From assembly GCF_004365875.1 (NCBI RefSeq), contig NZ_SODF01000001.1, positions 2,170,001 through 2,234,000 of the forward strand: a stretch of DNA of 64,000 nt, read 5' to 3'. Source of the DNA: Kribbella kalugense (GTDB lineage: Bacteria > Actinomycetota > Actinomycetes > Propionibacteriales > Kribbellaceae). The notes under the pieces are model-generated. The model did no database searches, had not been told where the DNA came from, and saw only the letters and a list, made by a program, of their open reading frames with translations. The translations under genes and the position numbers were made by a program. Position 1 is the first letter of the stretch; each line of letters opens with the position of its first letter. This document shows positions 1 through 64,000 of this stretch, one piece after another.

Positions 1-1
1 G

Positions 2-973
2 TGGAACGTCGAGCACACGCCGGCCGGCTCGAGCTCCGGCACCGGTATCGCGGTCGCTGCCGGTCTCGCTCTCGGCGGCCTGGGTACCGACACGGGCGGC
101 TCGGTTCGCGGTCCGGCCGCGGTCAACGGTCACACCGGCCTGAAGGTCACGTTCGGCCGGGTCCCGAAGAGTGGCGTCGTACCGCTCGGTTTCAGCCTGG
201 ACAGCATCGGCCCGATGGCCCGCAGCGCGTGGGACTGCGCCGCGCTGCTCGAGGTGATGGCGGGGTACGACGTGACTGACCCGAACTCGGCTCAGCAGCC
301 GGTCCCGGCGTACACCGGGCTCCTGGACGGGTCGGTCGACGGACTGCGGATCGCCTTGCCGACTTCGTACTTCTTCGATCATGAGCAGCTCGATCCCGAG
401 ATGCACGACGCCGTACTCAGCGCGGTCAAGCAGCTCGTCGGACTGGGCGCGTCCTCGTCCGAGGTGGAGCTCGCCCACGCCGCCGAGGCCAAGGACGCGA
501 ACCACATCATCCTGGTCGCCGAGGCGTACGCGTACCACCGCAACAACCTGGTGAACCGCTGGACCGACTACGGCGTACACACCCGGCCGACGCTTGCCCG
601 CGGTGCCTTCTACAACGCCGGCGACATCGCGCAGGCCGAGCGCTTCCGCCGGTACTTCGCCCGCCAGGTCGCCGCGCTACTCGACGAGTACGACGTGATC
701 ATCACACCGGCCGCACCGACGCCGGCCGAGCGGGCCGCGGAGCTGACCCCGAGCAAGCGGCTGCAGGTCCCGAGCTTCACCGGTCACTGGAACCTGACCG
801 GCCTGCCGGCTGTCGCCGTACCCGTCGGCTTCTCCACGAGCGGACTGCCGCTGTCGATGCAGATCATCGGCAAGCCGTTCGCCGAAGGCACCGTGCTGAA
901 GGTCGCCGACGCGCTGCAGCGGGTCAGCGACTGGCACCTCGCCGTACCGCCCGTCGGCACGCTGGCCGCCTGA
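2..973 (+). CDS. Amidase (amidase signature family), 5' truncated
   Basis: The frame is open from the first bases of the window, so the N-terminus lies outside it. The visible part begins inside the amidase signature: a GSSSG stretch followed by GTDTGGSVRGPA. This supplies the cis-Ser and nucleophilic Ser of the Ser-cisSer-Lys triad, while the catalytic Lys would be upstream of the window. About 323 residues remain, ending in the usual SMQIIGKPF-type C-terminal motif. The family hydrolyses amides to acid plus ammonia; the substrate cannot be told from sequence. It converges with the GntR gene three bases away. A GatA subunit is less likely because no gatB or gatC is nearby. Confidence 0.9.
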   Translation, partial: WNVEHTPAGSSSGTGIAVAAGLALGGLGTDTGGSVRGPAAVNGHTGLKVTFGRVPKSGVVPLGFSLDSIGPMARSAWDCAALLEVMAGYDVTDPNSAQQPVPAYTGLLDGSVDGLRIALPTSYFFDHEQLDPEMHDAVLSAVKQLVGLGASSSEVELAHAAEAKDANHIILVAEAYAYHRNNLVNRWTDYGVHTRPTLARGAFYNAGDIAQAERFRRYFARQVAALLDEYDVIITPAAPTPAERAAELTPSKRLQVPSFTGHWNLTGLPAVAVPVGFSTSGLPLSMQIIGKPFAEGTVLKVADALQRVSDWHLAVPPVGTLAA

Positions 974-976
974 GCC

Positions 977-1762
977 TCACGAGGCCACCGAGCGCTCGGC
1001 CGGTCCGCGCATCACGGTCGCGAACAGGAGCCGGTCCGAGCGCGCGTGCGACACGCTGTACTCCAGCGGACGGCCGTCGAGGGCCCTGACGACCCGGCTG
1101 GTGTCCAGCAGCGCGAACCCGACGTCCACCTGCAGGGAGGCGGCACTGATCGGATCGGCCATCGAGCAGCCGATCTGCAGTTCGGTGTCGCCGACCGGCT
1201 CGTGGATCACGTCGGCGATCAATTCGTACGGCGACCTGTTGAGGCTGGTCGCCGGACCGCGAAGCAGTACGGCGAACGGGTCGGCCGGCAGGAACGCGGA
1301 CCGAATGCTGAGCGGGTACCCGTCCAGCGAGGTGACCGATTCCAGGATCACCACCTCGGCGCCGGTCCCGAGCTCGAGCCGCTCGGCGATGAAGGCCGGC
1401 GCCGGGTGCAGGCTCGCATAGGTGGTCCGGATCGCCACCCGGGTGCCCTCGGCGTTCACGTCCTGGGCGAGGTCGCGGGACACCTCGATCCCGTGCTGCA
1501 GCGCACTCGGAGTCAGGGCGAACGTCCCGGCGCCGCGAACCCGCTCGACCAAGCCCTGCTCGGCCAGGATCGCCAGTACGTCCCGGATGATGCCGCGGCT
1601 GACGCCGTACTTGCGGATCAGGGCGTCCTCGGCCGGCAGCGGAGTCTCGGCCCAGTCGCCGCTGAGCAGCTCGGTCCGGAGCAGGTCGCAGACCCATTGC
1701 ACCGTGCGGGAGCGTCCGGGACCGCGTCGCGAACGCTGCCCCTGAGCGGAAGGGTGTGTCAC
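977..1762 (-). CDS. GntR-family transcriptional regulator with UTRA domain
   Basis: Codes for about 261 residues. The N-terminal winged helix (residues about 15-85) has the GntR pattern with LPAEDALIRKYGVSRG and GLVERVRGAGTF. The C-terminal half has the UTRA effector-binding fold (LESVTSLDGYPLSIRSAFLP, then SPYELIADV). I chose the GTG at 1762 because GGAGGAG lies five bases upstream; a longer frame to 1885 lacks such a site. It is divergent from the first desaturase, with a 216-base spacer, and convergent with the amidase, either of which could be its target. The effector is unknown; UTRA regulators commonly sense sugars, amino acids or other small acids. Confidence 0.87.
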   Translation of the reverse strand: MTHPSAQGQRSRRGPGRSRTVQWVCDLLRTELLSGDWAETPLPAEDALIRKYGVSRGIIRDVLAILAEQGLVERVRGAGTFALTPSALQHGIEVSRDLAQDVNAEGTRVAIRTTYASLHPAPAFIAERLELGTGAEVVILESVTSLDGYPLSIRSAFLPADPFAVLLRGPATSLNRSPYELIADVIHEPVGDTELQIGCSMADPISAASLQVDVGFALLDTSRVVRALDGRPLEYSVSHARSDRLLFATVMRGPAERSVAS

Positions 1763-1934
1763 GGATCTCCTCCGATGGAGCCGGAGCCTGAGATTCCGGT
1801 CACCGTACTGCGGCCCGCTGGGCCCACCAAGCGATATCTCGTTTCCTGGCGCACGAGACCGGCCTTGTATGTGGCCACCGGACATGGTTCTGTTGGGGCG
1901 ACAGCACCTTCTCGTGACGCTGCCCTTGGACCTG

Positions 1935-1958
1935 GTAGCGCATCGACCGATGCACTAC
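1935..1958. promoter_or_regulatory. 24-bp palindrome, candidate operator of the desaturase genes
   Basis: Outer arms GTAG/CTAC and inner arms GCATCG/CGATGC are symmetric around a central AC, giving 10 of 12 pairs. The site ends 20 bases before the ATG of the first desaturase, where it would overlap a promoter or transcription start. Its binding protein is unknown; the divergent GntR regulator is the nearest candidate. Confidence 0.5.
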
Positions 1959-1978
1959 ACAGAACCGGGGCGTTTCTC

Positions 1979-3058
1979 ATGTCACAGCTGCTTGCCGAAG
2001 ACCATGACCCCTTACGGGCTCAACACAAGTACACAAATCTGTACACCGACCTGCTCCGCACCGTCCGCGAGCTCGGACTACTGAAACGGCGCCGTCGGTA
2101 TTACTTCATTCGGATCGGTCTAGTCCTCGGCGCGTTCGTCGCGGTCTGGGTCGGCTTCGGCCTGCTCGGCAACTCGTGGTTCCAGCTGCTGATGGCAGGT
2201 GCGCTGGCGCTGGTGCTCACCCAGGTCGCGTTCCTGAGCCACGACAGTGCGCACCGGCAGATCTTCGACTCCGCCGCCTGGAACGACTGGACCGCCCGGC
2301 TCCTCGCCGGCGGCGTGATCGGCATGAGTGCGAGCTGGTGGCGGTCGAAGCACAACCGGCACCACCAGGCGCCGAACCAGCTGAAGAAGGACCCGGACAT
2401 CGACATCGGTGTCATCGCCTTCACGCCCGAGCACGCGGCCAAGCGGACCGGATTCCAGGCGTGGCTGACCCGTCGCCAGGGCTGGCTGTTCTTCCCGCTG
2501 CTGACGCTCGAGGGCCTGAGCCTGTACGTCGCCAGCGTGCAGCACCTGCTCCGCCGCGGCGCGACCAAGGTCGAACGGATCGAGGCCGCGATCGTGGTCA
2601 CCCGGCTGGCCGGATACCTGACAGTCCTGTTCCTGCTGCTGCCGATCGGCAAGGCCGGCGCTTTCCTGGGACTGCAGCTCGCGGTCTTCGGAGTCTGCCT
2701 GGGCGGATCGTTCGCGCCGAACCACAAGGGCATGCCGCTCGTCCCGAGGACGATGAAGCTGGACTTCCTCCGCCGCCAGGTGCTGATGTCCCGCAACATC
2801 CGCGGCGGCGTCGCCACTGACTTCGCGATGGGCAGCCTCAACTACCAGATCGAGCACCACCTGTTCCCGAGCATGCCGAGCCCGACCCTGCGAAGGGTCC
2901 AGCCGATCGTCCGGGAGTACTGCGAACTGCACGGCGTGAAGTACACCGAGGTCAGCCTGGTCTCGTCGTACCGGATCGTGGTGGACTATCTGAACAATGT
3001 CGGCCTGCGAGCCCGGGACCCGTTCGAGTGCCCACTCGCCGCACAGTACCGGGGATAG
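1979..3058 (+). CDS. Membrane fatty acid desaturase (copy 1)
   Basis: Codes for 359 residues of the acyl-lipid/acyl-CoA desaturase family, a di-iron membrane enzyme that introduces a double bond into fatty acyl chains. The three histidine boxes are present: HDSAH, HNRHH and QIEHH. Hydrophobic segments lie before box 1 and between boxes 2 and 3, as expected for a four-helix membrane core. There is no cytochrome b5 (HPGG) domain, so an external ferredoxin or reductase must supply electrons. I chose the ATG at 1979, where similarity to the second copy begins; the frame stays open upstream but reads as non-coding. Regiospecificity cannot be assigned. The next gene is a close paralogue. Confidence 0.92.
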   Translation: MSQLLAEDHDPLRAQHKYTNLYTDLLRTVRELGLLKRRRRYYFIRIGLVLGAFVAVWVGFGLLGNSWFQLLMAGALALVLTQVAFLSHDSAHRQIFDSAAWNDWTARLLAGGVIGMSASWWRSKHNRHHQAPNQLKKDPDIDIGVIAFTPEHAAKRTGFQAWLTRRQGWLFFPLLTLEGLSLYVASVQHLLRRGATKVERIEAAIVVTRLAGYLTVLFLLLPIGKAGAFLGLQLAVFGVCLGGSFAPNHKGMPLVPRTMKLDFLRRQVLMSRNIRGGVATDFAMGSLNYQIEHHLFPSMPSPTLRRVQPIVREYCELHGVKYTEVSLVSSYRIVVDYLNNVGLRARDPFECPLAAQYRG

Positions 3059-3133
3059 CACTTTGCCAAGCCGACTTCGCCGCGACATGTGGCCGCACAC
3101 CCGCCTTCACGCCACGTCATCACGCTGGTCGAC

Positions 3134-4198
3134 ATGAGCGGCCAGCAGGAGTACGTCAGCCTCTACACGGATCTGCTCCAGACCGTGCGGGAGCTTGGCC
3201 TGCTCCGGCGGCGCCACGGCTACTACCTCGTCCGGATCAGTGTGGTCATGACCGGACTGCTGGCCGTCGCGGCCGGCGTCGTACTGCTCGGCAACTCCTG
3301 GTTCCAGCTGGTGCTGGCGTTCGTGCTGGCGCTGCTGCTGGTGCAGGTCGCGTTCCTGAGCCACGACAGCGCGCATCGGCAGATCTTCGACTCGGCCGCC
3401 CGCAACGACTGGACCGCGCGGATCCTGGCCGGCGCCGTACTCGGGATGAGCGTCAGCTGGTGGCGTAGCAAGCACAACCGTCACCACGGCGCGCCCAACC
3501 AGGTCGACAAGGATCCCGACGTCCAGCTGAAGGTGCTCGCCTTCCACCCGGACGCGGTCACCGAACGTGGACCTGTCGGGCAGTGGTTCGCGGCCCGACA
3601 GGGCTGGCTGTTCTTCCCGCTCCTGACCCTCGAAGGCGTCGGCCTGCACGCGTCCAGCCTGACGCACCTGCTGCGCCGCGACGCGAGCCGCACCGATCGC
3701 ATCGACGCCGCGATCGTGGCTGCGCGGATCGCGGCGTACGTCGCTGCGCTCTACGTGCTGCTGCCGGCCGGGAAGGCGACCGCGTTCCTCGGCCTACAGC
3801 TCGCGGTCTTCGGCGTCTGTCTCGGTGCCGCGTTCGCCCCGAATCACAAGGGCATGCCGATCGTGCCGGCGTCGATGAAGCTCGACTTCCTCCGCCGCCA
3901 GGTGCTGACGTCCCGCAACATCCGCGGCGGCTTCTTCACCGACCTCGCGATGGGCGGGCTGAACTACCAGATCGAGCACCACCTGTTCCCGAGCATGCCG
4001 CGACCGACCCTGCGAAGGGTCCAGCCGATCGTCCGCGAGTACTGCGAACTGCAAGGCATCGCGTACGCCGAAACCGGCCTGTTCGCGTCGTACGGGATCG
4101 TGATCGACTACCTGAACAACGTCGGCCTCCGGGCCCGCGACCCGTTCGACTGCCCGCTGGCCGCCGATCTCCGATCAGGCGGGCGGAATCTCGCCTGA
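3134..4198 (+). CDS. Membrane fatty acid desaturase (copy 2, tandem paralogue)
   Basis: Codes for about 354 residues, closely similar along its whole length to the preceding gene. It has the same HDSAH, HNRHH and QIEHH boxes and the same NYQIEHHLFPSMP and YLNNVGLRARDPF blocks. The pair therefore arose by tandem duplication. Seventy-five bases separate the copies, with no obvious terminator, so co-transcription is likely. I chose the ATG at 3134 by alignment with copy 1; a GTG at 3089 is possible, and neither has a good ribosome-binding site. The region between histidine boxes 2 and 3 (VQLKVLAFHPDAVTERG here) differs most and may reflect different substrates. The last 24 bases overlap the 3' end of the convergent LacI gene. 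Confidence 0.9.
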   Translation: MSGQQEYVSLYTDLLQTVRELGLLRRRHGYYLVRISVVMTGLLAVAAGVVLLGNSWFQLVLAFVLALLLVQVAFLSHDSAHRQIFDSAARNDWTARILAGAVLGMSVSWWRSKHNRHHGAPNQVDKDPDVQLKVLAFHPDAVTERGPVGQWFAARQGWLFFPLLTLEGVGLHASSLTHLLRRDASRTDRIDAAIVAARIAAYVAALYVLLPAGKATAFLGLQLAVFGVCLGAAFAPNHKGMPIVPASMKLDFLRRQVLTSRNIRGGFFTDLAMGGLNYQIEHHLFPSMPRPTLRRVQPIVREYCELQGIAYAETGLFASYGIVIDYLNNVGLRARDPFDCPLAADLRSGGRNLA

Positions 4199-5203
4199 CC
4201 CGCGGATCGTCAGCTTCACCGGGACCCGGACCGTGCGGCCGGGGCGGTGTGGCTCCGGGAGACGCTCGGTCATCAGCTGGATCGCGGTCCGCGCCATCAC
4301 GTCGGCCGACTGAGCGACCGCGGTCAGGCCCGGGCTGAGCAGGTCCCCCAGCGCCAGGTCGTCGAACGACACCAGCGCGACCCGGTCCCGTCGGCCGGCC
4401 AGACCACGCAGTACCTCTGCCGTCGTCATGTTGTTTGCCGACAGCAACGCAGTGGCCGGCTCGGACCGGTCGAGGACGGCGGACAGGGTGATGCCGATGC
4501 CTTCGGTGGTCGGCTCGGACAGGTGGACCAGGTCCTCGTCGACGTCGATGCGGTGCCGGGCCATCGCGGCCCGGTAGGCGACCACGCGTTCGCGGGCGGT
4601 GAAGATCCGCTCGTCGTCGCCGAGGTACGCGATCCGGCGGTGACCCTGCCGGACCAGGTGGTCGATCGCCTGGTCGATCCCGCCGGCGTTGTCGGCGAGT
4701 ACGGCGTCCGCCTCGATGCCGTGGGCCGGGCGGTCGATCGTCACGACCGCCATCCCGGCGTCGACATGCGGCGCCAGATACTCCTGGGTCTCCCCGATCG
4801 GCGCCATGATCAGCGCGTCCGGCCGACGGGCGACGAACTCCAGGCAGACATCCTTCTCCCGCTCCGGGTCCTCGTCGGTCAGCCCGATCATCACCACCGA
4901 GCCGGACGAGCGCGCCCATAGCTCGACCGCACGGCCGAGCGACGCGAAGAACGGGTCGCCGATATCGCGGATCACCACCGCGATCGTCCCGGTCTTGCCG
5001 CGGCGCAGCATCCGGGCGGACTCGTTCGGGGTGTAGTTCAGGTCCTTGATCGCGGCCTGGACCTTGGCGGTCAGCTCCGGGCTGACGTTCGGCTCCTCGT
5101 TCACCACCCGGGACACGGTCTTCAAGGCCACTCCCGCCCGGGCCGCGACCTCCTTCATCGTGGGCCGGCGCTGACCCGTCCCGTTCACCCCGCTGAAACT
5201 CAT
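4175..5203 (-). CDS. LacI-family transcriptional regulator
   Basis: Codes for 342 residues. The N-terminal helix-turn-helix and hinge (TMKEVAARAGVALKTVSRVVN, then NYTPNESARMLR) are classic LacI. A periplasmic-binding-protein-like effector domain follows (IGDPFFASL, LIMAPIG, VVTIDRPAHGIEADAV, VALVSFDD). It normally represses a carbohydrate operon, but no sugar transporter or hydrolase is adjacent, so the target is unknown. It ends inside the second desaturase gene on the other strand. A short inverted repeat TCTGC-TGC-GCAGA at 5222-5234, just upstream, could be an autoregulatory site, although the repeat is short. Confidence 0.92.
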   Translation of the reverse strand: MSFSGVNGTGQRRPTMKEVAARAGVALKTVSRVVNEEPNVSPELTAKVQAAIKDLNYTPNESARMLRRGKTGTIAVVIRDIGDPFFASLGRAVELWARSSGSVVMIGLTDEDPEREKDVCLEFVARRPDALIMAPIGETQEYLAPHVDAGMAVVTIDRPAHGIEADAVLADNAGGIDQAIDHLVRQGHRRIAYLGDDERIFTARERVVAYRAAMARHRIDVDEDLVHLSEPTTEGIGITLSAVLDRSEPATALLSANNMTTAEVLRGLAGRRDRVALVSFDDLALGDLLSPGLTAVAQSADVMARTAIQLMTERLPEPHRPGRTVRVPVKLTIRGSGEIPPA

Positions 5204-5249
5204 CGCCGGCCCACCCTTTCGTCTGCTGCGCAGAGGTTACACCGGGTGA

Positions 5250-6944
5250 CTAGCTCTCCACCACGACGGGAATGATCATCGGCCGCCGGCGGTGGGTGTC
5301 GCTGACCCACTTGCCGACCACCCGGCGGATCACCTGCTGGAGCTGGTACATGTCGTCGACACCGCTGCCGATCGCCTTCTCGATCTCGGCCTCGATCTTC
5401 GGCTTGAGGTCGTCGAAGACCGTGTCGTCCTCGGCGAAACCACGGGCCTGGATCTCCGGACCGGCGGTCAGCTTGCCGGTGACCGAGTCCATCACGGCGA
5501 TGACCGAGATGAAGCCCTCGTCACCGAGGATCCGGCGGTCCTTCAGCGAGGTCTCGGTGATGTCACCGACGGTCGAGCCGTCGACGAACACGTACCCGCA
5601 CTCCACCTTGCCCGCCACCACGGCCTTGCGGTCGATCAGGTCGACCACCACACCGTCCTCGACGACGACCACGTTCTCCCGCGGTACGCCGGTCTGGACC
5701 GCCAGGTCGGCGTTCGCATGCAGGTGCCGGATCTCGCCGTGCACCGGCATCACGTTGCGCGGCTTGACGATGTTGTAGCAGTACAGCAGCTCGCCGGCGC
5801 TGGCGTGACCGGACACGTGCACCAGCGCGTTGCCCTTGTGGATCACGTTCGCACCGTGCCGGATCAGGCCGTTGATCACCCGGTACACCGAGTTCTCGTT
5901 GCCCGGGATCAGCGACGACGCCAGGATGACGGTGTCGCCCGGCTGCAGCTGGACCACGTTGTGGTCGTTGGCCGCGATCCGGGACAGCGCCGACATCGGC
6001 TCGCCCTGCGACCCGGTCGAGACCAGGACGACGCGCTCCGGCGGGTAGTTGTCGAGCTCGCGCATGTCGATCAGCGTGTCGCCGGGGACGGACAGGAAGC
6101 CGAGATCCCGCGCCACACCCATGTTCCGGACCATCGAGCGGCCGACGAACGCCACCTTGCGGTGGTGCTTCACGGCCGCGTCCATCACCTGCTGGACCCG
6201 GTGCACGTGCGAGGCGAAGCAGGCGACGATGATCCGCTGGTTCTTCGCGTTGGTGAAGACCCGGTCCAGCACCGGCGCGATGTCGCGCTCGTGCGTGGTG
6301 AAGCCGGGCACCTCGGAGTTGGTGGAGTCGACCATGAACAGGTCGACGCCCTCCTCACCGAGCCGGGCGAACGCGCGCAGGTCGGTGATCCGGTTGTCCA
6401 GCGGCAGCTGGTCCATCTTGAAGTCACCGGTGTGCAGCACGACTCCGGCCGGCGTCTTGATCGCGACCGCGAGCGCGTCCGGGATCGAGTGGTTCACCGC
6501 GACGAACTCACAGACGAACGGACCCATCTGCAGGGTCTCGCCTTCGACCACGGTCTGCTGCGGCACGTTGCGGTGCCGGTGCTCCTTCAGCTTGCCCTCG
6601 AGCAGCGCGAGCGTGAGCTGCGAACCCACTACCGGGATGTCGCCCCGCTCACGCAGCAGGTAGGGCAACCCGCCGATGTGGTCCTCGTGGCCGTGCGTCA
6701 GGACGACGGCGACGACGTCGTCGAGCCGGTCCCGGATCGGCTGGAAGTCCGGCAGGATCAGGTCCACGCCGGGCTGGTTCTCGTCCGGGAACAGTACGCC
6801 GCAGTCCACGATCAGCAGCTTGCCGTCGTACTCGAACACCGTCATGTTCCGGCCGACCTCGCCGAGGCCGCCGAGTGGGATCACCCGCAAAGCGCCCGGA
6901 GCGAGTGGTCCGGGCGCGTCGAGATCTGGATGGGGATGGCTCAT
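5250..6944 (-). CDS. rnj: Ribonuclease J
   Basis: Codes for 564 residues of a metallo-beta-lactamase/beta-CASP ribonuclease with endo- and 5'-3' exonuclease activity in mRNA decay and rRNA maturation. The zinc motif HGHEDH is at residues 84-89. Further metal and catalytic motifs include HTGDFK, VDSTNSE and the beta-CASP region (STGSQGEP, HVSGHASAGEL, PVHGE). Length is normal for actinobacterial RNase J. Its ATG overlaps the dapA stop in ATGA, so the two are translationally coupled; dapA-rnj is a conserved actinobacterial pair. I see no N- or C-terminal extension such as an RNase E fusion. Confidence 0.96.
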   Translation of the reverse strand: MSHPHPDLDAPGPLAPGALRVIPLGGLGEVGRNMTVFEYDGKLLIVDCGVLFPDENQPGVDLILPDFQPIRDRLDDVVAVVLTHGHEDHIGGLPYLLRERGDIPVVGSQLTLALLEGKLKEHRHRNVPQQTVVEGETLQMGPFVCEFVAVNHSIPDALAVAIKTPAGVVLHTGDFKMDQLPLDNRITDLRAFARLGEEGVDLFMVDSTNSEVPGFTTHERDIAPVLDRVFTNAKNQRIIVACFASHVHRVQQVMDAAVKHHRKVAFVGRSMVRNMGVARDLGFLSVPGDTLIDMRELDNYPPERVVLVSTGSQGEPMSALSRIAANDHNVVQLQPGDTVILASSLIPGNENSVYRVINGLIRHGANVIHKGNALVHVSGHASAGELLYCYNIVKPRNVMPVHGEIRHLHANADLAVQTGVPRENVVVVEDGVVVDLIDRKAVVAGKVECGYVFVDGSTVGDITETSLKDRRILGDEGFISVIAVMDSVTGKLTAGPEIQARGFAEDDTVFDDLKPKIEAEIEKAIGSGVDDMYQLQQVIRRVVGKWVSDTHRRRPMIIPVVVES

Positions 6945-7879
6945 ACAATCAGTCCTGCCGTCTTGAGGTCGGTGGTGAGCCAGTCCACTTGCTCGGCGGT
7001 CGCCTCAACCAGCGGCAACCGAAGTGTCGCGTGCTCGATGACGCCGGCCAGCTTGAGCGCGGCCTTCACCATGATGGCACCCTGGGTCCTGGTCATGATC
7101 GTTTCGACGGCGGGCACCAGCCGTCGGTCGATGTCCTGCGCGGTGGCGAGGTCGCCGGCCACCACGGCGTCGATCAACTGCCGGTACTCCCGGCTCGCGA
7201 CGTGGGCAACCACACTCGCGATACCGACCGCGCCGATCGCCAGCGAGGCGAGGTTCAGCTCGTCGGCACCGCAGTAGTAGAACAGATCGGTGTTCGCCAG
7301 CACCTTGGTGGTCCCGGCCAGGTCGCCCTTGGCGTCCTTCACCGCGACGATCCGCGGGTGCTCGGCGAGCGCGATCAGCGTTTCGGTCTTGATCTCCACC
7401 CCGGACCGGGCCGGGATGTCGTACAGCATGTTCGGCAGGCCGGTGGCGTCGGCGACCGCGGTGAAGTGCGCGCGCAGCCCGTCCTGCGGAGGCTTGTTGT
7501 AGTACGGCGTGACGACGAGCAGACCGTCGGCGCCGGCGGCCTCGGCCTGCTTGGCGCCCTCGATCGTGTGCGCGGTGTCGTTCGTGCCGACACCGGCGAC
7601 GATCTTGATGCCGGCGCCGACCGCCTCGCGGACGGCCTCGATCAGCTGGACCTTCTCCTGGTCCGACGTGGTCGGAGCCTCGCCGGTGGTCCCGTTCAGC
7701 ACCAGGGCGTCGTTGCCGCCGTCGACCAGGTGCTTCGCGACCAACTGGGCGGCGTCGAGGTCGAGGGAACCGTCGGTACGGAACGGGGTGATCATCGCGG
7801 TCGTCAAGCGGCCGAACGGCAGTGCAGTGGACCGGGCCGCAGAGTGGGCCGACGAAGGCGTGGATTCTGGCGAGGACAT
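6941..7879 (-). CDS. dapA: 4-hydroxy-tetrahydrodipicolinate synthase
   Basis: Codes for 312 residues. It condenses pyruvate with aspartate semialdehyde, the first committed step of lysine and diaminopimelate synthesis. The Schiff-base lysine is K181 in VAVKDAKGD, the catalytic tyrosine is Y153 in LYDIPARSG, and the TTGE loop is at residues 64-67. It is the first gene of a dapA-rnj operon with a 4-base overlap. The ATG is preceded seven bases upstream by a TAATCT hexamer on the coding strand, suggesting a leaderless or near-leaderless transcript. About 20 residues precede the usual family start. dapB is about 13 kb away in this window on the same strand. Confidence 0.96.
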   Translation of the reverse strand: MSSPESTPSSAHSAARSTALPFGRLTTAMITPFRTDGSLDLDAAQLVAKHLVDGGNDALVLNGTTGEAPTTSDQEKVQLIEAVREAVGAGIKIVAGVGTNDTAHTIEGAKQAEAAGADGLLVVTPYYNKPPQDGLRAHFTAVADATGLPNMLYDIPARSGVEIKTETLIALAEHPRIVAVKDAKGDLAGTTKVLANTDLFYYCGADELNLASLAIGAVGIASVVAHVASREYRQLIDAVVAGDLATAQDIDRRLVPAVETIMTRTQGAIMVKAALKLAGVIEHATLRLPLVEATAEQVDWLTTDLKTAGLIV

Positions 7880-7886
7880 GGCCCTC

Positions 7887-7892
7887 AGATTA
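7887..7892 (-). promoter_or_regulatory. Candidate -10 element of dapA
   Basis: TAATCT on the minus strand ends seven bases before the dapA ATG. A TTTCTT stretch 16 bases further upstream is a possible, weak -35. Transcription would then start at or next to the start codon. Confidence 0.4.
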
Positions 7893-7921
7893 CCGCTCTC
7901 GAGCCCTGAAGAAATGGGTAG

Positions 7922-7963
7922 GCCTGGTGGCTGTCCGCTCGGGGGTCCGGGCAGCCACCAGGC
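7922..7963 (-). terminator. Strong stem-loop between the hydrolase gene and dapA
   Basis: GCCTGGTGGCTG (7922-7933) and CAGCCACCAGGC (7952-7963) form a perfect 12-bp stem with an 18-base GC-rich loop. It lies downstream of the minus-strand hydrolase gene and 43 bases before dapA. There is no clean U-tract, so it could be a U-less terminator or a leader structure. Confidence 0.5.
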
Positions 7964-8075
7964 TCACTCGTCCTATCGGCCCCGGCCCGGTAGTCGTTAC
8001 AGCTTCCACCAAAAAAATCCGGAAAAACTTCTGCGAATACTTTGGGTAGCAACGCCATCACTCTTTGTCGAGAAA

Positions 8076-8882
8076 TCATTGCCCTGCCAGCCAGATCGAG
8101 GTCGCATCGAAGAGCCGCTCGACCGCCTGGAACGCCCCAGGCAGGAGTAGTACGCCGGCAACGAACAGGAGCGGGGCGACGACGAGTCGCTCGACCCAAC
8201 TGTCAGTGCTGAAGCGGAGCGGTCTCGGGAGACGGAGTTCGTACCAGGTCTCGCCGCGGATCGGGAGCGGCCACAGCCACGGACAACCGGAACGGGTCAG
8301 GCTGTCGCCGAGACAGTGCACGAACATCCCCAGTCCGACAGCGACACCGATCCAGCCGCCGATCTGGCTCAGACCACTTTGTACGGCGGCGTGCACCGCG
8401 TCCGTGGTCGACGTACCGGGGAGCGCCGTACCGACGACTGACCATCCGGCTGCGGCCAGTACTGCAAGGACAATCCAGTCCCCCAACGCATCCGCGGCCA
8501 GCACGAGACCGGTCACCGCGACGCCGAGCACTGCCCATTTGCCGCGACCGCCGAGACTCGCGGCCAGCATCCCGAGCAGGATCGCCGCGACCAGCGTGTG
8601 GGTCGCGTGCCGATGCTTCCCCGTGCTCTCCTCGTCGCGCGGACCCTTCGTCAATTTGTAGAGCACACCGGAGAAGGCGCGCACCGCTCCCGACACCAAT
8701 CGGGTCACCGGCCCCAACAACCGCGACGCGCTCGCGCCCGGGTGATCCAGATCCGGCACCAACGCGTACCCGGCAGTTGCCGCGGCGAACGGCACCACCT
8801 CCGCCACCGAAGTCAGACCGAGGAGCGGCGCCACCGCCAACCCGGCGCACCACCCCGACAACGCATGCGACCGCCCCATCAT
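8076..8882 (-). CDS. Membrane-bound metal-dependent hydrolase (YdjM/DUF457 family)
   Basis: Codes for about 268 residues. It starts with the family hallmark MGRSHALSG; later acidic and histidine motifs (PDLDHPGA, KHRHATHT, HCLGDSLTRSG) match the LexA-binding inner-membrane hydrolase family (PF04307). Several hydrophobic helices are visible (PLLGLTSVAEVVPFAAA, WIVLAVLAAAGW, GWIGVAVGLGMF, LFVAGVLLLPG), so it is an integral membrane protein. I took the ATG at 8882, with AGGGGAG and GAGG stretches upstream; the next codon is also ATG. The frame continues further upstream into argG, but that part reads as non-coding. Its biochemical role is not established for most members. It is divergent from argG. 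Confidence 0.82.
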   Translation of the reverse strand: MMGRSHALSGWCAGLAVAPLLGLTSVAEVVPFAAATAGYALVPDLDHPGASASRLLGPVTRLVSGAVRAFSGVLYKLTKGPRDEESTGKHRHATHTLVAAILLGMLAASLGGRGKWAVLGVAVTGLVLAADALGDWIVLAVLAAAGWSVVGTALPGTSTTDAVHAAVQSGLSQIGGWIGVAVGLGMFVHCLGDSLTRSGCPWLWPLPIRGETWYELRLPRPLRFSTDSWVERLVVAPLLFVAGVLLLPGAFQAVERLFDATSIWLAGQ

Positions 8883-8968
8883 CCGGAGCCTCACTCCCCT
8901 CACCGTCGGGCTCCATCCTTTCCGACCAGCCCCATCAGCCACAGCAGCCACGCGGGCACCGAACCGTT

Positions 8969-10437
<1,469 letters not shown>

Positions 10438-10452
10438 CTCCCCCAGGCAGGC

Positions 10453-10489
10453 AACAGCCGACCTCCCTTCAGGTGGGAGGTCGGCTGTT
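10453..10489. terminator. Bidirectional terminator between argG and paaE
   Basis: A perfect 15-bp stem (10453-10467 with 10475-10489) closes a 7-base loop. TTT follows on the plus strand. It sits between two convergent genes, so it can serve both transcripts. Confidence 0.88.
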
Positions 10490-10492
10490 TGC

Positions 10493-11581
10493 TTATGCGT
10501 CGTAGTCGAGCGTGACCGTGGGGGTGGTCGGGTGGGACTGGCAGGTCAGGACGTAGCCGGCCCGAAGTTCGTCAGGCTCCAAGGCCCAGTTGGTGTCCAT
10601 CCGGACTGCGCCGTCCAGCACCTTCGCCCGGCAGGTGCCGCAGACGCCGCCCTTGCAAGCGAACGGCGCATCGCTGCGTACGGCGAGCGTCGCGTCCAGC
10701 ACCGCCTTCGAATGCTGACCGAGTGAGAACGTCGACCGGCGACCATCCAGGATCACAGTCACCTCTGCGGCGTCCTCGTCGACCACTGCCTCCTCGACAG
10801 GAGCCTTCGGAGCCTCGTCGCCGACGTGGAAGAGCTCGGCGTGCACGTGTTCGCGGGCAACGCCCTCGGCCAACAGAAGATCCTGAGCACCGACCACCAT
10901 CGCGTACGGCCCGCACAGGAACCATTCGTCCACGGACGCCAGCGGCAAGATCGTCGCGAACATCCGCTGCAGCCGGTCCGCGTCGATGCGGCCGTTGAAC
11001 AGCTCGACCTCGGTCGACTCCCGCGAGAGCACATGCACCAAGTGGAACCGCTCGGCGTACCGGTCCTTCAGGTCGGCCAGCTCGTCGGCGAACATCACCG
11101 AACCCGCGGTCCGGTTCCCGTACAGCAACGTGACCCGACTGGACGGCTCGACCGACAGGATCGTCGCGACCAGTGAGAGCACCGGCGTGATCCCGCTGCC
11201 CGCGGCGACGAACGCGTAGTGCTTGGCGTTGGCCGCATCAAGATTCGTCCCGAACCGGCCGAGCGGCGTCATCACCTCGAGCTCGTCGCCGACCTTCAAC
11301 TCCTGCGCGGCGTACGACGAGAAGTCGCCGCCCGGGAGCCGTTTCACCCCGATCCGCAGTACGCCGGAACCGGCCGGCGAGCAGATCGAGTAACTCCGCC
11401 GGACCTCTTCCCCGCGCCGCCGGATCGTCAGGTGCTGACCCGCGGTGAACTCGTACTCCCCCGCCAGCTCCGGCGGTACGGCGAACGTGATCGCAACCGA
11501 GTCGTCGGTGATCGCGTCGAGCGCCGAAACCTTCAACGAATGAAAGGCGGCGCGCCGCCTGGGCGCAAGAGTCGTCGTCAT
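10493..11581 (-). CDS. paaE: Phenylacetyl-CoA epoxidase reductase subunit PaaE
   Basis: Codes for 362 residues. It passes electrons from NAD(P)H through FAD and a 2Fe-2S centre to the PaaABCD epoxidase. The flavin motif RSYSICSP is at 62-69 and the nucleotide-binding AAGSGITP at about 126-133. The C-terminal plant-type ferredoxin domain has ligands C309, C314, C317 and C347. I chose the ATG at 11581 because AAGGCG lies upstream and the length fits the family; the open frame beyond it is not coding-like. It is the last gene of paaABCDE, 25 bases after paaD, and ends at a strong terminator. Confidence 0.94.
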   Translation of the reverse strand: MTTTLAPRRRAAFHSLKVSALDAITDDSVAITFAVPPELAGEYEFTAGQHLTIRRRGEEVRRSYSICSPAGSGVLRIGVKRLPGGDFSSYAAQELKVGDELEVMTPLGRFGTNLDAANAKHYAFVAAGSGITPVLSLVATILSVEPSSRVTLLYGNRTAGSVMFADELADLKDRYAERFHLVHVLSRESTEVELFNGRIDADRLQRMFATILPLASVDEWFLCGPYAMVVGAQDLLLAEGVAREHVHAELFHVGDEAPKAPVEEAVVDEDAAEVTVILDGRRSTFSLGQHSKAVLDATLAVRSDAPFACKGGVCGTCRAKVLDGAVRMDTNWALEPDELRAGYVLTCQSHPTTPTVTLDYDA

Positions 11582-11606
11582 CAGATCGCCTTGCTGTGTT
11601 GGATTT

Positions 11607-12086
11607 TCAAAGGGATTTGAAGTGATCGAAGGGCTCACGGCAACTGTTGCACCGCCAGAGCGACTTGCAGGACGTGGATCCGAACCGGCTGAGCTCACTC
11701 GTGTCCAGCGATCCACACAACGGACACCGCACACTCAGACTCAACGACACCGGTCCACCAACGGCCCGCCGACCGGTCGGCGGAGCGATCCCGTACTCGG
11801 TCAGCTTCGCCTTCCCGGCGTCACTCATCCAGTCGGTCGTCCAGGCCGGCGACAACACCGTCTCGACCCGTCCGTCCACGTGCAGCGACTGCAGCGTCAG
11901 CTCCACCTCGTGCCGGATCAGATCCATCGCCGGACACCCGGAGTACGTCGGCGTGATCGTTACGACGACCTCGTCGCCTTCATGCCGGACACCACGCAGT
12001 ACGCCGAGGTCAGCGATCGTCAGCACCGGAACCTCTGGGTCCGTGACCTCACCGACGGCTTCAAAGATCGCAGTGTCGGTCACCAT
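11607..12086 (-). CDS. paaD: Phenylacetyl-CoA epoxidase maturation protein PaaD
   Basis: Codes for 159 residues. The N-terminal part is a MIP18/DUF59 fold (DPEVPVLTIADLGVLRGV, TPTYSGCPAMDLI) linked to iron-sulfur or di-iron centre assembly. The C-terminus carries two CxxC pairs (CPLCGS, CNSC) that form a zinc- or Fe-S-binding knuckle. PaaD is required for epoxidase activity but is not a catalytic subunit. The start codon overlaps the paaC stop by seven bases. Length and composition fit known PaaD proteins. Confidence 0.94.
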   Translation of the reverse strand: MVTDTAIFEAVGEVTDPEVPVLTIADLGVLRGVRHEGDEVVVTITPTYSGCPAMDLIRHEVELTLQSLHVDGRVETVLSPAWTTDWMSDAGKAKLTEYGIAPPTGRRAVGGPVSLSLSVRCPLCGSLDTSELSRFGSTSCKSLWRCNSCREPFDHFKSL

Positions 12087-12820
12087 GTCGCCCCCGGGTG
12101 GGAACGGGCCACATGCTGCAGCTCAGCGAGCAAATACCCCATGTGCTCGGTGTGACGGCCTTCGCGACCGCCTGAGTGCTGGTACGACGACTCTGGCCGG
12201 CCGCAGGTCGATTCGTCGATCACTGCGGTCACGCGACGCGTCCACTCGTCCTGCAACGTCGACGGATCGACGGCAACGTCCAATCGCTGCACCAACTCGT
12301 CCGACGAGAACATCTCTGCTGTGTAAGGCCAAAGCGCATCCAACCCAGCCTGCATCCGCTGGTGGCTCTCCTCGGTCCCGTCACCCAGGCGCAGCACCCA
12401 CTGGGTCGCGTGGTCGACGTGGTACGCGACCTCCTTGACCGCCTTGCCCGCAACCCCGGACAGCATCTCGTCGGAGCTCTTCAGCAGCTCTTCGTACAGC
12501 AACTGCTGGTACGTCGCGAAGTACAGCAACCGCGCCATCGCATGAGCGAAATCCCCGTTCGGCAGCTCGCACAGCTGCAGGTTGAGGAACTCACGCTCGT
12601 CGCGGAAGTAGGCCAGATCGTCCTCCGACCGGCCGGCGCCTTCAACTGTCCCGGCGTACTGCAGCAGCGTCCGCGCCTGGCCCAGCTGGTCGAGGCCGAT
12701 GTTGCCGAGGGCAACGTCCTCCTCGAGCTGCGGGGCGGCTGCGATCCACTCGGCGGTGCGCTGCGCGGAGATCAGCGCGTCGTCGCCGAGGCGGAGCGAG
12801 TACACGAACAGATCGGTCAC
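12080..12820 (-). CDS. paaC: Phenylacetyl-CoA epoxidase structural subunit PaaC
   Basis: Codes for 246 residues of a ferritin-like helical protein. It forms the heterodimer with PaaA that makes up the core of the 1,2-phenylacetyl-CoA epoxidase. The N-terminus LFVYSLRLGDDALISAQR and the segment EEDVALGNIGLDQLGQAR are typical, as are FLNLQLCELPNGDFAH and AYHVDHATQWVLRLGDGT. I used the GTG at 12820, which overlaps the paaB stop in GTGA. The longer open frame upstream runs through paaB in another frame and was discarded. PaaC keeps the fold but lacks the full catalytic di-iron site in characterised systems. Confidence 0.94.
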   Translation of the reverse strand: MTDLFVYSLRLGDDALISAQRTAEWIAAAPQLEEDVALGNIGLDQLGQARTLLQYAGTVEGAGRSEDDLAYFRDEREFLNLQLCELPNGDFAHAMARLLYFATYQQLLYEELLKSSDEMLSGVAGKAVKEVAYHVDHATQWVLRLGDGTEESHQRMQAGLDALWPYTAEMFSSDELVQRLDVAVDPSTLQDEWTRRVTAVIDESTCGRPESSYQHSGGREGRHTEHMGYLLAELQHVARSHPGATW

Positions 12821-13091
12821 AGGTGCTCGACACCTTCCGGGACCTGGTAGAACGTCGGGTGCCGGTACACCTTGTCGCCGGCCGGATCGAAGAACTCGTC
12901 CTTCTCGTCCGGCGAAGACGCGGTGATGTCGGAAGCCCGCACCACCCAGATCGACACGCCTTCCTGGCGGCGGGTGTAGACGTCCCGTGCGTTCCGCAAC
13001 GCCATCGTCGCGTCGGGCGCGTGCAGGCTGCCGACGTGCGTATGCGACAGTCCCCGCCGGGACCGGACGAAGATCTCCCACAACGGCTCGA

Positions 13092-13095
<4 letters not shown>
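12817..13095 (-). CDS. paaB: Phenylacetyl-CoA epoxidase subunit PaaB
   Basis: Codes for 92 residues. PaaB bridges PaaAC heterodimers and probably helps electron transfer from PaaE. The start [23 protein letters not shown] and the [19 protein letters not shown] block are diagnostic of the family. The ATG at 13095 overlaps the paaA stop in ATGA, and the 3' end overlaps the paaC GTG by four bases, so translation is coupled on both sides. Length matches the usual 90-95 residues. Confidence 0.94.
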
Positions 13096-14034
<939 letters not shown>

Positions 14035-14042
<8 letters not shown>

Positions 14043-14072
14043 TTTTTCTCCAGATCAACAAGAAGTGTCACA
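14035..14072 (-). promoter_or_regulatory. Inverted repeat in the paaA leader
   Basis: TGTGACACTT (14035-14044) and AAGTGTCACA (14063-14072) are perfect complements separated by 18 bases. Read on the minus strand, the loop holds the GGAG ribosome-binding site and the right arm holds the GTG start. It could be a dimeric repressor site or an RNA hairpin controlling translation. Confidence 0.55.
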
Positions 14073-14189
14073 CAGGGGTGTTAGACCTACCCCAGGAAGG
14101 GGTGGCAACGCGCTGGGAGCGGCCGAGCGCAGCCGGGAGTATTTCGAGTAACAGCTCATGGATTGAACAGTTTCTCGAAAGGGTGTCCC

Positions 14190-15374
14190 GTGACCACGCA
14201 GACTCTTCCGGCCGCCGATCACCGCGGGCCGGTCACCGGTAAGGAACGAGCGCTCGCCCCGGACCTGATCCGCGGCGCGATGCTGCTGCTGATCGGCCTG
14301 GCCAACAGCGCCAACTTCGCGTTCGCCGGCCAGCCCGGCGTGGAGAGCGCGCCGCACGGCTTCGAGCGGATCCTCAACTTCGTCAAGCTCACCTTCGTCG
14401 ACGCCCGGGCCTACCCGGTGTTCGCGATCATGTTCGGCTACGGCCTGGTGCAACTGGCCCGGCGGCAGCAGTCCTCCGGCGCGACCCCGGGCGCGGTCCG
14501 GCGGATCCTGCTCAAGCGCAACGCCTGGCTGATCGCCTTCGGCCTCCTGCACGCGACCTTGCTGTACTTCGGTGACTTCCTCGGCGCGTACGGCATCGTC
14601 GGGATCATCTGCACGCTGTTCCTGCTCAACCGCGGCGACAAGTTCCACCGGATCGCCCTCGGTATCTGGGCGTTCATGGCGCTGGAGGTCGTCGTCGTGG
14701 CGGTCCGGGCCGTGCTCGCCCTCATCAACAGCTCCGGTCCCGCGTACCCGCTGACCAACAAGCCGAACCCGTCGCTCGCCGCGACGTCGTACTTCGGGAG
14801 CCTGGTCGACCGGCTGCACGAGTACCCGCTGCACGCCGCCAGCGTGCTGGGCTTCATCGTCATCGTCTGGCTCGGCATCTGGGCCGCCCGCAAGCAGATC
14901 CTGGAAAACCCGAGCGCGCACCGCAAGCTGCTGTCCTGGGTCGCCGCGGTCGGACTGGGCATCACTGTCCTCACAGGCCTGCCGCTCGCGCTGATCGGAG
15001 CCGGCTGGCTGCACGTCGACGAGTCGGCGGTCGGCGCGATCGACTACCTCGCCCAGGCCGGCGGGATGTTCGGCGGACCCGGGTACGTCGCCCTGTTCGG
15101 TCTGCTTGTCGCCCGGATCAGCAAGATCTCGTTGCCGGTGCGCGCCATCTCCGCACTCGGTCAGCGGTCGCTGTCGGGCTACCTGTTCCAGTCGGTGTCG
15201 TGGATGGTCCTGCTCGCACCGTTCACGCTCGACCTCCGGTTCGGCAGTACGGCGTACACCGCGGCACTGGTCGCGATCGGGGTCTGGATCATCTCGGTGC
15301 TCGGCGCGTACGCGATGAGCAAGCGCTCCTACCGCGGCCCAGCCGAGACCCTGCTGCGCAAGCTCGTGTACTGA
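14190..15374 (+). CDS. DUF418/YeiB-type multi-pass membrane protein
   Basis: Codes for 394 residues with about nine to ten hydrophobic segments. The start LAPDLIRGAMLLLIGLANS, the FVDARAYPVFAIMFGYGLVQ block and the C-terminal GQRSLSGYLFQSVSW match the DUF418 (YeiB) family, distantly related to acyltransferase-3 membrane enzymes. The function is not established and may involve transfer or export of a cell-envelope component. I chose the GTG at 14190 because GAAAGGG lies six bases upstream. It is divergent from paaA and followed 18 bases later by a GNAT gene, so those two may be co-transcribed. Confidence 0.83.
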   Translation: MTTQTLPAADHRGPVTGKERALAPDLIRGAMLLLIGLANSANFAFAGQPGVESAPHGFERILNFVKLTFVDARAYPVFAIMFGYGLVQLARRQQSSGATPGAVRRILLKRNAWLIAFGLLHATLLYFGDFLGAYGIVGIICTLFLLNRGDKFHRIALGIWAFMALEVVVVAVRAVLALINSSGPAYPLTNKPNPSLAATSYFGSLVDRLHEYPLHAASVLGFIVIVWLGIWAARKQILENPSAHRKLLSWVAAVGLGITVLTGLPLALIGAGWLHVDESAVGAIDYLAQAGGMFGGPGYVALFGLLVARISKISLPVRAISALGQRSLSGYLFQSVSWMVLLAPFTLDLRFGSTAYTAALVAIGVWIISVLGAYAMSKRSYRGPAETLLRKLVY

Positions 15375-15392
15375 CTTGGGAGGATGGCGGGT

Positions 15393-16010
15393 ATGAGCGA
15401 CTTCGGCGTGCCGGAACCCGCCAACCTCTCCGATCTGTCGGGCTCTGAGCTGTCCGGTGATGGTCCGGTGGCCGAGACGAGCGTGCGGCTCGCGCTTCCG
15501 GCGGAGGCGAACGCGATCGGCGAGATCCAGGTCGCGGCCTGGCGGTCGTCGTACGCCGGGCTGCTGCCGGCCGAGGTACTCGCCGATCTGGACCCGGCGC
15601 AGTTCGCGGCGCAGTGGCGGGCCGCGCTGCTGTCGCCGGGCGAGGCGCGGAACCGGGTGATGGTCGCGCTGGCCGGCCGCACGCCGGTCGGCTTCGCGGC
15701 CATCACGCCGTCGGACGACCCGGACGCGGACCCGCGGCGCGACGCGGTGATCGCCGAGCTCGCGGTCCAGCCGGAGGCAACCCGGGCCGGCCACGGCTCC
15801 CGGCTGCTGAATGCGGTCGTCGACACGATCCGCGCCGACGGCTTCACCCGGGTGACCGTCTGGGTCAACTCGACCGACGACATCCTGCGGGCCTTCTACA
15901 CCGAGTCCGGCTGGGCGCCGGACGGCGCGCACCGCGAGCTGGATCTGTACGGCGACGAGTCGGTCCGGATCAAGCAGATCCGGCTGCACGCGGACCCCGG
16001 GCCTGCCTAA
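15393..16010 (+). CDS. GNAT-family N-acetyltransferase
   Basis: Codes for about 205 residues. After a roughly 30-residue low-complexity acidic leader, the GNAT fold begins at VRLALPAEANAIGEIQVAAWRSSYAG. The acetyl-CoA loop is in AELAVQPEATRAGHGSRLLNAVVD, and the C-terminal FYTESGWAPDGAHREL is typical. The family acetylates small amines or protein N-termini; the substrate is unknown. The ATG at 15393 is nine bases from GGAGG; an earlier ATG at 15384 touches that site, so it is less likely. It follows the DUF418 gene closely. Confidence 0.86.
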   Translation: MSDFGVPEPANLSDLSGSELSGDGPVAETSVRLALPAEANAIGEIQVAAWRSSYAGLLPAEVLADLDPAQFAAQWRAALLSPGEARNRVMVALAGRTPVGFAAITPSDDPDADPRRDAVIAELAVQPEATRAGHGSRLLNAVVDTIRADGFTRVTVWVNSTDDILRAFYTESGWAPDGAHRELDLYGDESVRIKQIRLHADPGPA

Positions 16011-16011
16011 C

Positions 16012-16030
16012 TGCTAGCCCGGAGCTAGCA
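16012..16030. terminator. Short inverted repeat after the GNAT gene
   Basis: TGCTAGC and GCTAGCA are separated by CCGGA directly after the GNAT stop codon. There is no U-tract. It may be a weak terminator or a protein-binding palindrome in front of the peptidase gene. Confidence 0.35.
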
Positions 16031-16083
16031 CGGGGCAGATCGGCGACGGGCCGGGGGTGGTGCTCGACGCGTCTGAGCGGACA

Positions 16084-16096
16084 TGACAGATTGTCA
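16084..16096. promoter_or_regulatory. TGACA-GAT-TGTCA palindrome upstream of the S33 peptidase
   Basis: A perfect 5-bp inverted repeat with a 3-base spacer lies 37 bases before the ATG of the peptidase gene, where an operator would sit. The repeat is short, so chance is possible. Confidence 0.3.
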
Positions 16097-16133
16097 CGGT
16101 CCGATCACGCAAGGCCATCCGCTGGAGTCTGCA

Positions 16134-17879
16134 ATGAAGTACCTCACCCTGGCCGTCGGCCTGGGCCTGTCCGCTGCTGCCGTTCTCTTCGTCCCGGGGT
16201 CCGGTGCGACCGCGTCGATGCAGTCGGCCACCGTCGTCGACAAGCCGCATCGTGTGGCGAACAAGTACCTCGACCAAAGACCGAAGTGGATCCCGTGCGG
16301 TGATCCCGAGCTCCGCACGTACTGCGCGAAGATCACCGTCCCCCGCGACTGGGCCAACCAGTACTCCGGGAACGACCTGCAGATCGCGGTCAGCAAGGTC
16401 GCCCCAGCCAATTCGTCCCCCGCCCACCCGCCGAGCCGGGTCGTGTTCGGCAACCCGGGAGGACCGGGCGGCCCCGGCCTCGGCCTGGCGCCGTACCTGG
16501 CGAGTCAGGCACCGCTGGCCAAGGACCACCTCGCCGTCGGATTCGACCCCCGCGGGACCGGCACGAGCTCCAACGTCAGCTGCGACGGCAGCCCCGGCTA
16601 CTCGATGGATGCCCGCGACCGCGACCCCGCGACCCGCGGCCTGATCGCCGAGGCGTCGGAGATGAGTCAGCAGTACTGCGAGAGCCAGTCCCGCGGCCTG
16701 CTCCCCTACATCACCACCGCGCAGACCGTGCAGGACATGGATCTGATCCGGCAACTGCTCGGCTTCGACAAGATGGACTACGTCGGGTACTCCGGCGGCA
16801 CCTGGCTCGGGGCGTACTACCAGACCTACTTCCCCGACCACGTCGGCCGGTTCGTGCTCGACTCGAACACGGACTTCACCAAGACCTGGCTGGACACGTT
16901 CGCGGCCCAGCCGCAGGCATTCGAGCGCCGGTTCCGCGAGGACTTCGCGACCTGGGCAGCGAAGTACGACGAGCTGCTGCACCTGGGATCGTCACCCTCT
17001 GCGGTCATCCGCACCTACGAGCGGTTGCGACGAGCGCTGAAGGAGCGGCCGGCGGTCGAGGAATTCCTAGACGCCGGAGTTCAGGTCACGTACGACCAGA
17101 ACACGCTGGACCAACTGATCGCCAACGATATGTATACAAAGCTGGACTTTCATTCTCTGGCGGACGATCTGGCATTTCTCCGCGACCTTTCCGCCGCGCA
17201 GACAAAAGGCGGTCCGCAAGCCGCTCAGCGCCGGGTGGACGCACTGTCGACGGCTCGCCAGCAGGAGCTCGTACGGCGCGCCAACAGCGCACCGGTCGGA
17301 CTCCGCCCCGGCGGCAACCAGCTCGGCGGCAATCAGCTCGGCGACGACGCCGAGGACGCCACCTTCACCGCGATCACCTGCAACGACACGGCCTGGCCGC
17401 AAGGCCGCGAGTACGGCGAACAGCTGGCCGCTCGCCTCGGCCCGCACTTCCCGCTGGTCGGCTGGACGATGACCGAGAACCCCTGCTTCTACTGGGACCG
17501 CCCGAACCTGACCATGCCGACCCCAACCGGCAAAGGCTTGCCCACAACGCTGATGGTTCAGTCGGTGCACGACCCGGCGACGAACTACGCCCTCGCGGTC
17601 TCGGCCCACAGCAGGTACGCCGGTTCGCGGCTGCTGACCGTCACCAACGAAGGCGACCACGGTGTGTACGGCGGGGTGAATCGGTGCGCGGACCGGGTCG
17701 TCAACACGTTCCTCACCACCGGCAAGGCGCCGGCCACCGACGTCAGCTGCCCGGGTGAAGGGATCCCCGCACCCACGACCGAGGAGCCCGGTCTCGAGGA
17801 GACCGGTGGATACACAAAGGGAGCTCCTTTACGGCAGATCGCCGGATTCACGAAAGCCGTTTCCGGATATCTGCACTGA
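16134..17879 (+). CDS. Secreted S33-family peptidase (tripeptidyl aminopeptidase-like alpha/beta hydrolase)
   Basis: Codes for 581 residues. A signal peptide is clear: a short basic start, hydrophobic residues about 5-20, then an ATA-type cleavage region near 27. The oxyanion-hole motif is NPGGPGGPG (107-115), the nucleophile S220 is in GYSGGTWLG, and the late QSVHDPATNY and EGDHGVYGG supply Asp and His. The C-terminal TAP-like domain is present. It probably removes short peptides from protein N-termini outside the cell. The ATG has GGAG seven bases upstream. Codons around 17130-17220 and at the 3' end are unusually A/T-rich for the window. Confidence 0.9.
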   Translation: MKYLTLAVGLGLSAAAVLFVPGSGATASMQSATVVDKPHRVANKYLDQRPKWIPCGDPELRTYCAKITVPRDWANQYSGNDLQIAVSKVAPANSSPAHPPSRVVFGNPGGPGGPGLGLAPYLASQAPLAKDHLAVGFDPRGTGTSSNVSCDGSPGYSMDARDRDPATRGLIAEASEMSQQYCESQSRGLLPYITTAQTVQDMDLIRQLLGFDKMDYVGYSGGTWLGAYYQTYFPDHVGRFVLDSNTDFTKTWLDTFAAQPQAFERRFREDFATWAAKYDELLHLGSSPSAVIRTYERLRRALKERPAVEEFLDAGVQVTYDQNTLDQLIANDMYTKLDFHSLADDLAFLRDLSAAQTKGGPQAAQRRVDALSTARQQELVRRANSAPVGLRPGGNQLGGNQLGDDAEDATFTAITCNDTAWPQGREYGEQLAARLGPHFPLVGWTMTENPCFYWDRPNLTMPTPTGKGLPTTLMVQSVHDPATNYALAVSAHSRYAGSRLLTVTNEGDHGVYGGVNRCADRVVNTFLTTGKAPATDVSCPGEGIPAPTTEEPGLEETGGYTKGAPLRQIAGFTKAVSGYLH

Positions 17880-18242
17880 ACGAGCGTTTGACATTCGCCG
17901 GAATTCCCCTACGCACGGGCAGATTCCGGTCACCGTGGGCGAATTCCGGGCGGCGCTTTCGTTGTCAGGACAAATTTGTCAGGGCGATGTCAGGGTTCCG
18001 TCCCTGTGCGACAGAGCGTGATAACGGCAACCTTGTGTTAGCGCGGAGGAACCGGCGTCGACCGGGAGGGCTCGATGACGGCGACCACCGCCGACGTGGC
18101 TTCGGCCGGCTGTGAGGTGGGGGGACTGCCTGGGGGGTCAGACAGAACACAGCCGGCCGGGTCACGTATCTGGATCCGCGCCCCTAGATCCCTCGCGGGG
18201 CACCGTCGATCCCCCAGGTCGTGGTGTCTCGCGAGGCATGTC
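17880..18242. other. Intergenic region between convergent genes
   Basis: No convincing gene is seen. Three copies of TGTCAGG occur at 17963, 17977 and 17988. A short frame from an ATG at 18075, preceded by GGGAGG, reads 61 residues and overlaps the regulator gene end, but it matches nothing I recognise. No hairpin with a U-tract was found. Confidence 0.5.
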
Positions 18243-20744
18243 TCAAATCAGCGCGCGTGATCCCGAGCCCGGTGGTGGATAGCCGTCGGCGACCGCGGCC
18301 AGCGGCACCGCACGACCCGACGACCAGGCCGTCCGGAAAGTCCGCCGTTCCAAGGCCGCTTCGACGGCAGCTCGGGTCGCCGTGTAGTCGGCCTTCTCGA
18401 TCTGCGGTACGGGCACGTTGATGACCTCCCGCACCCCGTCGGCCGCACCCAGCAAGAATGCGGCGTACTCGCTCCGGTCGCGTTGCTGCGCAACGGCGGC
18501 CAACTCCTCGAGCACACTGGCCGACCGCCACCGGTCGCCCAGATCGCGATGCTCGGCAAGACTCTCGTCCAGCAGGTGTACGGCGCGCTCGGTCACGCCA
18601 CGCCGGCGTTCGATGATGCCGAGCTGGTTCAGCGACCAGGCGACACCTTCGCGGTAACCGAGCCGCTGCGACAGCGCGAGACTCTCCTGCAGCACGTCCT
18701 CCGCCTCGACAAGCTCACCGCCGTACTGCGCGATCGCGCCGAGGCTGATCAGCGACCAGGCGAGGCCTTCGCCGTCACCGACGATCCGGAAGGCATCGCG
18801 GGCCTTGCGGCACCGGCGTGCGCCGACCTCGAGATCGCCGCGGAGCCAGGCCACGAAGCCGAGATGGTTGTGGGCCCAGGCCATCCCGGCCCGGTCCCCC
18901 AGGCTCTCGTACAGGTCGTAGCTCTCGCAGTGCAGGTCCTCTGCGGCCTCGTAGTCGCCACGTTCGCGTGCAACTCCACCGAGCCGCTGCAGCGTCAACG
19001 CAGTACCAGCGTCGTCGCCCAGCTCTTTGAACTGTCGTAGCGCGATCTGCAGGCGGACGGTCGCGGCGTCGTACTCGCACTGGAGGAACGCCAGCGATCC
19101 GGCGCCCAGGTTCGCCTTGGCAGATGCGGCGGACAGGTCAGCCGTCAGCTCGGCCGGCATCGATTCGGCCAGCGTCAGCGCGCGCTCCAGCCACTGGCTT
19201 CCCTCGGCGTAGTGGCCATGCAGCGAGCAGAACTGCCACAGCCCACCGGCCAACCGCAACGCCTCGGAGACCGAGCTGGTCCGCAGAGCCCATGCCATCG
19301 CGGACCGTAGGTTGTCGAGCTCGCTCTCCAACCGCTCGAGCCACTCCGCGTGCTCCGGACGGCGCAGATGTCCCTCGGCCTCTTCGGCCAGGCTGAGGTA
19401 GAACAGCGCGTGCCGCTCGGCCGCCTCGTCCGTCCGGCCAACGGCCACGAGTCGGTCGGCGGCGAACTCCCGGATCACCGCCAGCATGTAGTAACGCGTG
19501 ACGCCATGTCGGCGGCTCACCCGGATCAGTGACTTGTCGGCCAGCCGTCCGGTGAGGTCGAGTGCCTCGGCGCGCTCTTGAGGTCCGGGGAACGGCTGCC
19601 CGGACATGACCGTCGCGGCCGCGTTCAACGTCCAGCCACCGACGAACACGGACAGCTGGGCGAACACGTCTCGTTCGGCCGGCGTGAGCAGCGCGTAGCT
19701 CCACTCGATCGCGCCGGTCATCGACTGCTGACGTGGCGACGCAGTCCGCGAACCGCCGGCCAGGATGCCGAACGACAGCTCGAGCTCGTTGGCCAGCTCC
19801 TCGATCGTCATCACATTCAGCCGTGCGGCGGCGAGCTCGATCGCCAGCGGCATGCCTTCCAGCCGACGTACCACTCGTGCGACTTGGTCGAGCTGGCCGG
19901 TCGAGTCGTAGCCGCGCGCGGTCGCCCGTTCGGCGAAGAGCTGCACCGCTTCCGACGAGTCGACCTGGTCCTCGGTGTGCGGCAGGGACAGCGCGGGTAC
20001 GACGTACACGCTCTCGCCGGGGAGTCGGAGAAGCTCACGACTCGACGCGAGGATCGACAGATTCGGGCAGCGCTCGAGCAATGCGGCGCAGACCTGGCCG
20101 ACCGTCGCAACGACGTGCGAGCAGTTGTCGAGCACCAGCAGCATCGTGCTGCGGCCGATCTGTTCGGCGATCTCCTCGACCAGCCGCGTGCTCTCCAACG
20201 GATGCAGGCCGATCGACGCCGCGATCGCCGGTACGACGGCCGCCGGGTCGGTCAGGGCTGCGAGCGGCACCCAGCAGACACCGTCCTGGAAACTGTCCCC
20301 GACGTCGATCGCGACCGCCAGAGTGAGTCTCGTCTTGCCGACTCCACCCGGTCCGGTCAAGGTAAGCAAACGCGTGATTCGCTGCCCCAGCACGCGACTC
20401 GTCGCGGTCAGCTCCGTCGTACGACCGATCAGCTGGTTGGTCGGCGCCGGCGGTTGCCGCATCGGCGTCCGGGTGGTGTCCGCCTCTTTCCGGGCCGCGG
20501 CGGTGAGCCGCGAGCGATCCGGATCCTCGAGCCGCAAGGCGTCCGCGAGCAGGCGTAGCGTGTGCGCCCGCGGCGCACGCCGGCGTCCTCGCTCCAAAGC
20601 CGCGATCGCGTCGACGCTCAGTCCGGCGAGTTCGGCCAAACCCTCCTGCGACAGCCCGGCTTCTCGCCGATGCCGGCGCAGCAGGCCACCGAATCCAGCC
20701 CCCTGCACGTCGTCCGCACCGCGGCGAGACCCGTCTGACGGCAC
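18243..20744 (-). CDS. XRE-HTH / NB-ARC ATPase / TPR regulator (STAND family)
   Basis: Codes for 833 residues. Residues about 17-75 form an XRE-type helix-turn-helix (LLRRHRREAGLSQEGLAELAGLS). An NB-ARC-like ATPase follows, with Walker A GPGGVGKT at 131-138, Walker B in LLVLDNCSH and a GMPLAIELAA motif. The C-terminal half is a run of TPR repeats (EYDAATVRLQIALRQFKELGDDAGTAL-type units). The layout resembles AfsR-like regulators, but a DNA-binding XRE domain replaces the SARP domain. Signal and target are unknown. The GTG start has GGTGGAG seven bases upstream. It stands alone, with no obvious biosynthetic cluster beside it. Confidence 0.88.
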   Translation of the reverse strand: MPSDGSRRGADDVQGAGFGGLLRRHRREAGLSQEGLAELAGLSVDAIAALERGRRRAPRAHTLRLLADALRLEDPDRSRLTAAARKEADTTRTPMRQPPAPTNQLIGRTTELTATSRVLGQRITRLLTLTGPGGVGKTRLTLAVAIDVGDSFQDGVCWVPLAALTDPAAVVPAIAASIGLHPLESTRLVEEIAEQIGRSTMLLVLDNCSHVVATVGQVCAALLERCPNLSILASSRELLRLPGESVYVVPALSLPHTEDQVDSSEAVQLFAERATARGYDSTGQLDQVARVVRRLEGMPLAIELAAARLNVMTIEELANELELSFGILAGGSRTASPRQQSMTGAIEWSYALLTPAERDVFAQLSVFVGGWTLNAAATVMSGQPFPGPQERAEALDLTGRLADKSLIRVSRRHGVTRYYMLAVIREFAADRLVAVGRTDEAAERHALFYLSLAEEAEGHLRRPEHAEWLERLESELDNLRSAMAWALRTSSVSEALRLAGGLWQFCSLHGHYAEGSQWLERALTLAESMPAELTADLSAASAKANLGAGSLAFLQCEYDAATVRLQIALRQFKELGDDAGTALTLQRLGGVARERGDYEAAEDLHCESYDLYESLGDRAGMAWAHNHLGFVAWLRGDLEVGARRCRKARDAFRIVGDGEGLAWSLISLGAIAQYGGELVEAEDVLQESLALSQRLGYREGVAWSLNQLGIIERRRGVTERAVHLLDESLAEHRDLGDRWRSASVLEELAAVAQQRDRSEYAAFLLGAADGVREVINVPVPQIEKADYTATRAAVEAALERRTFRTAWSSGRAVPLAAVADGYPPPGSGSRALI

Positions 20745-20870
20745 AGGACGGCTCCACCCCAGTTGCCCGACCTTGTTACGTGGCGGCTGCCACGTAGCCC
20801 CTTGAAGGTATCCCGATCCGCACCGGGTTGTCAGTCACCCCGGGTCCTTCACAGCAGACTCCCAGGTAAC

Positions 20871-21314
20871 TCACGAATTCTTGTCGTGCTGCAGGATCGC
20901 GGCTCGCATGGTTGCGCGGGCCCGTTTCCGGTCCCCCGCGGCGTCGTACGCCGTCGACAGCCGGAACCAGACCCGCCAGTCATCAGGGGCGGCTTCCGCC
21001 TCGGTCTTGTACTTCCCGAAGGCCTCGTCCGCGGCGGCGCGATCGATTCGACCGGACGGCCGGCGCGGCAGATCGTCGACCGGCAAGCCGCCGGATGCCT
21101 CCAGCTCGCGGGCCAGCACCTCGGTCCGGCGGCCGAACTGCAGCTCGCGCCAGACCAGGTACGCACCGAGCACCGGGATGACCAGGACCGCGATCCCAAG
21201 GACGATCGCGACCGGATCACCGGTCCCGATCAGCAACACCCCGCGCCACCCGAGCAGAACGGCGTACGCGACGAAAACCACCGCGAGCAGAATCGCCGTC
21301 CGCTTTGCCGTCAT
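20871..21314 (-). CDS. Small membrane protein with TPR-like tail
   Basis: Codes for 147 residues. Two hydrophobic helices lie at about 8-28 and 35-55. A cytosolic tail with a helical TPR-like stretch follows (DDWRVWFRLSTAYDAAGDRKRARATMRAA). The ATG directly follows the dapB stop (TAGATG), so it is co-translated with dapB. Proteins of this type occur next to dapB in actinobacteria, but no function is assigned. I see no catalytic motif. Confidence 0.8.
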   Translation of the reverse strand: MTAKRTAILLAVVFVAYAVLLGWRGVLLIGTGDPVAIVLGIAVLVIPVLGAYLVWRELQFGRRTEVLARELEASGGLPVDDLPRRPSGRIDRAAADEAFGKYKTEAEAAPDDWRVWFRLSTAYDAAGDRKRARATMRAAILQHDKNS

Positions 21315-22079
<765 letters not shown>

Positions 22080-22098
22080 TCATGTGAGGAACAGGATC

Positions 22099-23934
22099 TC
22101 ATCCAGGCTTCCGGACACTCAGTTCGGCCTTGGGCACCCACACCTGCAGGCCGATCGTCTCTCGCGCCGGCGCCAGCTGTCCGTAGTCGGCGTGGAAGTC
22201 CAGCCCGCAGGCCTGCAGCGCGGTGATCTCGAGGTCCGAGATCGGCCGGTTCAGGATGATCAGCGGCGGCCGGGACGGGTCCCACGGGCGGCCGTCCCGG
22301 CAGACGTGCTCGATGCCGGCCGCGGTCCGCTCCCGCTCCTTCGGCGCGATCCAGGCCTCGCCGACGGGACGGCCGCCGAGCATCAGCACCAGGCCGGCCA
22401 TCTTGTCGAACGCCAGCATCGGCCGCCCGGCGGGCTCGGTGTACGGCCGAAGGTCGGCGGCCAGGCGGCTGTAGTTCTGCTCAGTGACCGGCGACAGATA
22501 GAGGCCCTTCAACGCGGGCAGTGTCGCCGCCGCGGTCAGCTGGGAGTGGTCGGGCGAACGGTACGGGTACCGGAACAGGCCGGTATAGGCGATCGACGCG
22601 GTCGCCACCAGCGAACCGACCAGGACGAGGCCGAGCGTCGCTCGTGCCACGATCGGCGTCGCCCAGATCCCGGTCAGCACTGCGATCATCACCGCGGCCC
22701 ACGCGGCGAAGGCGTTGAAGCCGATCGTGTAGAGCGGCGTGTTCGTTCCGAAGGCCTGCACCAGCGGCAGCAGCACGAGCAGCCCGAGGATCACCCAGGT
22801 CCGTGTGTTCTCCTGGCTCAACCGCGAGCAGTCCGTCACCCCGACCTTGCCCGCGATCAACGCGCCGGCCGCAGCCACTACAGCCACCAGTACGGCGGCC
22901 AGCAGCGTCACCGGGTACGACGCGGTGTTCGCGGACCCACCGAGTGCGCCGCCGTCGACGACAACCCGTCGTACCGAGAGAACCAAGGCGGCCAGGACCA
23001 GGACAGCCGAGGCGATCCGAAGCCAGCGCCAACGGGCGATCACCGTGAGCGCGGTCGCGAGCAGGAGCAGGCCATGTGCGCGCAGTGTCTTGCCGAGCAG
23101 CTTGATGCCGCTCGACCAGTAGAACTGGAGCAGCTCGGTCGGCGAGTACGACGTACCTGCGATGAACTTGTTGACGGTCACGATCCCCGGCACGGCCACG
23201 TTCAGCCGGACCACGAACAGTTGTACGACGAGCGCCACCACCGCGAGTCCGCCGACGGCGAAAAGGATGCCTCGGGCAACGGCTCGCCAGCTCTGGCCGG
23301 CCAGCACGACCACTGCGGCGACCACGATCAGCCCGATCACCACGACCGAAGTCCACTTCGCCAGCACCATCAGGCCGATCACCAGGCCCGCGATCACCGG
23401 CAGCCAGAACGGCACCGGTTGACCGCGATCGACCGCTGTAGCCATCCACAGCACGCAGGACACGAGGGTGAGCGCACCGAGCAGCACCACATCGTTGTAG
23501 CCGGGCGACTGCGGCAGCCAGCCGTAACACATCCCGCCCGCGGCCAGGATGACCGCCATCCCCGCCAGCTCCCACAGCTTCGTGGCAGGCATTCTCGGCC
23601 GTCGCCCGCGCAACCAGCGCATGAAGCTGTAGCCGAAGAGCAGGTGTACGACGACCACCGTCAGCAACCGGAACAGCCGCAGCCTGACGATGTCGTACCC
23701 GAACCACTCGAACAACGGGCCGTAGATGTACTGCACCCCGGTCAACGCCAACGGCGTGCTGTCCCACCACCGGTACGACAGCAGGTAGTAGCCCTCGTCG
23801 GTGATGTCGAAGCCCTCGTTGGCGGCCCGGCCCGCGGTGAGAATCCACCACGCCGCCAGCCCGCCGGCGACCACGATCACCCCGACGAGCAGCACTATTC
23901 GCTTGCGCGCCGAGGAAACACCCACGGCCGCCAC
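22099..23934 (-). CDS. Polytopic membrane protein, probable GT-C glycosyltransferase fold
   Basis: Codes for 611 residues with about 11-13 hydrophobic helices. An early acidic motif, DITDEGYYL, sits in the first extracytoplasmic loop, where GT-C enzymes (PMT/ArnT-like) keep their catalytic acidic residue. The last 130 residues form a soluble domain (SRLAADLRPYTEPAGRP to the end). It probably moves a sugar from a lipid carrier to an envelope acceptor, but no close family can be named. The GTG at 23934 is the longest start; a GTG at 23922 is equally possible. It is 37 bases upstream of dapB on the same strand. Confidence 0.68.
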   Translation of the reverse strand: MAAVGVSSARKRIVLLVGVIVVAGGLAAWWILTAGRAANEGFDITDEGYYLLSYRWWDSTPLALTGVQYIYGPLFEWFGYDIVRLRLFRLLTVVVVHLLFGYSFMRWLRGRRPRMPATKLWELAGMAVILAAGGMCYGWLPQSPGYNDVVLLGALTLVSCVLWMATAVDRGQPVPFWLPVIAGLVIGLMVLAKWTSVVVIGLIVVAAVVVLAGQSWRAVARGILFAVGGLAVVALVVQLFVVRLNVAVPGIVTVNKFIAGTSYSPTELLQFYWSSGIKLLGKTLRAHGLLLLATALTVIARWRWLRIASAVLVLAALVLSVRRVVVDGGALGGSANTASYPVTLLAAVLVAVVAAAGALIAGKVGVTDCSRLSQENTRTWVILGLLVLLPLVQAFGTNTPLYTIGFNAFAAWAAVMIAVLTGIWATPIVARATLGLVLVGSLVATASIAYTGLFRYPYRSPDHSQLTAAATLPALKGLYLSPVTEQNYSRLAADLRPYTEPAGRPMLAFDKMAGLVLMLGGRPVGEAWIAPKERERTAAGIEHVCRDGRPWDPSRPPLIILNRPISDLEITALQACGLDFHADYGQLAPARETIGLQVWVPKAELSVRKPG

Positions 23935-23972
23935 CCTAGGCCATCACTCCACAGCTATCTCCCAGGTACCAC

Positions 23973-24968
23973 TCAGGCTGGGGAGTAGGCGGTCTGCGCA
24001 TCCTCGGCAAAATGACACGAGACAGTCTGACCGGACCGGATCTCCCGGAGCTCGGGTACCTCGGTGCTGCACCTGGCCTCGGCCCGCAGGCAGCGGGTGT
24101 GGAACCGGCAGCCGGACGGCGGCATCACCGGCGACGGTGGGTCACCGGCCAGCACGATCCGCTGCCGGCCCTGCCGGGCCAGACCGGGCTCGGCGGACAG
24201 CAGCGCCTGGGTGTACGGGTGCGCGGGTACGTCGTACACCTGCTGGTGCTCGCCCAGCTCGGCGACCTTGCCGAGGTACATCACCGCGACCCGGTCGGAG
24301 ACGTGCCGGACCACGGACAGGTCGTGGGCGACGAAGATGATGCTGAGACCGAGCTCACGCTGGAGCCGCATCAGCAGGTTGACGACCTGCGCCTGGACGG
24401 ACAGGTCGAGGGCGGACACCGGCTCGTCGCAGAGCAGCACGTCCGGGTTCAGCGCGATGGCCCGCGCGATCCCGATCCGCTGGCGCTGACCGCCGGAGAA
24501 CTGGTGCGGGAACTTGGTCTCGTCCTCCGGCCGCAGGCCGACCAGCTCAAGCAGCTCGCGGACCCGGGTACGGATGTCCAGGTTGCGGGACACGTCCGGG
24601 TGGACCTCGAGCGGTTCGGCGACGATCTCACCGACCCGCATCCGCGGGTTCAGGCTGGAGTACGGGTCCTGGAACACCACCTGGACGTTCTGCCGCCACT
24701 TGCGCAGCTCCCGGCCCTTGAGCTTGCTGACGTCGACGCCGTTGTATTCGATCTGCCCCGCCGTCGGCTTCTCCAGGGCGGCGAGCAGTCGAACCAGGGT
24801 GGACTTCCCGCAGCCGGACTCGCCGACGATGCCGAGCGACTCGCCCTTGCGCAGGGTCAGGTCGACACCATCGACGGCACGGACCAGGGTCTTGGCGCCG
24901 AAGTTCAGCGCCGGGCTGATGTCGTAGTGCTTCACGACATTGGTTGCCACGAGCAACTCGTCGGCCAT
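23973..24968 (-). CDS. Oligopeptide/dipeptide ABC transporter ATP-binding protein (DppF/OppF type)
   Basis: Codes for 331 residues. Walker A is GESGCGKS, the signature is FSGGQRQRIGIARA and Walker B is VLLCDEP. The C-terminal oligopeptide-transporter extension holds a cysteine cluster (GCRFHTRCLRAEARCS) typical of the Dpp/Opp family and possibly binding an Fe-S cluster. The ATG at 24968 shares one base with the stop of the preceding ATPase gene, so the longer frame to 25013 is not used. It is the last gene of a five-gene importer operon and energises peptide uptake with its partner. Confidence 0.93.
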   Translation of the reverse strand: MADELLVATNVVKHYDISPALNFGAKTLVRAVDGVDLTLRKGESLGIVGESGCGKSTLVRLLAALEKPTAGQIEYNGVDVSKLKGRELRKWRQNVQVVFQDPYSSLNPRMRVGEIVAEPLEVHPDVSRNLDIRTRVRELLELVGLRPEDETKFPHQFSGGQRQRIGIARAIALNPDVLLCDEPVSALDLSVQAQVVNLLMRLQRELGLSIIFVAHDLSVVRHVSDRVAVMYLGKVAELGEHQQVYDVPAHPYTQALLSAEPGLARQGRQRIVLAGDPPSPVMPPSGCRFHTRCLRAEARCSTEVPELREIRSGQTVSCHFAEDAQTAYSPA

Positions 24969-25969
24969 CAGACCGCCTCCTTGTTGGCCGAGATCGTCGT
25001 ACGCCGGATGCACGCGGCATCACGTCCCGGCGCGACCGTCAGCAGCGGCGGGATCTCGCGGGCGCAGTCGTCGATCGCGATCGGGCACCGGGGCCGGAAC
25101 GCGCAGCCGGACGGGATCGCCCGTAGCGACGGCGGCGTACCCGGGATCGTCGGCAGCTCCTGGCCCTTCAGGTCCGACGACGGCATCGAGCCCAGCAGCC
25201 CTTCGGTATAAGGGTGAACGGGGTGCTCGAGCGCCTCGGCGGTGGCGGCTCGCTCGACGACATGTCCGGCGTACATCACCACGACGTTGTCGGCGACGTC
25301 CGAGACCACGCCGAGGTCGTGGGTGATCAGCACGACGCCCATCTCTCGCTCGGCCTGCAGCTCCGCGATCAGCTCGAGGATCTGCGCCTGCACCGTGACG
25401 TCGAGCGCGGTGGTGGGCTCGTCGGCGATCAGTACGTCGGGATCGAGCGCGAGCGCCATCGCCAGCATCACCCGCTGCCGCATCCCGCCGGAGAACTCGT
25501 GCGGGTAGTCGCGGACCCGGTTCGCCGCGGCCGGGATCCGCACCTGGTCGAGCATCTCCGCGGCCCGTTTCATCGCGTCCCGCTTCGACATCCCGCGGTG
25601 CACCCGGTAGCACTCGGCGATCTGGGTGCCGACCGACTGCACCGGGTTCAGCGCGGACAGCGAGTCCTGGAACACCATCGTGATCCGGTCCCCGACGATC
25701 TTGCGCCGTTCCTTGGTGGTCATCGCGATCAGATCGGCGCCGCGGTACTCCGCCGTACCCTTCAGGATCCGGCCGGGCGGCATCTCGAGGATCCCGGTCA
25801 GCGCCTGCGTCGAGACACTCTTGCCCGACCCGGACTCACCCAGGATCGCCAGCGTCTCCCCCGCCCGCACCTGCCAGGACACCCCATCCACGGCCCGCAC
25901 CGGCCCCCGCGGAGTGTCGAACTCCACGGTCAGATCATCGACCTTGAGCAGTACTTCGCCAGTAGTCAT
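24968..25969 (-). CDS. Oligopeptide/dipeptide ABC transporter ATP-binding protein (DppD/OppD type)
   Basis: Codes for 333 residues. Walker A is GESGSGKS, the signature is [14 protein letters not shown] and Walker B is [12 protein letters not shown]. The C-terminal extension includes [15 protein letters not shown]. It pairs with the following ATPase to form the heterodimeric motor. Its ATG overlaps the stop of the upstream permease by four bases, and its stop overlaps the next start by one, so the operon is translationally coupled. Confidence 0.93.
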
Positions 25970-26859
25970 CGCAGTAGTTTCGGGTCTAGGGCGTCTCTGA
26001 TGGAGTCGCCGATGATCATGAACGAGATCGTCATGGTGGAGATGAACAGCGCCGGCCAGAGGAACAGGTGCGGCGTTTCCCGGTAGGAAGTCGCGACGCC
26101 GAACTGCGATCCCCAGGAGATCGACGGCGGTTGCAGCCCGACCCCGAGGAACGTCAGTACGGCTTCGAGTCCGATCAGGCCGCCGATGCCGAGCGTCGTC
26201 ATCGCCAGCAGTGGCGCCATCGCGTTCGGGAAGACGTGCTTCCGCAGGATCCTCACCGGCGAGACCCCGATCGACCTCGCCGCCAGCACGTACTCGCGGT
26301 TGCGGACCGAGAAAACCGTCGACCGCATCACCCGCATACCCTGCGGCCAGCCGGTCACCATGATGATCGCGACAATGATCCAGATACTCCGGTTCGGCAC
26401 CGAGTTCAGGATCACGATCAGCGCGATCAGGCCGGGCAGCGCGAACAGTACGTCGGCCACCCGCGAGATGACCGTGTCCACCTTGCCCGGGAAGTAGCCG
26501 GCCAGCAGCCCGAGCAGACCGGCGACGAGGAAGCCGCCGACCCCCGCGACGAGACTGACCAGGACCGACGGCCGGGCGCCGTAGATCACGTTCGCGAAGT
26601 AGTCGCAGCCCTGGATGTCGAAGCCGAACGGATGCCCGGGCTGGTGGCCTTGCTGACTCTTGCCCAGCTCGCAGAACCGCGGATCCGTCCGCGTGAACAC
26701 CTTCGGCACCGCCGCCATCAGGAAGAAGGTCAGCACCAGGAGCAGGCAGATGTCGAACTGCGGCTTGCGCAGCAACGCCCGGAGCAGCTCCCGGTTCGAC
26801 AGGGTCCCGCCTTCGAGGTCCTGCGACTCGGCCCCGAAGACCTGTTGGGTCTCAGACAT
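25966..26859 (-). CDS. Oligopeptide/dipeptide ABC transporter permease (DppC type)
   Basis: Codes for 297 residues. A long N-terminal cytoplasmic segment (about 25 residues) and one helix precede the five-helix permease core. The EAA loop that contacts the ATPase is in EYVLAARSIGVSPVRILRKHVFPNAMAPL. The extracytoplasmic NHPHG-like region HPFGFDIQGCDYFANVIYGAR is typical of DppC. It overlaps the DppB-type gene by eight bases and the ATPase gene by four. Confidence 0.92.
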   Translation of the reverse strand: MSETQQVFGAESQDLEGGTLSNRELLRALLRKPQFDICLLLVLTFFLMAAVPKVFTRTDPRFCELGKSQQGHQPGHPFGFDIQGCDYFANVIYGARPSVLVSLVAGVGGFLVAGLLGLLAGYFPGKVDTVISRVADVLFALPGLIALIVILNSVPNRSIWIIVAIIMVTGWPQGMRVMRSTVFSVRNREYVLAARSIGVSPVRILRKHVFPNAMAPLLAMTTLGIGGLIGLEAVLTFLGVGLQPPSISWGSQFGVATSYRETPHLFLWPALFISTMTISFMIIGDSIRDALDPKLLR

Positions 26860-27778
26860 TGCGCACCCTCGGATCGATCGCGCCGTACACGATGTCGACT
26901 ATCAGATTGATCACGATGAACATCAGGAAGGCCAGCGTCGACAGCAGCACCACGACTCCGCCTTCCTTGAGCTTGATCGCCTGGAACATGAACTGGCCCA
27001 GGCCGGGCAGGTTGAAGATGCTCTCCGCCAGCACCGCGCCGCCGAAGATGCCGGCGAAGTCGATGCCCATCAGCGTGACCACCGGCAGGAGTGCGTTCGG
27101 CAGCACGTGCCGCCAGAGGATCCGCTGCTCCCCCAGGCCCTTGGCCCGGGCCGTCTTCACGAAGTCGGAGTTCACCGTGTCGACGATCGACGTCCGGGTC
27201 AGCCGGGCCAGCCCGGCGAACCCGCTGATGCCGATACAGAGCGCCGGCAGCAGGTACGACATCGGCCAGCCGTCCCGGGCACCGGAGACCGGCAGCCATT
27301 TCAGCTCGACGCCGAACACGTACTGCCCGGTGAAGTACAGCACCAGTCCGGGCACCGCGAGTACGACGAGTGTTGCCAGCAGCAACATTCGGTCGACCAC
27401 GCCGTTACGCCGGAACCCGGCGTACAGACCGAACAGCAGACCGGCGATCCACTGGAACACCAGGCTCATCGTGGCCAGCTTCAGCGTGACCGGGATCCGG
27501 AGCCTGAGCTGGTCGGCGATGTCGGCGCCGGCGAACGTGGTCCCGAAATGCCCGGTGAGGATGTCCTTCATGCTCAGCAGGTACTGGACGATGAAGGGAT
27601 CGTCGAGGTGGAACTGTGCGCGTTTGGCCGCCAGCACGGCGGCCGGGATGGGTTTGTCGCCGGCCAGTTCACGCAGGGGGTCTCCGGGCATCGCGAAAAC
27701 GAGCGCGTAGACCCCCAGCGTGACGACCAGCCCGATCGGGATCGCCGCCAGCACTCGGCGGAGGATGAAACGGATCAC
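26852..27778 (-). CDS. Oligopeptide/dipeptide ABC transporter permease (DppB type)
   Basis: Codes for 308 residues. It begins with the DppB signature IRFILRRVLAAIPIGLVVTLGVYAL and continues with MPGDP. The EAA loop is DFVKTARAKGLGEQRILWRHVLPNALLPV. About six membrane helices are visible. Its start overlaps the stop of the substrate-binding protein gene by four bases. It forms the membrane channel with the DppC-type partner. Confidence 0.93.
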   Translation of the reverse strand: MIRFILRRVLAAIPIGLVVTLGVYALVFAMPGDPLRELAGDKPIPAAVLAAKRAQFHLDDPFIVQYLLSMKDILTGHFGTTFAGADIADQLRLRIPVTLKLATMSLVFQWIAGLLFGLYAGFRRNGVVDRMLLLATLVVLAVPGLVLYFTGQYVFGVELKWLPVSGARDGWPMSYLLPALCIGISGFAGLARLTRTSIVDTVNSDFVKTARAKGLGEQRILWRHVLPNALLPVVTLMGIDFAGIFGGAVLAESIFNLPGLGQFMFQAIKLKEGGVVVLLSTLAFLMFIVINLIVDIVYGAIDPRVRNV

Positions 27779-29388
27779 TTGAAGGTGGCCCAGAGTGCCG
27801 AGACACCGACGTACTTCGACACCCGCGGCTCGATCTTGTCCGAGTGCAGGTACGCGTTCGACTTGGTGTACAGCGGGATCAGCGGCATGTCCTCGAGCGC
27901 GATGTCCTCGGCCTGCTGGTACAGCTTGATCGCCTTGTCCGGGTCCGGCTCGGCGTCGCCCTTGGCCAGCACGGCATCCAGCGCCGGGTTGCTGTAATGG
28001 GCGAAGTTCGCGTCACCGTTGGACTTGAACATCGGCGTCAGGTAGTCCTCGATCGACGGGTAGTCGTGACCCCAGCCGGAGAACCGCAGGCCGTCCAGCT
28101 TGTGGCTGTCGGCCAGCTCGGTGATCTCCGAGCTCTGCTTGCCGGTGTACTTCACCTGCAGGCCGAGGTTCTGCCGGAGCATGTTGCCGATCGCCTCGGC
28201 GAAGATCTGCCCGGTCGCCGAGGTGGTGCTGTAGTTGATGTTCACCGGGCCGGAGAAGCCGCCCGCCTCCGCGAGCAGCTGCTTGGCCTTGGTCGCGTCG
28301 AAGTCGCAGTACTTGCAGGCGTCGGCGCGGTAGCCGTTCATGTCCGGCGCGATCAGGCCCTTGGCCGGGTCGGACAGGCCGACCAGGTCGGCGAAGGCCT
28401 TCCGGTCGATCGCCTCCGAGAACGCGTGCCGCAGCTTCGGGTTCTTGAACCGCGGGTCCCAGGCCGGGATCACCAGGTAGTTCGCGCCGGAGCTGACGCT
28501 GGTCACCCACTGGTCGGGCGCGTCGGTCTTGAAGCTCTTCACCTTGGTCGACGGCACGTCGGTGAAGTCCACGTTGCCGGCCAGGAACTCGTTGTACGCC
28601 GTGTCCGCGTTCGGGATGAACCGGTAGGTGATCGAGTCGGCCTCGGGCGCGTCCGACGCCTTGTAGCCGTCCCACTTGGCCAGCTTGAGGTCGTCGCCGG
28701 CGTTCCAGGCGGCGGCCAGCTTGTACGGGCCGTTGCCGATCGGCTTGCGCTTGTAGGCATCCGGGTTCTTCCGGACCTCCTCCGGCAGCGGGGCCAGGCC
28801 GAGGTACTGCAGGGTCAGCCCGAACTGCGAGAACGGGACCTTGAGCTTGACCGTGAAGGTCAGGTTGTCGACCAGCTTCAAGCCGCTCAGCGTCTTCACA
28901 GCGGTCGGCTTCGGCGTGGCGCCGTCCGGGGTGGGCGGGTTCAGCGCGTCGTACCCGTCGACCTTGGAGAAGAAGCCGTTGTTCTTCCAGGCGTTCGAGC
29001 CCTCGGCGGTCATGTTCCAGCTGTCCACGTAGTCCTTGGCGGTCACCGGCTGGCCGTTCTGGAACGTGTTGCCGGGCTTCAGCTTGACCGTCCAGGTCTG
29101 GCTGGTCTTGTCCGGCGTGACCGAGTCGGCCATCACGTTCAGCAGCTTGCCGGTGTTCGGATCGGTGGTCACGAGCGGCGCGAAGATCGCCATCGAGACC
29201 CCGATGCCGGCCGTGCCGTTGTCGTTCAGCGGGTTGATGTACTCCGGCGGGTCGGCGGCGACGGCGATGACCTCGCTCTTGCTGCCCGAGCTGCCGCTGC
29301 CACCACTGCTGCTCTTGCCGTCACCACAGGAGGCGAGCACCAGCGCTAGGCCGAGTGCTACCCCCACAACTCCAGACAGACGTCGCAC
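27775..29388 (-). CDS. ABC transporter substrate-binding lipoprotein (oligopeptide/dipeptide, SBP family 5)
   Basis: Codes for about 537 residues. A signal peptide ends in a lipobox (LVLASC), followed by a Ser/Gly-rich linker. The family-5 pattern is clear: NPLNDNGTAG, TVKLKPGNTFQNGQPVTAKDYVDSW, and the KAKQLLAEAGG segment. I chose the GTG at 29388, with GAGGAAG upstream; a TTG at 29436 is an unlikely alternative. It captures peptides or another small ligand outside the cell. It is the first gene of the operon, with a 16-bp palindrome about 110 bases upstream. Confidence 0.92.
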   Translation of the reverse strand: MRRLSGVVGVALGLALVLASCGDGKSSSGGSGSSGSKSEVIAVAADPPEYINPLNDNGTAGIGVSMAIFAPLVTTDPNTGKLLNVMADSVTPDKTSQTWTVKLKPGNTFQNGQPVTAKDYVDSWNMTAEGSNAWKNNGFFSKVDGYDALNPPTPDGATPKPTAVKTLSGLKLVDNLTFTVKLKVPFSQFGLTLQYLGLAPLPEEVRKNPDAYKRKPIGNGPYKLAAAWNAGDDLKLAKWDGYKASDAPEADSITYRFIPNADTAYNEFLAGNVDFTDVPSTKVKSFKTDAPDQWVTSVSSGANYLVIPAWDPRFKNPKLRHAFSEAIDRKAFADLVGLSDPAKGLIAPDMNGYRADACKYCDFDATKAKQLLAEAGGFSGPVNINYSTTSATGQIFAEAIGNMLRQNLGLQVKYTGKQSSEITELADSHKLDGLRFSGWGHDYPSIEDYLTPMFKSNGDANFAHYSNPALDAVLAKGDAEPDPDKAIKLYQQAEDIALEDMPLIPLYTKSNAYLHSDKIEPRVSKYVGVSALWATFK

Positions 29389-29680
29389 GGTCGAACCAAC
29401 TTCCTCGGCGGGAGGGCCGCTAGGCGGGCGGATCAAGCGTCATGGTTGCTGGTCGAAACTGCGCATGTCAACGTTGTCAGCTACATTGCGGCGGCGCGTA
29501 ACGCAGGCGTTACTTTGCCAAGACCTCTGACGACCAGCCCTGACTTTTGGAGGGAACCCTCACTTAATCAGATCAGTCCACCATAGTCATCAGATGACAC
29601 GGCAGATCCCAGCAATTGGCCATGTGCTCACAAATGCGCACTCGGTGCTGCGCCGGCGACTGCGCTGAGTGTTCGGGTCC
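29389..29680. other. Intergenic region upstream of the peptide importer
   Basis: This 292-base stretch holds the promoter region of the importer operon and the downstream flank of the ABC exporter gene. The palindrome at 29498-29513 is the only clear element. No gene is seen; a small hairpin GAGGG/CCCTC near 29551 is too weak to name. Confidence 0.5.
29498..29513. promoter_or_regulatory. Palindrome GTAACGC-AG-GCGTTAC, candidate operator
   Basis: Perfect 7-bp arms flank a two-base spacer. It lies about 110 bases upstream of the start of the peptide importer operon, where repressor control would be expected. The regulator is unknown and not encoded next to it. Confidence 0.5.
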
Positions 29681-31393
29681 TTACTCTTGCTGTGCCGCGA
29701 AGAGTCTGGCGAAGCGGCCGGTTGGTTGGGACATCAGGGCTGAGTAGGTGCCTTGCTGGACTACTGCGCCGTCGTCGATGACGTAGATGCGGTCCATTTC
29801 GCGGAGGGTCCAGGCTCGGTGGGAGACGACGATGGTGACGCGGTCGGCGCTGGTACGGCGCAGGTCGGCGAAGATCTCGCGTTCCGCCTCGGCGTCGATG
29901 GCTGACGTCGGTTCGTCGAGGATCCAGACGCCGGCGTTACGGAGCCGGATCCGAGCCAGCGCGAGCCGCTGCCACTGGCCGCCGGAGATCCCGGTCCCGC
30001 CCCACTGCTGACCCAACTGGGTGTCGAGCGGCAGATCCGCGGCGAACGTATCGGCGAGCGCAGTACGAACCTCCTCGTCCGCGGCAACCCCAGGCGAGCC
30101 AAGACCGACAGCATCACGCAAGGTGAACTCGAACCGCCCAAACTCCTGCACCAGCAGCCCGAAATGGCCAAGCCGCTCCGCCTCAGTCAGCCGCGCCGCA
30201 TCGCGCCCGTCGATCAGGACCCGCCCACAGTCCGGACTGAGGCTGCCGACGAGCAGACTGACCGCAGTCGACTTGCCGGCGCCATTCAGGCCGACCAGCG
30301 CGACGAGCTCACCCCGCCGCGCGGTGATGCAGATGTTCCGTACGGCGGCGGTGGATGCACCCGGGTAGCTGAAGCTGACGTTGTCGAGGGCAACCGAATC
30401 CACGCGCGACACCACCGTCTGCGGCTCCCCCGCCGGCACCGAGCGGACGAACCGCCGGTACACCTGGGCCTGCGGCGCAACCGTGATGATGGTCCCGAAC
30501 GCGTAGCCGCATTGACGGATCGCATTCAGGCCGGAGATCGTTCCGGCCACCGCGGCGGCCGCTGCTCCCCCACCCGCTCCGCCGGTCACCAGCGCGATCA
30601 ACGCGCCACCGAAGAGCATCGCAGTCGCGAGTGCGGCGGCCAGCTCGAGGTTCATCGCCGTACGGATCATCCCATCGAGGACCCGGGTCGCCTTCGCCCG
30701 GCGATCCGCGATCAGGTCGGCCACCTTCGGGCCGGAGCCGAGGACGGCTAGTTCGGTGCCGGAGCGTTGCTGGATCAGCTGTTCGGTCGCGTACGCCGCT
30801 CGCCGGTCGTGTACTGCGACCTTCGGCCAGCCCGTCGACTCCATCCGGGAGATCAGCGTGAACGCGAGGACCGTCGGTACCAAGGCGGCCAGCACCAGCA
30901 GGCCCGACAGCGGGTTGATCGACCAGATCGCGGCGCACAGTACGACGGAGGTGACGGCAGCGCCCGGCACCTGCACGGGCCTGATGGCCATGTCGCTCAT
31001 CGGCTGGGTCGCGTTCTGACTGGCCTCCAGATCGGTGACCACCTCGGCATCGGCGAGTCGGCTCGGACTCAGCCGGGCCGCGGTCCGCGCGAGCTCGACG
31101 CGGTAGTGCAACCGGAGCCGCAACATCATCAGCTGGCCGGCGATGTTCGTCACCTGCGCCAGCGGATACATCGCCCCGACCACGACAGTCAGGCCGAGCA
31201 GTTCGCTCCAGGCGTTCCCGCCGGAGTTGAGACGGTCGATCAGGCCCTCGATCAGGACGACCTGCGCCGCAGGCAAGACCGCCTGGACCAGGACCAGGAT
31301 GGCGCAGAGCAACAGCCAGCCCGGCGTGACCCGGACGGCGTCGGACAGCGATTCGCGGGCGGTACGGAAGGCAGCGCGGAGCGGAGACAGCAC
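29681..31393 (-). CDS. ABC exporter half-transporter (membrane domain fused to ATPase)
   Basis: Codes for 570 residues. The first about 320 residues hold a six-helix exporter membrane domain. The ATPase domain follows, with Walker A GLNGAGKS, Q-loop LLVQEFG, a signature reading ISGGQWQRLALAR, Walker B VWILDEPTS and H-loop VVSHRAW. The GTG start has GAGGA five bases upstream. The architecture is that of peptide, lipid or drug exporters (MsbA/LmrA-like), which normally dimerise. No precursor peptide, peptidase or second half-transporter is adjacent, so the cargo is unknown. It stands as a single gene downstream of the TetR gene on the same strand. Confidence 0.9.
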   Translation of the reverse strand: MLSPLRAAFRTARESLSDAVRVTPGWLLLCAILVLVQAVLPAAQVVLIEGLIDRLNSGGNAWSELLGLTVVVGAMYPLAQVTNIAGQLMMLRLRLHYRVELARTAARLSPSRLADAEVVTDLEASQNATQPMSDMAIRPVQVPGAAVTSVVLCAAIWSINPLSGLLVLAALVPTVLAFTLISRMESTGWPKVAVHDRRAAYATEQLIQQRSGTELAVLGSGPKVADLIADRRAKATRVLDGMIRTAMNLELAAALATAMLFGGALIALVTGGAGGGAAAAAVAGTISGLNAIRQCGYAFGTIITVAPQAQVYRRFVRSVPAGEPQTVVSRVDSVALDNVSFSYPGASTAAVRNICITARRGELVALVGLNGAGKSTAVSLLVGSLSPDCGRVLIDGRDAARLTEAERLGHFGLLVQEFGRFEFTLRDAVGLGSPGVAADEEVRTALADTFAADLPLDTQLGQQWGGTGISGGQWQRLALARIRLRNAGVWILDEPTSAIDAEAEREIFADLRRTSADRVTIVVSHRAWTLREMDRIYVIDDGAVVQQGTYSALMSQPTGRFARLFAAQQE

Positions 31394-31548
31394 GAGGATC
31401 CTCTTTTACGCATGAGCAGGCCGGAGCTGCGCTGGTGAATTCAGCGCGCCCTCACCGGCCGTCAAATGCGTGCCATCCCTGAATCGAGCCCCGCCCGTTC
31501 AGATGGGATCCAGTGGCAGATCACGTGGTGACGTTTACGAACCCCAAC

Positions 31549-32166
31549 CTACCGGGGCGGGAGGAGCTGTGTCACGAGGGCGTCCGCGGTCCACTGCTCC
31601 CAGCGGGACGGGGACCAGCCTCGGCGGGTGGTGAAGAACTGGTACATCTCCGGGCTTTGCAACGCGAGCGCGACATCGGTCGCCATCGCGACGTCGAGCC
31701 CGTCCCGCAACGGCGTCTTGGCGGCGAGCGCCGTGATCATTCGCTCCATCGCAACAGCGCGCTGGGCGTTGTTGGTCATCCAGAGCTCATGGATCTCGGG
31801 ATCGCCCGGCGCCGCATGCGCGACCACCTGGAGAACCGGCGCGACCCGCTCGTAGATCTCCCGGGCGATCGCCGCCAGCTCGTGCAGCTGCGCCACCGGA
31901 TCCGGATCGTCGATGGCGGCCAGCACCCGCGGCCGCTCCAGCGTCGGGACCGGCTCGTCGTCACCGGCGACCGCGATGTCGAGCAACTCGCCGAGCAGCG
32001 CGCGTTTGGTGCCGAACGTGAAGTACAGGGTCTGCACCGCCATCCCGGCCTCGTCGGCGATCGCCTGCATCGACGTGGCGGAGTACCCCCGGCTGCTGAA
32101 CAGGGTCTGCGCGGCCGTCCGCATCCGCTGCCGGTTGGCCTGCGCCTTCTCCGCTCTCACGTTCAT
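31549..32166 (-). CDS. TetR-family transcriptional regulator
   Basis: Codes for 205 residues. The N-terminal helix-turn-helix is typical of TetR (RMRTAAQTLFSSRGYSATSMQAIADEAGMAVQTLY). A helical ligand-binding domain follows (QLHELAAIAREIYERVAPVLQVV). It is divergent from a membrane-protein/P450 pair, with a 22-bp palindrome between them, so it probably represses that pair and itself. A TAACCT hexamer seven bases before its ATG suggests a leaderless transcript. The ligand is unknown. It could also affect the ABC exporter downstream, which is on the same strand. Confidence 0.92.
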   Translation of the reverse strand: MNVRAEKAQANRQRMRTAAQTLFSSRGYSATSMQAIADEAGMAVQTLYFTFGTKRALLGELLDIAVAGDDEPVPTLERPRVLAAIDDPDPVAQLHELAAIAREIYERVAPVLQVVAHAAPGDPEIHELWMTNNAQRAVAMERMITALAAKTPLRDGLDVAMATDVALALQSPEMYQFFTTRRGWSPSRWEQWTADALVTQLLPPR

Positions 32167-32173
32167 GACCGCC

Positions 32174-32179
32174 AGGTTA
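32174..32179 (-). promoter_or_regulatory. Candidate -10 of the TetR gene
   Basis: TAACCT on the minus strand ends seven bases before the TetR ATG, and no ribosome-binding site is visible. The palindrome just upstream would cover its -35 region. Confidence 0.35.
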
Positions 32180-32191
32180 CCAGTTGACTAG

Positions 32192-32213
32192 AGCGAGTCA
32201 CTAGTGATTCGCT
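32192..32213. promoter_or_regulatory. 22-bp palindrome, probable TetR operator
   Basis: Arms AGCGA and TCGCT flank a perfect TCACTAGTGA core, with one mismatched pair (G/T) between, so 10 of 11 positions are symmetric. It is centred between the divergent TetR and membrane protein genes. A weaker CACTCTAGTG copy follows at 32221-32230. Confidence 0.75.
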
Positions 32214-32246
32214 AGAGGCACACTCTAGTGAAACCCGGGGTCCATC

Positions 32247-32873
32247 ATGACCGAGACTCTTCCGGCGCCGACCGGCCTGCGCCGGCAACTGCGCACCACC
32301 GCACGACTGACCGCGTTCATCGGTGGGCCGGTGTTCTGGCTCGGGACGCTGTTGCATCCGGCCCGGGACGGCTGGAGCATCGCCGCCGTCGGTGAGCGCT
32401 ACGGGCTGACGCATGACATCCAGGCAGCCGGCCTGGCGCTGCAGATCGTCTGCCTGGCCAGCATGATTGCGCTGGGCAACCAAATCACCCGGCGCCGCGA
32501 CCTCGGAGCCTGGTACGCCGCAATGGTCGGCACCCTGCTCTGGTTCGCGTTGATCATCTTCGACGGCTCGCACAACCCGGTGCGGGCGGAGTACGCGCCG
32601 AGCATGGTGCACGAACCCGCGGATCTCGACACACCCGCGGCACTGATCGTGTTCCCGGCGTTGCTGATCTTCCCGCTGAGTTATCTCTGGCTCGGTTGGA
32701 CGCTGCGGCAACGGCTGACCGGCGTACTGCTCGGTGTCGGCGCTCTCGCCTACACGATCGGTGGCCTGTTCATCTTCACGTCAGGCCCGCGGTTCGGCCT
32801 GATCCAGATCTTCGAACTCGCCGGCGCGACGCTGTACGCCGTCGGCTACATCCTCCTCGGGCGGCGCGCATGA
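32247..32873 (+). CDS. Integral membrane protein of unknown function
   Basis: Codes for 208 residues with about six hydrophobic helices (LTAFIGGPVFWLGTLL, LALQIVCLASMIAL, WYAAMVGTLLWFALIIF, ALIVFPALLIFPLSYLWL, and two near the C-terminus). I recognise no family motif. It ends in an ATGA overlap with the P450 gene, so the two are co-translated, and it is divergent from the TetR gene. A partner role is possible: membrane anchor, substrate transport or quinone/lipid handling. None of these is shown by sequence. Confidence 0.75.
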   Translation: MTETLPAPTGLRRQLRTTARLTAFIGGPVFWLGTLLHPARDGWSIAAVGERYGLTHDIQAAGLALQIVCLASMIALGNQITRRRDLGAWYAAMVGTLLWFALIIFDGSHNPVRAEYAPSMVHEPADLDTPAALIVFPALLIFPLSYLWLGWTLRQRLTGVLLGVGALAYTIGGLFIFTSGPRFGLIQIFELAGATLYAVGYILLGRRA

Positions 32874-34039
32874 ACCTCATCGAGTCCCTACTGTCGCCGG
32901 CCGGTCGCGCCGACCCGTTCCCGTTGTACGCCGAGGCGCACCGGCTCGGTCCGGTGCTGCCGATCACGGACAGCGCGTTCCTGGTCGTGGGGTACGCGGC
33001 CAGCAACGAAGTACTGCGGAACCCGGGCTTCCGGATCCCCACAAATCCCTCGAGCCAACCGTCGCTGGAGCTGATGCAGCGATCGATCCTTCGCGCCAAC
33101 CCGCCAGACCACGGCCGGATGCGGTCGCTCATCTCTCAGGTCTTCACGCCCCGCCGCGTCGCCGCATTGCAGCCCGCCATCGAAGCCGCAGTCGACGGCC
33201 TGATCGACGGTCTCCCGGCGGAGGTCGACTTCATGGACCGGTTCGCCTTCCAGCTACCGGTGACGGTCATCTGCGAGCTTCTCGGCGTACCCGCATCCGA
33301 GCGGGATCGCTTCCGGCCGCTCGCATCCGACCTCACGGCGGCGCTCGAACTCACCGATACCTCCGACGGGTCCGCGGACGCGGCTGCGCGTGAGCTCGGC
33401 GAGTACTTCGCCCACCTGATCCGCAATCCAGCCGCCGATGGCCTGGTCAGTGCACTTGTCGCCGCGCGTGATGCCGGCGACGGGCGACTGTCCGACGAGG
33501 AGCTGCTCGGCAACCTCATCCTGCTCCTGGTCGCCGGCTTCGAGACCACCACGGATCTGCTTGGCAACGGCTTGGCGATCCTGCTCGACCGGCCAGAGCT
33601 CACCTCGACCGCTCGGAGCGACCCTGCGGCCTTTGTCGAGGAGGTACTGCGGTACGACTCCCCCGTGCAGCTGACGACTCGGGTTGCGCACACGGAGGGG
33701 CTGTCGGCAGGCGGCGTCCCGATGCCCGCCGGCAGCGACCTGATCCTGCTGCTCGGAGCGGCGAACCGTGATCCGGCGCGGTTCCCGCGGCCCGACGAGT
33801 TCGATCCGGCGCGGACCGACAACAAGCCACTGAGCTTCGGCGCCGGCGCTCACATCTGCCTGGGCAACAGCCTGGCCAGGCTCGAAGGCACCATCGCGTT
33901 CACTCGCCTGGTCGAGCGCTACTCATCGATCACGGCTGAAGGACAAGCCGCCCGCCGCGACCGGCTCGTCCTCCGCGGCTACCGAACCCTGCCGGTCCGG
34001 CTCACTGCGGCGGGATGCCACCCGGGTGCTACAGCGTGA
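32870..34039 (+). CDS. Cytochrome P450
   Basis: Codes for 389 residues, the usual length for a soluble bacterial class I P450. The I-helix AGFETT is at 222-227, the ExxR pair is E258-R261, and the heme loop FGAGAHICLGN has the ligand Cys330. It would need a ferredoxin and ferredoxin reductase from elsewhere; none is adjacent. The substrate is unknown, but TetR control suggests an inducible xenobiotic or a secondary-metabolite step. The ATG overlaps the stop of the membrane-protein gene. The 3' end overlaps the convergent M16 protease gene by 11 bases. Confidence 0.95.
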   Translation: MNLIESLLSPAGRADPFPLYAEAHRLGPVLPITDSAFLVVGYAASNEVLRNPGFRIPTNPSSQPSLELMQRSILRANPPDHGRMRSLISQVFTPRRVAALQPAIEAAVDGLIDGLPAEVDFMDRFAFQLPVTVICELLGVPASERDRFRPLASDLTAALELTDTSDGSADAAARELGEYFAHLIRNPAADGLVSALVAARDAGDGRLSDEELLGNLILLLVAGFETTTDLLGNGLAILLDRPELTSTARSDPAAFVEEVLRYDSPVQLTTRVAHTEGLSAGGVPMPAGSDLILLLGAANRDPARFPRPDEFDPARTDNKPLSFGAGAHICLGNSLARLEGTIAFTRLVERYSSITAEGQAARRDRLVLRGYRTLPVRLTAAGCHPGATA

Positions 34040-35339
34040 AGGCGGTGGTGTTCTCGTCGAAGGGGCCCATCACGGTGAGGGCGGGGGTGCCGCCGTACAG
34101 GTCGGCGGCCAGGCGGGCGACGTCGTCGAGGGTGACCGAGTCGATGCGGTGCAGGATGTCGTCGACCGTCGGCAGCTCGCCGTACACGAGCTCCGCCTTC
34201 GCGATCCGGGTCATCTTGGCGCCGGTGTCCTCGAGCCCCATCACGACCGAGCCACGCATCTGACCCTTACCACGCAAGAGTTCGTCCGGCGTGATGTTGC
34301 CTCCGGCAATCGACTCGAGCTCGGCCCGGATCACGTCCAGGACCTCAGGAGCCTTCTTCGGCAGGCAGCCGGCGTACACCCCGACCATGCCGGCATCGGC
34401 GTACGCCGAACCGAACGTGAACACCGAGTACGCCAGCCCACGCTTCTCGCGGACCTCCTGGAACAGCCGCGACGACATCCCGCCACCGACGATCCCGTGC
34501 AGTACGCCGGCCACGTACCGGCGCTCGTCGTCACGCACCAGCCCCGGCATCCCGAGCACCAGATGCGCCTGCTCGACATCCCGGTGATGGACCTGCACCC
34601 CGCTGTACGTCGGAACCGGCTTGCCGCCACGTCGTACCGGCGAGGGTGTGGCTTCCTCGGTGACCCAATGGCGCTCGAACGCCTTACGAACAAGGCGCAC
34701 GACGTCAGCGTGGTCGACGTTGCCGGCCACCGAGACGACGATGTTGGAAGGCTTGTAGCGACGGCGGTACCAGCCCACGACTTGTTGGCGGGACAGTCCG
34801 GCGACGGATTCCGGCGTACCGGTGATGGAACGGCCGAGCGGGGACTTGCCCCAGAGTTGCTCGGCGAAGAGGTCGTGGATGTGGTCCGACGTCTCGTCGG
34901 CGTGCATCGCGATCTCTTCGTCGATGACGTCGCGTTCACTCTCGACGTCCGCCGGAGTCAGCGTGGCGGAGGTGATCATGTCGCAGATGACGTCGACCGC
35001 GAGCGGCAGGTCGGAGTCGAGCACCCGCGCGTAGTAGCAGGTGTACTCCTTGCCGGTGAACGCGTTCATCTCGCCGCCGACCGCGTCGATGGCGGCGGAG
35101 ATCTCCAGCGCGTCGCGGCGCTCGGTGCCCTTGAACAGCAGGTGCTCGAGGAAGTGCGTGGCGCCGGCCAGCTGCTCCGGCTCGTCGCGGGAGCCGACGC
35201 CGACCCACACGCCGAACGTGACCGAGCGGAAGCCCGGCACCGACTGGGAGAGCACGCGAAGCCCGGAGGGCAGGACGGTCCGTTTGACCGGACCGCCCGC
35301 CTCCGGGCTCAGCAGCGTGCTGGTGGTTGCTCGAATCAC
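34029..35339 (-). CDS. M16-family zinc metallopeptidase
   Basis: Codes for 436 residues. The inverted zinc motif HFLEH is at 62-66. The [29 protein letters not shown] and KRGLAYSVF blocks are typical of the pitrilysin/processing-peptidase family. Actinobacterial members directly downstream of pnp are widespread, but their substrate is not established. The GTG start overlaps the pnp stop in GTGA, so it is translationally coupled to pnp. It is convergent with the P450 gene. No second, non-catalytic M16 subunit is beside it. Confidence 0.93.
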
Positions 35340-37582
35340 TCGGCGGACTCGGCAGCCTTCTCTTCAGCCTTGTTGTCGTCCGAACCCTCGATGACCGGGA
35401 TCAGCGACAGCTTGCCGCGGTCGTCGATCTCGGCGATCTCGACCTGCAGCTTCTGGCCGACCGACAGCACGTCCTCGACTGCCTCGACCCGCTTGCCACC
35501 GGCCAGCGGACGCAGCTTCGAGATGTGCAGCAGGCCGTCCTTGCCCGGCAGCAGGCTGATGAACGCACCGAAGTTGGTCGTCTTCACGACCGTGCCCAGG
35601 TAGCGCTCACCCTTCTCCGGCATGGTCGGGTTCGCGATCGCGTTGATCGCGGCCCGGGCCGCCTCGGCCGACGGACCGTCGGTCGCGCCGATGTAGACGG
35701 TGCCGTCGTCCTCGATCGAGATGTCGGCGCCGGTGTCCTCGGTGATCTGGTTGATCATCTTGCCCTTCGGCCCGATGACCTCGCCGATCTTGTCGACCGG
35801 GACCTTCACCGAGATGACCCGCGGCGCGAACTCGCTCATCTCACCCGGCGCGTCGATGGCCTTGGCCATCACGTCCAGGATCGTCAGGCGGGCGTCCTTG
35901 GCCTGGGTCAGCGCACCGGCCAGCACGCTGGCCGGGATGCCGTCCAGCTTGGTGTCCAGCTGCAGGGCGGTGACGAAGTCCTTCGTACCGGCGACCTTGA
36001 AGTCCATGTCGCCGAACGCGTCCTCCGCGCCCAGGATGTCGGTCAGCGCGACGTACTCCGTCTTGCCGTCGATCTCGCCCGAGATCAGACCCATCGCGAT
36101 ACCGGCGACCGGGGCCTTCAGCGGCACACCGGCCGACAGCAGCGACAGCGTCGAGGCGCAGACCGAACCCATCGAGGTCGAGCCGTTCGAACCGAGCGCC
36201 TCGGACACCTGACGCAGCGCGTACGGGAAGTCCTCGCGCGACGGCAGCACCGGCACCAGGGCCCGCTCGGCCAGCGCGCCGTGACCGATCTCGCGGCGCT
36301 TCGGCGAACCCACCCGGCCGGTCTCACCGGTCGAGTACGGCGGGAAGTTGTAGTTGTGCATGTAGCGCTTGCGCGTCTCCGGGGAGAGCGTGTCCAGCTG
36401 CTGCTCCATCCGGAGCATGTTCAGCGTGGTGACACCCAGGATCTGGGTCTCGCCGCGCTCGAACAGCGCCGAACCGTGCACTCGCGGCAGCACCCGCACC
36501 TGGGCCTTGAGCGGCCGGATCTCGGCCAGACCGCGACCGTCCATCCGGACCTTCTCGGTCAGCACGCGGTTGCGGACGAGCTTCTTGGTGAGCGAGCGGA
36601 ACGCTGCGGACAGCTCCTTCTCGCGACCCTCGAAGTCAGCGGCCAGCTTGGCCACCACGGCGGCCTTGACGGCGTCGGTGGCGTCGTCGCGGTCGTGCTT
36701 GCCGGTGATGGCGAGGGCCTGGGTCAGCTCCGCGGTCGCGGCCGCCTCGACGGCGGCGAACGCGTCGTCCTGGTAGTCCGGGAAGACCGGGAACTCACCG
36801 GTCGGCTTGGACACCTTGGCGGCCAGCTCGGACTGCGCCTCGACCAGCGTCTTGATGAACGCCTTCGAAGCCTCGAGGCCCTGGGCCACGATCTCCTCGG
36901 TCGGCGCCTGCTTGCCGGCCGCGACGGCCTCGAACGTGCCCGGGGTGGACTCCGCCTCGACCATCATGATCGCGACGTCACCGGTCTCGGTGACGCGACC
37001 CGCGACCACCATGTCGAAGACGGCGTCCTCGAGCTCGGTGTGGGTCGGGAACGCGACCCACTGCTTGTCGATCAGCGCGACGCGGGTGGCGCCGATCGGG
37101 CCCGAGAACGGCAGCCCGGCGATCTGGGTGGACATCGACGCGGCGTTGATCGCCAGCACGTCGTACAGCTTGTCCGGGTTCAGCGCCAGGACGGTGATGA
37201 CGACCTGGATCTCGTTCCGCAGGCCGGACACGAACGACGGCCGCAGCGGGCGGTCGATCAGCCGGCAGGTCAGGATGGCCTCCTCGGACGGGCGGCCCTC
37301 CCGGCGGAAGAACGAGCCCGGGATGCGGCCCGCGGCGTACATCCGCTCCTCGACGTCCACCGTCAACGGGAAGAAGTCGAACTGGTCCTTGGGCTTCTTG
37401 CTGGCCGTGGTGGCCGAGAGCACCATCGTGTCGCCGTCGAGGTAGGCGGCGGCGGAACCGGCGGCCTGCTGGGCCAGACGGCCCGACTCGAAGCGGATGG
37501 TGCGGGTGCCGAAGCTGCCGTTGTCGATCACGGCTTCGGCGAATTCTGCGCCCTCCATGGGCGCGTTTGTGGATCCCGACAC
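35336..37582 (-). CDS. pnp: Polyribonucleotide nucleotidyltransferase (PNPase)
   Basis: Codes for 748 residues. It degrades RNA 3'-5' phosphorolytically and can add tails. Two RNase PH domains are followed by a KH domain ([20 protein letters not shown]) and an S1 domain ([31 protein letters not shown]). I took the GTG at 37582, with a GAGAGGGG stretch upstream. Alignment with Streptomyces PNPase suggests the conserved part starts near the ATG at 37558, which lacks a ribosome-binding site. It follows rpsO with a 265-base spacer containing hairpins and is coupled to the M16 gene downstream. Confidence 0.97.
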
Positions 37583-37806
37583 GGGATACCCCTCTCTAGC
37601 AGTGTGACGACTGCGAGGCGCGAGCTTCCGGGGTGCCGGTCTTCGATCGAGGCCCGCGGAATCCTGTTCCAACTGTGTGGAATTTCCGAAGGCCACTACC
37701 GAGGACCGGTCGTCTCCCGCCACGCGCTTCGCGTCGCCTCGTACGTCGTGCTTCTGTATTCAGTTGTAGGCCCCGCGCTCCCGTCTTATCAGGGCGCGGA
37801 TACGCC

Positions 37807-37840
37807 AGGAGCGGCCACCCGGGATTCGGGGGCCGCTCCT
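37807..37840 (-). promoter_or_regulatory. rpsO-pnp intergenic hairpin
   Basis: AGGAGCGGCC (37807-37816) pairs perfectly with GGCCGCTCCT (37831-37840), closing a 14-base loop. It lies seven bases after the rpsO stop on the minus strand and has no U-tract. In other bacteria this spacer holds RNase III processing or partial termination structures that control pnp. Confidence 0.6.
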
Positions 37841-37847
37841 CGCGACG

Positions 37848-38120
37848 TCATCGGCGAAGGCCGAGCCGCTCGATCAAGGACCGGTAGCGGTTGATGTCCT
37901 TCTTCGCCAGGTAGTTCAGCAGCCGGCGGCGCTGGCCGACGAGCAGCAGCAGGCCACGACGGCTGTGGTGGTCGTGCTTGTGCTCCTTCAGGTGCTCGGT
38001 GAGGTGCGCGATGCGGTGCGTCAGCAGCGCAACCTGGACCTCGGGGGACCCGGTGTCACCCTCGGTCAGGGCGTACTCCGCCATGATCGTCTTCTTCGTT
38101 GCGGCATCAACAGATGACAC
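37848..38120 (-). CDS. rpsO: 30S ribosomal protein S15
   Basis: Codes for 90 residues, matching the normal S15 length. The motifs [36 protein letters not shown] and [18 protein letters not shown] are diagnostic. It binds 16S rRNA and nucleates the central domain of the small subunit. The GTG at 38120 has AGAGGAAA six bases upstream; the longer frame would add 16 non-conserved residues. It lies between ribF and pnp, the conserved actinobacterial order. Confidence 0.97.
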
Positions 38121-38236
38121 AGGTTTCCTCTCGATTTCCGTTGCGCGGCGCACCGGGGCTTTCTTCACCCGAGCACTATCTGTCCGCGGCCGTTCAGACG
38201 GCAGCAGCCAGAGTATCAGTCCGTGGACGCGTCACC

Positions 38237-39199
38237 CTAATTGCGGGTAAGCAAGCCACGAGCGCCGTCGACGTCCGCTTTCATCTGCACGAGCAGCTCG
38301 TCGATGCTGTCGAAACGGATCTGAGTCCCCCGCAGCCGGGCGACGAAGTCGATCGCCACCGTCGCGCCGTACAGCTCGAGATCGTCGCGATCCAGCACGT
38401 ACGACTCGACCCGGCGGTCCACGCCGTCGAAGGTCGGATTGCTGCCGACGCTGATCGCGGCCGGCAGCGGATCTGGGTACGCCGGAGCGCCGGGCGCCGG
38501 CGTGATCACGGTCAGCCACCCGGCGTACACCCCGTCCTGCGGCACCGCGGCGCCCGGGTCGGCGGGGATGTTGGCGGTCGGGTAGCCGAGCTCGCGGCCG
38601 CGTTTGTCGCCCTCGACGACCACTCCGGTGACCCGGAACGGTCGGCCCAGGGCCTCGGCAGCCGCCTCGACGTCACCGTCGGCGAGCCGCTCGCGCACGT
38701 ACGTCGACGACCAGGGCTGCGCGTCGCCGGCCAGGCTCAGGCCCTCGACCTGGAAGCCGTACTGCGCACCTGCCTGGACCAGCGTGTCGACGTGCCCGGC
38801 CGCCTTGTGGCCGAAGCGGAAGTTCTCGCCGACGACGACTGCCTTCGCGTGCAGCGCGGTGACCAGGACCCGATCGATGAACTCCTCCGGCGACCAGCCC
38901 GACACCTCCTTGGTGAACGGGAGGATCAGCACCGCGTCCGCGCCGTACCGGCCGAGCACCTCGGCCCGCTGCTCGGGCTCGCTCAGCATCAGCGGCGCGT
39001 GATCCGGCCGCAGCACCCGCATCGGGTGCGGGTCGAAGGTCAGCGCGACCACCGGCAGGCCGCCCAGCTCGGCCGCGCGCGCCCTGGCGTGCGCGAGTAC
39101 CTCCTGGTGACCGCGGTGTACGCCGTCGAAGTTGCCGATCGTGACGACCGTCGGCCCGAGATCCGGGCTCACCTGGTCCAATCCGTGCCAGACACGCAT
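38237..39199 (-). CDS. ribF: Bifunctional riboflavin kinase/FAD synthetase
   Basis: Codes for 320 residues. The N-terminal adenylyltransferase domain has TIGNFDGVHRGH and the later PWSSTYVRERL. The C-terminal kinase domain has GRELGYPTANI. It makes FMN and then FAD from riboflavin. I chose the ATG at 39199; a longer open frame to 39415 crosses the promoter of the divergent SGNH gene and is not coding-like. It is upstream of rpsO on the same strand, and truB is separated from it by three unrelated genes. Confidence 0.95.
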   Translation of the reverse strand: MRVWHGLDQVSPDLGPTVVTIGNFDGVHRGHQEVLAHARARAAELGGLPVVALTFDPHPMRVLRPDHAPLMLSEPEQRAEVLGRYGADAVLILPFTKEVSGWSPEEFIDRVLVTALHAKAVVVGENFRFGHKAAGHVDTLVQAGAQYGFQVEGLSLAGDAQPWSSTYVRERLADGDVEAAAEALGRPFRVTGVVVEGDKRGRELGYPTANIPADPGAAVPQDGVYAGWLTVITPAPGAPAYPDPLPAAISVGSNPTFDGVDRRVESYVLDRDDLELYGATVAIDFVARLRGTQIRFDSIDELLVQMKADVDGARGLLTRN

Positions 39200-39255
39200 G
39201 ACAGCAGGATTCCATGTCGCGGATGGATTCCCTGCACCAGGTCCACCATCACCCC

Positions 39256-39285
39256 TTGTGATCATGCAGTAACTCAACTTAGGGT
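39256..39285 (+). promoter_or_regulatory. Promoter of the SGNH hydrolase gene
   Basis: TTGTGA (39256-39261) and TAGGGT (39280-39285) are separated by 18 bases, a good fit to the actinobacterial housekeeping promoter. A GGGGAGG ribosome-binding site follows at 39308-39314, four bases before the GTG. Confidence 0.55.
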
Positions 39286-39318
39286 GGGGCCGCACTGCTG
39301 AGCCCTTGGGGAGGTCTG

Positions 39319-40335
39319 GTGAAGCTCCGCCGTCTGGTCGCCGCCTGCGCGACGATGGTCCTGCTTGGCGGCTTGCCCGCTGCCAACGCCGCTGCCGCGC
39401 CGACAGTGACGCCACGTTTCGAGAACTACGTCGCGCTCGGCGACTCGTACACCTCGGCGCCGTTCGTGCCGCTGGCGGACCTGCTGTCGCTCGGTTGCGC
39501 CCGGTCGTACAGCAACTATCCGAAGCAGCTCGCGGCCAAGCTGCACGTGCGTCGCCTCAACGACGTGAGTTGCGGCGGTGCCGACACGACCAATATGACC
39601 CAGCCGCAGAGCACAGTCCTCGGTACGGCGGCGCCGCAGTTCGACGCGCTCACGCCGGACACGGACCTGGTCACGGTCGGCATCGGCGGGAACGACTTCG
39701 GCGTGTTCGGCAGCATCATCGACACCTGCCCTGGCCTGCGGGCCTCGGACCCGACCGGAGCGCCGTGCAAGGCGCACTTCACCGTCGACGGGGTCGACAC
39801 GCTCAAGGCGAAGATCGCCCAGACCCAGACCCGGATCGCGATCGTTGTCCAGGGCATCAAGGCACGGTCGCCGAAGGCAACGATCGTGCTGGTCGGCTAC
39901 CCGAAGATCGCGCCGGAGCACGGCACCTGCCCGTCGATTCTGCCGTTCGCGGACGGTGACTACTCCTACCTGTACTCGATCGAGCAGGCGCTCAACGCGG
40001 CCGTGTCCAACGCGGCCGCGGCGGGCGGAGCGACGTACGTCGACACCTTCGGGCCGTCGACCGGGCACGACGCCTGTGCGCCGGACGGGCAGGCGTGGAT
40101 CCAGGGCAAGGACATCAACCTGCTCCGGGCCATCAGCTACCACCCGCGCTACGAAGGCGAAGCCGGGATGGCGTCGCTGACCTACAAGACGCTGACTGGT
40201 GCGCCGGCCACGGTGACCGCGACCGAGCAGTCCGCCTGGGCTGCGAAGGCGCGCACCCTGGCCAAGCAAGCAGCTGCATCACCCCAGGCCCTCGAGGCCT
40301 CCCTGAACCGCGTACGGACCAGCGCGCAACGCTGA
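39319..40335 (+). CDS. Secreted SGNH/GDSL-type esterase or lipase
   Basis: Codes for 338 residues. A Sec signal peptide is clear: a basic N-terminus, the hydrophobic core AACATMVLLGGL, and cleavage near AAA at about 26. The nucleophile S43 is in GDSYTS, the oxyanion Gly in SCGGAD, and the Asn block is GIGGND (121-126). The catalytic His is probably in ISYHP near the C-terminus. This is the Streptomyces-type single-domain esterase/lipase pattern acting outside the cell on lipid or acetyl esters. The GTG has GGGGAGG four bases upstream. The gene interrupts the usual truB-ribF neighbourhood. Confidence 0.92.
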   Translation: MKLRRLVAACATMVLLGGLPAANAAAAPTVTPRFENYVALGDSYTSAPFVPLADLLSLGCARSYSNYPKQLAAKLHVRRLNDVSCGGADTTNMTQPQSTVLGTAAPQFDALTPDTDLVTVGIGGNDFGVFGSIIDTCPGLRASDPTGAPCKAHFTVDGVDTLKAKIAQTQTRIAIVVQGIKARSPKATIVLVGYPKIAPEHGTCPSILPFADGDYSYLYSIEQALNAAVSNAAAAGGATYVDTFGPSTGHDACAPDGQAWIQGKDINLLRAISYHPRYEGEAGMASLTYKTLTGAPATVTATEQSAWAAKARTLAKQAAASPQALEASLNRVRTSAQR

Positions 40336-40375
40336 CCCTTTCCAATCCGTACTGCGGACTCCGGGCCGGGCCACC

Positions 40376-41272
40376 TCACGCGTGGCTCGGCCCGGTGGTT
40401 TCTCGCAGCAGTTCGGTCAGCGCCTGACCGAGCGGCAGATTGACCCGGTACGTCGCGTACGGATCGCCGCGGGTCAGTCCCTGGTTGATGATCAGCACCG
40501 GCGTACCGGCCTTGGCGGCGTGGCGGACGAAGCGGAAGCCGGACATGACGGTGAGGGACGAGCCGAGGACGAGTACGGCGTTCGCGTCGTCGATCAGTGA
40601 GTAGCAGCGCTCGACGCGGTTCCTCGGCACGTTCTCGCCGAAGTAGACGACGTCGGGCTTGAGGATTCCGCCGCAGACCGTGCACGGGACGACGACGAAG
40701 GTCCGGACGACATCGTCCGGGAGCTCGACATCGCCGTCCGGATTGATCCGGGTCGCCTCGGCCGTGAACGCCTGGTTGGCTTCGCGCAACCGACGGTCGA
40801 GGACCTCGCGGGCTGACGTTGTACCGCAGTTCAGGCAGATAACGCGGTCGAGGTTGCCGTGCAGTTCGATCACGTCGCGAGCGCCGGCGGCCTGGTGCAG
40901 ACCGTCGACGTTCTGGGTAATGACGCCGCTCAGGAAGCCTCGCGCTTGAAGGGCCGCCACGGCACGGTGGCCTTCGTTCGGCTCCGCGCGGGCGATCGTC
41001 CGCCACCCGAGGTGGCTGCGGGCCCAGTACCGTTGCCGGCCCGCCTCGCTGGCCACGAAGTCGCCGTACGTCATCGGAGTGTGGGTCCGGAGACTGCCCG
41101 TCTCGCCGCGGTAGTCCGGAATCCCCGACTCGGTGGAGATCCCCGCCCCACTCAGTACGACGACTCCCCCGCCGGCGACCACGTCCGCGACCGGCCCGAC
41201 GTCCGTCGTACCCGGCTCGAGTGCCAGCACCTCAGGCCCAGGGGCCCACTGCAGAGTCGGACGGGAACGCAC
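40376..41272 (-). CDS. NAD-dependent protein deacylase of the sirtuin family
   Basis: Codes for 298 residues. The sirtuin motifs are present in order: GAGISTESGIPDYRG, ITQNVDGLHQAAG, ELHG, zinc pairs CLNC and CTVC, and LGSSL. The insert THTPMTYGDFVASEAGRQRYWARSHLGW resembles SIRT4-like class II enzymes, which remove acyl groups or ADP-ribosylate. The GTG at 41272 is the likely start, but its GGAGG is only about one base away, so the start is uncertain. The gene begins 17 bases after the stop of the LLM oxidoreductase gene and may be co-transcribed with it. Confidence 0.93.
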   Translation of the reverse strand: MRSRPTLQWAPGPEVLALEPGTTDVGPVADVVAGGGVVVLSGAGISTESGIPDYRGETGSLRTHTPMTYGDFVASEAGRQRYWARSHLGWRTIARAEPNEGHRAVAALQARGFLSGVITQNVDGLHQAAGARDVIELHGNLDRVICLNCGTTSAREVLDRRLREANQAFTAEATRINPDGDVELPDDVVRTFVVVPCTVCGGILKPDVVYFGENVPRNRVERCYSLIDDANAVLVLGSSLTVMSGFRFVRHAAKAGTPVLIINQGLTRGDPYATYRVNLPLGQALTELLRETTGPSHA

Positions 41273-41289
41273 CCCTCCAGCGTACGTGC

Positions 41290-42132
41290 TCAGTCGATCC
41301 GGGGTGGGCCGGCTTGGAGGCGGCGTTCGGCGGCTCGGCGAACGACGGTCCGGTCCATCGACGACCAGTCCGCGTCGATCCACCACGTGGCGCCCGCCTC
41401 GGCCCACGGACGGACAGCGTCCACGGCGGCGGGATCGTCGGCGGCGGTCGTGCCCTCGGCAACCACGTCGTACCCGTCCATCGTCAGGCCGTGCGCGAGG
41501 CGTTCCTTCCGGATCCAGTCGAGGCCTTGGGCGACGACGTCAGGTGTCACCTCGCCGTCACCGACATACGCCGGCAGCCATCCGTCCTGCAACGCCGCTC
41601 GTCGCATCGACTTCGGTCGCGGCCACCCACCGACCACCCAGGTCGGAACCCGCGGCTGCTGCACCGGAGGCGGCGGCGCCGGCGGCATCAGCTCGGCGAT
41701 CTTCCTCGACCGGTAGTGCGTCCCGGTGAACTCGAACGGCTCGTCCCGCCAGAGGTGCGACAGCATCTCCAACGACTCGTCCATGAGCTCCGCGCGCACC
41801 TTCCGGCCCGGATCCTCCTCGAACAACCAGAACCGCTCGTCGCCCGTCACGCCCAGCCCGACCGACAGGATCACCCGCCCACCGCTCAGGTTGTCCACCG
41901 TCGAAACCTGCCCCGCCACATCCCACGGCTTCCGGCGCGGGAGCGGCGTCAGCATCGTCCCGAGCCGGATCCGCTCGGTCGTCATCGCCGCGGCTCCGAG
42001 CATCACCCAGGCGTCGATCCCCCAGATCGACTCCCACACGAAGAAACCGTCCCACCCGTGCTGCTCGGCGACGGGCGCCAACTCAGCCGCGTCCCGAGCA
42101 TCGCCGTACGCCATCACGAACCCGTATTTCAT
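41290..42132 (-). CDS. LLM-class (F420/flavin-dependent) oxidoreductase
   Basis: Codes for 280 residues of a luciferase-like TIM barrel. Typical elements are FVWESIWGIDAWVMLGAAAMTTERIRLGTMLTPLPRRKPW, GGRVILSVGLG and WVVGGWPRPKSM. In actinobacteria most such proteins use coenzyme F420, but flavin cannot be excluded. The substrate is unknown. A TAGCGT hexamer eight bases before the ATG hints at a leaderless start. It lies upstream of the sirtuin gene on the same strand, just downstream of truB. Confidence 0.88.
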   Translation of the reverse strand: MKYGFVMAYGDARDAAELAPVAEQHGWDGFFVWESIWGIDAWVMLGAAAMTTERIRLGTMLTPLPRRKPWDVAGQVSTVDNLSGGRVILSVGLGVTGDERFWLFEEDPGRKVRAELMDESLEMLSHLWRDEPFEFTGTHYRSRKIAELMPPAPPPPVQQPRVPTWVVGGWPRPKSMRRAALQDGWLPAYVGDGEVTPDVVAQGLDWIRKERLAHGLTMDGYDVVAEGTTAADDPAAVDAVRPWAEAGATWWIDADWSSMDRTVVRRAAERRLQAGPPRID

Positions 42133-42166
42133 GCTTCAGCACGCTACGCCGAAGCACCGACAGTTC

Positions 42167-43093
42167 TCAGCTCACGAAGACCGCAGTGGGTTTGGCCAGC
42201 GGGCCGTGGGGTTCGTAGAGGGCCAGGAAGGTGCCGTCCGGGTCGAACATCGCGGTCTGGCCGGGGGCCAGATTGAGGCCCGGGAGGGGCCGTCCGGTGC
42301 GGATCGCGGCTGCCTGGGTGTCGTCGGCGTCGTACCGCGGGAAGGTGCCGGCGGCAACGTCCGCGATCGGGAGCCAGTCGAAGGACTGGGCCAGCGACTC
42401 CAGCGAATGCGCGGCGGACAGGTCGAAGGACCCGACCCGGGTACGGCGGAGTGCGGTCAGGTGGCCGCCGACGCCGAGGTCGGCACCGAGGTCCCGGGCC
42501 AGCGCGCGGATGTAGGTGCCGCTCGAACAGTCCACCGAGACGTCGACGGAGATCCCGTCGGCGTCCGGCCGTACGTCGAGGACGTCGTACCGGGAGACCG
42601 TGACCGTCCGCGCCTTGAGCGCGACTTCTTCCCCCGCCCGGACGCGTTCGTACGCGCGCCGTCCGTCGACCTTGATCGCCGAAACCTTCGACGGCACCTG
42701 CGAGATCTCGCCGCGGTACCCCTCGACGGCCGCCGAAATCGCCTCGGAGGTCACTCCGTCGACAGGAGCCGTGGACACGATCTCGCCCTCGGCGTCATCG
42801 GTCGTTGTCGATGCGCCGAGCCGGATCGTGGCGTCGTACGACTTGTCCGCCAGCTGCAGGTGACCGAGCAGCCGGGTCGCCCGATTGATGCCGACGACGA
42901 GTACGCCGGTCGCCATCGGGTCGAGCGTGCCGGCGTGCCCGACCTTCCGGGTGCCGGCCAGCCGACGAATCCTGGCGACCACCGTGTGCGAGGTCATGCC
43001 GTCAGGCTTGTCCACCACGACGATCCCGTCCGAGGACGAGGTGAACGGCGGCGGAGAGACAGCCTGAGACGTGATGTGGTCCGTGCCGCTCAA
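42167..43093 (-). CDS. truB: tRNA pseudouridine(55) synthase
   Basis: Codes for 308 residues. It makes pseudouridine 55 in the T-arm of tRNAs. The catalytic Asp58 lies in GHAGTLDPMATGVL, and other family motifs are YDATIRLG, VSAIKVDGRRAYERVR and SSGTYIRALARDLG. The C-terminal PUA-like domain is present. The start appears to be a TTG at 43093, eight bases after the rbfA stop; no better start keeps the whole catalytic domain. It follows rbfA in the conserved nusA-infB cluster. Confidence 0.95.
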   Translation of the reverse strand: MSGTDHITSQAVSPPPFTSSSDGIVVVDKPDGMTSHTVVARIRRLAGTRKVGHAGTLDPMATGVLVVGINRATRLLGHLQLADKSYDATIRLGASTTTDDAEGEIVSTAPVDGVTSEAISAAVEGYRGEISQVPSKVSAIKVDGRRAYERVRAGEEVALKARTVTVSRYDVLDVRPDADGISVDVSVDCSSGTYIRALARDLGADLGVGGHLTALRRTRVGSFDLSAAHSLESLAQSFDWLPIADVAAGTFPRYDADDTQAAAIRTGRPLPGLNLAPGQTAMFDPDGTFLALYEPHGPLAKPTAVFVS

Positions 43094-43101
43094 CGGAGTA
43101 C

Positions 43102-43539
43102 TCAGTCCTCGTCGTCCTCGTCGTCGTCCTTGTGCTTGTACGGATCGGCGTCACCGGCCGGCTTCGCACCGGCGGCGGCCTTGGCCACCTCGGCGTCGGC
43201 CATCCGCGCCTTCTCCAGCAGTTCCTCGATCTGGCCGGCGTTCTCCGGCACGGCGTCCAGGAAGAACGCCACGCTCGGGGCATGACGCAACCCGAGCGCC
43301 TTGCCGACCTCGCTCCGGATCAGACCACGCGCCGACTCCAGCGCCGCCGCGGTGGACGCGCGCTCCTGCTCGTCGCCGTACACGGTGTAGAAGACGCTGG
43401 CCTCGCGCAGGTCACCGGTCAGCCGGGCGTCCGTCACGGTGACGAAACCCAGCCGCGGGTCCTTGACCCGGCGCTCGAGCAGCTCCGCGACGAGTACCTG
43501 GATCCGGTCGGCCAGCTGCTTCGCCCTTGCTTCACCCAT
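43102..43539 (-). CDS. rbfA: Ribosome-binding factor A
   Basis: Codes for 145 residues. It is a KH-type protein that matures the 16S rRNA 5' end and aids cold adaptation. The conserved parts are VAELLERRVKDPRLGFVTVTDARLTGDLREASVFYTVYG and LRHAPSVAFFLDAVPENAGQIEELL. The last 25 residues are an acidic/lysine tail ending in DDDEDDED, common in actinobacteria. It follows infB after a 112-base spacer with a strong hairpin and is closely followed by truB. Confidence 0.96.
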   Translation of the reverse strand: MGEARAKQLADRIQVLVAELLERRVKDPRLGFVTVTDARLTGDLREASVFYTVYGDEQERASTAAALESARGLIRSEVGKALGLRHAPSVAFFLDAVPENAGQIEELLEKARMADAEVAKAAAGAKPAGDADPYKHKDDDEDDED

Positions 43540-43566
43540 CAGGGCTCACTCCCTCATTCATGAGTA

Positions 43567-43596
43567 CGTCCGGGGAGAACATCGTCTCCCCGGACG
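43567..43596 (-). terminator. Perfect 12-bp hairpin between infB and rbfA
   Basis: CGTCCGGGGAGA (43567-43578) pairs with TCTCCCCGGACG (43585-43596) around a 6-base loop. It lies 28 bases before rbfA on the minus strand and has no U-tract. It may partly terminate the infB transcript or be an RNA-processing site. Confidence 0.6.
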
Positions 43597-43651
43597 CTAC
43601 TCCGACGGTCCGGGCGCCCCGTTCAAGGGCCGCCCGGCCGTCACCGAACCA

Positions 43652-46600
43652 TCAGCTGCGCGGCTTCTCGCGGAGCTCGAACGCCTCGACGACGTCGCCG
43701 ATCTTGATGTCGTTGAAGTTGTTGATGGTCAGACCACACTCGAAGCCCTCGCGGACCTCGGAGGCGTCGTCCTTGAACCTCTTCAGCGACGACAGCTCGG
43801 TGTTGTCGACGACCACCGCTCCGTCCCGGATCAACCGGACCTTCGCGTTGCGCTTCAACAGGCCGCTGGTCACCCAGCAACCGGCGATGTTGCCCACCTT
43901 CGAGGACCGGAAGATCTCCCGGATCTCGGCCTGGCCGAGCGTGACCTCCTCGTAGATCGGCTTGAGCATGCCCTTCAGGGCGGCCTCGATGTCGTCGATC
44001 GCCGAGTAGATGACCGAGTAGTACCGGACATCCACGCCCTCGCGCTCGGCCAGGTCACCGGCCTTGCCCGCCGGCCGCACGTTGAAGCCGATGATGACGG
44101 CGTTCGACGCGATGGCCAGGTTGACGTCGTTCTCGTTGATCGCACCGACACCGCGGTCGATGATCCGCAGGTTCACCTCGTCGCCGACCTCGATCCGGAC
44201 CAGCGCGTCTTCCAGCGCCTCGACCGAACCGGACACGTCGCCCTTGAGGATCAGCAGCAGCTCCTGGGCCACACCCTTCTCCATCGAGGCCATGAAGTCC
44301 TCGAGGGTACGACGGGCGCGACGCTTGGCGTTCGCGGCCGCACGGGCACGCGCTTCCCGCCGCTCGGCGATCTGCCGTGCCATCCGGTCGTCGTCGACCA
44401 CCAGGAACTTGTCACCCGCACCTGGTACGGCGGTCAGACCGAGCACCAGCACCGGACGCGACGGCGTCGCCTCCTCGACCGGGTCACCGTGCTCGTCGAG
44501 CATGGCCCGGACCCGGCCGTACGCCGGTCCCGCCACCATCGAGTCGCCGACCCGCAGCGTGCCGCGCTGAACCAGCACGGTCGCCACCGGACCACGGCCC
44601 TTGTCGAGGTTGGCCTCGATCGCGATGCCCTCGGCGTGCATGTTCGGGTTGGCCCGCAGGTCGAGTGCCGCGTCCGCGGTCAGTACGACGCCTTCGAGCA
44701 GCCCGTCGATGTTGATCCGGGACTTCGCCGAGACGTCGACGAACATCGTGTCGCCGCCGTACTCCTCGGGCACCAGGCCGTACTCGGTCAGCTGACCGCG
44801 CACCTTGGCCGGATCCGCGGACGGTACGTCGATCTTGTTCACCGCGACCACGATCGGGACGTTCGCCGCCCGGGCGTGGTTCAGTGCCTCGATCGTCTGC
44901 GGCATCACGCCGTCGTCGGCCGCGACCACCAGGATGACGATGTCGGTGGCCTGCGCACCACGGGCACGCATGGCGGTGAACGCCTCGTGACCCGGGGTGT
45001 CGACGAAGGTGATCGCCCGCTCCTGGCCGTCGACCTCGGTCGTGACCTGGTACGCACCGATGTGCTGGGTGATACCGCCGGCTTCCTTGGCAACGACGTT
45101 CGCCATCCGGATCGCGTCCAGCAGCTTGGTCTTACCGTGGTCGACGTGACCCATCACGGTCACCACCGGCGGCCGCGACACCAGATCGCCCTCGTCGCCT
45201 TCGTCGTTGCCGAAGTCGATGTCGAACGACTGGAGCAGCTCGCGGTCCTCGTCCTCCGGCGACACGAGCTGTACGTCGTAGTTCAGCTCGGTCCCCAGCA
45301 GCTCGAGGGTCTCCTCGTTCACCGACTGGGTCGCGGTCACCATCTCGCCGAGGTGGAACAGCACCTGGACCAGCGATGCCGGGTCGACGCCGACCTTCTC
45401 GGCGAAGTCCGTCAGCGACGCGCCACGGGCCAGCTTCACAACCTCGCCGTCACCGTGCTTGACGCGGACGCCGCCGACCGCCGGGGCCTGCATGTTGTCG
45501 AATTCCTGGCGCTTGGCCCGCTTCGACTTGCGACCACGACGGGCCGGGCCACCCGGACGCCCGAAGGCACCCTGTGTCCCGCCACGACCACGGTTGCCCG
45601 GACCCGGACGGCCACCGCCGCCACCGGGCGGGCCGCTCGGGCCGCCGCCACCGGGACGGAAGCCACCGCCGCCGCCACCGCCGCCACTGCGCGGACCGGC
45701 ACCCGGTCCACCCGAACCGCCGCCTGGGCGACCACGGCCACCGCCGCCACCGCCACCAGGACCGCCGCCACCGGGTCCGGACGGACGACCGGTGAACGTG
45801 CCTGCGGACGACTTCGGCATCATCGCCGGGTTGGGGCGCGGTGCACCCGGCACGCCACCCTGGCGCGGCCGGTCACTGCCACCGCGGTCACCGCGGTCGC
45901 GGTCGTTGCCGCCACGGCCCTGCGGCGGACGCGGCGCCATACCGGCCGGGCTCGGCGCAGGCCGGTCGGAACCGCCGCCACCCTGGCCCGGACGTGCGCC
46001 ACCGCGCTGCATGCCCTGGGTCGAACTGAACGGGTTGTTGCCCGGACGCGGCGAACCGGGACGGCCGCCGCCTTGACCACCCTGACGCGGCGCACCGGGG
46101 CGCGGAGCACCCGGACGCGGCGCACCCGGACGCGGGCCGGAGCCCTGCTGGCCACCCGGACGCGAACCTGCACCCGGCTGGGGGGCCGGACGCGGACCTG
46201 GCCGGACGGAACTGTCGCCGCCCGATCGCCGCGGCGCGGGCGCCTCTGACGCAGCCGGTGCAGAGGACGCAGCCGGGGCCGCCTTCGCGGCCGGGGCCTC
46301 GAACGACGGAGTCGCCGGGGACGCCGGCGCCTCGGCAGGGGTCTCCACCTTCGCCGCCGGAGCGGACTCGACCGGAGCAGCCTCGACCGGTGCGGTCTCA
46401 GCCGGTGCGGTCTCAGCCGGAGCGGTGTCGCGACGCGGACCCGGCTTCGGGCCCGGACGCGGACCAGGCTTGACGCCCGGCGCCGGAGCGGCCTTCGCCG
46501 GAGCGGAGTCGGCCGTCGTGTCGGCCCTCGTGTCAGCCGTCGTGTCAGCCCTAGTCACTGGTGCTTCGGCAACCGGAGCAGGCGTCGCCTCCGCGGCCGG

Positions 46601-46909
46601 CGCCGGGGCAGGCGTGCGCTCAGCCGGAGCCTTCGGCGTGGCCGGCTGTGCTGGTTTCTGAGCCGGGCTCGCAGGGGCGACCGGTGCGGTCGCCTGCGGC
46701 GCGGCAGACGTGCTGGCAGCGGCCTTCTTGGCCGTGCGCTTCTTCGGCGGGTTCTTCTCGAACTCCTCCGCCAACCGTCGGACGACGGGTGCCTCGATCG
46801 TCGAGGACGCCGATCGGACGAACTCTCCCATGTCGTTCAGCCTGGTCAGAACGACCTTGCTGGTAACTCCGAGCTCTTTCGCGAGCTCGTAGACCCGGAC
46901 CTTTGCCAC
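43652..46909 (-). CDS. infB: Translation initiation factor IF-2
   Basis: Codes for 1085 residues, long as in other actinobacteria. A long, low-complexity Pro/Ala then Gly/Arg/Pro-rich N-terminus precedes the IF2-N region. The GTPase domain has GHVDHGKT (P-loop), DTPGHEAF and NKID, followed by the beta-barrel and fMet-tRNA-binding domains. IF-2 brings initiator tRNA to the 30S subunit. The GTG at 46909 has GGGAGAG upstream. The Gly-rich segment encodes imperfect RPGG/GGGG repeats over about 45,590-46,200. It follows ylxR in the nusA operon. Confidence 0.97.
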
Positions 46910-46961
46910 TACTCTCCCTCTGGTCCGAGCCTGGGGCGCGGACCGTTAGTTGACGTACATG

Positions 46962-46996
46962 CTCATCGCATTGCACTCATCGTTCGACACTCATCG
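46962..46996. repeat. Three CTCATCG direct repeats in the infB leader
   Basis: CTCATCG occurs at 46962, 46976 and 46990, exactly 14 bases apart with 7-base spacers. The stretch lies between the ylxR stop and the infB start and is AT-richer than its surroundings. Overlapping inverted repeats (ACTCAT/ATGAGT) are nearby. Confidence 0.6.
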
Positions 46997-47045
46997 AGTG
47001 GTCATGAGTCGATGACCCGCCTTCATGTCGGTCACGACGGTCCGG

Positions 47046-47375
47046 TCAGACCGCCGTGGACGGCCGGTTGGCCGCCTTTTGTTCTACATCTTCCCTATCA
47101 CGCTGCGCGACGTACTCCTGCAGCCCGGTCACGTCGAGCGGCCCCTGGACCCGGAAGGCCCGTGGGAACGCCTTGCGCCGGACGGCGAGGTCGAAGCACT
47201 CGGTCGCCGGGTGCAAATGCGCCCCGCGGCCAGGTGCCCGACGATCGGGATCCGGAAGGACAAGTCCCTCGAAAACCGTCATCCGCAGCAGGTCAGCCGG
47301 ACTGGACCGCTTCCGACACCCGATACAGGTACGCTCCCGCGGCTTGCCGGGGCGCGCGTCTGTAGCAACTTTCAC
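47046..47375 (-). CDS. ylxR: YlxR family (DUF448) protein
   Basis: Codes for 109 residues. The motif RERTCIGCRKRSSPADLLRM at the N-terminus and PGRGAHLHP, with a later FPRAFR, match the YlxR family, a small RNA- or nucleoid-binding protein found between nusA and infB. The GTG start has TGAGG upstream. Its position in the nusA-infB operon supports the call. The C-terminal 20 residues vary. Confidence 0.93.
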   Translation of the reverse strand: MKVATDARPGKPRERTCIGCRKRSSPADLLRMTVFEGLVLPDPDRRAPGRGAHLHPATECFDLAVRRKAFPRAFRVQGPLDVTGLQEYVAQRDREDVEQKAANRPSTAV

Positions 47376-47420
47376 GTGTTCCTCAGGGTGTGGCTGCGAC
47401 TCAGTCGACGGACCGAGAGA

Positions 47421-48413
47421 TCAGTCTACCTTCTCGCTCTCACGAGTCACATCGGTATCCGGGCGGATGTCGATCCGCCAGCCGGTGAGCCGGGCGGCCA
47501 GGCGGGCGTTCTGCCCCTCCTTGCCGATCGCCAGCGAGAGCTGATAGTCGGGTACGACGACGCGCGCCGAGCGGGCCGCGGCATCGATCACCTCAACCGA
47601 ACTAACCTGCGCCGGGGACAGCGCATTCCCGACGAAAGTGGCCGGATCGTCGCTGTGGTCGATGATGTCGATCTTCTCGCCGTGCAGCTCGTGCATGATG
47701 TTGCGGACCCGCTGGCCCATCGGCCCGATGCAGGCGCCCTTCCCGTTCACCGACGGGTTCAGGGTCCGGACGGCGATCTTGGTCCGGTGCCCGGCCTCGC
47801 GGGCGATCGCGGTGATCTCGACGGTGCCGTCGGCGATCTCCGGGACCTCCAGCGCGAACAGCTTCTTCACCAGGCCGGGGTGGGTCCGGCTGACGGTGAT
47901 CTGCGGGCCCTTGAAGCCCTTGCGGACACCGACGACGTACACCCGCAGGCGGGAGCCGTGGTCGTACTTCTCCCCCGGCACCTGCTCGGGCGCGGGCAGC
48001 ACGGCCTCGATCTTGCCGAGGTCGACCATCACCGACCGCGGGTCGCGGCCCTGCTGGACCACGCCGGAGACGATGTCGCCCTCCTTGCCGGAGAACTCGC
48101 CGTACCGGACCTCGTCCTCGGCGTCGCGCAGCCGCTGCAGGATGATCTGCTTGGCCGTGGTCGCGGCGATCCGGCCGAAGTCGGCCGGGGTGTCGTCGTA
48201 CTCGCGGGCCGGCGTACCGTCCTCGGCCAGCTCGCTGGCGTAGACGGTCACGTGCCCGGTCTTGCGGTCCAGCTCGACGCGGGCGTGCTGCTGGGCCCCC
48301 TCGGTCCGGTGGTACGCGACCAGAAGGGCCGCCTCGATCGCCTCGGCGACGACCTCGATCGCGATGTCCTTCTCGCGTTCAAGTGACCGCAGGACGGCCA
48401 TGTCGATGTCCAT
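47421..48413 (-). CDS. nusA: Transcription termination/antitermination factor NusA
   Basis: Codes for 330 residues. The N-terminal polymerase-binding domain starts [17 protein letters not shown]. An S1 domain (about 115-190) and two KH domains follow ([25 protein letters not shown] and [25 protein letters not shown]). There are no C-terminal acidic repeats, as is normal for actinobacteria. It modulates pausing, termination and rRNA antitermination. The ATG begins one base after the rimP stop. Confidence 0.97.
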
Positions 48414-48414
48414 G

Positions 48415-48945
48415 TCAGTTCTCCTCCACCGTGCCGTCGGCAGGTGTTTCTTCAGTGTCGTTGCCGGCAGCCCGGTTGAATTCGATCTGGACCTTGGCCT
48501 TCTCCACGTCGGCGTACGCGACGGTCTCCCACTTGCCGTCGACGTCCAGCTCGGCCGCCTCGTCGGAGGCGGACTTGATCCGGCCGGTCACCTTCCCGCC
48601 GGCGATCAGCGTGACAGCGACCAGCCGGCTGATGTTGCGGCGCCAGTGCCGGGGCAAGGTGAGTGGCCGGTCGACGCCGGGGCTGGAGACCTCCAGCGTG
48701 TAGGCGCCGTCGCCCATGATGTCGTCGGCGTCGAGCGCCTTGGAGATGGCCCGGGTGACGTCGGCGACGTCGTCGAGGCTGATCCCGCCGTCGCGGTCGA
48801 CCAGGACGCGCAGCAAGCGGCGGCGACCGGCCGGCGTGACATCCGCGGCCTCCAGGTCGCAGCCGAACTGCCCGACGATCGGCCGCAGGAAGTTCTCGAG
48901 GCTCGTGGTGTCCGTGTGGCCCGCGTGGTTCGGCTTTCGGCTCAC
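48415..48945 (-). CDS. rimP: Ribosome maturation factor RimP
   Basis: Codes for about 176 residues. It assists 30S subunit assembly. The core [28 protein letters not shown] and [23 protein letters not shown] motifs are diagnostic, with the C-terminal Sm-like domain after them. I chose the GTG at 48945, which has an AGGCAGG stretch upstream; an upstream start would add 13 non-conserved residues. It begins the rimP-nusA-ylxR-infB operon and is divergent from a lipoprotein gene. Confidence 0.95.
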
Positions 48946-49105
48946 AGGTTGACCTGCCTCTCTCCAGTTGTGCACCCGTTGCACCCCCGGCGGTCCAGCC
49001 GAGGGCAGTAGCCCACCCTATCCGGCCGGGCCTGCTGTCCAGGTCACCGGCACGTCCCAGCACGTCATCGGCCCGTCTCCGGCCGGGGTTCGACGGGTCA
49101 CCGGG

Positions 49106-49111
49106 TATCGT
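49106..49111 (+). promoter_or_regulatory. Candidate -10 of the lipoprotein gene
   Basis: TATCGT ends six bases before the GTG start, and no ribosome-binding site is present. The arrangement fits a leaderless transcript. Confidence 0.35.
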
Positions 49112-49117
49112 TCCGCC

Positions 49118-49675
49118 GTGCCTGAACGCCGCCCGACCCGACGTGCCATGCTCGTGACCGCCGCCCTCGTTCCCGGCGCGGCCGCGCTGGCCGGCTGCAA
49201 GGACGACGCAGCGGCAGGCGCTGGTACGCCGGGAGCCGTGAACGGCACGCCGTCGTCAGGATCGCCGGGACCAACGGCGGAGACGCCGACCGTGGACCCG
49301 GCCATCGTTGCGGCGCTCAGCGCAGCAGCGACCCAGGTAACTCAATTGTCGCAGCTCTACGCAACTGTCAGCCGCAAGTTCCCCGCGCTGCGGGCCAAGC
49401 TGGCCGCCGGAGCGAAGTACCACGCCAGTCACCTTGTGAAGCTCAAGGAGACCCAGGGCGTGGCCGCGGCCACCACCAAGGCGCCGGCGGCACCCGCCAC
49501 CTCCGTAGCCGCCCTGGCCGCGATCGCCAAGCAGGAGGCTGTCGCAGCCGCCACCCACGCGGCGGCCGCAGCCAAGCTCTCCGGCGCCTCCGCCCGCACC
49601 CTGGCGATGATCGCCGCCGCCGAAACCCAGCTGAGTTCCTCGCTCACCCCGCCGAAGAAGAAGGATGCTTCGTGA
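49118..49675 (+). CDS. Twin-arginine-type lipoprotein, helical, unknown function
   Basis: Codes for 185 residues. The N-terminus RRPTRRAMLVTAALVPGAAALAGC has basic residues, a hydrophobic core and a lipobox (ALAGC), so the mature protein is lipid-anchored. A Gly/Pro/Thr linker follows, then Ala-rich amphipathic helices (about 75-180) with a HASHLVKLKE segment resembling ferritin-like bundles. It ends in a GTGA overlap with the DUF4439 gene, suggesting a two-protein unit. I chose the GTG at 49118; an ATG at 49148 would lose the basic region. Metal-binding residues are too few to assign a ferritin function. Confidence 0.78.
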   Translation: MPERRPTRRAMLVTAALVPGAAALAGCKDDAAAGAGTPGAVNGTPSSGSPGPTAETPTVDPAIVAALSAAATQVTQLSQLYATVSRKFPALRAKLAAGAKYHASHLVKLKETQGVAAATTKAPAAPATSVAALAAIAKQEAVAAATHAAAAAKLSGASARTLAMIAAAETQLSSSLTPPKKKDAS

Positions 49676-50082
49676 ACCAGGTCGAAGCTCTCCAAGCCGC
49701 CCTCGCCGGCGAACACGCCGCCGTTTACGGCGTGGGTGTGGCCGGCGGGAAGCTCAGCGGCGCCCGGTTCCGGGACGCGACCGAAGCCTTCGATCGGCAT
49801 CGCGCCAACCGCGACCACCTGACGGCGCTGCTCGTCGCCGCCAACCAGACTCCGGTCGTGGCCGAACCGGCGTACGACCTGCCCCAAGCGGTCACGAACG
49901 CCGCCACTGCGACGGCGCTGGTCCTGGTGATCGAGCGGCGGATCGCTGCGGTGTACGGCGACCTGGTCGAGGCTGCTGAGCAGCCGGCGGTCCGGACGTT
50001 CGCGATCGAGGGTCTGCTGACTTCCGCGAGCAGCCAGCTCACCTGGGGCGGCGCGCCGGTCGCCTTCCCGGGCCTCGTCTGA
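49672..50082 (+). CDS. DUF4439 ferritin-like domain protein
   Basis: Codes for 136 residues. The segment ALAGEHAAVYGVGVAGGKL near the start, and Glu/His residues spaced along helices (FDRHRANRDHL, LVIERRIAAVYGDLVEAAEQ), match the DUF4439 ferritin-like domain of actinobacteria. The GTG start overlaps the stop of the lipoprotein gene by four bases, and the stop shares a base with the next ATG. Its role is unknown. It sits beside the rimP operon on the other strand. Confidence 0.85.
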   Translation: MNQVEALQAALAGEHAAVYGVGVAGGKLSGARFRDATEAFDRHRANRDHLTALLVAANQTPVVAEPAYDLPQAVTNAATATALVLVIERRIAAVYGDLVEAAEQPAVRTFAIEGLLTSASSQLTWGGAPVAFPGLV

Positions 50083-50447
50083 TGGCCAAACGCTGCCCGT
50101 GCGGTCTGGGCGCGACGTACGACGACTGTTGCGGCAGCCTGCACCAAGGACGTGCATCGGCCAGCACCGCCGAGCAGCTGATGCGGTCGCGCTACACCGC
50201 CTTCGTGGTCGGCGACACGGCGTACCTGCTCCGCACCTGGCACTCCACGACCCGCCCACCGCAACTCCGGCTGAGCGACAACATCCGCTGGACAGGCCTC
50301 GAGATCCTCGGCAGCACCGGCGGCAGCGCGTTCCACACCGAGGGCACGGTTGAGTTCCGCGCGAACTACGCGGGCGGGTCCCAGCACGAGAACAGCCGCT
50401 TCACCCGCGAGAACGGCGAATGGATGTACGTCGCGCCGTCAGAGTGA
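50082..50447 (+). CDS. YchJ family protein
   Basis: Codes for 121 residues. A SEC-C-like zinc motif starts the protein (CPCGLGATYDDCCG), and LMRSRYTAFVVGDTAYLLRTWHS is typical of YchJ (UPF0225). The C-terminal half is an NTF2-like cone (VEFRANYAGG...HENSRF). The function is not established. It is co-translated with the DUF4439 gene through a one-base overlap (TGATG). Confidence 0.9.
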   Translation: MAKRCPCGLGATYDDCCGSLHQGRASASTAEQLMRSRYTAFVVGDTAYLLRTWHSTTRPPQLRLSDNIRWTGLEILGSTGGSAFHTEGTVEFRANYAGGSQHENSRFTRENGEWMYVAPSE

Positions 50448-50464
50448 GCGAACTGAGTCGCAAC

Positions 50465-51646
50465 TCAGGCGCCGAGGACGTGCTGGATGCCTGCTACCGC
50501 GGCGCCGCGGGCCCAGTCGGTGAAGGTCAGCGGGGTGGCGACGACCTCAAGGGCGCAGCGCTGCGTCTCCAACGGTCCTGGCCGGAGTCGATCGTCGATC
50601 GCCGCTTGCAGAGCGGGCGAGTCGGTGAAGGCGGCGATGTCCTCGCCGGCCAGCACGATGCAGGTCGTCTGGAGCGCCCCGGCGAACGACGCCACGACGT
50701 GTCCGAGTGCCCGGGCGGCGTCGTCGAGCCGACGAGCGGCGGCCGGGTCGCCGCCGGACCGGGCCCGGACCAGGTCGGTCAGGGTGACCGGGTGCTTGGC
50801 GGCCGCCGAGGCGTGGCGCTCGAGATCCTCCCGGTTGAGGTAGGCCGCCACGCACCCCCGGTGGCCGAGGGTGCAGGTAGGCCCGCTGCCGTCGACAGGC
50901 GAGTGCGCCAGCAGATGACCGTTGTCGATCAGTTCCTCGACGGCGACGCCCTCCCTGACCACGCCCACACCGAGGCCCGCGCCGACGGTGACGATGCCGA
51001 AGGTCGAGTGGGTGCGGCCGGCACCGAACCAGAGTTGCTCGCGAGCCAGCGCCGTGACGTCGTTGGTGACAATGACCGGCAGACCACTCCGGTCCTGCAG
51101 CGGTGTGCCGAGATCGACGTCCCGCCAGCCGAGGAACGTCCCCTCGCGTACGACCGAACGATCCGCGATCACCCCACCGACAGCCACCCCGATGCCGTCA
51201 ACGCTCGGCACCTTCGGCGCGAGCCGGTTCGCCAGCTGGGCGATCAGCTTCACGGTGCCCGCGACCGGCACGACGCCGTCCTCCTCGGGCCGGGGCAGGG
51301 CCGCCCTCGTGGTCGCTTTGACGTCGCCGAACAGGTCGCAGACGACGCCGTACGCGGTGTCGCCGGTGAGCTTGACGCCGACGACGTGCCGGGCACTGGG
51401 CACCGCGGTCAGGACGTGCCGGGGGCGGCCGATCGCTGCTGCCGACTCGGGGTCCTCGGTCGCGATGCCGCCACCGATGAGAGCCCGGGCCAACCGGGAC
51501 ATCGACGCGTAGGAGAGGTTGAGCCGGTCGCCCAGGTCGCCGCGGGTCGCCGGCCCGTGGATCAGCAACTGGCGCGTGACAGCCAGCTGTCCCGCGGTCA
51601 GCCCTCGCTCACCGGCTGACCGTTCAGAAGCGCCCGTCACTGCCAT
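50465..51646 (-). CDS. ROK-family transcriptional repressor (NagC/XylR type)
   Basis: Codes for 393 residues. The N-terminal winged helix (QLAVTRQLLIHGPATRGDLGDRLNLSYASMSRLARALIGGG) is followed by a ROK kinase-like fold (GIVTVGAGLGVGVV, LGHRGCVAAYLN). The cysteine/histidine zinc motif of ROK proteins is recognisable in CTLGHRGC. These regulators sense sugars or sugar phosphates. It is divergent from a sugar ABC operon, with a ROK-like inverted repeat and a CRP-type site between them, so it probably represses that operon and itself. Confidence 0.92.
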   Translation of the reverse strand: MAVTGASERSAGERGLTAGQLAVTRQLLIHGPATRGDLGDRLNLSYASMSRLARALIGGGIATEDPESAAAIGRPRHVLTAVPSARHVVGVKLTGDTAYGVVCDLFGDVKATTRAALPRPEEDGVVPVAGTVKLIAQLANRLAPKVPSVDGIGVAVGGVIADRSVVREGTFLGWRDVDLGTPLQDRSGLPVIVTNDVTALAREQLWFGAGRTHSTFGIVTVGAGLGVGVVREGVAVEELIDNGHLLAHSPVDGSGPTCTLGHRGCVAAYLNREDLERHASAAAKHPVTLTDLVRARSGGDPAAARRLDDAARALGHVVASFAGALQTTCIVLAGEDIAAFTDSPALQAAIDDRLRPGPLETQRCALEVVATPLTFTDWARGAAVAGIQHVLGA

Positions 51647-51669
51647 CCGCCCAGCTTACAAAGCGGCCC

Positions 51670-51685
51670 TGTGACCCTTGTCACA
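51670..51685. promoter_or_regulatory. CRP-type site TGTGA-N6-TCACA
   Basis: TGTGA and TCACA are separated by six bases; the flanking CTGTGAC/GTCACAG symmetry adds one more pair each side. This is a perfect match to the consensus of CRP/FNR regulators, including mycobacterial and Streptomyces Crp. It overlaps the -35 of the sugar operon promoter. Confidence 0.7.
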
Positions 51686-51706
51686 GTCGCCAGCATGGCT
51701 TATTTT
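51678..51706 (+). promoter_or_regulatory. Promoter of the sugar ABC operon
   Basis: TTGTCA (51678-51683) and TATTTT (51701-51706) are exactly 17 bases apart. The start of transcription would be near 51713. A GGAGAG ribosome-binding site lies before the ATG at 51766. Confidence 0.65.
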
Positions 51707-51726
51707 CAATCTGACTGTAAATAGCC
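51697..51726. promoter_or_regulatory. NagC/Mlc-like inverted repeat, probable ROK operator
   Basis: GGCTTATTTTCA and TGTAAATAGCC form an imperfect inverted repeat; the TTATTTT/AAATA arms resemble the NagC/Mlc consensus. It covers the -10 and start of the sugar operon promoter, so binding by the divergent ROK protein would block transcription. Confidence 0.65.
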
Positions 51727-51765
51727 CCGGACCCCGGCGACCAGTCCCCGGGCGAAGGAGAGCTA

Positions 51766-52686
51766 ATGGTCACCACGACCTCGATCCGGTCGGCGAAGTC
51801 CGGCCGCGCCAGGAACGGCCCGCGCGACGACACCCGTCTGGCGCTGCTGTTCATCCTTCCCGCACTGATCGGCTTCGGCGTCTTCCTGGTCTGGCCGACC
51901 TTGCGCGGGATCTACCTGAGCTTCACCAAGTTCAACCTGCTCACGCCGCCGCAGTTCAACGGCCTGGACAACTACGTCCGGATGGTCCAGGACCCGGTGT
52001 TCTGGAACGCGTTGAAGGTGACGCTCTACTACGTGATCCTGAACATCGGCCTCCAGACGGTACTGGCGCTGGTGATCGCGGTGATGATGCAGCGGCTGAC
52101 GCAGCGGACCTGGCTGCGCGGCATCGTGCTGACGCCGTTCCTGGTCTCGAACGTGGTGGCCGCGATGGTCTTCCTCTGGATCCTCGACTACCAGCTCGGC
52201 ATCGGCAACACGATCCTGGCCGCCGTCGGCGTCGACCGGATCCCGTTCCTGTCGTCCAGCTCGTGGGTCATCCCAACGATCGCGTTCATCAACGTCTGGC
52301 GGCATGTCGGCTACACCGCGCTGCTGATCTTCGCCGGGTTGCAGACGATCCCGGAGACCGTCTACGAGGCCGGCCGGATCGACGGTGCGAGCGAGGTCCG
52401 GATGTTCCGCAGCATCACGGTGCCGCTGCTGCGGCCGATCCTCTCGCTGGTGCTGATCATCACCGTGGTCGGTTCCTTCCAGGTCTTCGACACGGTGGCG
52501 ATCGCGACCCGCGGCGGACCCGTCGACTCGTCCCGGGTACTGCAGTTCTACATCTACGACGTCGCGTTCGGCCGCTTCCAGTTCGGCTACGCGTCGGCCA
52601 TGTCGGTGGCGCTGCTCGCCGTCCTGGTGGTCGTCACATTCCTCCAGTACCGGCTCACCCGGGCCGAGACCTCAGATCTGGCGTGA
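51766..52686 (+). CDS. Carbohydrate ABC transporter permease (MalF/UgpA type)
   Basis: Codes for 306 residues with six membrane helices. The EAA loop that docks the ATPase is YEAGRIDGASEVRMFRSITVPLL. The N-terminal block FILPALIGFGVFLVWPTLRGIYLSFTKFN is typical of CUT1 sugar permeases. GGAGAG lies just upstream of the ATG. It is the first gene of an operon of two permeases and a binding protein; no ATPase gene is present. Confidence 0.93.
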   Translation: MVTTTSIRSAKSGRARNGPRDDTRLALLFILPALIGFGVFLVWPTLRGIYLSFTKFNLLTPPQFNGLDNYVRMVQDPVFWNALKVTLYYVILNIGLQTVLALVIAVMMQRLTQRTWLRGIVLTPFLVSNVVAAMVFLWILDYQLGIGNTILAAVGVDRIPFLSSSSWVIPTIAFINVWRHVGYTALLIFAGLQTIPETVYEAGRIDGASEVRMFRSITVPLLRPILSLVLIITVVGSFQVFDTVAIATRGGPVDSSRVLQFYIYDVAFGRFQFGYASAMSVALLAVLVVVTFLQYRLTRAETSDLA

Positions 52687-52693
52687 GGGCAGC

Positions 52694-53647
52694 ATGGCTA
52701 CCGACACCACCCCGACGGTCGCGACCGTCGGCCCCGTCGCCGTACGACGCGACACACCCCCAGCAGAGCCGCGCCGGCTGAACTTCGGCCGCGCGCTCGC
52801 CTGGAGCTTCATGATCCTCGTGATCCTGGTCAGTCTGTTCCCCTTCTACTGGATGCTGCGCACCGCCCTGTCCAGCAACAACGCCCTGTACGCCGGATCC
52901 GGCAGCCTGCTCCCGGTGCAGACCTCGGCCGGCGGATTCGAACGGGTCTTCGGCCTGCAGACCGGTCAGGAGGCGATCGACGCCGGTGGCGCCGGGCAGG
53001 CGATCAACTTCTGGCGCTACCTGTTCAACTCCGTCGTCGTCTCGACGCTCATCACCGCCGGGCAGGTGTTCTTCTCCGCGATGGCGGCGTACGCGTTCGC
53101 CCGGCTGCAGTGGAAGCACCGCGAGAAGGTCTTCGCGTTCTTCCTGGCCGGCCTGATGATCCCCGCGATCTTCACCCTGCTGCCGAACTTCGTGCTGATC
53201 AAGCAACTCGGTCTGGTCGACACCCTGCTCGGGATCGCGCTGCCGACGATGTTCATGACGCCGTTCGCGGTGTTCTTCCTGCGCCAGTTCTTCCTGGGTA
53301 TCTCCCGCGAGGTGGAAGAGGCCGCACTGATGGACGGCGCCTCCAAGGTGCGGGTGTTCTTCCGCCTGATCATCCCGATGTCGCTCGCGCCGATCACGAC
53401 GCTGGCGATCCTGACCTACATCGCCTCCTGGAACGAGTATTTCTGGGCGCTGATGGTCAGCTACACCGATAAGTCGCGCGTCCTCACCGTCGCGCTCGGC
53501 GTCTTCAAGTCCCAGACGCCGCAGACCGGCCCCGACTGGTCCGGCCTGATGGCCGCGACCCTCGTCGCCGCCCTACCGATGCTGGTGCTGTTCATGCTGT
53601 TCGCGAAACGCATCGTCAACTCCATCGGCTTCAGCGGGATCAAGTGA
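52694..53647 (+). CDS. Carbohydrate ABC transporter permease (MalG/UgpE type)
   Basis: Codes for 317 residues. After a roughly 30-residue N-terminal tail, six helices form the permease. The EAA loop is EEAALMDGASKVRVFFRLIIPMSLAPI. The start FPFYWMLRTALSSNNALY is characteristic of the second CUT1 permease. It starts seven bases after the first permease's stop and pairs with it to form the channel. Confidence 0.93.
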   Translation: MATDTTPTVATVGPVAVRRDTPPAEPRRLNFGRALAWSFMILVILVSLFPFYWMLRTALSSNNALYAGSGSLLPVQTSAGGFERVFGLQTGQEAIDAGGAGQAINFWRYLFNSVVVSTLITAGQVFFSAMAAYAFARLQWKHREKVFAFFLAGLMIPAIFTLLPNFVLIKQLGLVDTLLGIALPTMFMTPFAVFFLRQFFLGISREVEEAALMDGASKVRVFFRLIIPMSLAPITTLAILTYIASWNEYFWALMVSYTDKSRVLTVALGVFKSQTPQTGPDWSGLMAATLVAALPMLVLFMLFAKRIVNSIGFSGIK

Positions 53648-53657
53648 GGAGCCCGGC

Positions 53658-55040
53658 ATGATCACCTTCCGGCAACGGATCCGCACCGCGGCGGTCGCCT
53701 TGGTCACCGTGACGGCCTTGGCGGCCTGTGGCGGTACGACCGGCAGCAGCGCGAACGGCACCATCGAGTACTGGCTGTGGGACTCGGCCCAGCAGCCGGG
53801 CTACCAGAAGTGCGCCGACGCGTTCGCCAAGGCCAACCCCGGTCTGAAGATCCACATCTCGCAGTACGGCTGGGACGCGTACTGGTCAAAGCTCACCGCC
53901 GGCTTCATCGCCGACACCGCACCCGACGTCTTCACCGACCACCTGTCGAAGTTCGCCCAGTACGTCGATCTGAAGGTCCTCCGTCCCCTCGACGACCTCG
54001 GCCCGACCAGCGACATCAAGGACGGCGATTATCAGCAAGGCCTGGCGGAGTTGTGGAAGGGCCAGGACGGCAAGCGGTACGGCGCCCCGAAGGACTGGGA
54101 CACGATTGCCATCTTCTACGACGCTGCCGCGCTCAAGGCGGGCGGCGTGGATCCCGCCGAGTTGCAGAACCTCACCTGGAATCCCCAGGACGGCGGCACG
54201 TTCGAGAAGCTCGTCGCACATCTGACCATCGACGAGAAGGGGGTCCGGGGCGACCAGCCGGGCTTCGACAAGACGCACGTCAAGACGCACGGCCTCGCCT
54301 CCGAGGGATCCGGTGGCGGTGGCTGGGGTCAGACGCAGTGGTCGGCGTTCGCCGGCAGCGCGGGCTGGCAGGCCACCGACAAGAACCCCTGGGGCACGAA
54401 GTTCAACCTGGACCAGCCGGCTCTCCAGGACACCCTGAGCTGGTACTTCGGTCTCGTACAGAAGGGCTACATGCCCAGCTACGAAGAGATCGGCGGCGCC
54501 AGTGCGATCGGCACGGACAAGCAGATCCAGTCCGGTACGGCGGCTCTCGGCCTCAGTGGGTCGTGGATGATCTCCAGCTTCACCAAGCTCACCGACTCCG
54601 CCGGCAAGAAGCTGGACATCGGGCTGGCGCCGACCCCGATCGGGCCGAGCGGCAAGCGTGCGTCGATGTTCAACGGCCTGGCCGACTCGGTCACCACACT
54701 GTCGAAGCAGCCCGAGAACGCCGCCAAGTGGGTCGCGTTCCTGTCCGGGGCGGAGTGCCAGAACATCATCGGCCAGTCCGGCGTCGTCTTCCCGGCCCGG
54801 CCGGCCGGCACGCAGCTGGCGATCGCCTTCAACAAGTCCGAACGCAAGCTCGATGTCACCCCGTTCACCCGGCAGGTCGTGGACAAGACGACGTTCCTGT
54901 TCCCGGTGACGACGAACGCGGCCGACATCGCGGCGCTGATGGCACCACGTTTCGACGCCGTCTACATCGGCAGCTCGCCGATCAGCTCGCTGACGAAGCT
55001 CAACACCCAGCTCGACGACCTGTTCAAAGTCGCCCAGTAG
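53658..55040 (+). CDS. Sugar ABC transporter substrate-binding lipoprotein
   Basis: Codes for 460 residues. A signal peptide ends in the lipobox LAAC near residue 25. The mature part has the SBP family-1 pattern (IEYWLWDSAQQPGYQKCADAFAKANPGLKI, GGWGQTQWSAFAG, SWYFGLVQKGYMPSYEEIGG, ENAAKWVAFLSG). It captures a mono- or oligosaccharide for the two permeases. It is the last gene of the operon, an unusual place, since this gene is more often first. The 3' end converges with hisH 16 bases away. Confidence 0.92.
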   Translation: MITFRQRIRTAAVALVTVTALAACGGTTGSSANGTIEYWLWDSAQQPGYQKCADAFAKANPGLKIHISQYGWDAYWSKLTAGFIADTAPDVFTDHLSKFAQYVDLKVLRPLDDLGPTSDIKDGDYQQGLAELWKGQDGKRYGAPKDWDTIAIFYDAAALKAGGVDPAELQNLTWNPQDGGTFEKLVAHLTIDEKGVRGDQPGFDKTHVKTHGLASEGSGGGGWGQTQWSAFAGSAGWQATDKNPWGTKFNLDQPALQDTLSWYFGLVQKGYMPSYEEIGGASAIGTDKQIQSGTAALGLSGSWMISSFTKLTDSAGKKLDIGLAPTPIGPSGKRASMFNGLADSVTTLSKQPENAAKWVAFLSGAECQNIIGQSGVVFPARPAGTQLAIAFNKSERKLDVTPFTRQVVDKTTFLFPVTTNAADIAALMAPRFDAVYIGSSPISSLTKLNTQLDDLFKVAQ

Positions 55041-55056
55041 GTAGGAAGGCAGGTAT

Positions 55057-55698
55057 TCAGAGGGAGCGGACCCAGTTCTCCAGGAGGGTGGCGCCGGCGT
55101 CGCCGGACTTTTCTGGGTGGAACTGGGTCGCGCTCAGCGGACCGTTCTCCACGGCCGCGACGAACTTGTCACCGCCGTACGTCGTCCATGTGACCAGCGG
55201 GGCGACCGATTCGCGGGTGTCGTTGAGCTGCCAACTGCGGACGCCGTACGAGTGGACGAAGTAGAACCGTTCCTTCTCGATGCCGTCGAACAGCGCGGTG
55301 CCCGACGGGACGTCGACCGTGTTCCAGCCCATGTGCGGTACGGGCTCGGCGGACTCGGGCTGGAGCCGCTCGACCGAGCCGGGCCACTGGTCGCAGCCCT
55401 CGGTCTCGACGCCGTGCTCGATGCCGCGGGCGAACAGGATCTGCATGCCGACACAGATGCCGAGCACCGGGCGGCTGCCTGTCAGCCGGCGGTCGACGAT
55501 CACGTCGCCCCGGACCGCCTTGAGCCCGGTCATGCAGGCCTCGTAAGCGCCGACGCCGGGGACCAGCAGGCCGTCCGCGTTCAGCGCTTCCTCGTAGTCG
55601 GAGGTGACCGTGACGTCCGCGCCGACGCGCTGCAGCGCCCGCTCCCCCGACCGGATGTTCCCCGAGCCGTAGTCGAGCAGGACGACCTTCTTGCTCAC
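55057..55698 (-). CDS. hisH: Imidazole glycerol phosphate synthase, glutaminase subunit
   Basis: Codes for 213 residues. It releases ammonia from glutamine for the HisF partner in histidine synthesis. The nucleophile C82 is in GICVGMQ, and the catalytic His and Glu are in QFHPEKS. The GTG start overlaps the hisB stop in GTGA. In many actinobacteria hisA and then hisF follow; here a convergent sugar ABC operon lies downstream, so both must be elsewhere. Confidence 0.95.
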
Positions 55699-56294
55699 AG
55701 AGCGCCCTTGGTGGAGGGGATGCCCGGCTGCCGCGGGTCGAGCTCGGCGGCGGCCCGCAGCGCTCGGGCGAACGCCTTGAACTGCGCCTCGACGATGTGG
55801 TGCGGGTCGCGGCCGGACAGCACCCGGATGTGCACGCAGATCGCAGCGTTGAACGCGAGCGTCTCGAACACGTGCTGGGTCAGCGAGCCGGCGTAGTCGC
55901 CGCCGATGATCGCGTAGACCTGCCCCTCCGGCTCGCCGGTGTGCACGCAGTACGGCCGGCCGGACAAGTCGACCGTGCAGTGCACGAGCGCCTCGTCCAG
56001 CGGGACGGTCGCGTCGCCGAAGCGCCGGATGCCGCGCTTGTCGCCCAGCGCTTCCTTCAAAGCCTGGCCGATGCCGATCGCGGTGTCCTCGACCGTGTGG
56101 TGCGCGTCGATCTCGAGATCGCCGACCGTGTTCACGTGCAGGTCGAGCAGCGCGTGCTTGGCGAGCGCGTTGAGCATGTGGTCGTAGAACCCAACACCCG
56201 TTGAGATCTCGGCCCGACCGGTGCCATCCAGGTCGAGCTCGACCAGCACCTTGGACTCGCTCGTCTCCCGATCGATCCGGGCAGTGCGCGTCAT
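55695..56294 (-). CDS. hisB: Imidazoleglycerol-phosphate dehydratase
   Basis: Codes for 199 residues, the monofunctional form. It dehydrates imidazoleglycerol phosphate. The metal-binding motifs [11 protein letters not shown] and [12 protein letters not shown] are present. The ATG at 56294 overlaps the hisC stop in ATGA, and the stop overlaps the hisH GTG. A longer open frame extends upstream through hisC but is not coding. No phosphatase domain is fused, unlike the enterobacterial enzyme. Confidence 0.96.
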
Positions 56295-57409
56295 GACAAC
56301 CTTCCCGTGTCTGTCTTGAGAATGCGCTCCAGTGAAGCGCGGAACGCGGCCATCTCCTCGCCGGTGCCGATCGAGACCCGCAGCCAGCCGTCCGGACCGG
56401 TCTCCCGGATCAGTACGCCGTCGTCCAGCAGCGACTGCCAGACCGCGTGCCGATCGGCGAACGTGCCGAACAGGACGAAGTTCGCGTCCGAATCCACCGC
56501 ACGCAGCCCGAGCGACCGCAGCCAGTCGACCGTCTCGTCCCGCTCGACCCGCAGCTGCTCGACCCGGCCGAGCAGCTCGTCCGAGTGCCGCAGCGCGGCC
56601 CGCGCGACCGCCTGCGTCACCGCGGACAGGTGGTACGGCAGCCGGACGATCCGCAGCGCGTCCACGAACTGCTTGCTGGCGGCAAGATAACCGACCCGGC
56701 CGCCCGCCATCGCGAACGCCTTCGACATCGTCCGCGCGACAGCGAGATTCGGGTACGTCGGGAGCAGCGAGACCGCACTCGGCGTCCCGGTCCGGCGGAA
56801 CTCGGCGTACGCCTCGTCGACCACCAGCACCGAACCCAACGCGGCGGTGCGGGCCGCGATCGCCTCGACCACCTCGATCGGCAGCGCCGTACCGGTCGGG
56901 TTGTTGGGCGAGGCAAGCAACACGACCGACGGGTGGTGCCGGGAGATCGCGGCCAGGGCCTTGCTCGGGTCGAGGGTGAAGTCCTCGGCACGACGACCGG
57001 TGACCCAGCCGGTGTTCGTGTCCCGTGCGTACTCCGGGTACATCGAGTAGGTCGGGGCGAACGACAGCGCCGTACGCCCGGGGCCGCCAAAGGCCTGCAG
57101 GATGTGCAGCATGACCTCGTTGGACCCGTTCGCCGCCCAGATCTGCTCGGGGGCGAGCTGCGCGCCGGACTCCCGGGCCAGGTACGCCGCGAGATCTGCG
57201 CGGAGGTCGAGGAACTCGCGATCCGGGTAGCGGTTCATCCCGCGGGCCGCGACGGCCACGGCGGCCGCGATGTCCGCGACCGTCTCCTCGCTCGCCGGGT
57301 ACGGGTTCTCGTTCACGTTGAGCAGGACGGGTACGTCGAGCTGCGGGGCGCCGTACGGCTCGAAGCTCTTCAGCTCCTCGCGGATCGGCAGCCCGTCGAA
57401 GCGGCCCAT
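56291..57409 (-). CDS. hisC: Histidinol-phosphate aminotransferase
   Basis: Codes for 372 residues of a fold-type I PLP aminotransferase. The PLP lysine is in [15 protein letters not shown], and conserved blocks are [21 protein letters not shown] and VVDEAYAEF. It converts imidazole acetol phosphate to histidinol phosphate. The ATG shares one base with the hisD stop (TGATG). It lies in hisDCBH, all translationally coupled. Confidence 0.95.
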
Positions 57410-58734
57410 CAGTTCGCTCCTGGGAATCGGACGGACACCGCGGCACCGTGAGCCGGCAGGTCCTCGGCGTGGGCCAGCGCGACCACGTGACCGGCGACCT
57501 CGTGCAAGGCGTCGCGGGAGTAGTTGATGACGTGCATGGCCTTGAGGAAGCTACGCACCGAAAGGCCCGACGAGTGACAGGCGCAACCGGCGGTCGGCAG
57601 GACGTGGTTGGAGCCGGCGCAGTAGTCGCCCAGCGATACCGGCGACCAGCCGCCGACGAAGATCGCGCCGGCGTTGTTGATCAGCCCCGCGCGCTCCTCG
57701 GCGTCGGCAGTCTGGATCTCCAGGTGCTCGGCGGCGTACGCGTCCGCTACCGCGGTGCCTTGGTCGAGGTCGTCAACCAGTACGACGGCCGACTGCTGAC
57801 CACTCAACGCTTCGGTGACGCGATCCTGGTGCCACGTGGTCGCAACCTGGAGCGCGAGCTCGGCCTCGACCGCCGCCGCAAGGGTCTCGCTCGGTGTCAC
57901 CAATACGCTGGCAGCCATCGGGTCGTGCTCGGCCTGGCTGATCAGGTCGGCGGCGACGTGGATCGGGTCGGCCGTGTCGTCGGCGAGGATCGCGATCTCG
58001 GTCGGGCCGGCCTCGGAGTCGATCCCGACCTCACCGATCAGGAACCGCTTGGCGGCGACCACGTAGATGTTGCCCGGTCCGGTGATCAGGTTGACCTTCT
58101 TGCAGCCGTCGAAGCCGTACGCGAACCCGGCGATCGCCTGCGCGCCGCCCATCGCGTACACCTCTTCGATGCCGAGCAACGCGCACACCGCGAGCACCGT
58201 CGGGTGCGGCAGACCGCCGAACTCCTTCTGTGGCGGCGATGCAACAGCAAGCGACGGTACGCCGGCCACCTGAGCCGGAACGACGTTCATCACCACCGAC
58301 GACGCCAGCGGCGCACGACCGCCCGGGACATACAGCCCGACGCGCTGGACCGGGACGAACCGCTGAGTCACCCGTCCGCCCGGTGCGGGCTCGGAGGCGA
58401 TGTCGGCGGTGAGCTCGTCCTGGCTGACCTCCCGGACCCGGCGGATCGACTCCTCGAAGGCGCTACGCACCACCGGGTCGAGCTCCTCGAGCGCGGTCTT
58501 CAGCGCCTCGGCCGGGACCCGGATGTCCTCGACGCGGACATGGTCGAACTTCTCGCCGTACCCCCGGATCGCCTCGAGGCCGCGATGGCGGACGTCCAGG
58601 CAGATGGGTCGGACGACGTCGAGAGCCTTCTCGACGTCGAACACGGCTCGGGGGACGAGGGCGTTCACTTCGGCTTGGAGGTCGGTAACCTCTCCGGCCG
58701 CCACTCGGCCCCGCAGGTCGACGCGGCGAATCAT
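57409..58734 (-). CDS. hisD: Histidinol dehydrogenase
   Basis: Codes for 441 residues. It oxidises histidinol to histidine with NAD and zinc. The motifs [41 protein letters not shown] and [14 protein letters not shown] contain the zinc and catalytic residues. A TAGACT hexamer six bases before the ATG suggests a leaderless start. It begins the histidine operon and is divergent from a LON-domain gene. Confidence 0.97.
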
Positions 58735-58740
58735 GCCGCC

Positions 58741-58746
58741 AGTCTA
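58741..58746 (-). promoter_or_regulatory. Candidate -10 of the his operon
   Basis: TAGACT on the minus strand ends six bases before the hisD ATG, with no ribosome-binding site between. The transcript may begin at the start codon. I see no T-box or leader peptide in the 89-base spacer. Confidence 0.35.
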
Positions 58747-58810
58747 GTGGTGACGACCCGTCAACCTCGCGCCGTATCCACAAGCCGGGCCGTTACCAGG
58801 TGTGATGCCC

Positions 58811-58816
58811 TAGGCT
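58811..58816 (+). promoter_or_regulatory. Candidate -10 of the LON-domain gene
   Basis: TAGGCT ends seven bases before the ATG at 58824. No ribosome-binding site is visible. This fits leaderless transcription. Confidence 0.4.
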
Positions 58817-58823
58817 CGACCAT

Positions 58824-59495
58824 ATGGACTCCCGCCTGCCGCTGCTCACTGTCGACACGGTGATCTTCCCCGGGCTGGTGCTGGCGATTCCGGTGACCGA
58901 CGTACAGGGCCGTGCGGTGATCCGCGACCTGGTCGAGAACGGCGGCGAACTGGTCTGCGGGGCGCTCGCGGTCCGGGACGGGTACGAGCTCGGTGAGCGG
59001 GTGTTCCGGTCGCTGTACGGGACCGGCTGCGCGGCGACGATCTCCGAGATCACGCTGGACCCGGACGACGACGGGCCGGTCGAGGTCACGCTGACCGGCA
59101 ACCGGCGGTTCAAGGTGGCGGAGCTGGACGGCACCGGTGACTACCTGGTCGCGGACGTCGAGTGGCTGGACGACGACCTCGGCGACGACCCGTTGACCAC
59201 GGCGCTGGTCGCGGTCAAGCGGTTCCGGAAGTACGCCGAAGCCGTGAGCGAGATCAGCCGCCCCGGCCTGCACCTGGGCGAGCTCCCCGACGACCCCGGC
59301 ACGCTGTCGTACCTGATGTCGGCCGCGATGAAACTGATGACCCCGGAACGCCAGAAGCTCCTCGAGGCCCCGGACGCCACCGACCGCCTGACTCAGCTCG
59401 TCGGCCTGATCGACAGCGAACTCGCCGCCATCGCCGCCCTCCCGTCCCTCCCCGCCATCGACCTCATCACCTGGTCGGCCCTCTCCCCCAACTGA
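58824..59495 (+). CDS. LON peptidase substrate-binding (N-terminal) domain protein
   Basis: Codes for 223 residues. It matches the LON-N domain (PLLTVDTVIFPGLVLAIPVTDVQGRAVIRDL, TLTGNRRFKVAEL). There is no ATPase or protease domain, so it is a stand-alone binding domain, perhaps an adaptor. It is divergent from hisD, and no partner protease lies beside it. Similar small proteins are found in most actinobacteria, with no proven role. Confidence 0.88.
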   Translation: MDSRLPLLTVDTVIFPGLVLAIPVTDVQGRAVIRDLVENGGELVCGALAVRDGYELGERVFRSLYGTGCAATISEITLDPDDDGPVEVTLTGNRRFKVAELDGTGDYLVADVEWLDDDLGDDPLTTALVAVKRFRKYAEAVSEISRPGLHLGELPDDPGTLSYLMSAAMKLMTPERQKLLEAPDATDRLTQLVGLIDSELAAIAALPSLPAIDLITWSALSPN

Positions 59496-59579
59496 CGGTT
59501 CGACCTCCGTCCAAGTGACGCCCGAGGACCGGTCGCGTCCCTAGACTGCGATCGGGCGGGGCTAGGGAGGAGTCAGGGG

Positions 59580-60419
59580 ATGGACGAGAAGTATGTGCTG
59601 ATCACGGGTGGGACCAACGGGATCGGGTTGGCGGCGGTACGGCGATTGGCGCGGGAGGGGGCTCGGATCGGGCTGGTGGCCCGGGACCGGGAGAAGGCTG
59701 AGCGGGTCGCGGGCGAGCTGGGTGGGGCGGATGTTTTCGAGGCGGATCTGACCTCGCAGGCGTCGATCCGGGAGATGGTGCGCGACGTCAGAGGGCGGGC
59801 GCCGGCGATCGACGTGCTGGTGAACAACGCCGGCGCGATGTACGGCAGCCACCAGGTGTCGGTGGACGGCATCGAGCTGACGTGGGCTCTGAACGTGGTC
59901 GCGCCGTACCTGATCACCACCCTGCTCGCCGGCCACTTCTCGCCCTGGGCCCGGGTGATCGGGACGGCATCGGACGAGCACGAGAAGGCGAAGCGGATCG
60001 ACTTCGACGACCTGAGTGGTGAGCGGTACTTCTCGACCTCCGCCAAGCTGACGGGCGGATCGCTACGGCGGTACGGCGAGACCAAGCTCGCGCTGATCCT
60101 GCTGAGCGGGGAGCTGGGCCGGCGGGTGCCGATGATCCGCACATACACCTTCGAGCCGGGGCTGGTCTCGACCGGGTTCAACACGAACAACGGCCGGCTG
60201 ATGAAGCTGATGATGGCGATGACCAAGCCGTTCGCCCGTACGCCGGAACAGGGTGCGGAGACCCTGGTCTGGCTCGCCACGTCACCGGACGTGGCGGATG
60301 AGTCCGGCCTGTACTACTCGCGTGAGCGGCGTACCGACCCGTCGGCGGCCGCGCAGGACACGGACGCGGCCGCGCGGTTGTGGGAGACGTTGCAGCAGCA
60401 GACGACGCTACCGAAATGA
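59580..60419 (+). CDS. Short-chain dehydrogenase/reductase
   Basis: Codes for 279 residues. The Rossmann motif TGGTNGIG is at 9-16 and NNAGA follows. The active-site YxxxK is YGETK; the usual catalytic Ser is in a less standard GTASDEH context. It resembles retinol-dehydrogenase-like SDRs acting on lipophilic alcohols or ketones. GGGAGGAG lies upstream of the ATG. It is followed 24 bases later by the MazEF-type pair but is probably unrelated. Confidence 0.88.
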   Translation: MDEKYVLITGGTNGIGLAAVRRLAREGARIGLVARDREKAERVAGELGGADVFEADLTSQASIREMVRDVRGRAPAIDVLVNNAGAMYGSHQVSVDGIELTWALNVVAPYLITTLLAGHFSPWARVIGTASDEHEKAKRIDFDDLSGERYFSTSAKLTGGSLRRYGETKLALILLSGELGRRVPMIRTYTFEPGLVSTGFNTNNGRLMKLMMAMTKPFARTPEQGAETLVWLATSPDVADESGLYYSRERRTDPSAAAQDTDAAARLWETLQQQTTLPK

Positions 60420-60431
60420 ATCCCAGCGCGG

Positions 60432-60437
60432 TATGGT
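60432..60437 (+). promoter_or_regulatory. Candidate -10 of the toxin-antitoxin pair
   Basis: TATGGT ends six bases before the antitoxin ATG, which has no clear ribosome-binding site. A leaderless transcript is plausible. It lies directly after the SDR stop codon. Confidence 0.35.
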
Positions 60438-60443
60438 CGTGGT

Positions 60444-60680
60444 ATGAGCAAACAGATCACGGTCAGGCTGCCGGACGACCTGGTCGCCTTCATGGACGAG
60501 CTCGTCGCCACCGACAAGGCGACGAGCCGGGCGTCCGTGGTCGCCCGGGCGATGGAGCGTGAGCGTCGCCGCGAACTGGCCGCCCGCGACCTGGCCATCC
60601 TGAGCGAGCACGGCGGGTACGACGACCTGGACGGCCTCGCCACCGCGGCCTCGGGCACCGTCCTCAGCGATCTCGACTGA
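60444..60680 (+). CDS. Ribbon-helix-helix antitoxin (MazE-type partner)
   Basis: Codes for 78 residues. The N-terminal ribbon-helix-helix (KQITVRLPDDLVAFMDELVATDKATSRASVVARAMERERR) binds DNA. The C-terminal tail, DLDGLATAASGTVLSDLD, probably wraps the toxin. Its stop shares a base with the toxin start (TGATG). RHH antitoxins with MazF toxins are common in actinobacteria. Self-repression of the pair would be expected. Confidence 0.88.
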   Translation: MSKQITVRLPDDLVAFMDELVATDKATSRASVVARAMERERRRELAARDLAILSEHGGYDDLDGLATAASGTVLSDLD

Positions 60681-60982
60681 TGCGTCCGATCCACATCGCC
60701 CGGCTCGACAAGCCGCGGCCGGTCGTGGTCCTCACTCGCGAGCTCATCCGCCCACGCCTCACCAACGTCACAGTCGCCCCGATCACCAGCACGATCCGCG
60801 GCCTGTCCACCGAGGTCCTGGTCGGCCCGGACAACGGCCTCGATCACCCGAGCGCCATCTCCTGCGACAACATCCAGACCATCCCCAAGTCGCAACTCGG
60901 CCGCCTGATCGGCCACCTCCACCCCGACCAGGAACCCCTCCTGGCCGAGGCGATCAACCTGGCGTTCGACCTCGAGCTCTAG
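60680..60982 (+). CDS. MazF/PemK-family endoribonuclease toxin
   Basis: Codes for 100 residues. The motif [15 protein letters not shown], then [22 protein letters not shown] and [20 protein letters not shown], match MazF, a sequence-specific mRNA interferase. The length fits single-domain MazF toxins. Its last four bases overlap the convergent ilvD stop. It is preceded by its antitoxin with a one-base overlap. Confidence 0.92.
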
Positions 60983-62829
60983 CCCAGCTTGCTGACGTCG
61001 CGGACGGCACCCTTGTCCGCGCTGGTTGCCATTGCGGCGTACGCACGGAGCGCTTGGGAGACCTTGCGCTCGCGAGCGCGGGGAGCGTAGACGCCGTTGA
61101 GCGCGACGCGACGGGTGGCCAGTTCGTCGTCGGAGACGAGCAGCTCGATGGAGCGGCCGGGGATGTCGATCTTGATCTGGTCGCCGTCCTGGACCAGGGC
61201 GATGGTGCCGCCGGATGCTGCCTCGGGTGATGCGTGGCCGATCGAGAGTCCCGACGTACCGCCGGAGAAGCGGCCGTCCGTCACCAGCGCGCAGACCTTG
61301 CCCAGGCCGCGGCCCTTCAGGAACGAGGTCGGGTAGAGCATCTCCTGCATCCCGGGGCCGCCCTTCGGACCCTCGTACCGGATCACCACGACGTCGCCGG
61401 GCTGCACCTGCTTGGCCAGGATCTTCTCGACGGCCTCCTCCTGCGACTCACACACGACCGCAGGTCCCTGGAACGTCCAGATCGACTCGTCCACGCCGGC
61501 CGTCTTGACGACACAGCCGTCGACGGCCAGATTCCCCTTCAGTACGGCGAGACCGCCGTCCTTGGAGTAGGCGTGTTCGAAGTCGCGGATGCACCCGCCG
61601 GCCGCGTCGGTGTCGAGGGTCTCCCACCGCTCGGACTGCGAGAACGCGGTCGCCGACCGCTTGCAGCCCGGCGCCGCGTGCCACAGCTCGACGGCCTCGG
61701 GCGACGGCGAGCCGCCGCGCACGTCCCAGTTCTTCAGCCAGTCGTCGATCGAGTCGCTGTGCACGGTGTTGATGTTCTCGTTCAGCAGGCCGGCGCGGTG
61801 CAGCTCACCGAGGATGGCCGGGATGCCGCCGGCGCGGTGCACGTCCTCCATGTAGTACGTGCCTTGTGGTGCCACGTTCGGCGCGACCTTCGCCAAGCAA
61901 GGCACCCGGCGGGAGACCGCGTTGATGTCGTCCAGATCGAAGCCGACCTCGGCCTCCTGCGCGGCGGCCAGCAGGTGCAGGATCGTGTTCGTCGATCCGC
62001 CCATCGCGATGTCCAGCGCCATCGCGTTCCCGAAGGCTTCCTTGGTCGCGATGTTCCGCGGCAGCACGGTCGCGTCGTCGTTGTCGTAGTACCGCTTGGT
62101 GATCTGTACGACGGTCTCGCCGGCCTTCTCGTACAGCGCGCGGCGGGCGGTGTGGGTCGCGAGGACGGAACCGTTGCCCGGCAGCGAGAGGCCGATCGCC
62201 TCGGTCAGGCAGTTCATCGAGTTCGCGGTGAACATGCCCGAACACGACCCGCAGGTCGGACAGGCGTTCTCCTCGATCCGCAGGATGTCGGCGTCGGAGA
62301 CGTTCTCGTTGACGGCCTCGGACATCGCGTCGATCAGGTCGAGCTTGCGAACCGTTCCGTCGACCAGCGTGGCCCGGCCGGCCTCCATCGGACCGCCGGA
62401 CACGAAGACGGTCGGGATGTTCAGCCGGAGTGCGGCGTTGAGCATGCCGGGGGTGATCTTGTCGCAGTTCGAGATGCAGACCAGCGCGTCCGCGCAGTGC
62501 GCCTCGACCATGTACTCGACCGAGTCGGCGATCAGGTCCCGCGACGGCAGGCTGTAGAGCATGCCGCCGTGGCCCATCGCGATCCCGTCGTCGACGGCGA
62601 TCGTGTTGAACTCACGCGCGATCCCACCGGCCGCATGGATCGCCTCGGAGACGATCCGACCGACCGGCGCGAGGTGCGTGTGACCCGGCACGAACTCGGT
62701 GAAGCTGTTCGCCACCGCGATGATCGGCTTGCCGAAGTCCTCACGGGCTACCCCGGAGGCCTGCATGAGCGCGCGGGCGCCCGCCATGTTGCGGCCGTGG
62801 GTGACAGTACGGGACCTCAGAGCAGGCAC
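60979..62829 (-). CDS. ilvD: Dihydroxy-acid dehydratase
   Basis: Codes for 616 residues. It dehydrates dihydroxy acids in valine, leucine and isoleucine synthesis with an Fe-S cluster. Cysteines C122 (SNCDK), C190, C193 and C196 ([11 protein letters not shown]) supply cluster and catalytic sites. The C-terminal block [26 protein letters not shown] is diagnostic. The GTG start has GAGGAGAT six bases upstream. It stands alone, with no other ilv genes nearby, and its stop overlaps mazF. Confidence 0.96.
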
Positions 62830-62938
62830 GACGACATCTCCTCGCAGTAGAACGACGCTACCGATGTTGCCACGCCCGTCCGGATGGCGGTACGCGGGTC
62901 CCGAATCGTGGAGTGGTGATTCTGTCGGTGGTCGGATC

Positions 62939-62944
62939 TAGCCT
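62939..62944 (+). promoter_or_regulatory. Candidate -10 of the AraC gene
   Basis: TAGCCT ends six bases before the ATG at 62951, in the spacer divergent from ilvD. No ribosome-binding site precedes it. Confidence 0.35.
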
Positions 62945-62950
62945 GACTTC

Positions 62951-63793
62951 ATGGCAGGGATGGAGCACCACACACGACCGGTGCAGCCTGCCCTGCGCCC
63001 GTACGTCGGCGACCTCGTCGGGTACGCGTACGACGGCGATCCCCCACAGCTGCACCGCGGCCTGCCCTCGCGCTTCCTGACTCTTGTCATCACGCTGGAC
63101 GATCCGCTGGGCGTTGCCTGGCCTGGTCGACCGGTGGAGAAGTACGACGCCCTCGTCGGCGGACTGCACTCGACCGCGGTGCACATCGGCCAGACACCCA
63201 GTCGTGCCGGCGTGCAGCTCTCACTCACTCCCCCGGCCGCGCGGGCGTTGCTCGGCCTGCCGCCGGGCGAGCTCGCCAAGACGGTGATCGGCCTCGACGA
63301 GGTGCTCGGCCGCCCGGCCCGCGAGCTGACCGATCGGCTGCGCGAGGAGTCGAGCTGGCAGCGGCGGTTCGACCTCCTCGAGGTCGCGCTACTCCAGCAG
63401 CTCGGCGCGCGAGAGACAGCCACGGTCCGTCCGGAGGTCGGCTGGGTCTGGCAGCGGCTCTGCGCGTCGGGCGGTGCGATCGGCGTACAGGAGCTGGCGA
63501 CCGAGGTCGGCTGGAGCCGGCGGCATCTGACCGACCGATTCACCGCCGAGTTCGGCCTGGCGCCGAAGGTCGCGGCTCGAGTACTGCGGTTCGAACGCGT
63601 CACCGGACAGCTACGGCGACAGCCACGCACCCGGCTGGCCGATCTGTCAGCCAGCGTCGGGTACGCCGACCAGGCCCACCTGACTCGCGAGTTCCGCACC
63701 ATCGCCGGCTGCTCACCCCGCCAGTGGATGACCGAGGAACTCCCAAACCTTCAAGACTTCCCGGCCGCCGGTGACCGACAGTCGGAGGTATGA
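62951..63793 (+). CDS. AraC-family transcriptional regulator
   Basis: Codes for 280 residues. The C-terminal AraC DNA-binding domain has two helix-turn-helix motifs (GVQELATEVGWSRRHLTDRFTAEFGLAPKVAARVLRFERV and LADLSASVGYADQAHLTREFRTIAGCSPRQW). The N-terminal domain (about 1-150) is a helical sensor domain without a recognisable ligand pocket. I took the ATG at 62951; an ATG three codons later is possible. Its stop overlaps the start of a VOC protein gene in ATGA, so it may regulate that gene or be co-expressed with it. It is divergent from ilvD. Confidence 0.9.
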   Translation: MAGMEHHTRPVQPALRPYVGDLVGYAYDGDPPQLHRGLPSRFLTLVITLDDPLGVAWPGRPVEKYDALVGGLHSTAVHIGQTPSRAGVQLSLTPPAARALLGLPPGELAKTVIGLDEVLGRPARELTDRLREESSWQRRFDLLEVALLQQLGARETATVRPEVGWVWQRLCASGGAIGVQELATEVGWSRRHLTDRFTAEFGLAPKVAARVLRFERVTGQLRRQPRTRLADLSASVGYADQAHLTREFRTIAGCSPRQWMTEELPNLQDFPAAGDRQSEV

Positions 63794-64000
63794 ACACAAC
63801 AACGAACGTGATCGGCGTCTGGCCAGGGCTGCACTACCGGGACGGGCAGGCCGCGCTGAAGTTCCTCACCGAAGGCCTCGGCTTCACTGTCATCGCGTCG
63901 TACGCCGGGGTGACCGACGGGTCGATCGCCCATGCTGAGCTGGCCTGGCCGACCGGTGGCGGGATCATGATGGGATCCGCCGATGCCAAGGCAGAGCCGG
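63790..64000 (+). CDS. VOC-superfamily (glyoxalase/bleomycin-resistance-like) protein, 3' truncated
   Basis: Only the first about 70 residues fall in the window. The pattern WPGLHYRDGQAALKFLTEGLGFTVIASYAG, then GSIAHAELAWPTGGGIMMG, matches the vicinal oxygen chelate fold used by glyoxalases, dioxygenases and antibiotic-binding proteins. The ATG overlaps the AraC stop, and GGAGG lies one base upstream. The full function cannot be judged. Confidence 0.78.
   Translation, partial: MNTTTNVIGVWPGLHYRDGQAALKFLTEGLGFTVIASYAGVTDGSIAHAELAWPTGGGIMMGSADAKAEP

Follow-up and report, generated by a model that had tools for sequence, protein, structure and literature searches.

Sugar importers are usually activated by Crp, and ROK proteins typically carry the motif CxCGxxGC. 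Operators of ROK regulators are generally T-rich on the left and A-rich on the right (PMC4856308), and RafR of Bifidobacterium breve is cited as a ROK regulator of raffinose use (PMC4856308, PMC4746261). For Mycobacterium tuberculosis CRP, sites near the transcription start are associated with repression and upstream sites with activation, and the sites cluster at -60 to -40 and at +1 to +20 (PMC4117774). At the ldhA promoter of Corynebacterium glutamicum, SugR lies on the -10, LldR on the -35 and GlxR upstream, where it activates (PMC7999487).

In the present study we describe a control region from an 8.3-Mb Kribbella genome that shares traits with each of these systems. A ROK regulator gene and a divergent sugar ABC operon are separated by an intergenic spacer of 119 bases, with start codons at 51646 (minus strand) and 51766 (plus strand). 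Like Mlc and NagC of Escherichia coli, the regulator is a ROK protein with an N-terminal DNA-binding part, and like ROK sites generally, its predicted operator is T-rich on the left and A-rich on the right (PMC4856308). Unlike Mlc and NagC, it scores far below the equivalog cut-offs, appears to have one private operator per genome in place of a multi-gene regulon, and would recognize an operator with the centre CAATC-W-GATTG. With RafR, likened here by description and not by sequence, it would share a tie to alpha-galactoside uptake genes, but the Kribbella locus holds importer genes only. The Crp protein of this genome is a close full-length relative of M. tuberculosis CRP (Rv3676) and C. glutamicum GlxR with the same TGTGA-N6-TCACA consensus, whereas the Crp-type site described here lies at -35.5, on the -35 element, and not at the -60 to -40 or +1 to +20 positions of the M. 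tuberculosis sites (PMC4117774). As at ldhA, two regulators would be stacked on the -10 and -35 of one promoter, the Kribbella sites being predicted; at ldhA, however, a specific repressor covers the -35 and GlxR binds upstream, while here the Crp-type site itself is on the -35. The features are listed below in coordinates of the window, which is the whole 64-kb stretch of DNA that was analysed.

50465..51646, minus strand: gene for a ROK-family transcriptional regulator (393 aa), divergent to the ABC operon (Pfam ROK, 1.3e-27)
51653..51658, minus strand: TAAGCT, the probable -10 for leaderless transcription of the ROK gene, 6 bases upstream of the start codon (TAnnnT pattern, 20/20 related loci)
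51670..51685, no strand assigned: Crp-type dyad TGTGACCCTTGTCACA, overlapping the ABC -35, with the conserved core GTGAC-N4-GTCAC at 51671-51684 (direct reading and comparison of 20 promoters)
51678..51683, plus strand: -35 hexamer TTGTCA of the ABC operon promoter (CTTG at constant operator distance, 20/20; match in the promoter scan)
51701..51706, plus strand: -10 hexamer TATTTT of the ABC operon promoter, predicted start ~51713 (17-bp spacing; TATTTT or TAGTTT in 20/20)
51701..51723, no strand assigned: predicted ROK operator TATTTTCAATCTGACTGTAAATA, over the -10 and start point, in a 25-base frame at 51700-51724 (kept in 20/20; co-occurrence with the ROK gene across genomes)
51766..52686, plus strand: ABC sugar permease gene 1 (BPD_transp_1; UgpA/MalF-like models)
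52694..53647, plus strand: ABC sugar permease gene 2 (BPD_transp_1; UgpE/MalG-like models)
53658..55040, plus strand: ABC solute-binding lipoprotein gene, the last gene of the operon here (SBP_bac_1; the closest solved structures are UspC-type sugar-binding proteins)

The importer promoter and the predicted ROK operator

The original prediction proposed an operon promoter formed by TTGTCA (51678-51683) and TATTTT (51701-51706), and direct reading of the sequence gives exactly these hexamers with 17 bases between them. The pair is the sole promoter-like match in the 601 bases covered by a promoter scan, in which shuffled sequences gave 0.1. Related promoters, 20 in all, were compared from Kribbella, Actinoplanes/Paractinoplanes, Winogradskya, Virgisporangium and Knoellia. 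The -35 (as CTTG), the 17-bp spacing, the -10 and the operator are kept in every one of them, with CTTG at a constant distance from TTA[TG]TTTCA, and the proposed promoter thereby gains comparative support. All eight Kribbella genomes that bear the ROK gene retain GTGA-n-CCTTGTCAC, the 17 bases from TTGTCA to TATTTT, and the operator, and the arrangement is absent from a more distant Kineosporia relative (54 percent identity).

An inverted repeat covering the -10 had also been proposed. Such a repeat is present and does lie over the -10, but its earlier frame, 51697-51726, was dropped because the best dyad is at 51701-51723. This palindrome reads TATTTTCAATC-T-GACTGTAAATA, with its centre at 51712 and 9/11 pairs matching, and in all 20 related promoters the -10 sits within a palindrome of the form TTATTTTCAATC-W-GATTGAAAATAA.

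As a palindrome alone the Kribbella site is modest, with P ~0.012 for 9/11 pairs in a 119-base stretch of the same composition and 36 equally good 23-mers within the window; a perfect 7-4-7 inverted repeat in the spacer has P ~0.008. What raises the operator above chance is its conservation in 20/20 promoters together with its co-occurrence with the ROK gene. ROK orthologs (74-100 percent identity, next best matches 40 percent) are found in 8 of 38 Kribbella genomes, and a search of these genomes allowing up to three mismatches returned exactly one operator copy in each of the eight and none in the 30 genomes without the gene. This one-copy pattern points to the palindrome, T-rich on the left, A-rich on the right and tied to a ROK gene, being the private operator of the ROK protein, which would make the regulator a local one. 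Control by the divergent ROK protein, as originally suggested, is in this way backed by sequence comparison at the level of both promoters (20/20) and genomes (8/8 vs 0/30). A class-wide search of 395 genomes yielded no additional close ROK ortholog. The palindromes of A. subtropicus and P. polyasparticus match in 12/12 pairs, the latter with symmetric changes on both sides (TTAG...CTAA).

The ROK protein, its promoter and the probable sugar

The regulator matches the ROK domain (PF00480) with 97.6 bits, against a cut-off of 22.9. Mlc and NagC are its best NCBIfam models, yet it reaches only 84.7 of 530 and 79.7 of 650 bits, respectively, far under the equivalog cut-offs. Its N-terminal region has no separate Pfam HTH match; from residue 23 on the protein aligns with full-length ROK repressors including Mlc (PDB 3bp8, 9srt), and this alignment takes in most of the N-terminal region. 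Where the zinc motif CxCGxxGC would be expected the protein has CTLGHRGC; despite this variant, the profile match supports its assignment to the ROK domain. Close ROK relatives carry C-x-[LI]-GHxGC, a variant of the motif in which the second Cys is replaced.

A TAnnnT element lies 6-7 bases upstream of the start codon in 20/20 related ROK loci. This is a leaderless-type signature, and the ROK mRNA is probably leaderless throughout the group. The element and the start codon lie here within 51644-51658 (minus strand) and at the corresponding places in loci L011-L017 and L047-L063; some members have a GTG start there. Relative to the ROK start, the centre of the Crp-type dyad is at -31.5 here and at about -23 in most relatives, so that Crp would crowd the ROK promoter too. 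Both the crowding of a leaderless-type ROK promoter by the dyad and the GH36 alpha-galactosidase in the operons of relatives, described below, go beyond the original prediction.

The importer operon (51766-55040) encodes two permeases and a binding protein and contains no ATPase gene; the importer is probably energized by a shared sugar-ABC ATPase whose gene lies elsewhere. A GH36 alpha-galactosidase gene directly follows the homologous operon in P. durhamensis, A. aureus, Actinoplanes KI2 and A. subtropicus. An alpha-galactosidase likewise follows those operons next to related ROK genes that begin with the solute-binding gene, and more distant ROK relatives adjoin one, but none adjoins the Kribbella operon. 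Because the operons of relatives end in this enzyme, the substrate of the importer is probably an alpha-galactoside, although in Kribbella, with no adjacent enzyme, the sugar could differ.

Two ABC importers that are only distantly related are found behind the same type of ROK operator, and an alpha-galactosidase comes after each; by all appearances an importer has been replaced while the ROK regulator was kept. An ABC importer followed by GH36 occurs at L047, L049, L050 and L051, and a solute-binding-protein-first ABC importer followed by GH36 at L052, L053, L056, L060 and L063.

The Crp-type dyad and the Crp protein

A perfect TGTGA-N6-TCACA overlapping the -35 was correctly placed at 51670-51685 by the original prediction, and within the 64 kb it is the sole match with fewer than two mismatches. 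Comparison supports a Crp-type site, with the core GTGA-N6-TCAC present in 12/20 promoters (eight Kribbella, A. aureus, A. subtropicus and two Winogradskya), but only this genome and its closest relative (G032) have the perfect TGTGA. Since the outer T is kept in these 2/20 only, the site appears better written GTGAC-N4-GTCAC. In one promoter, that of P. durhamensis, the dyad is half-present with a degenerate left arm, and in seven it is missing (Actinoplanes KI2, Virgisporangium, Knoellia and four solute-binding-first operons of Paractinoplanes/Actinoplanes). These seven still keep the -35, the -10 and the operator. The dyad, absent where all else is retained, is thus apparently an evolutionary add-on to a ROK-controlled promoter and not an essential part of it, and the promoter, whose 17-bp form persists in the same seven, would not depend on Crp. 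About three changes on the ROK tree are needed to account for the dyad.

The right arm of the dyad is confounded with the -35, as TTGTCA is part of both, and because of this double role only the left arm constitutes independent evidence. The left arm, which the -35 does not need, is retained in Kribbella, two Actinoplanes and two Winogradskya promoters; GTGA at a fixed place has a chance of ~0.003. The arms also co-occur, with at least GTG[AG] on the left in 13/14 promoters that have the right arm and in 0/6 that lack it (Fisher 2e-4, uncorrected for kinship). The dyad lies 8-9 bp farther from the ROK promoter in four Kribbella genomes, G000, G032, G029 and G023, than in G008, G013 and G037, and despite this shift the spacing of its arms and its distance to the ABC -10 are constant. 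This unchanged geometry indicates that the dyad belongs with the ABC promoter and not with the ROK promoter. A reading of the left arm as part of the ROK promoter was rejected for the same reason, the dyad having retained its form as its distance from that promoter varied.

A Crp homologue, on which the original prediction depended, is encoded in the genome (L040, at G000:C2:1684953). It combines cNMP-binding and Crp HTH domains; its alignment with the structures of M. tuberculosis CRP and GlxR spans the entire protein (E about 1e-73), and its stretch VGASRETVNKALADF is identical to that in M. tuberculosis CRP. The genome further encodes, at L041, another Crp/Fnr-type protein, which has an RE...R helix, as well as five predicted cyclase-type domains that may make cAMP. 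The site count that had been suggested as a check gave nine exact TGTGA-N6-TCACA boxes in the genome, against ~1.8 expected from base composition, most of them between ORFs or at ORF edges, and across the 38 Kribbella genomes there are 336 Crp boxes vs 16 for the reversed pattern. Near the exact boxes L003, L004, L006, L007 and L009 (G000), the neighbours guessed from ORF starts are a LysR-type gene, a peroxiredoxin-like neighbourhood, a threonine-dehydratase-like gene, a dehydrogenase neighbourhood and a flavin-oxidoreductase/MarR-like pair. In the 38 genomes a TAnnnT 15 bases after an exact Crp box is found nowhere except here and in the G032 ortholog, and a TAnnnT at the class-II spacing of 21 bases is found nowhere at all. 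With the box-to--10 spacing shared by these two promoters only, the genus gives no calibration of the Crp effect, and our literature search found no paper on Crp targets in Kribbella.

Proposed stacked control and its alternatives

On balance, we consider it probable that ROK repression and hindrance by Crp are combined at a compact divergent control region, a model for which we infer protein binding, the start sites, the identity of the sugar and whether Crp represses or activates. The ROK protein would bind 51701-51723, over the ABC -10 and start point, and repress the importer; with a start at ~51713 the operator would extend from about -12 to +11, so that its occupation should block polymerase. 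The repressor would be released by a sugar, probably an alpha-galactoside or one of its products. A Crp dimer would bind GTGAC-N4-GTCAC on the ABC -35 (centre -35.5), adjoining the -10 of the leaderless ROK transcript, and polymerases at the ABC and ROK promoters would compete. Bound Crp would most likely hinder RNA polymerase, so that the importer and the ROK gene would both be damped when Crp is active.

The original prediction had cautioned that a site at -35.5 may repress, and this is the better reading, since the dyad covers the -35; occlusion is more likely there than activation. Relative to the start predicted from the conserved -10, the site is at -35.5 and not near -41.5, the position of class II Crp sites. 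Because -35.5 also falls in neither of the M. tuberculosis CRP clusters, we infer repression from steric overlap. The more specific proposal that at high cAMP Crp directly represses the shared -35 region, lowering both importer and ROK protein, with the dyad as an add-on gained or lost on an otherwise fixed ROK-controlled promoter, is tentative, and we regard it as plausible but short of probable. If true, Crp repression here would be the reverse of classical catabolite control.

Activation of the operon by Crp under the same ROK switch, either from a downstream start that places the dyad at ~-41.5 or through an unusual contact at -35.5, would agree with the role that Crp usually has at sugar importers, but we consider it unlikely. 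A centre at -41.5 would require CAATCT (51707-51712) as the -10, a hexamer in which the operator constrains the A and the last T; it is, however, poor and very weak as a -10, the 17-bp promoter with its -10 at 51701 is kept in 20/20 promoters including the seven without the dyad, and no exact Crp box of the genus stands at class-II spacing to a TAnnnT. It is improbable that a protein other than Crp binds the dyad, whether another Crp/Fnr protein, for which L041 with its RE...R helix would be a candidate, or an unrelated dimer, or that the dyad serves the ROK promoter. The outer T of the Crp consensus is indeed unconserved, and in most lineages the dyad lies directly against the ROK -10, yet the core is identical to the inner portion of that consensus, Crp boxes are enriched across the genus, and the shape of the dyad is constant despite the 8-9 bp change in its distance to the ROK promoter. 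A chance overlap around the conserved -35, with ROK as sole controller, would fit the identity of right arm and -35 and the 7/20 promoters that lack the dyad, but is highly improbable given that the left arm GTGA (chance ~0.003 per fixed place) recurs in Kribbella, Actinoplanes and Winogradskya.

The control region is a real and well conserved, but ordinary, type of gene switch, in which the position of the Crp site is modestly unusual. Read as ROK repression with hindrance by Crp, it would provide a clean, testable case of how large-genome actinobacteria stack local (ROK) and global (Crp) control on a single promoter. It also yields a well-defined predicted ROK operator and a natural series of promoters that either carry or lack the Crp dyad.
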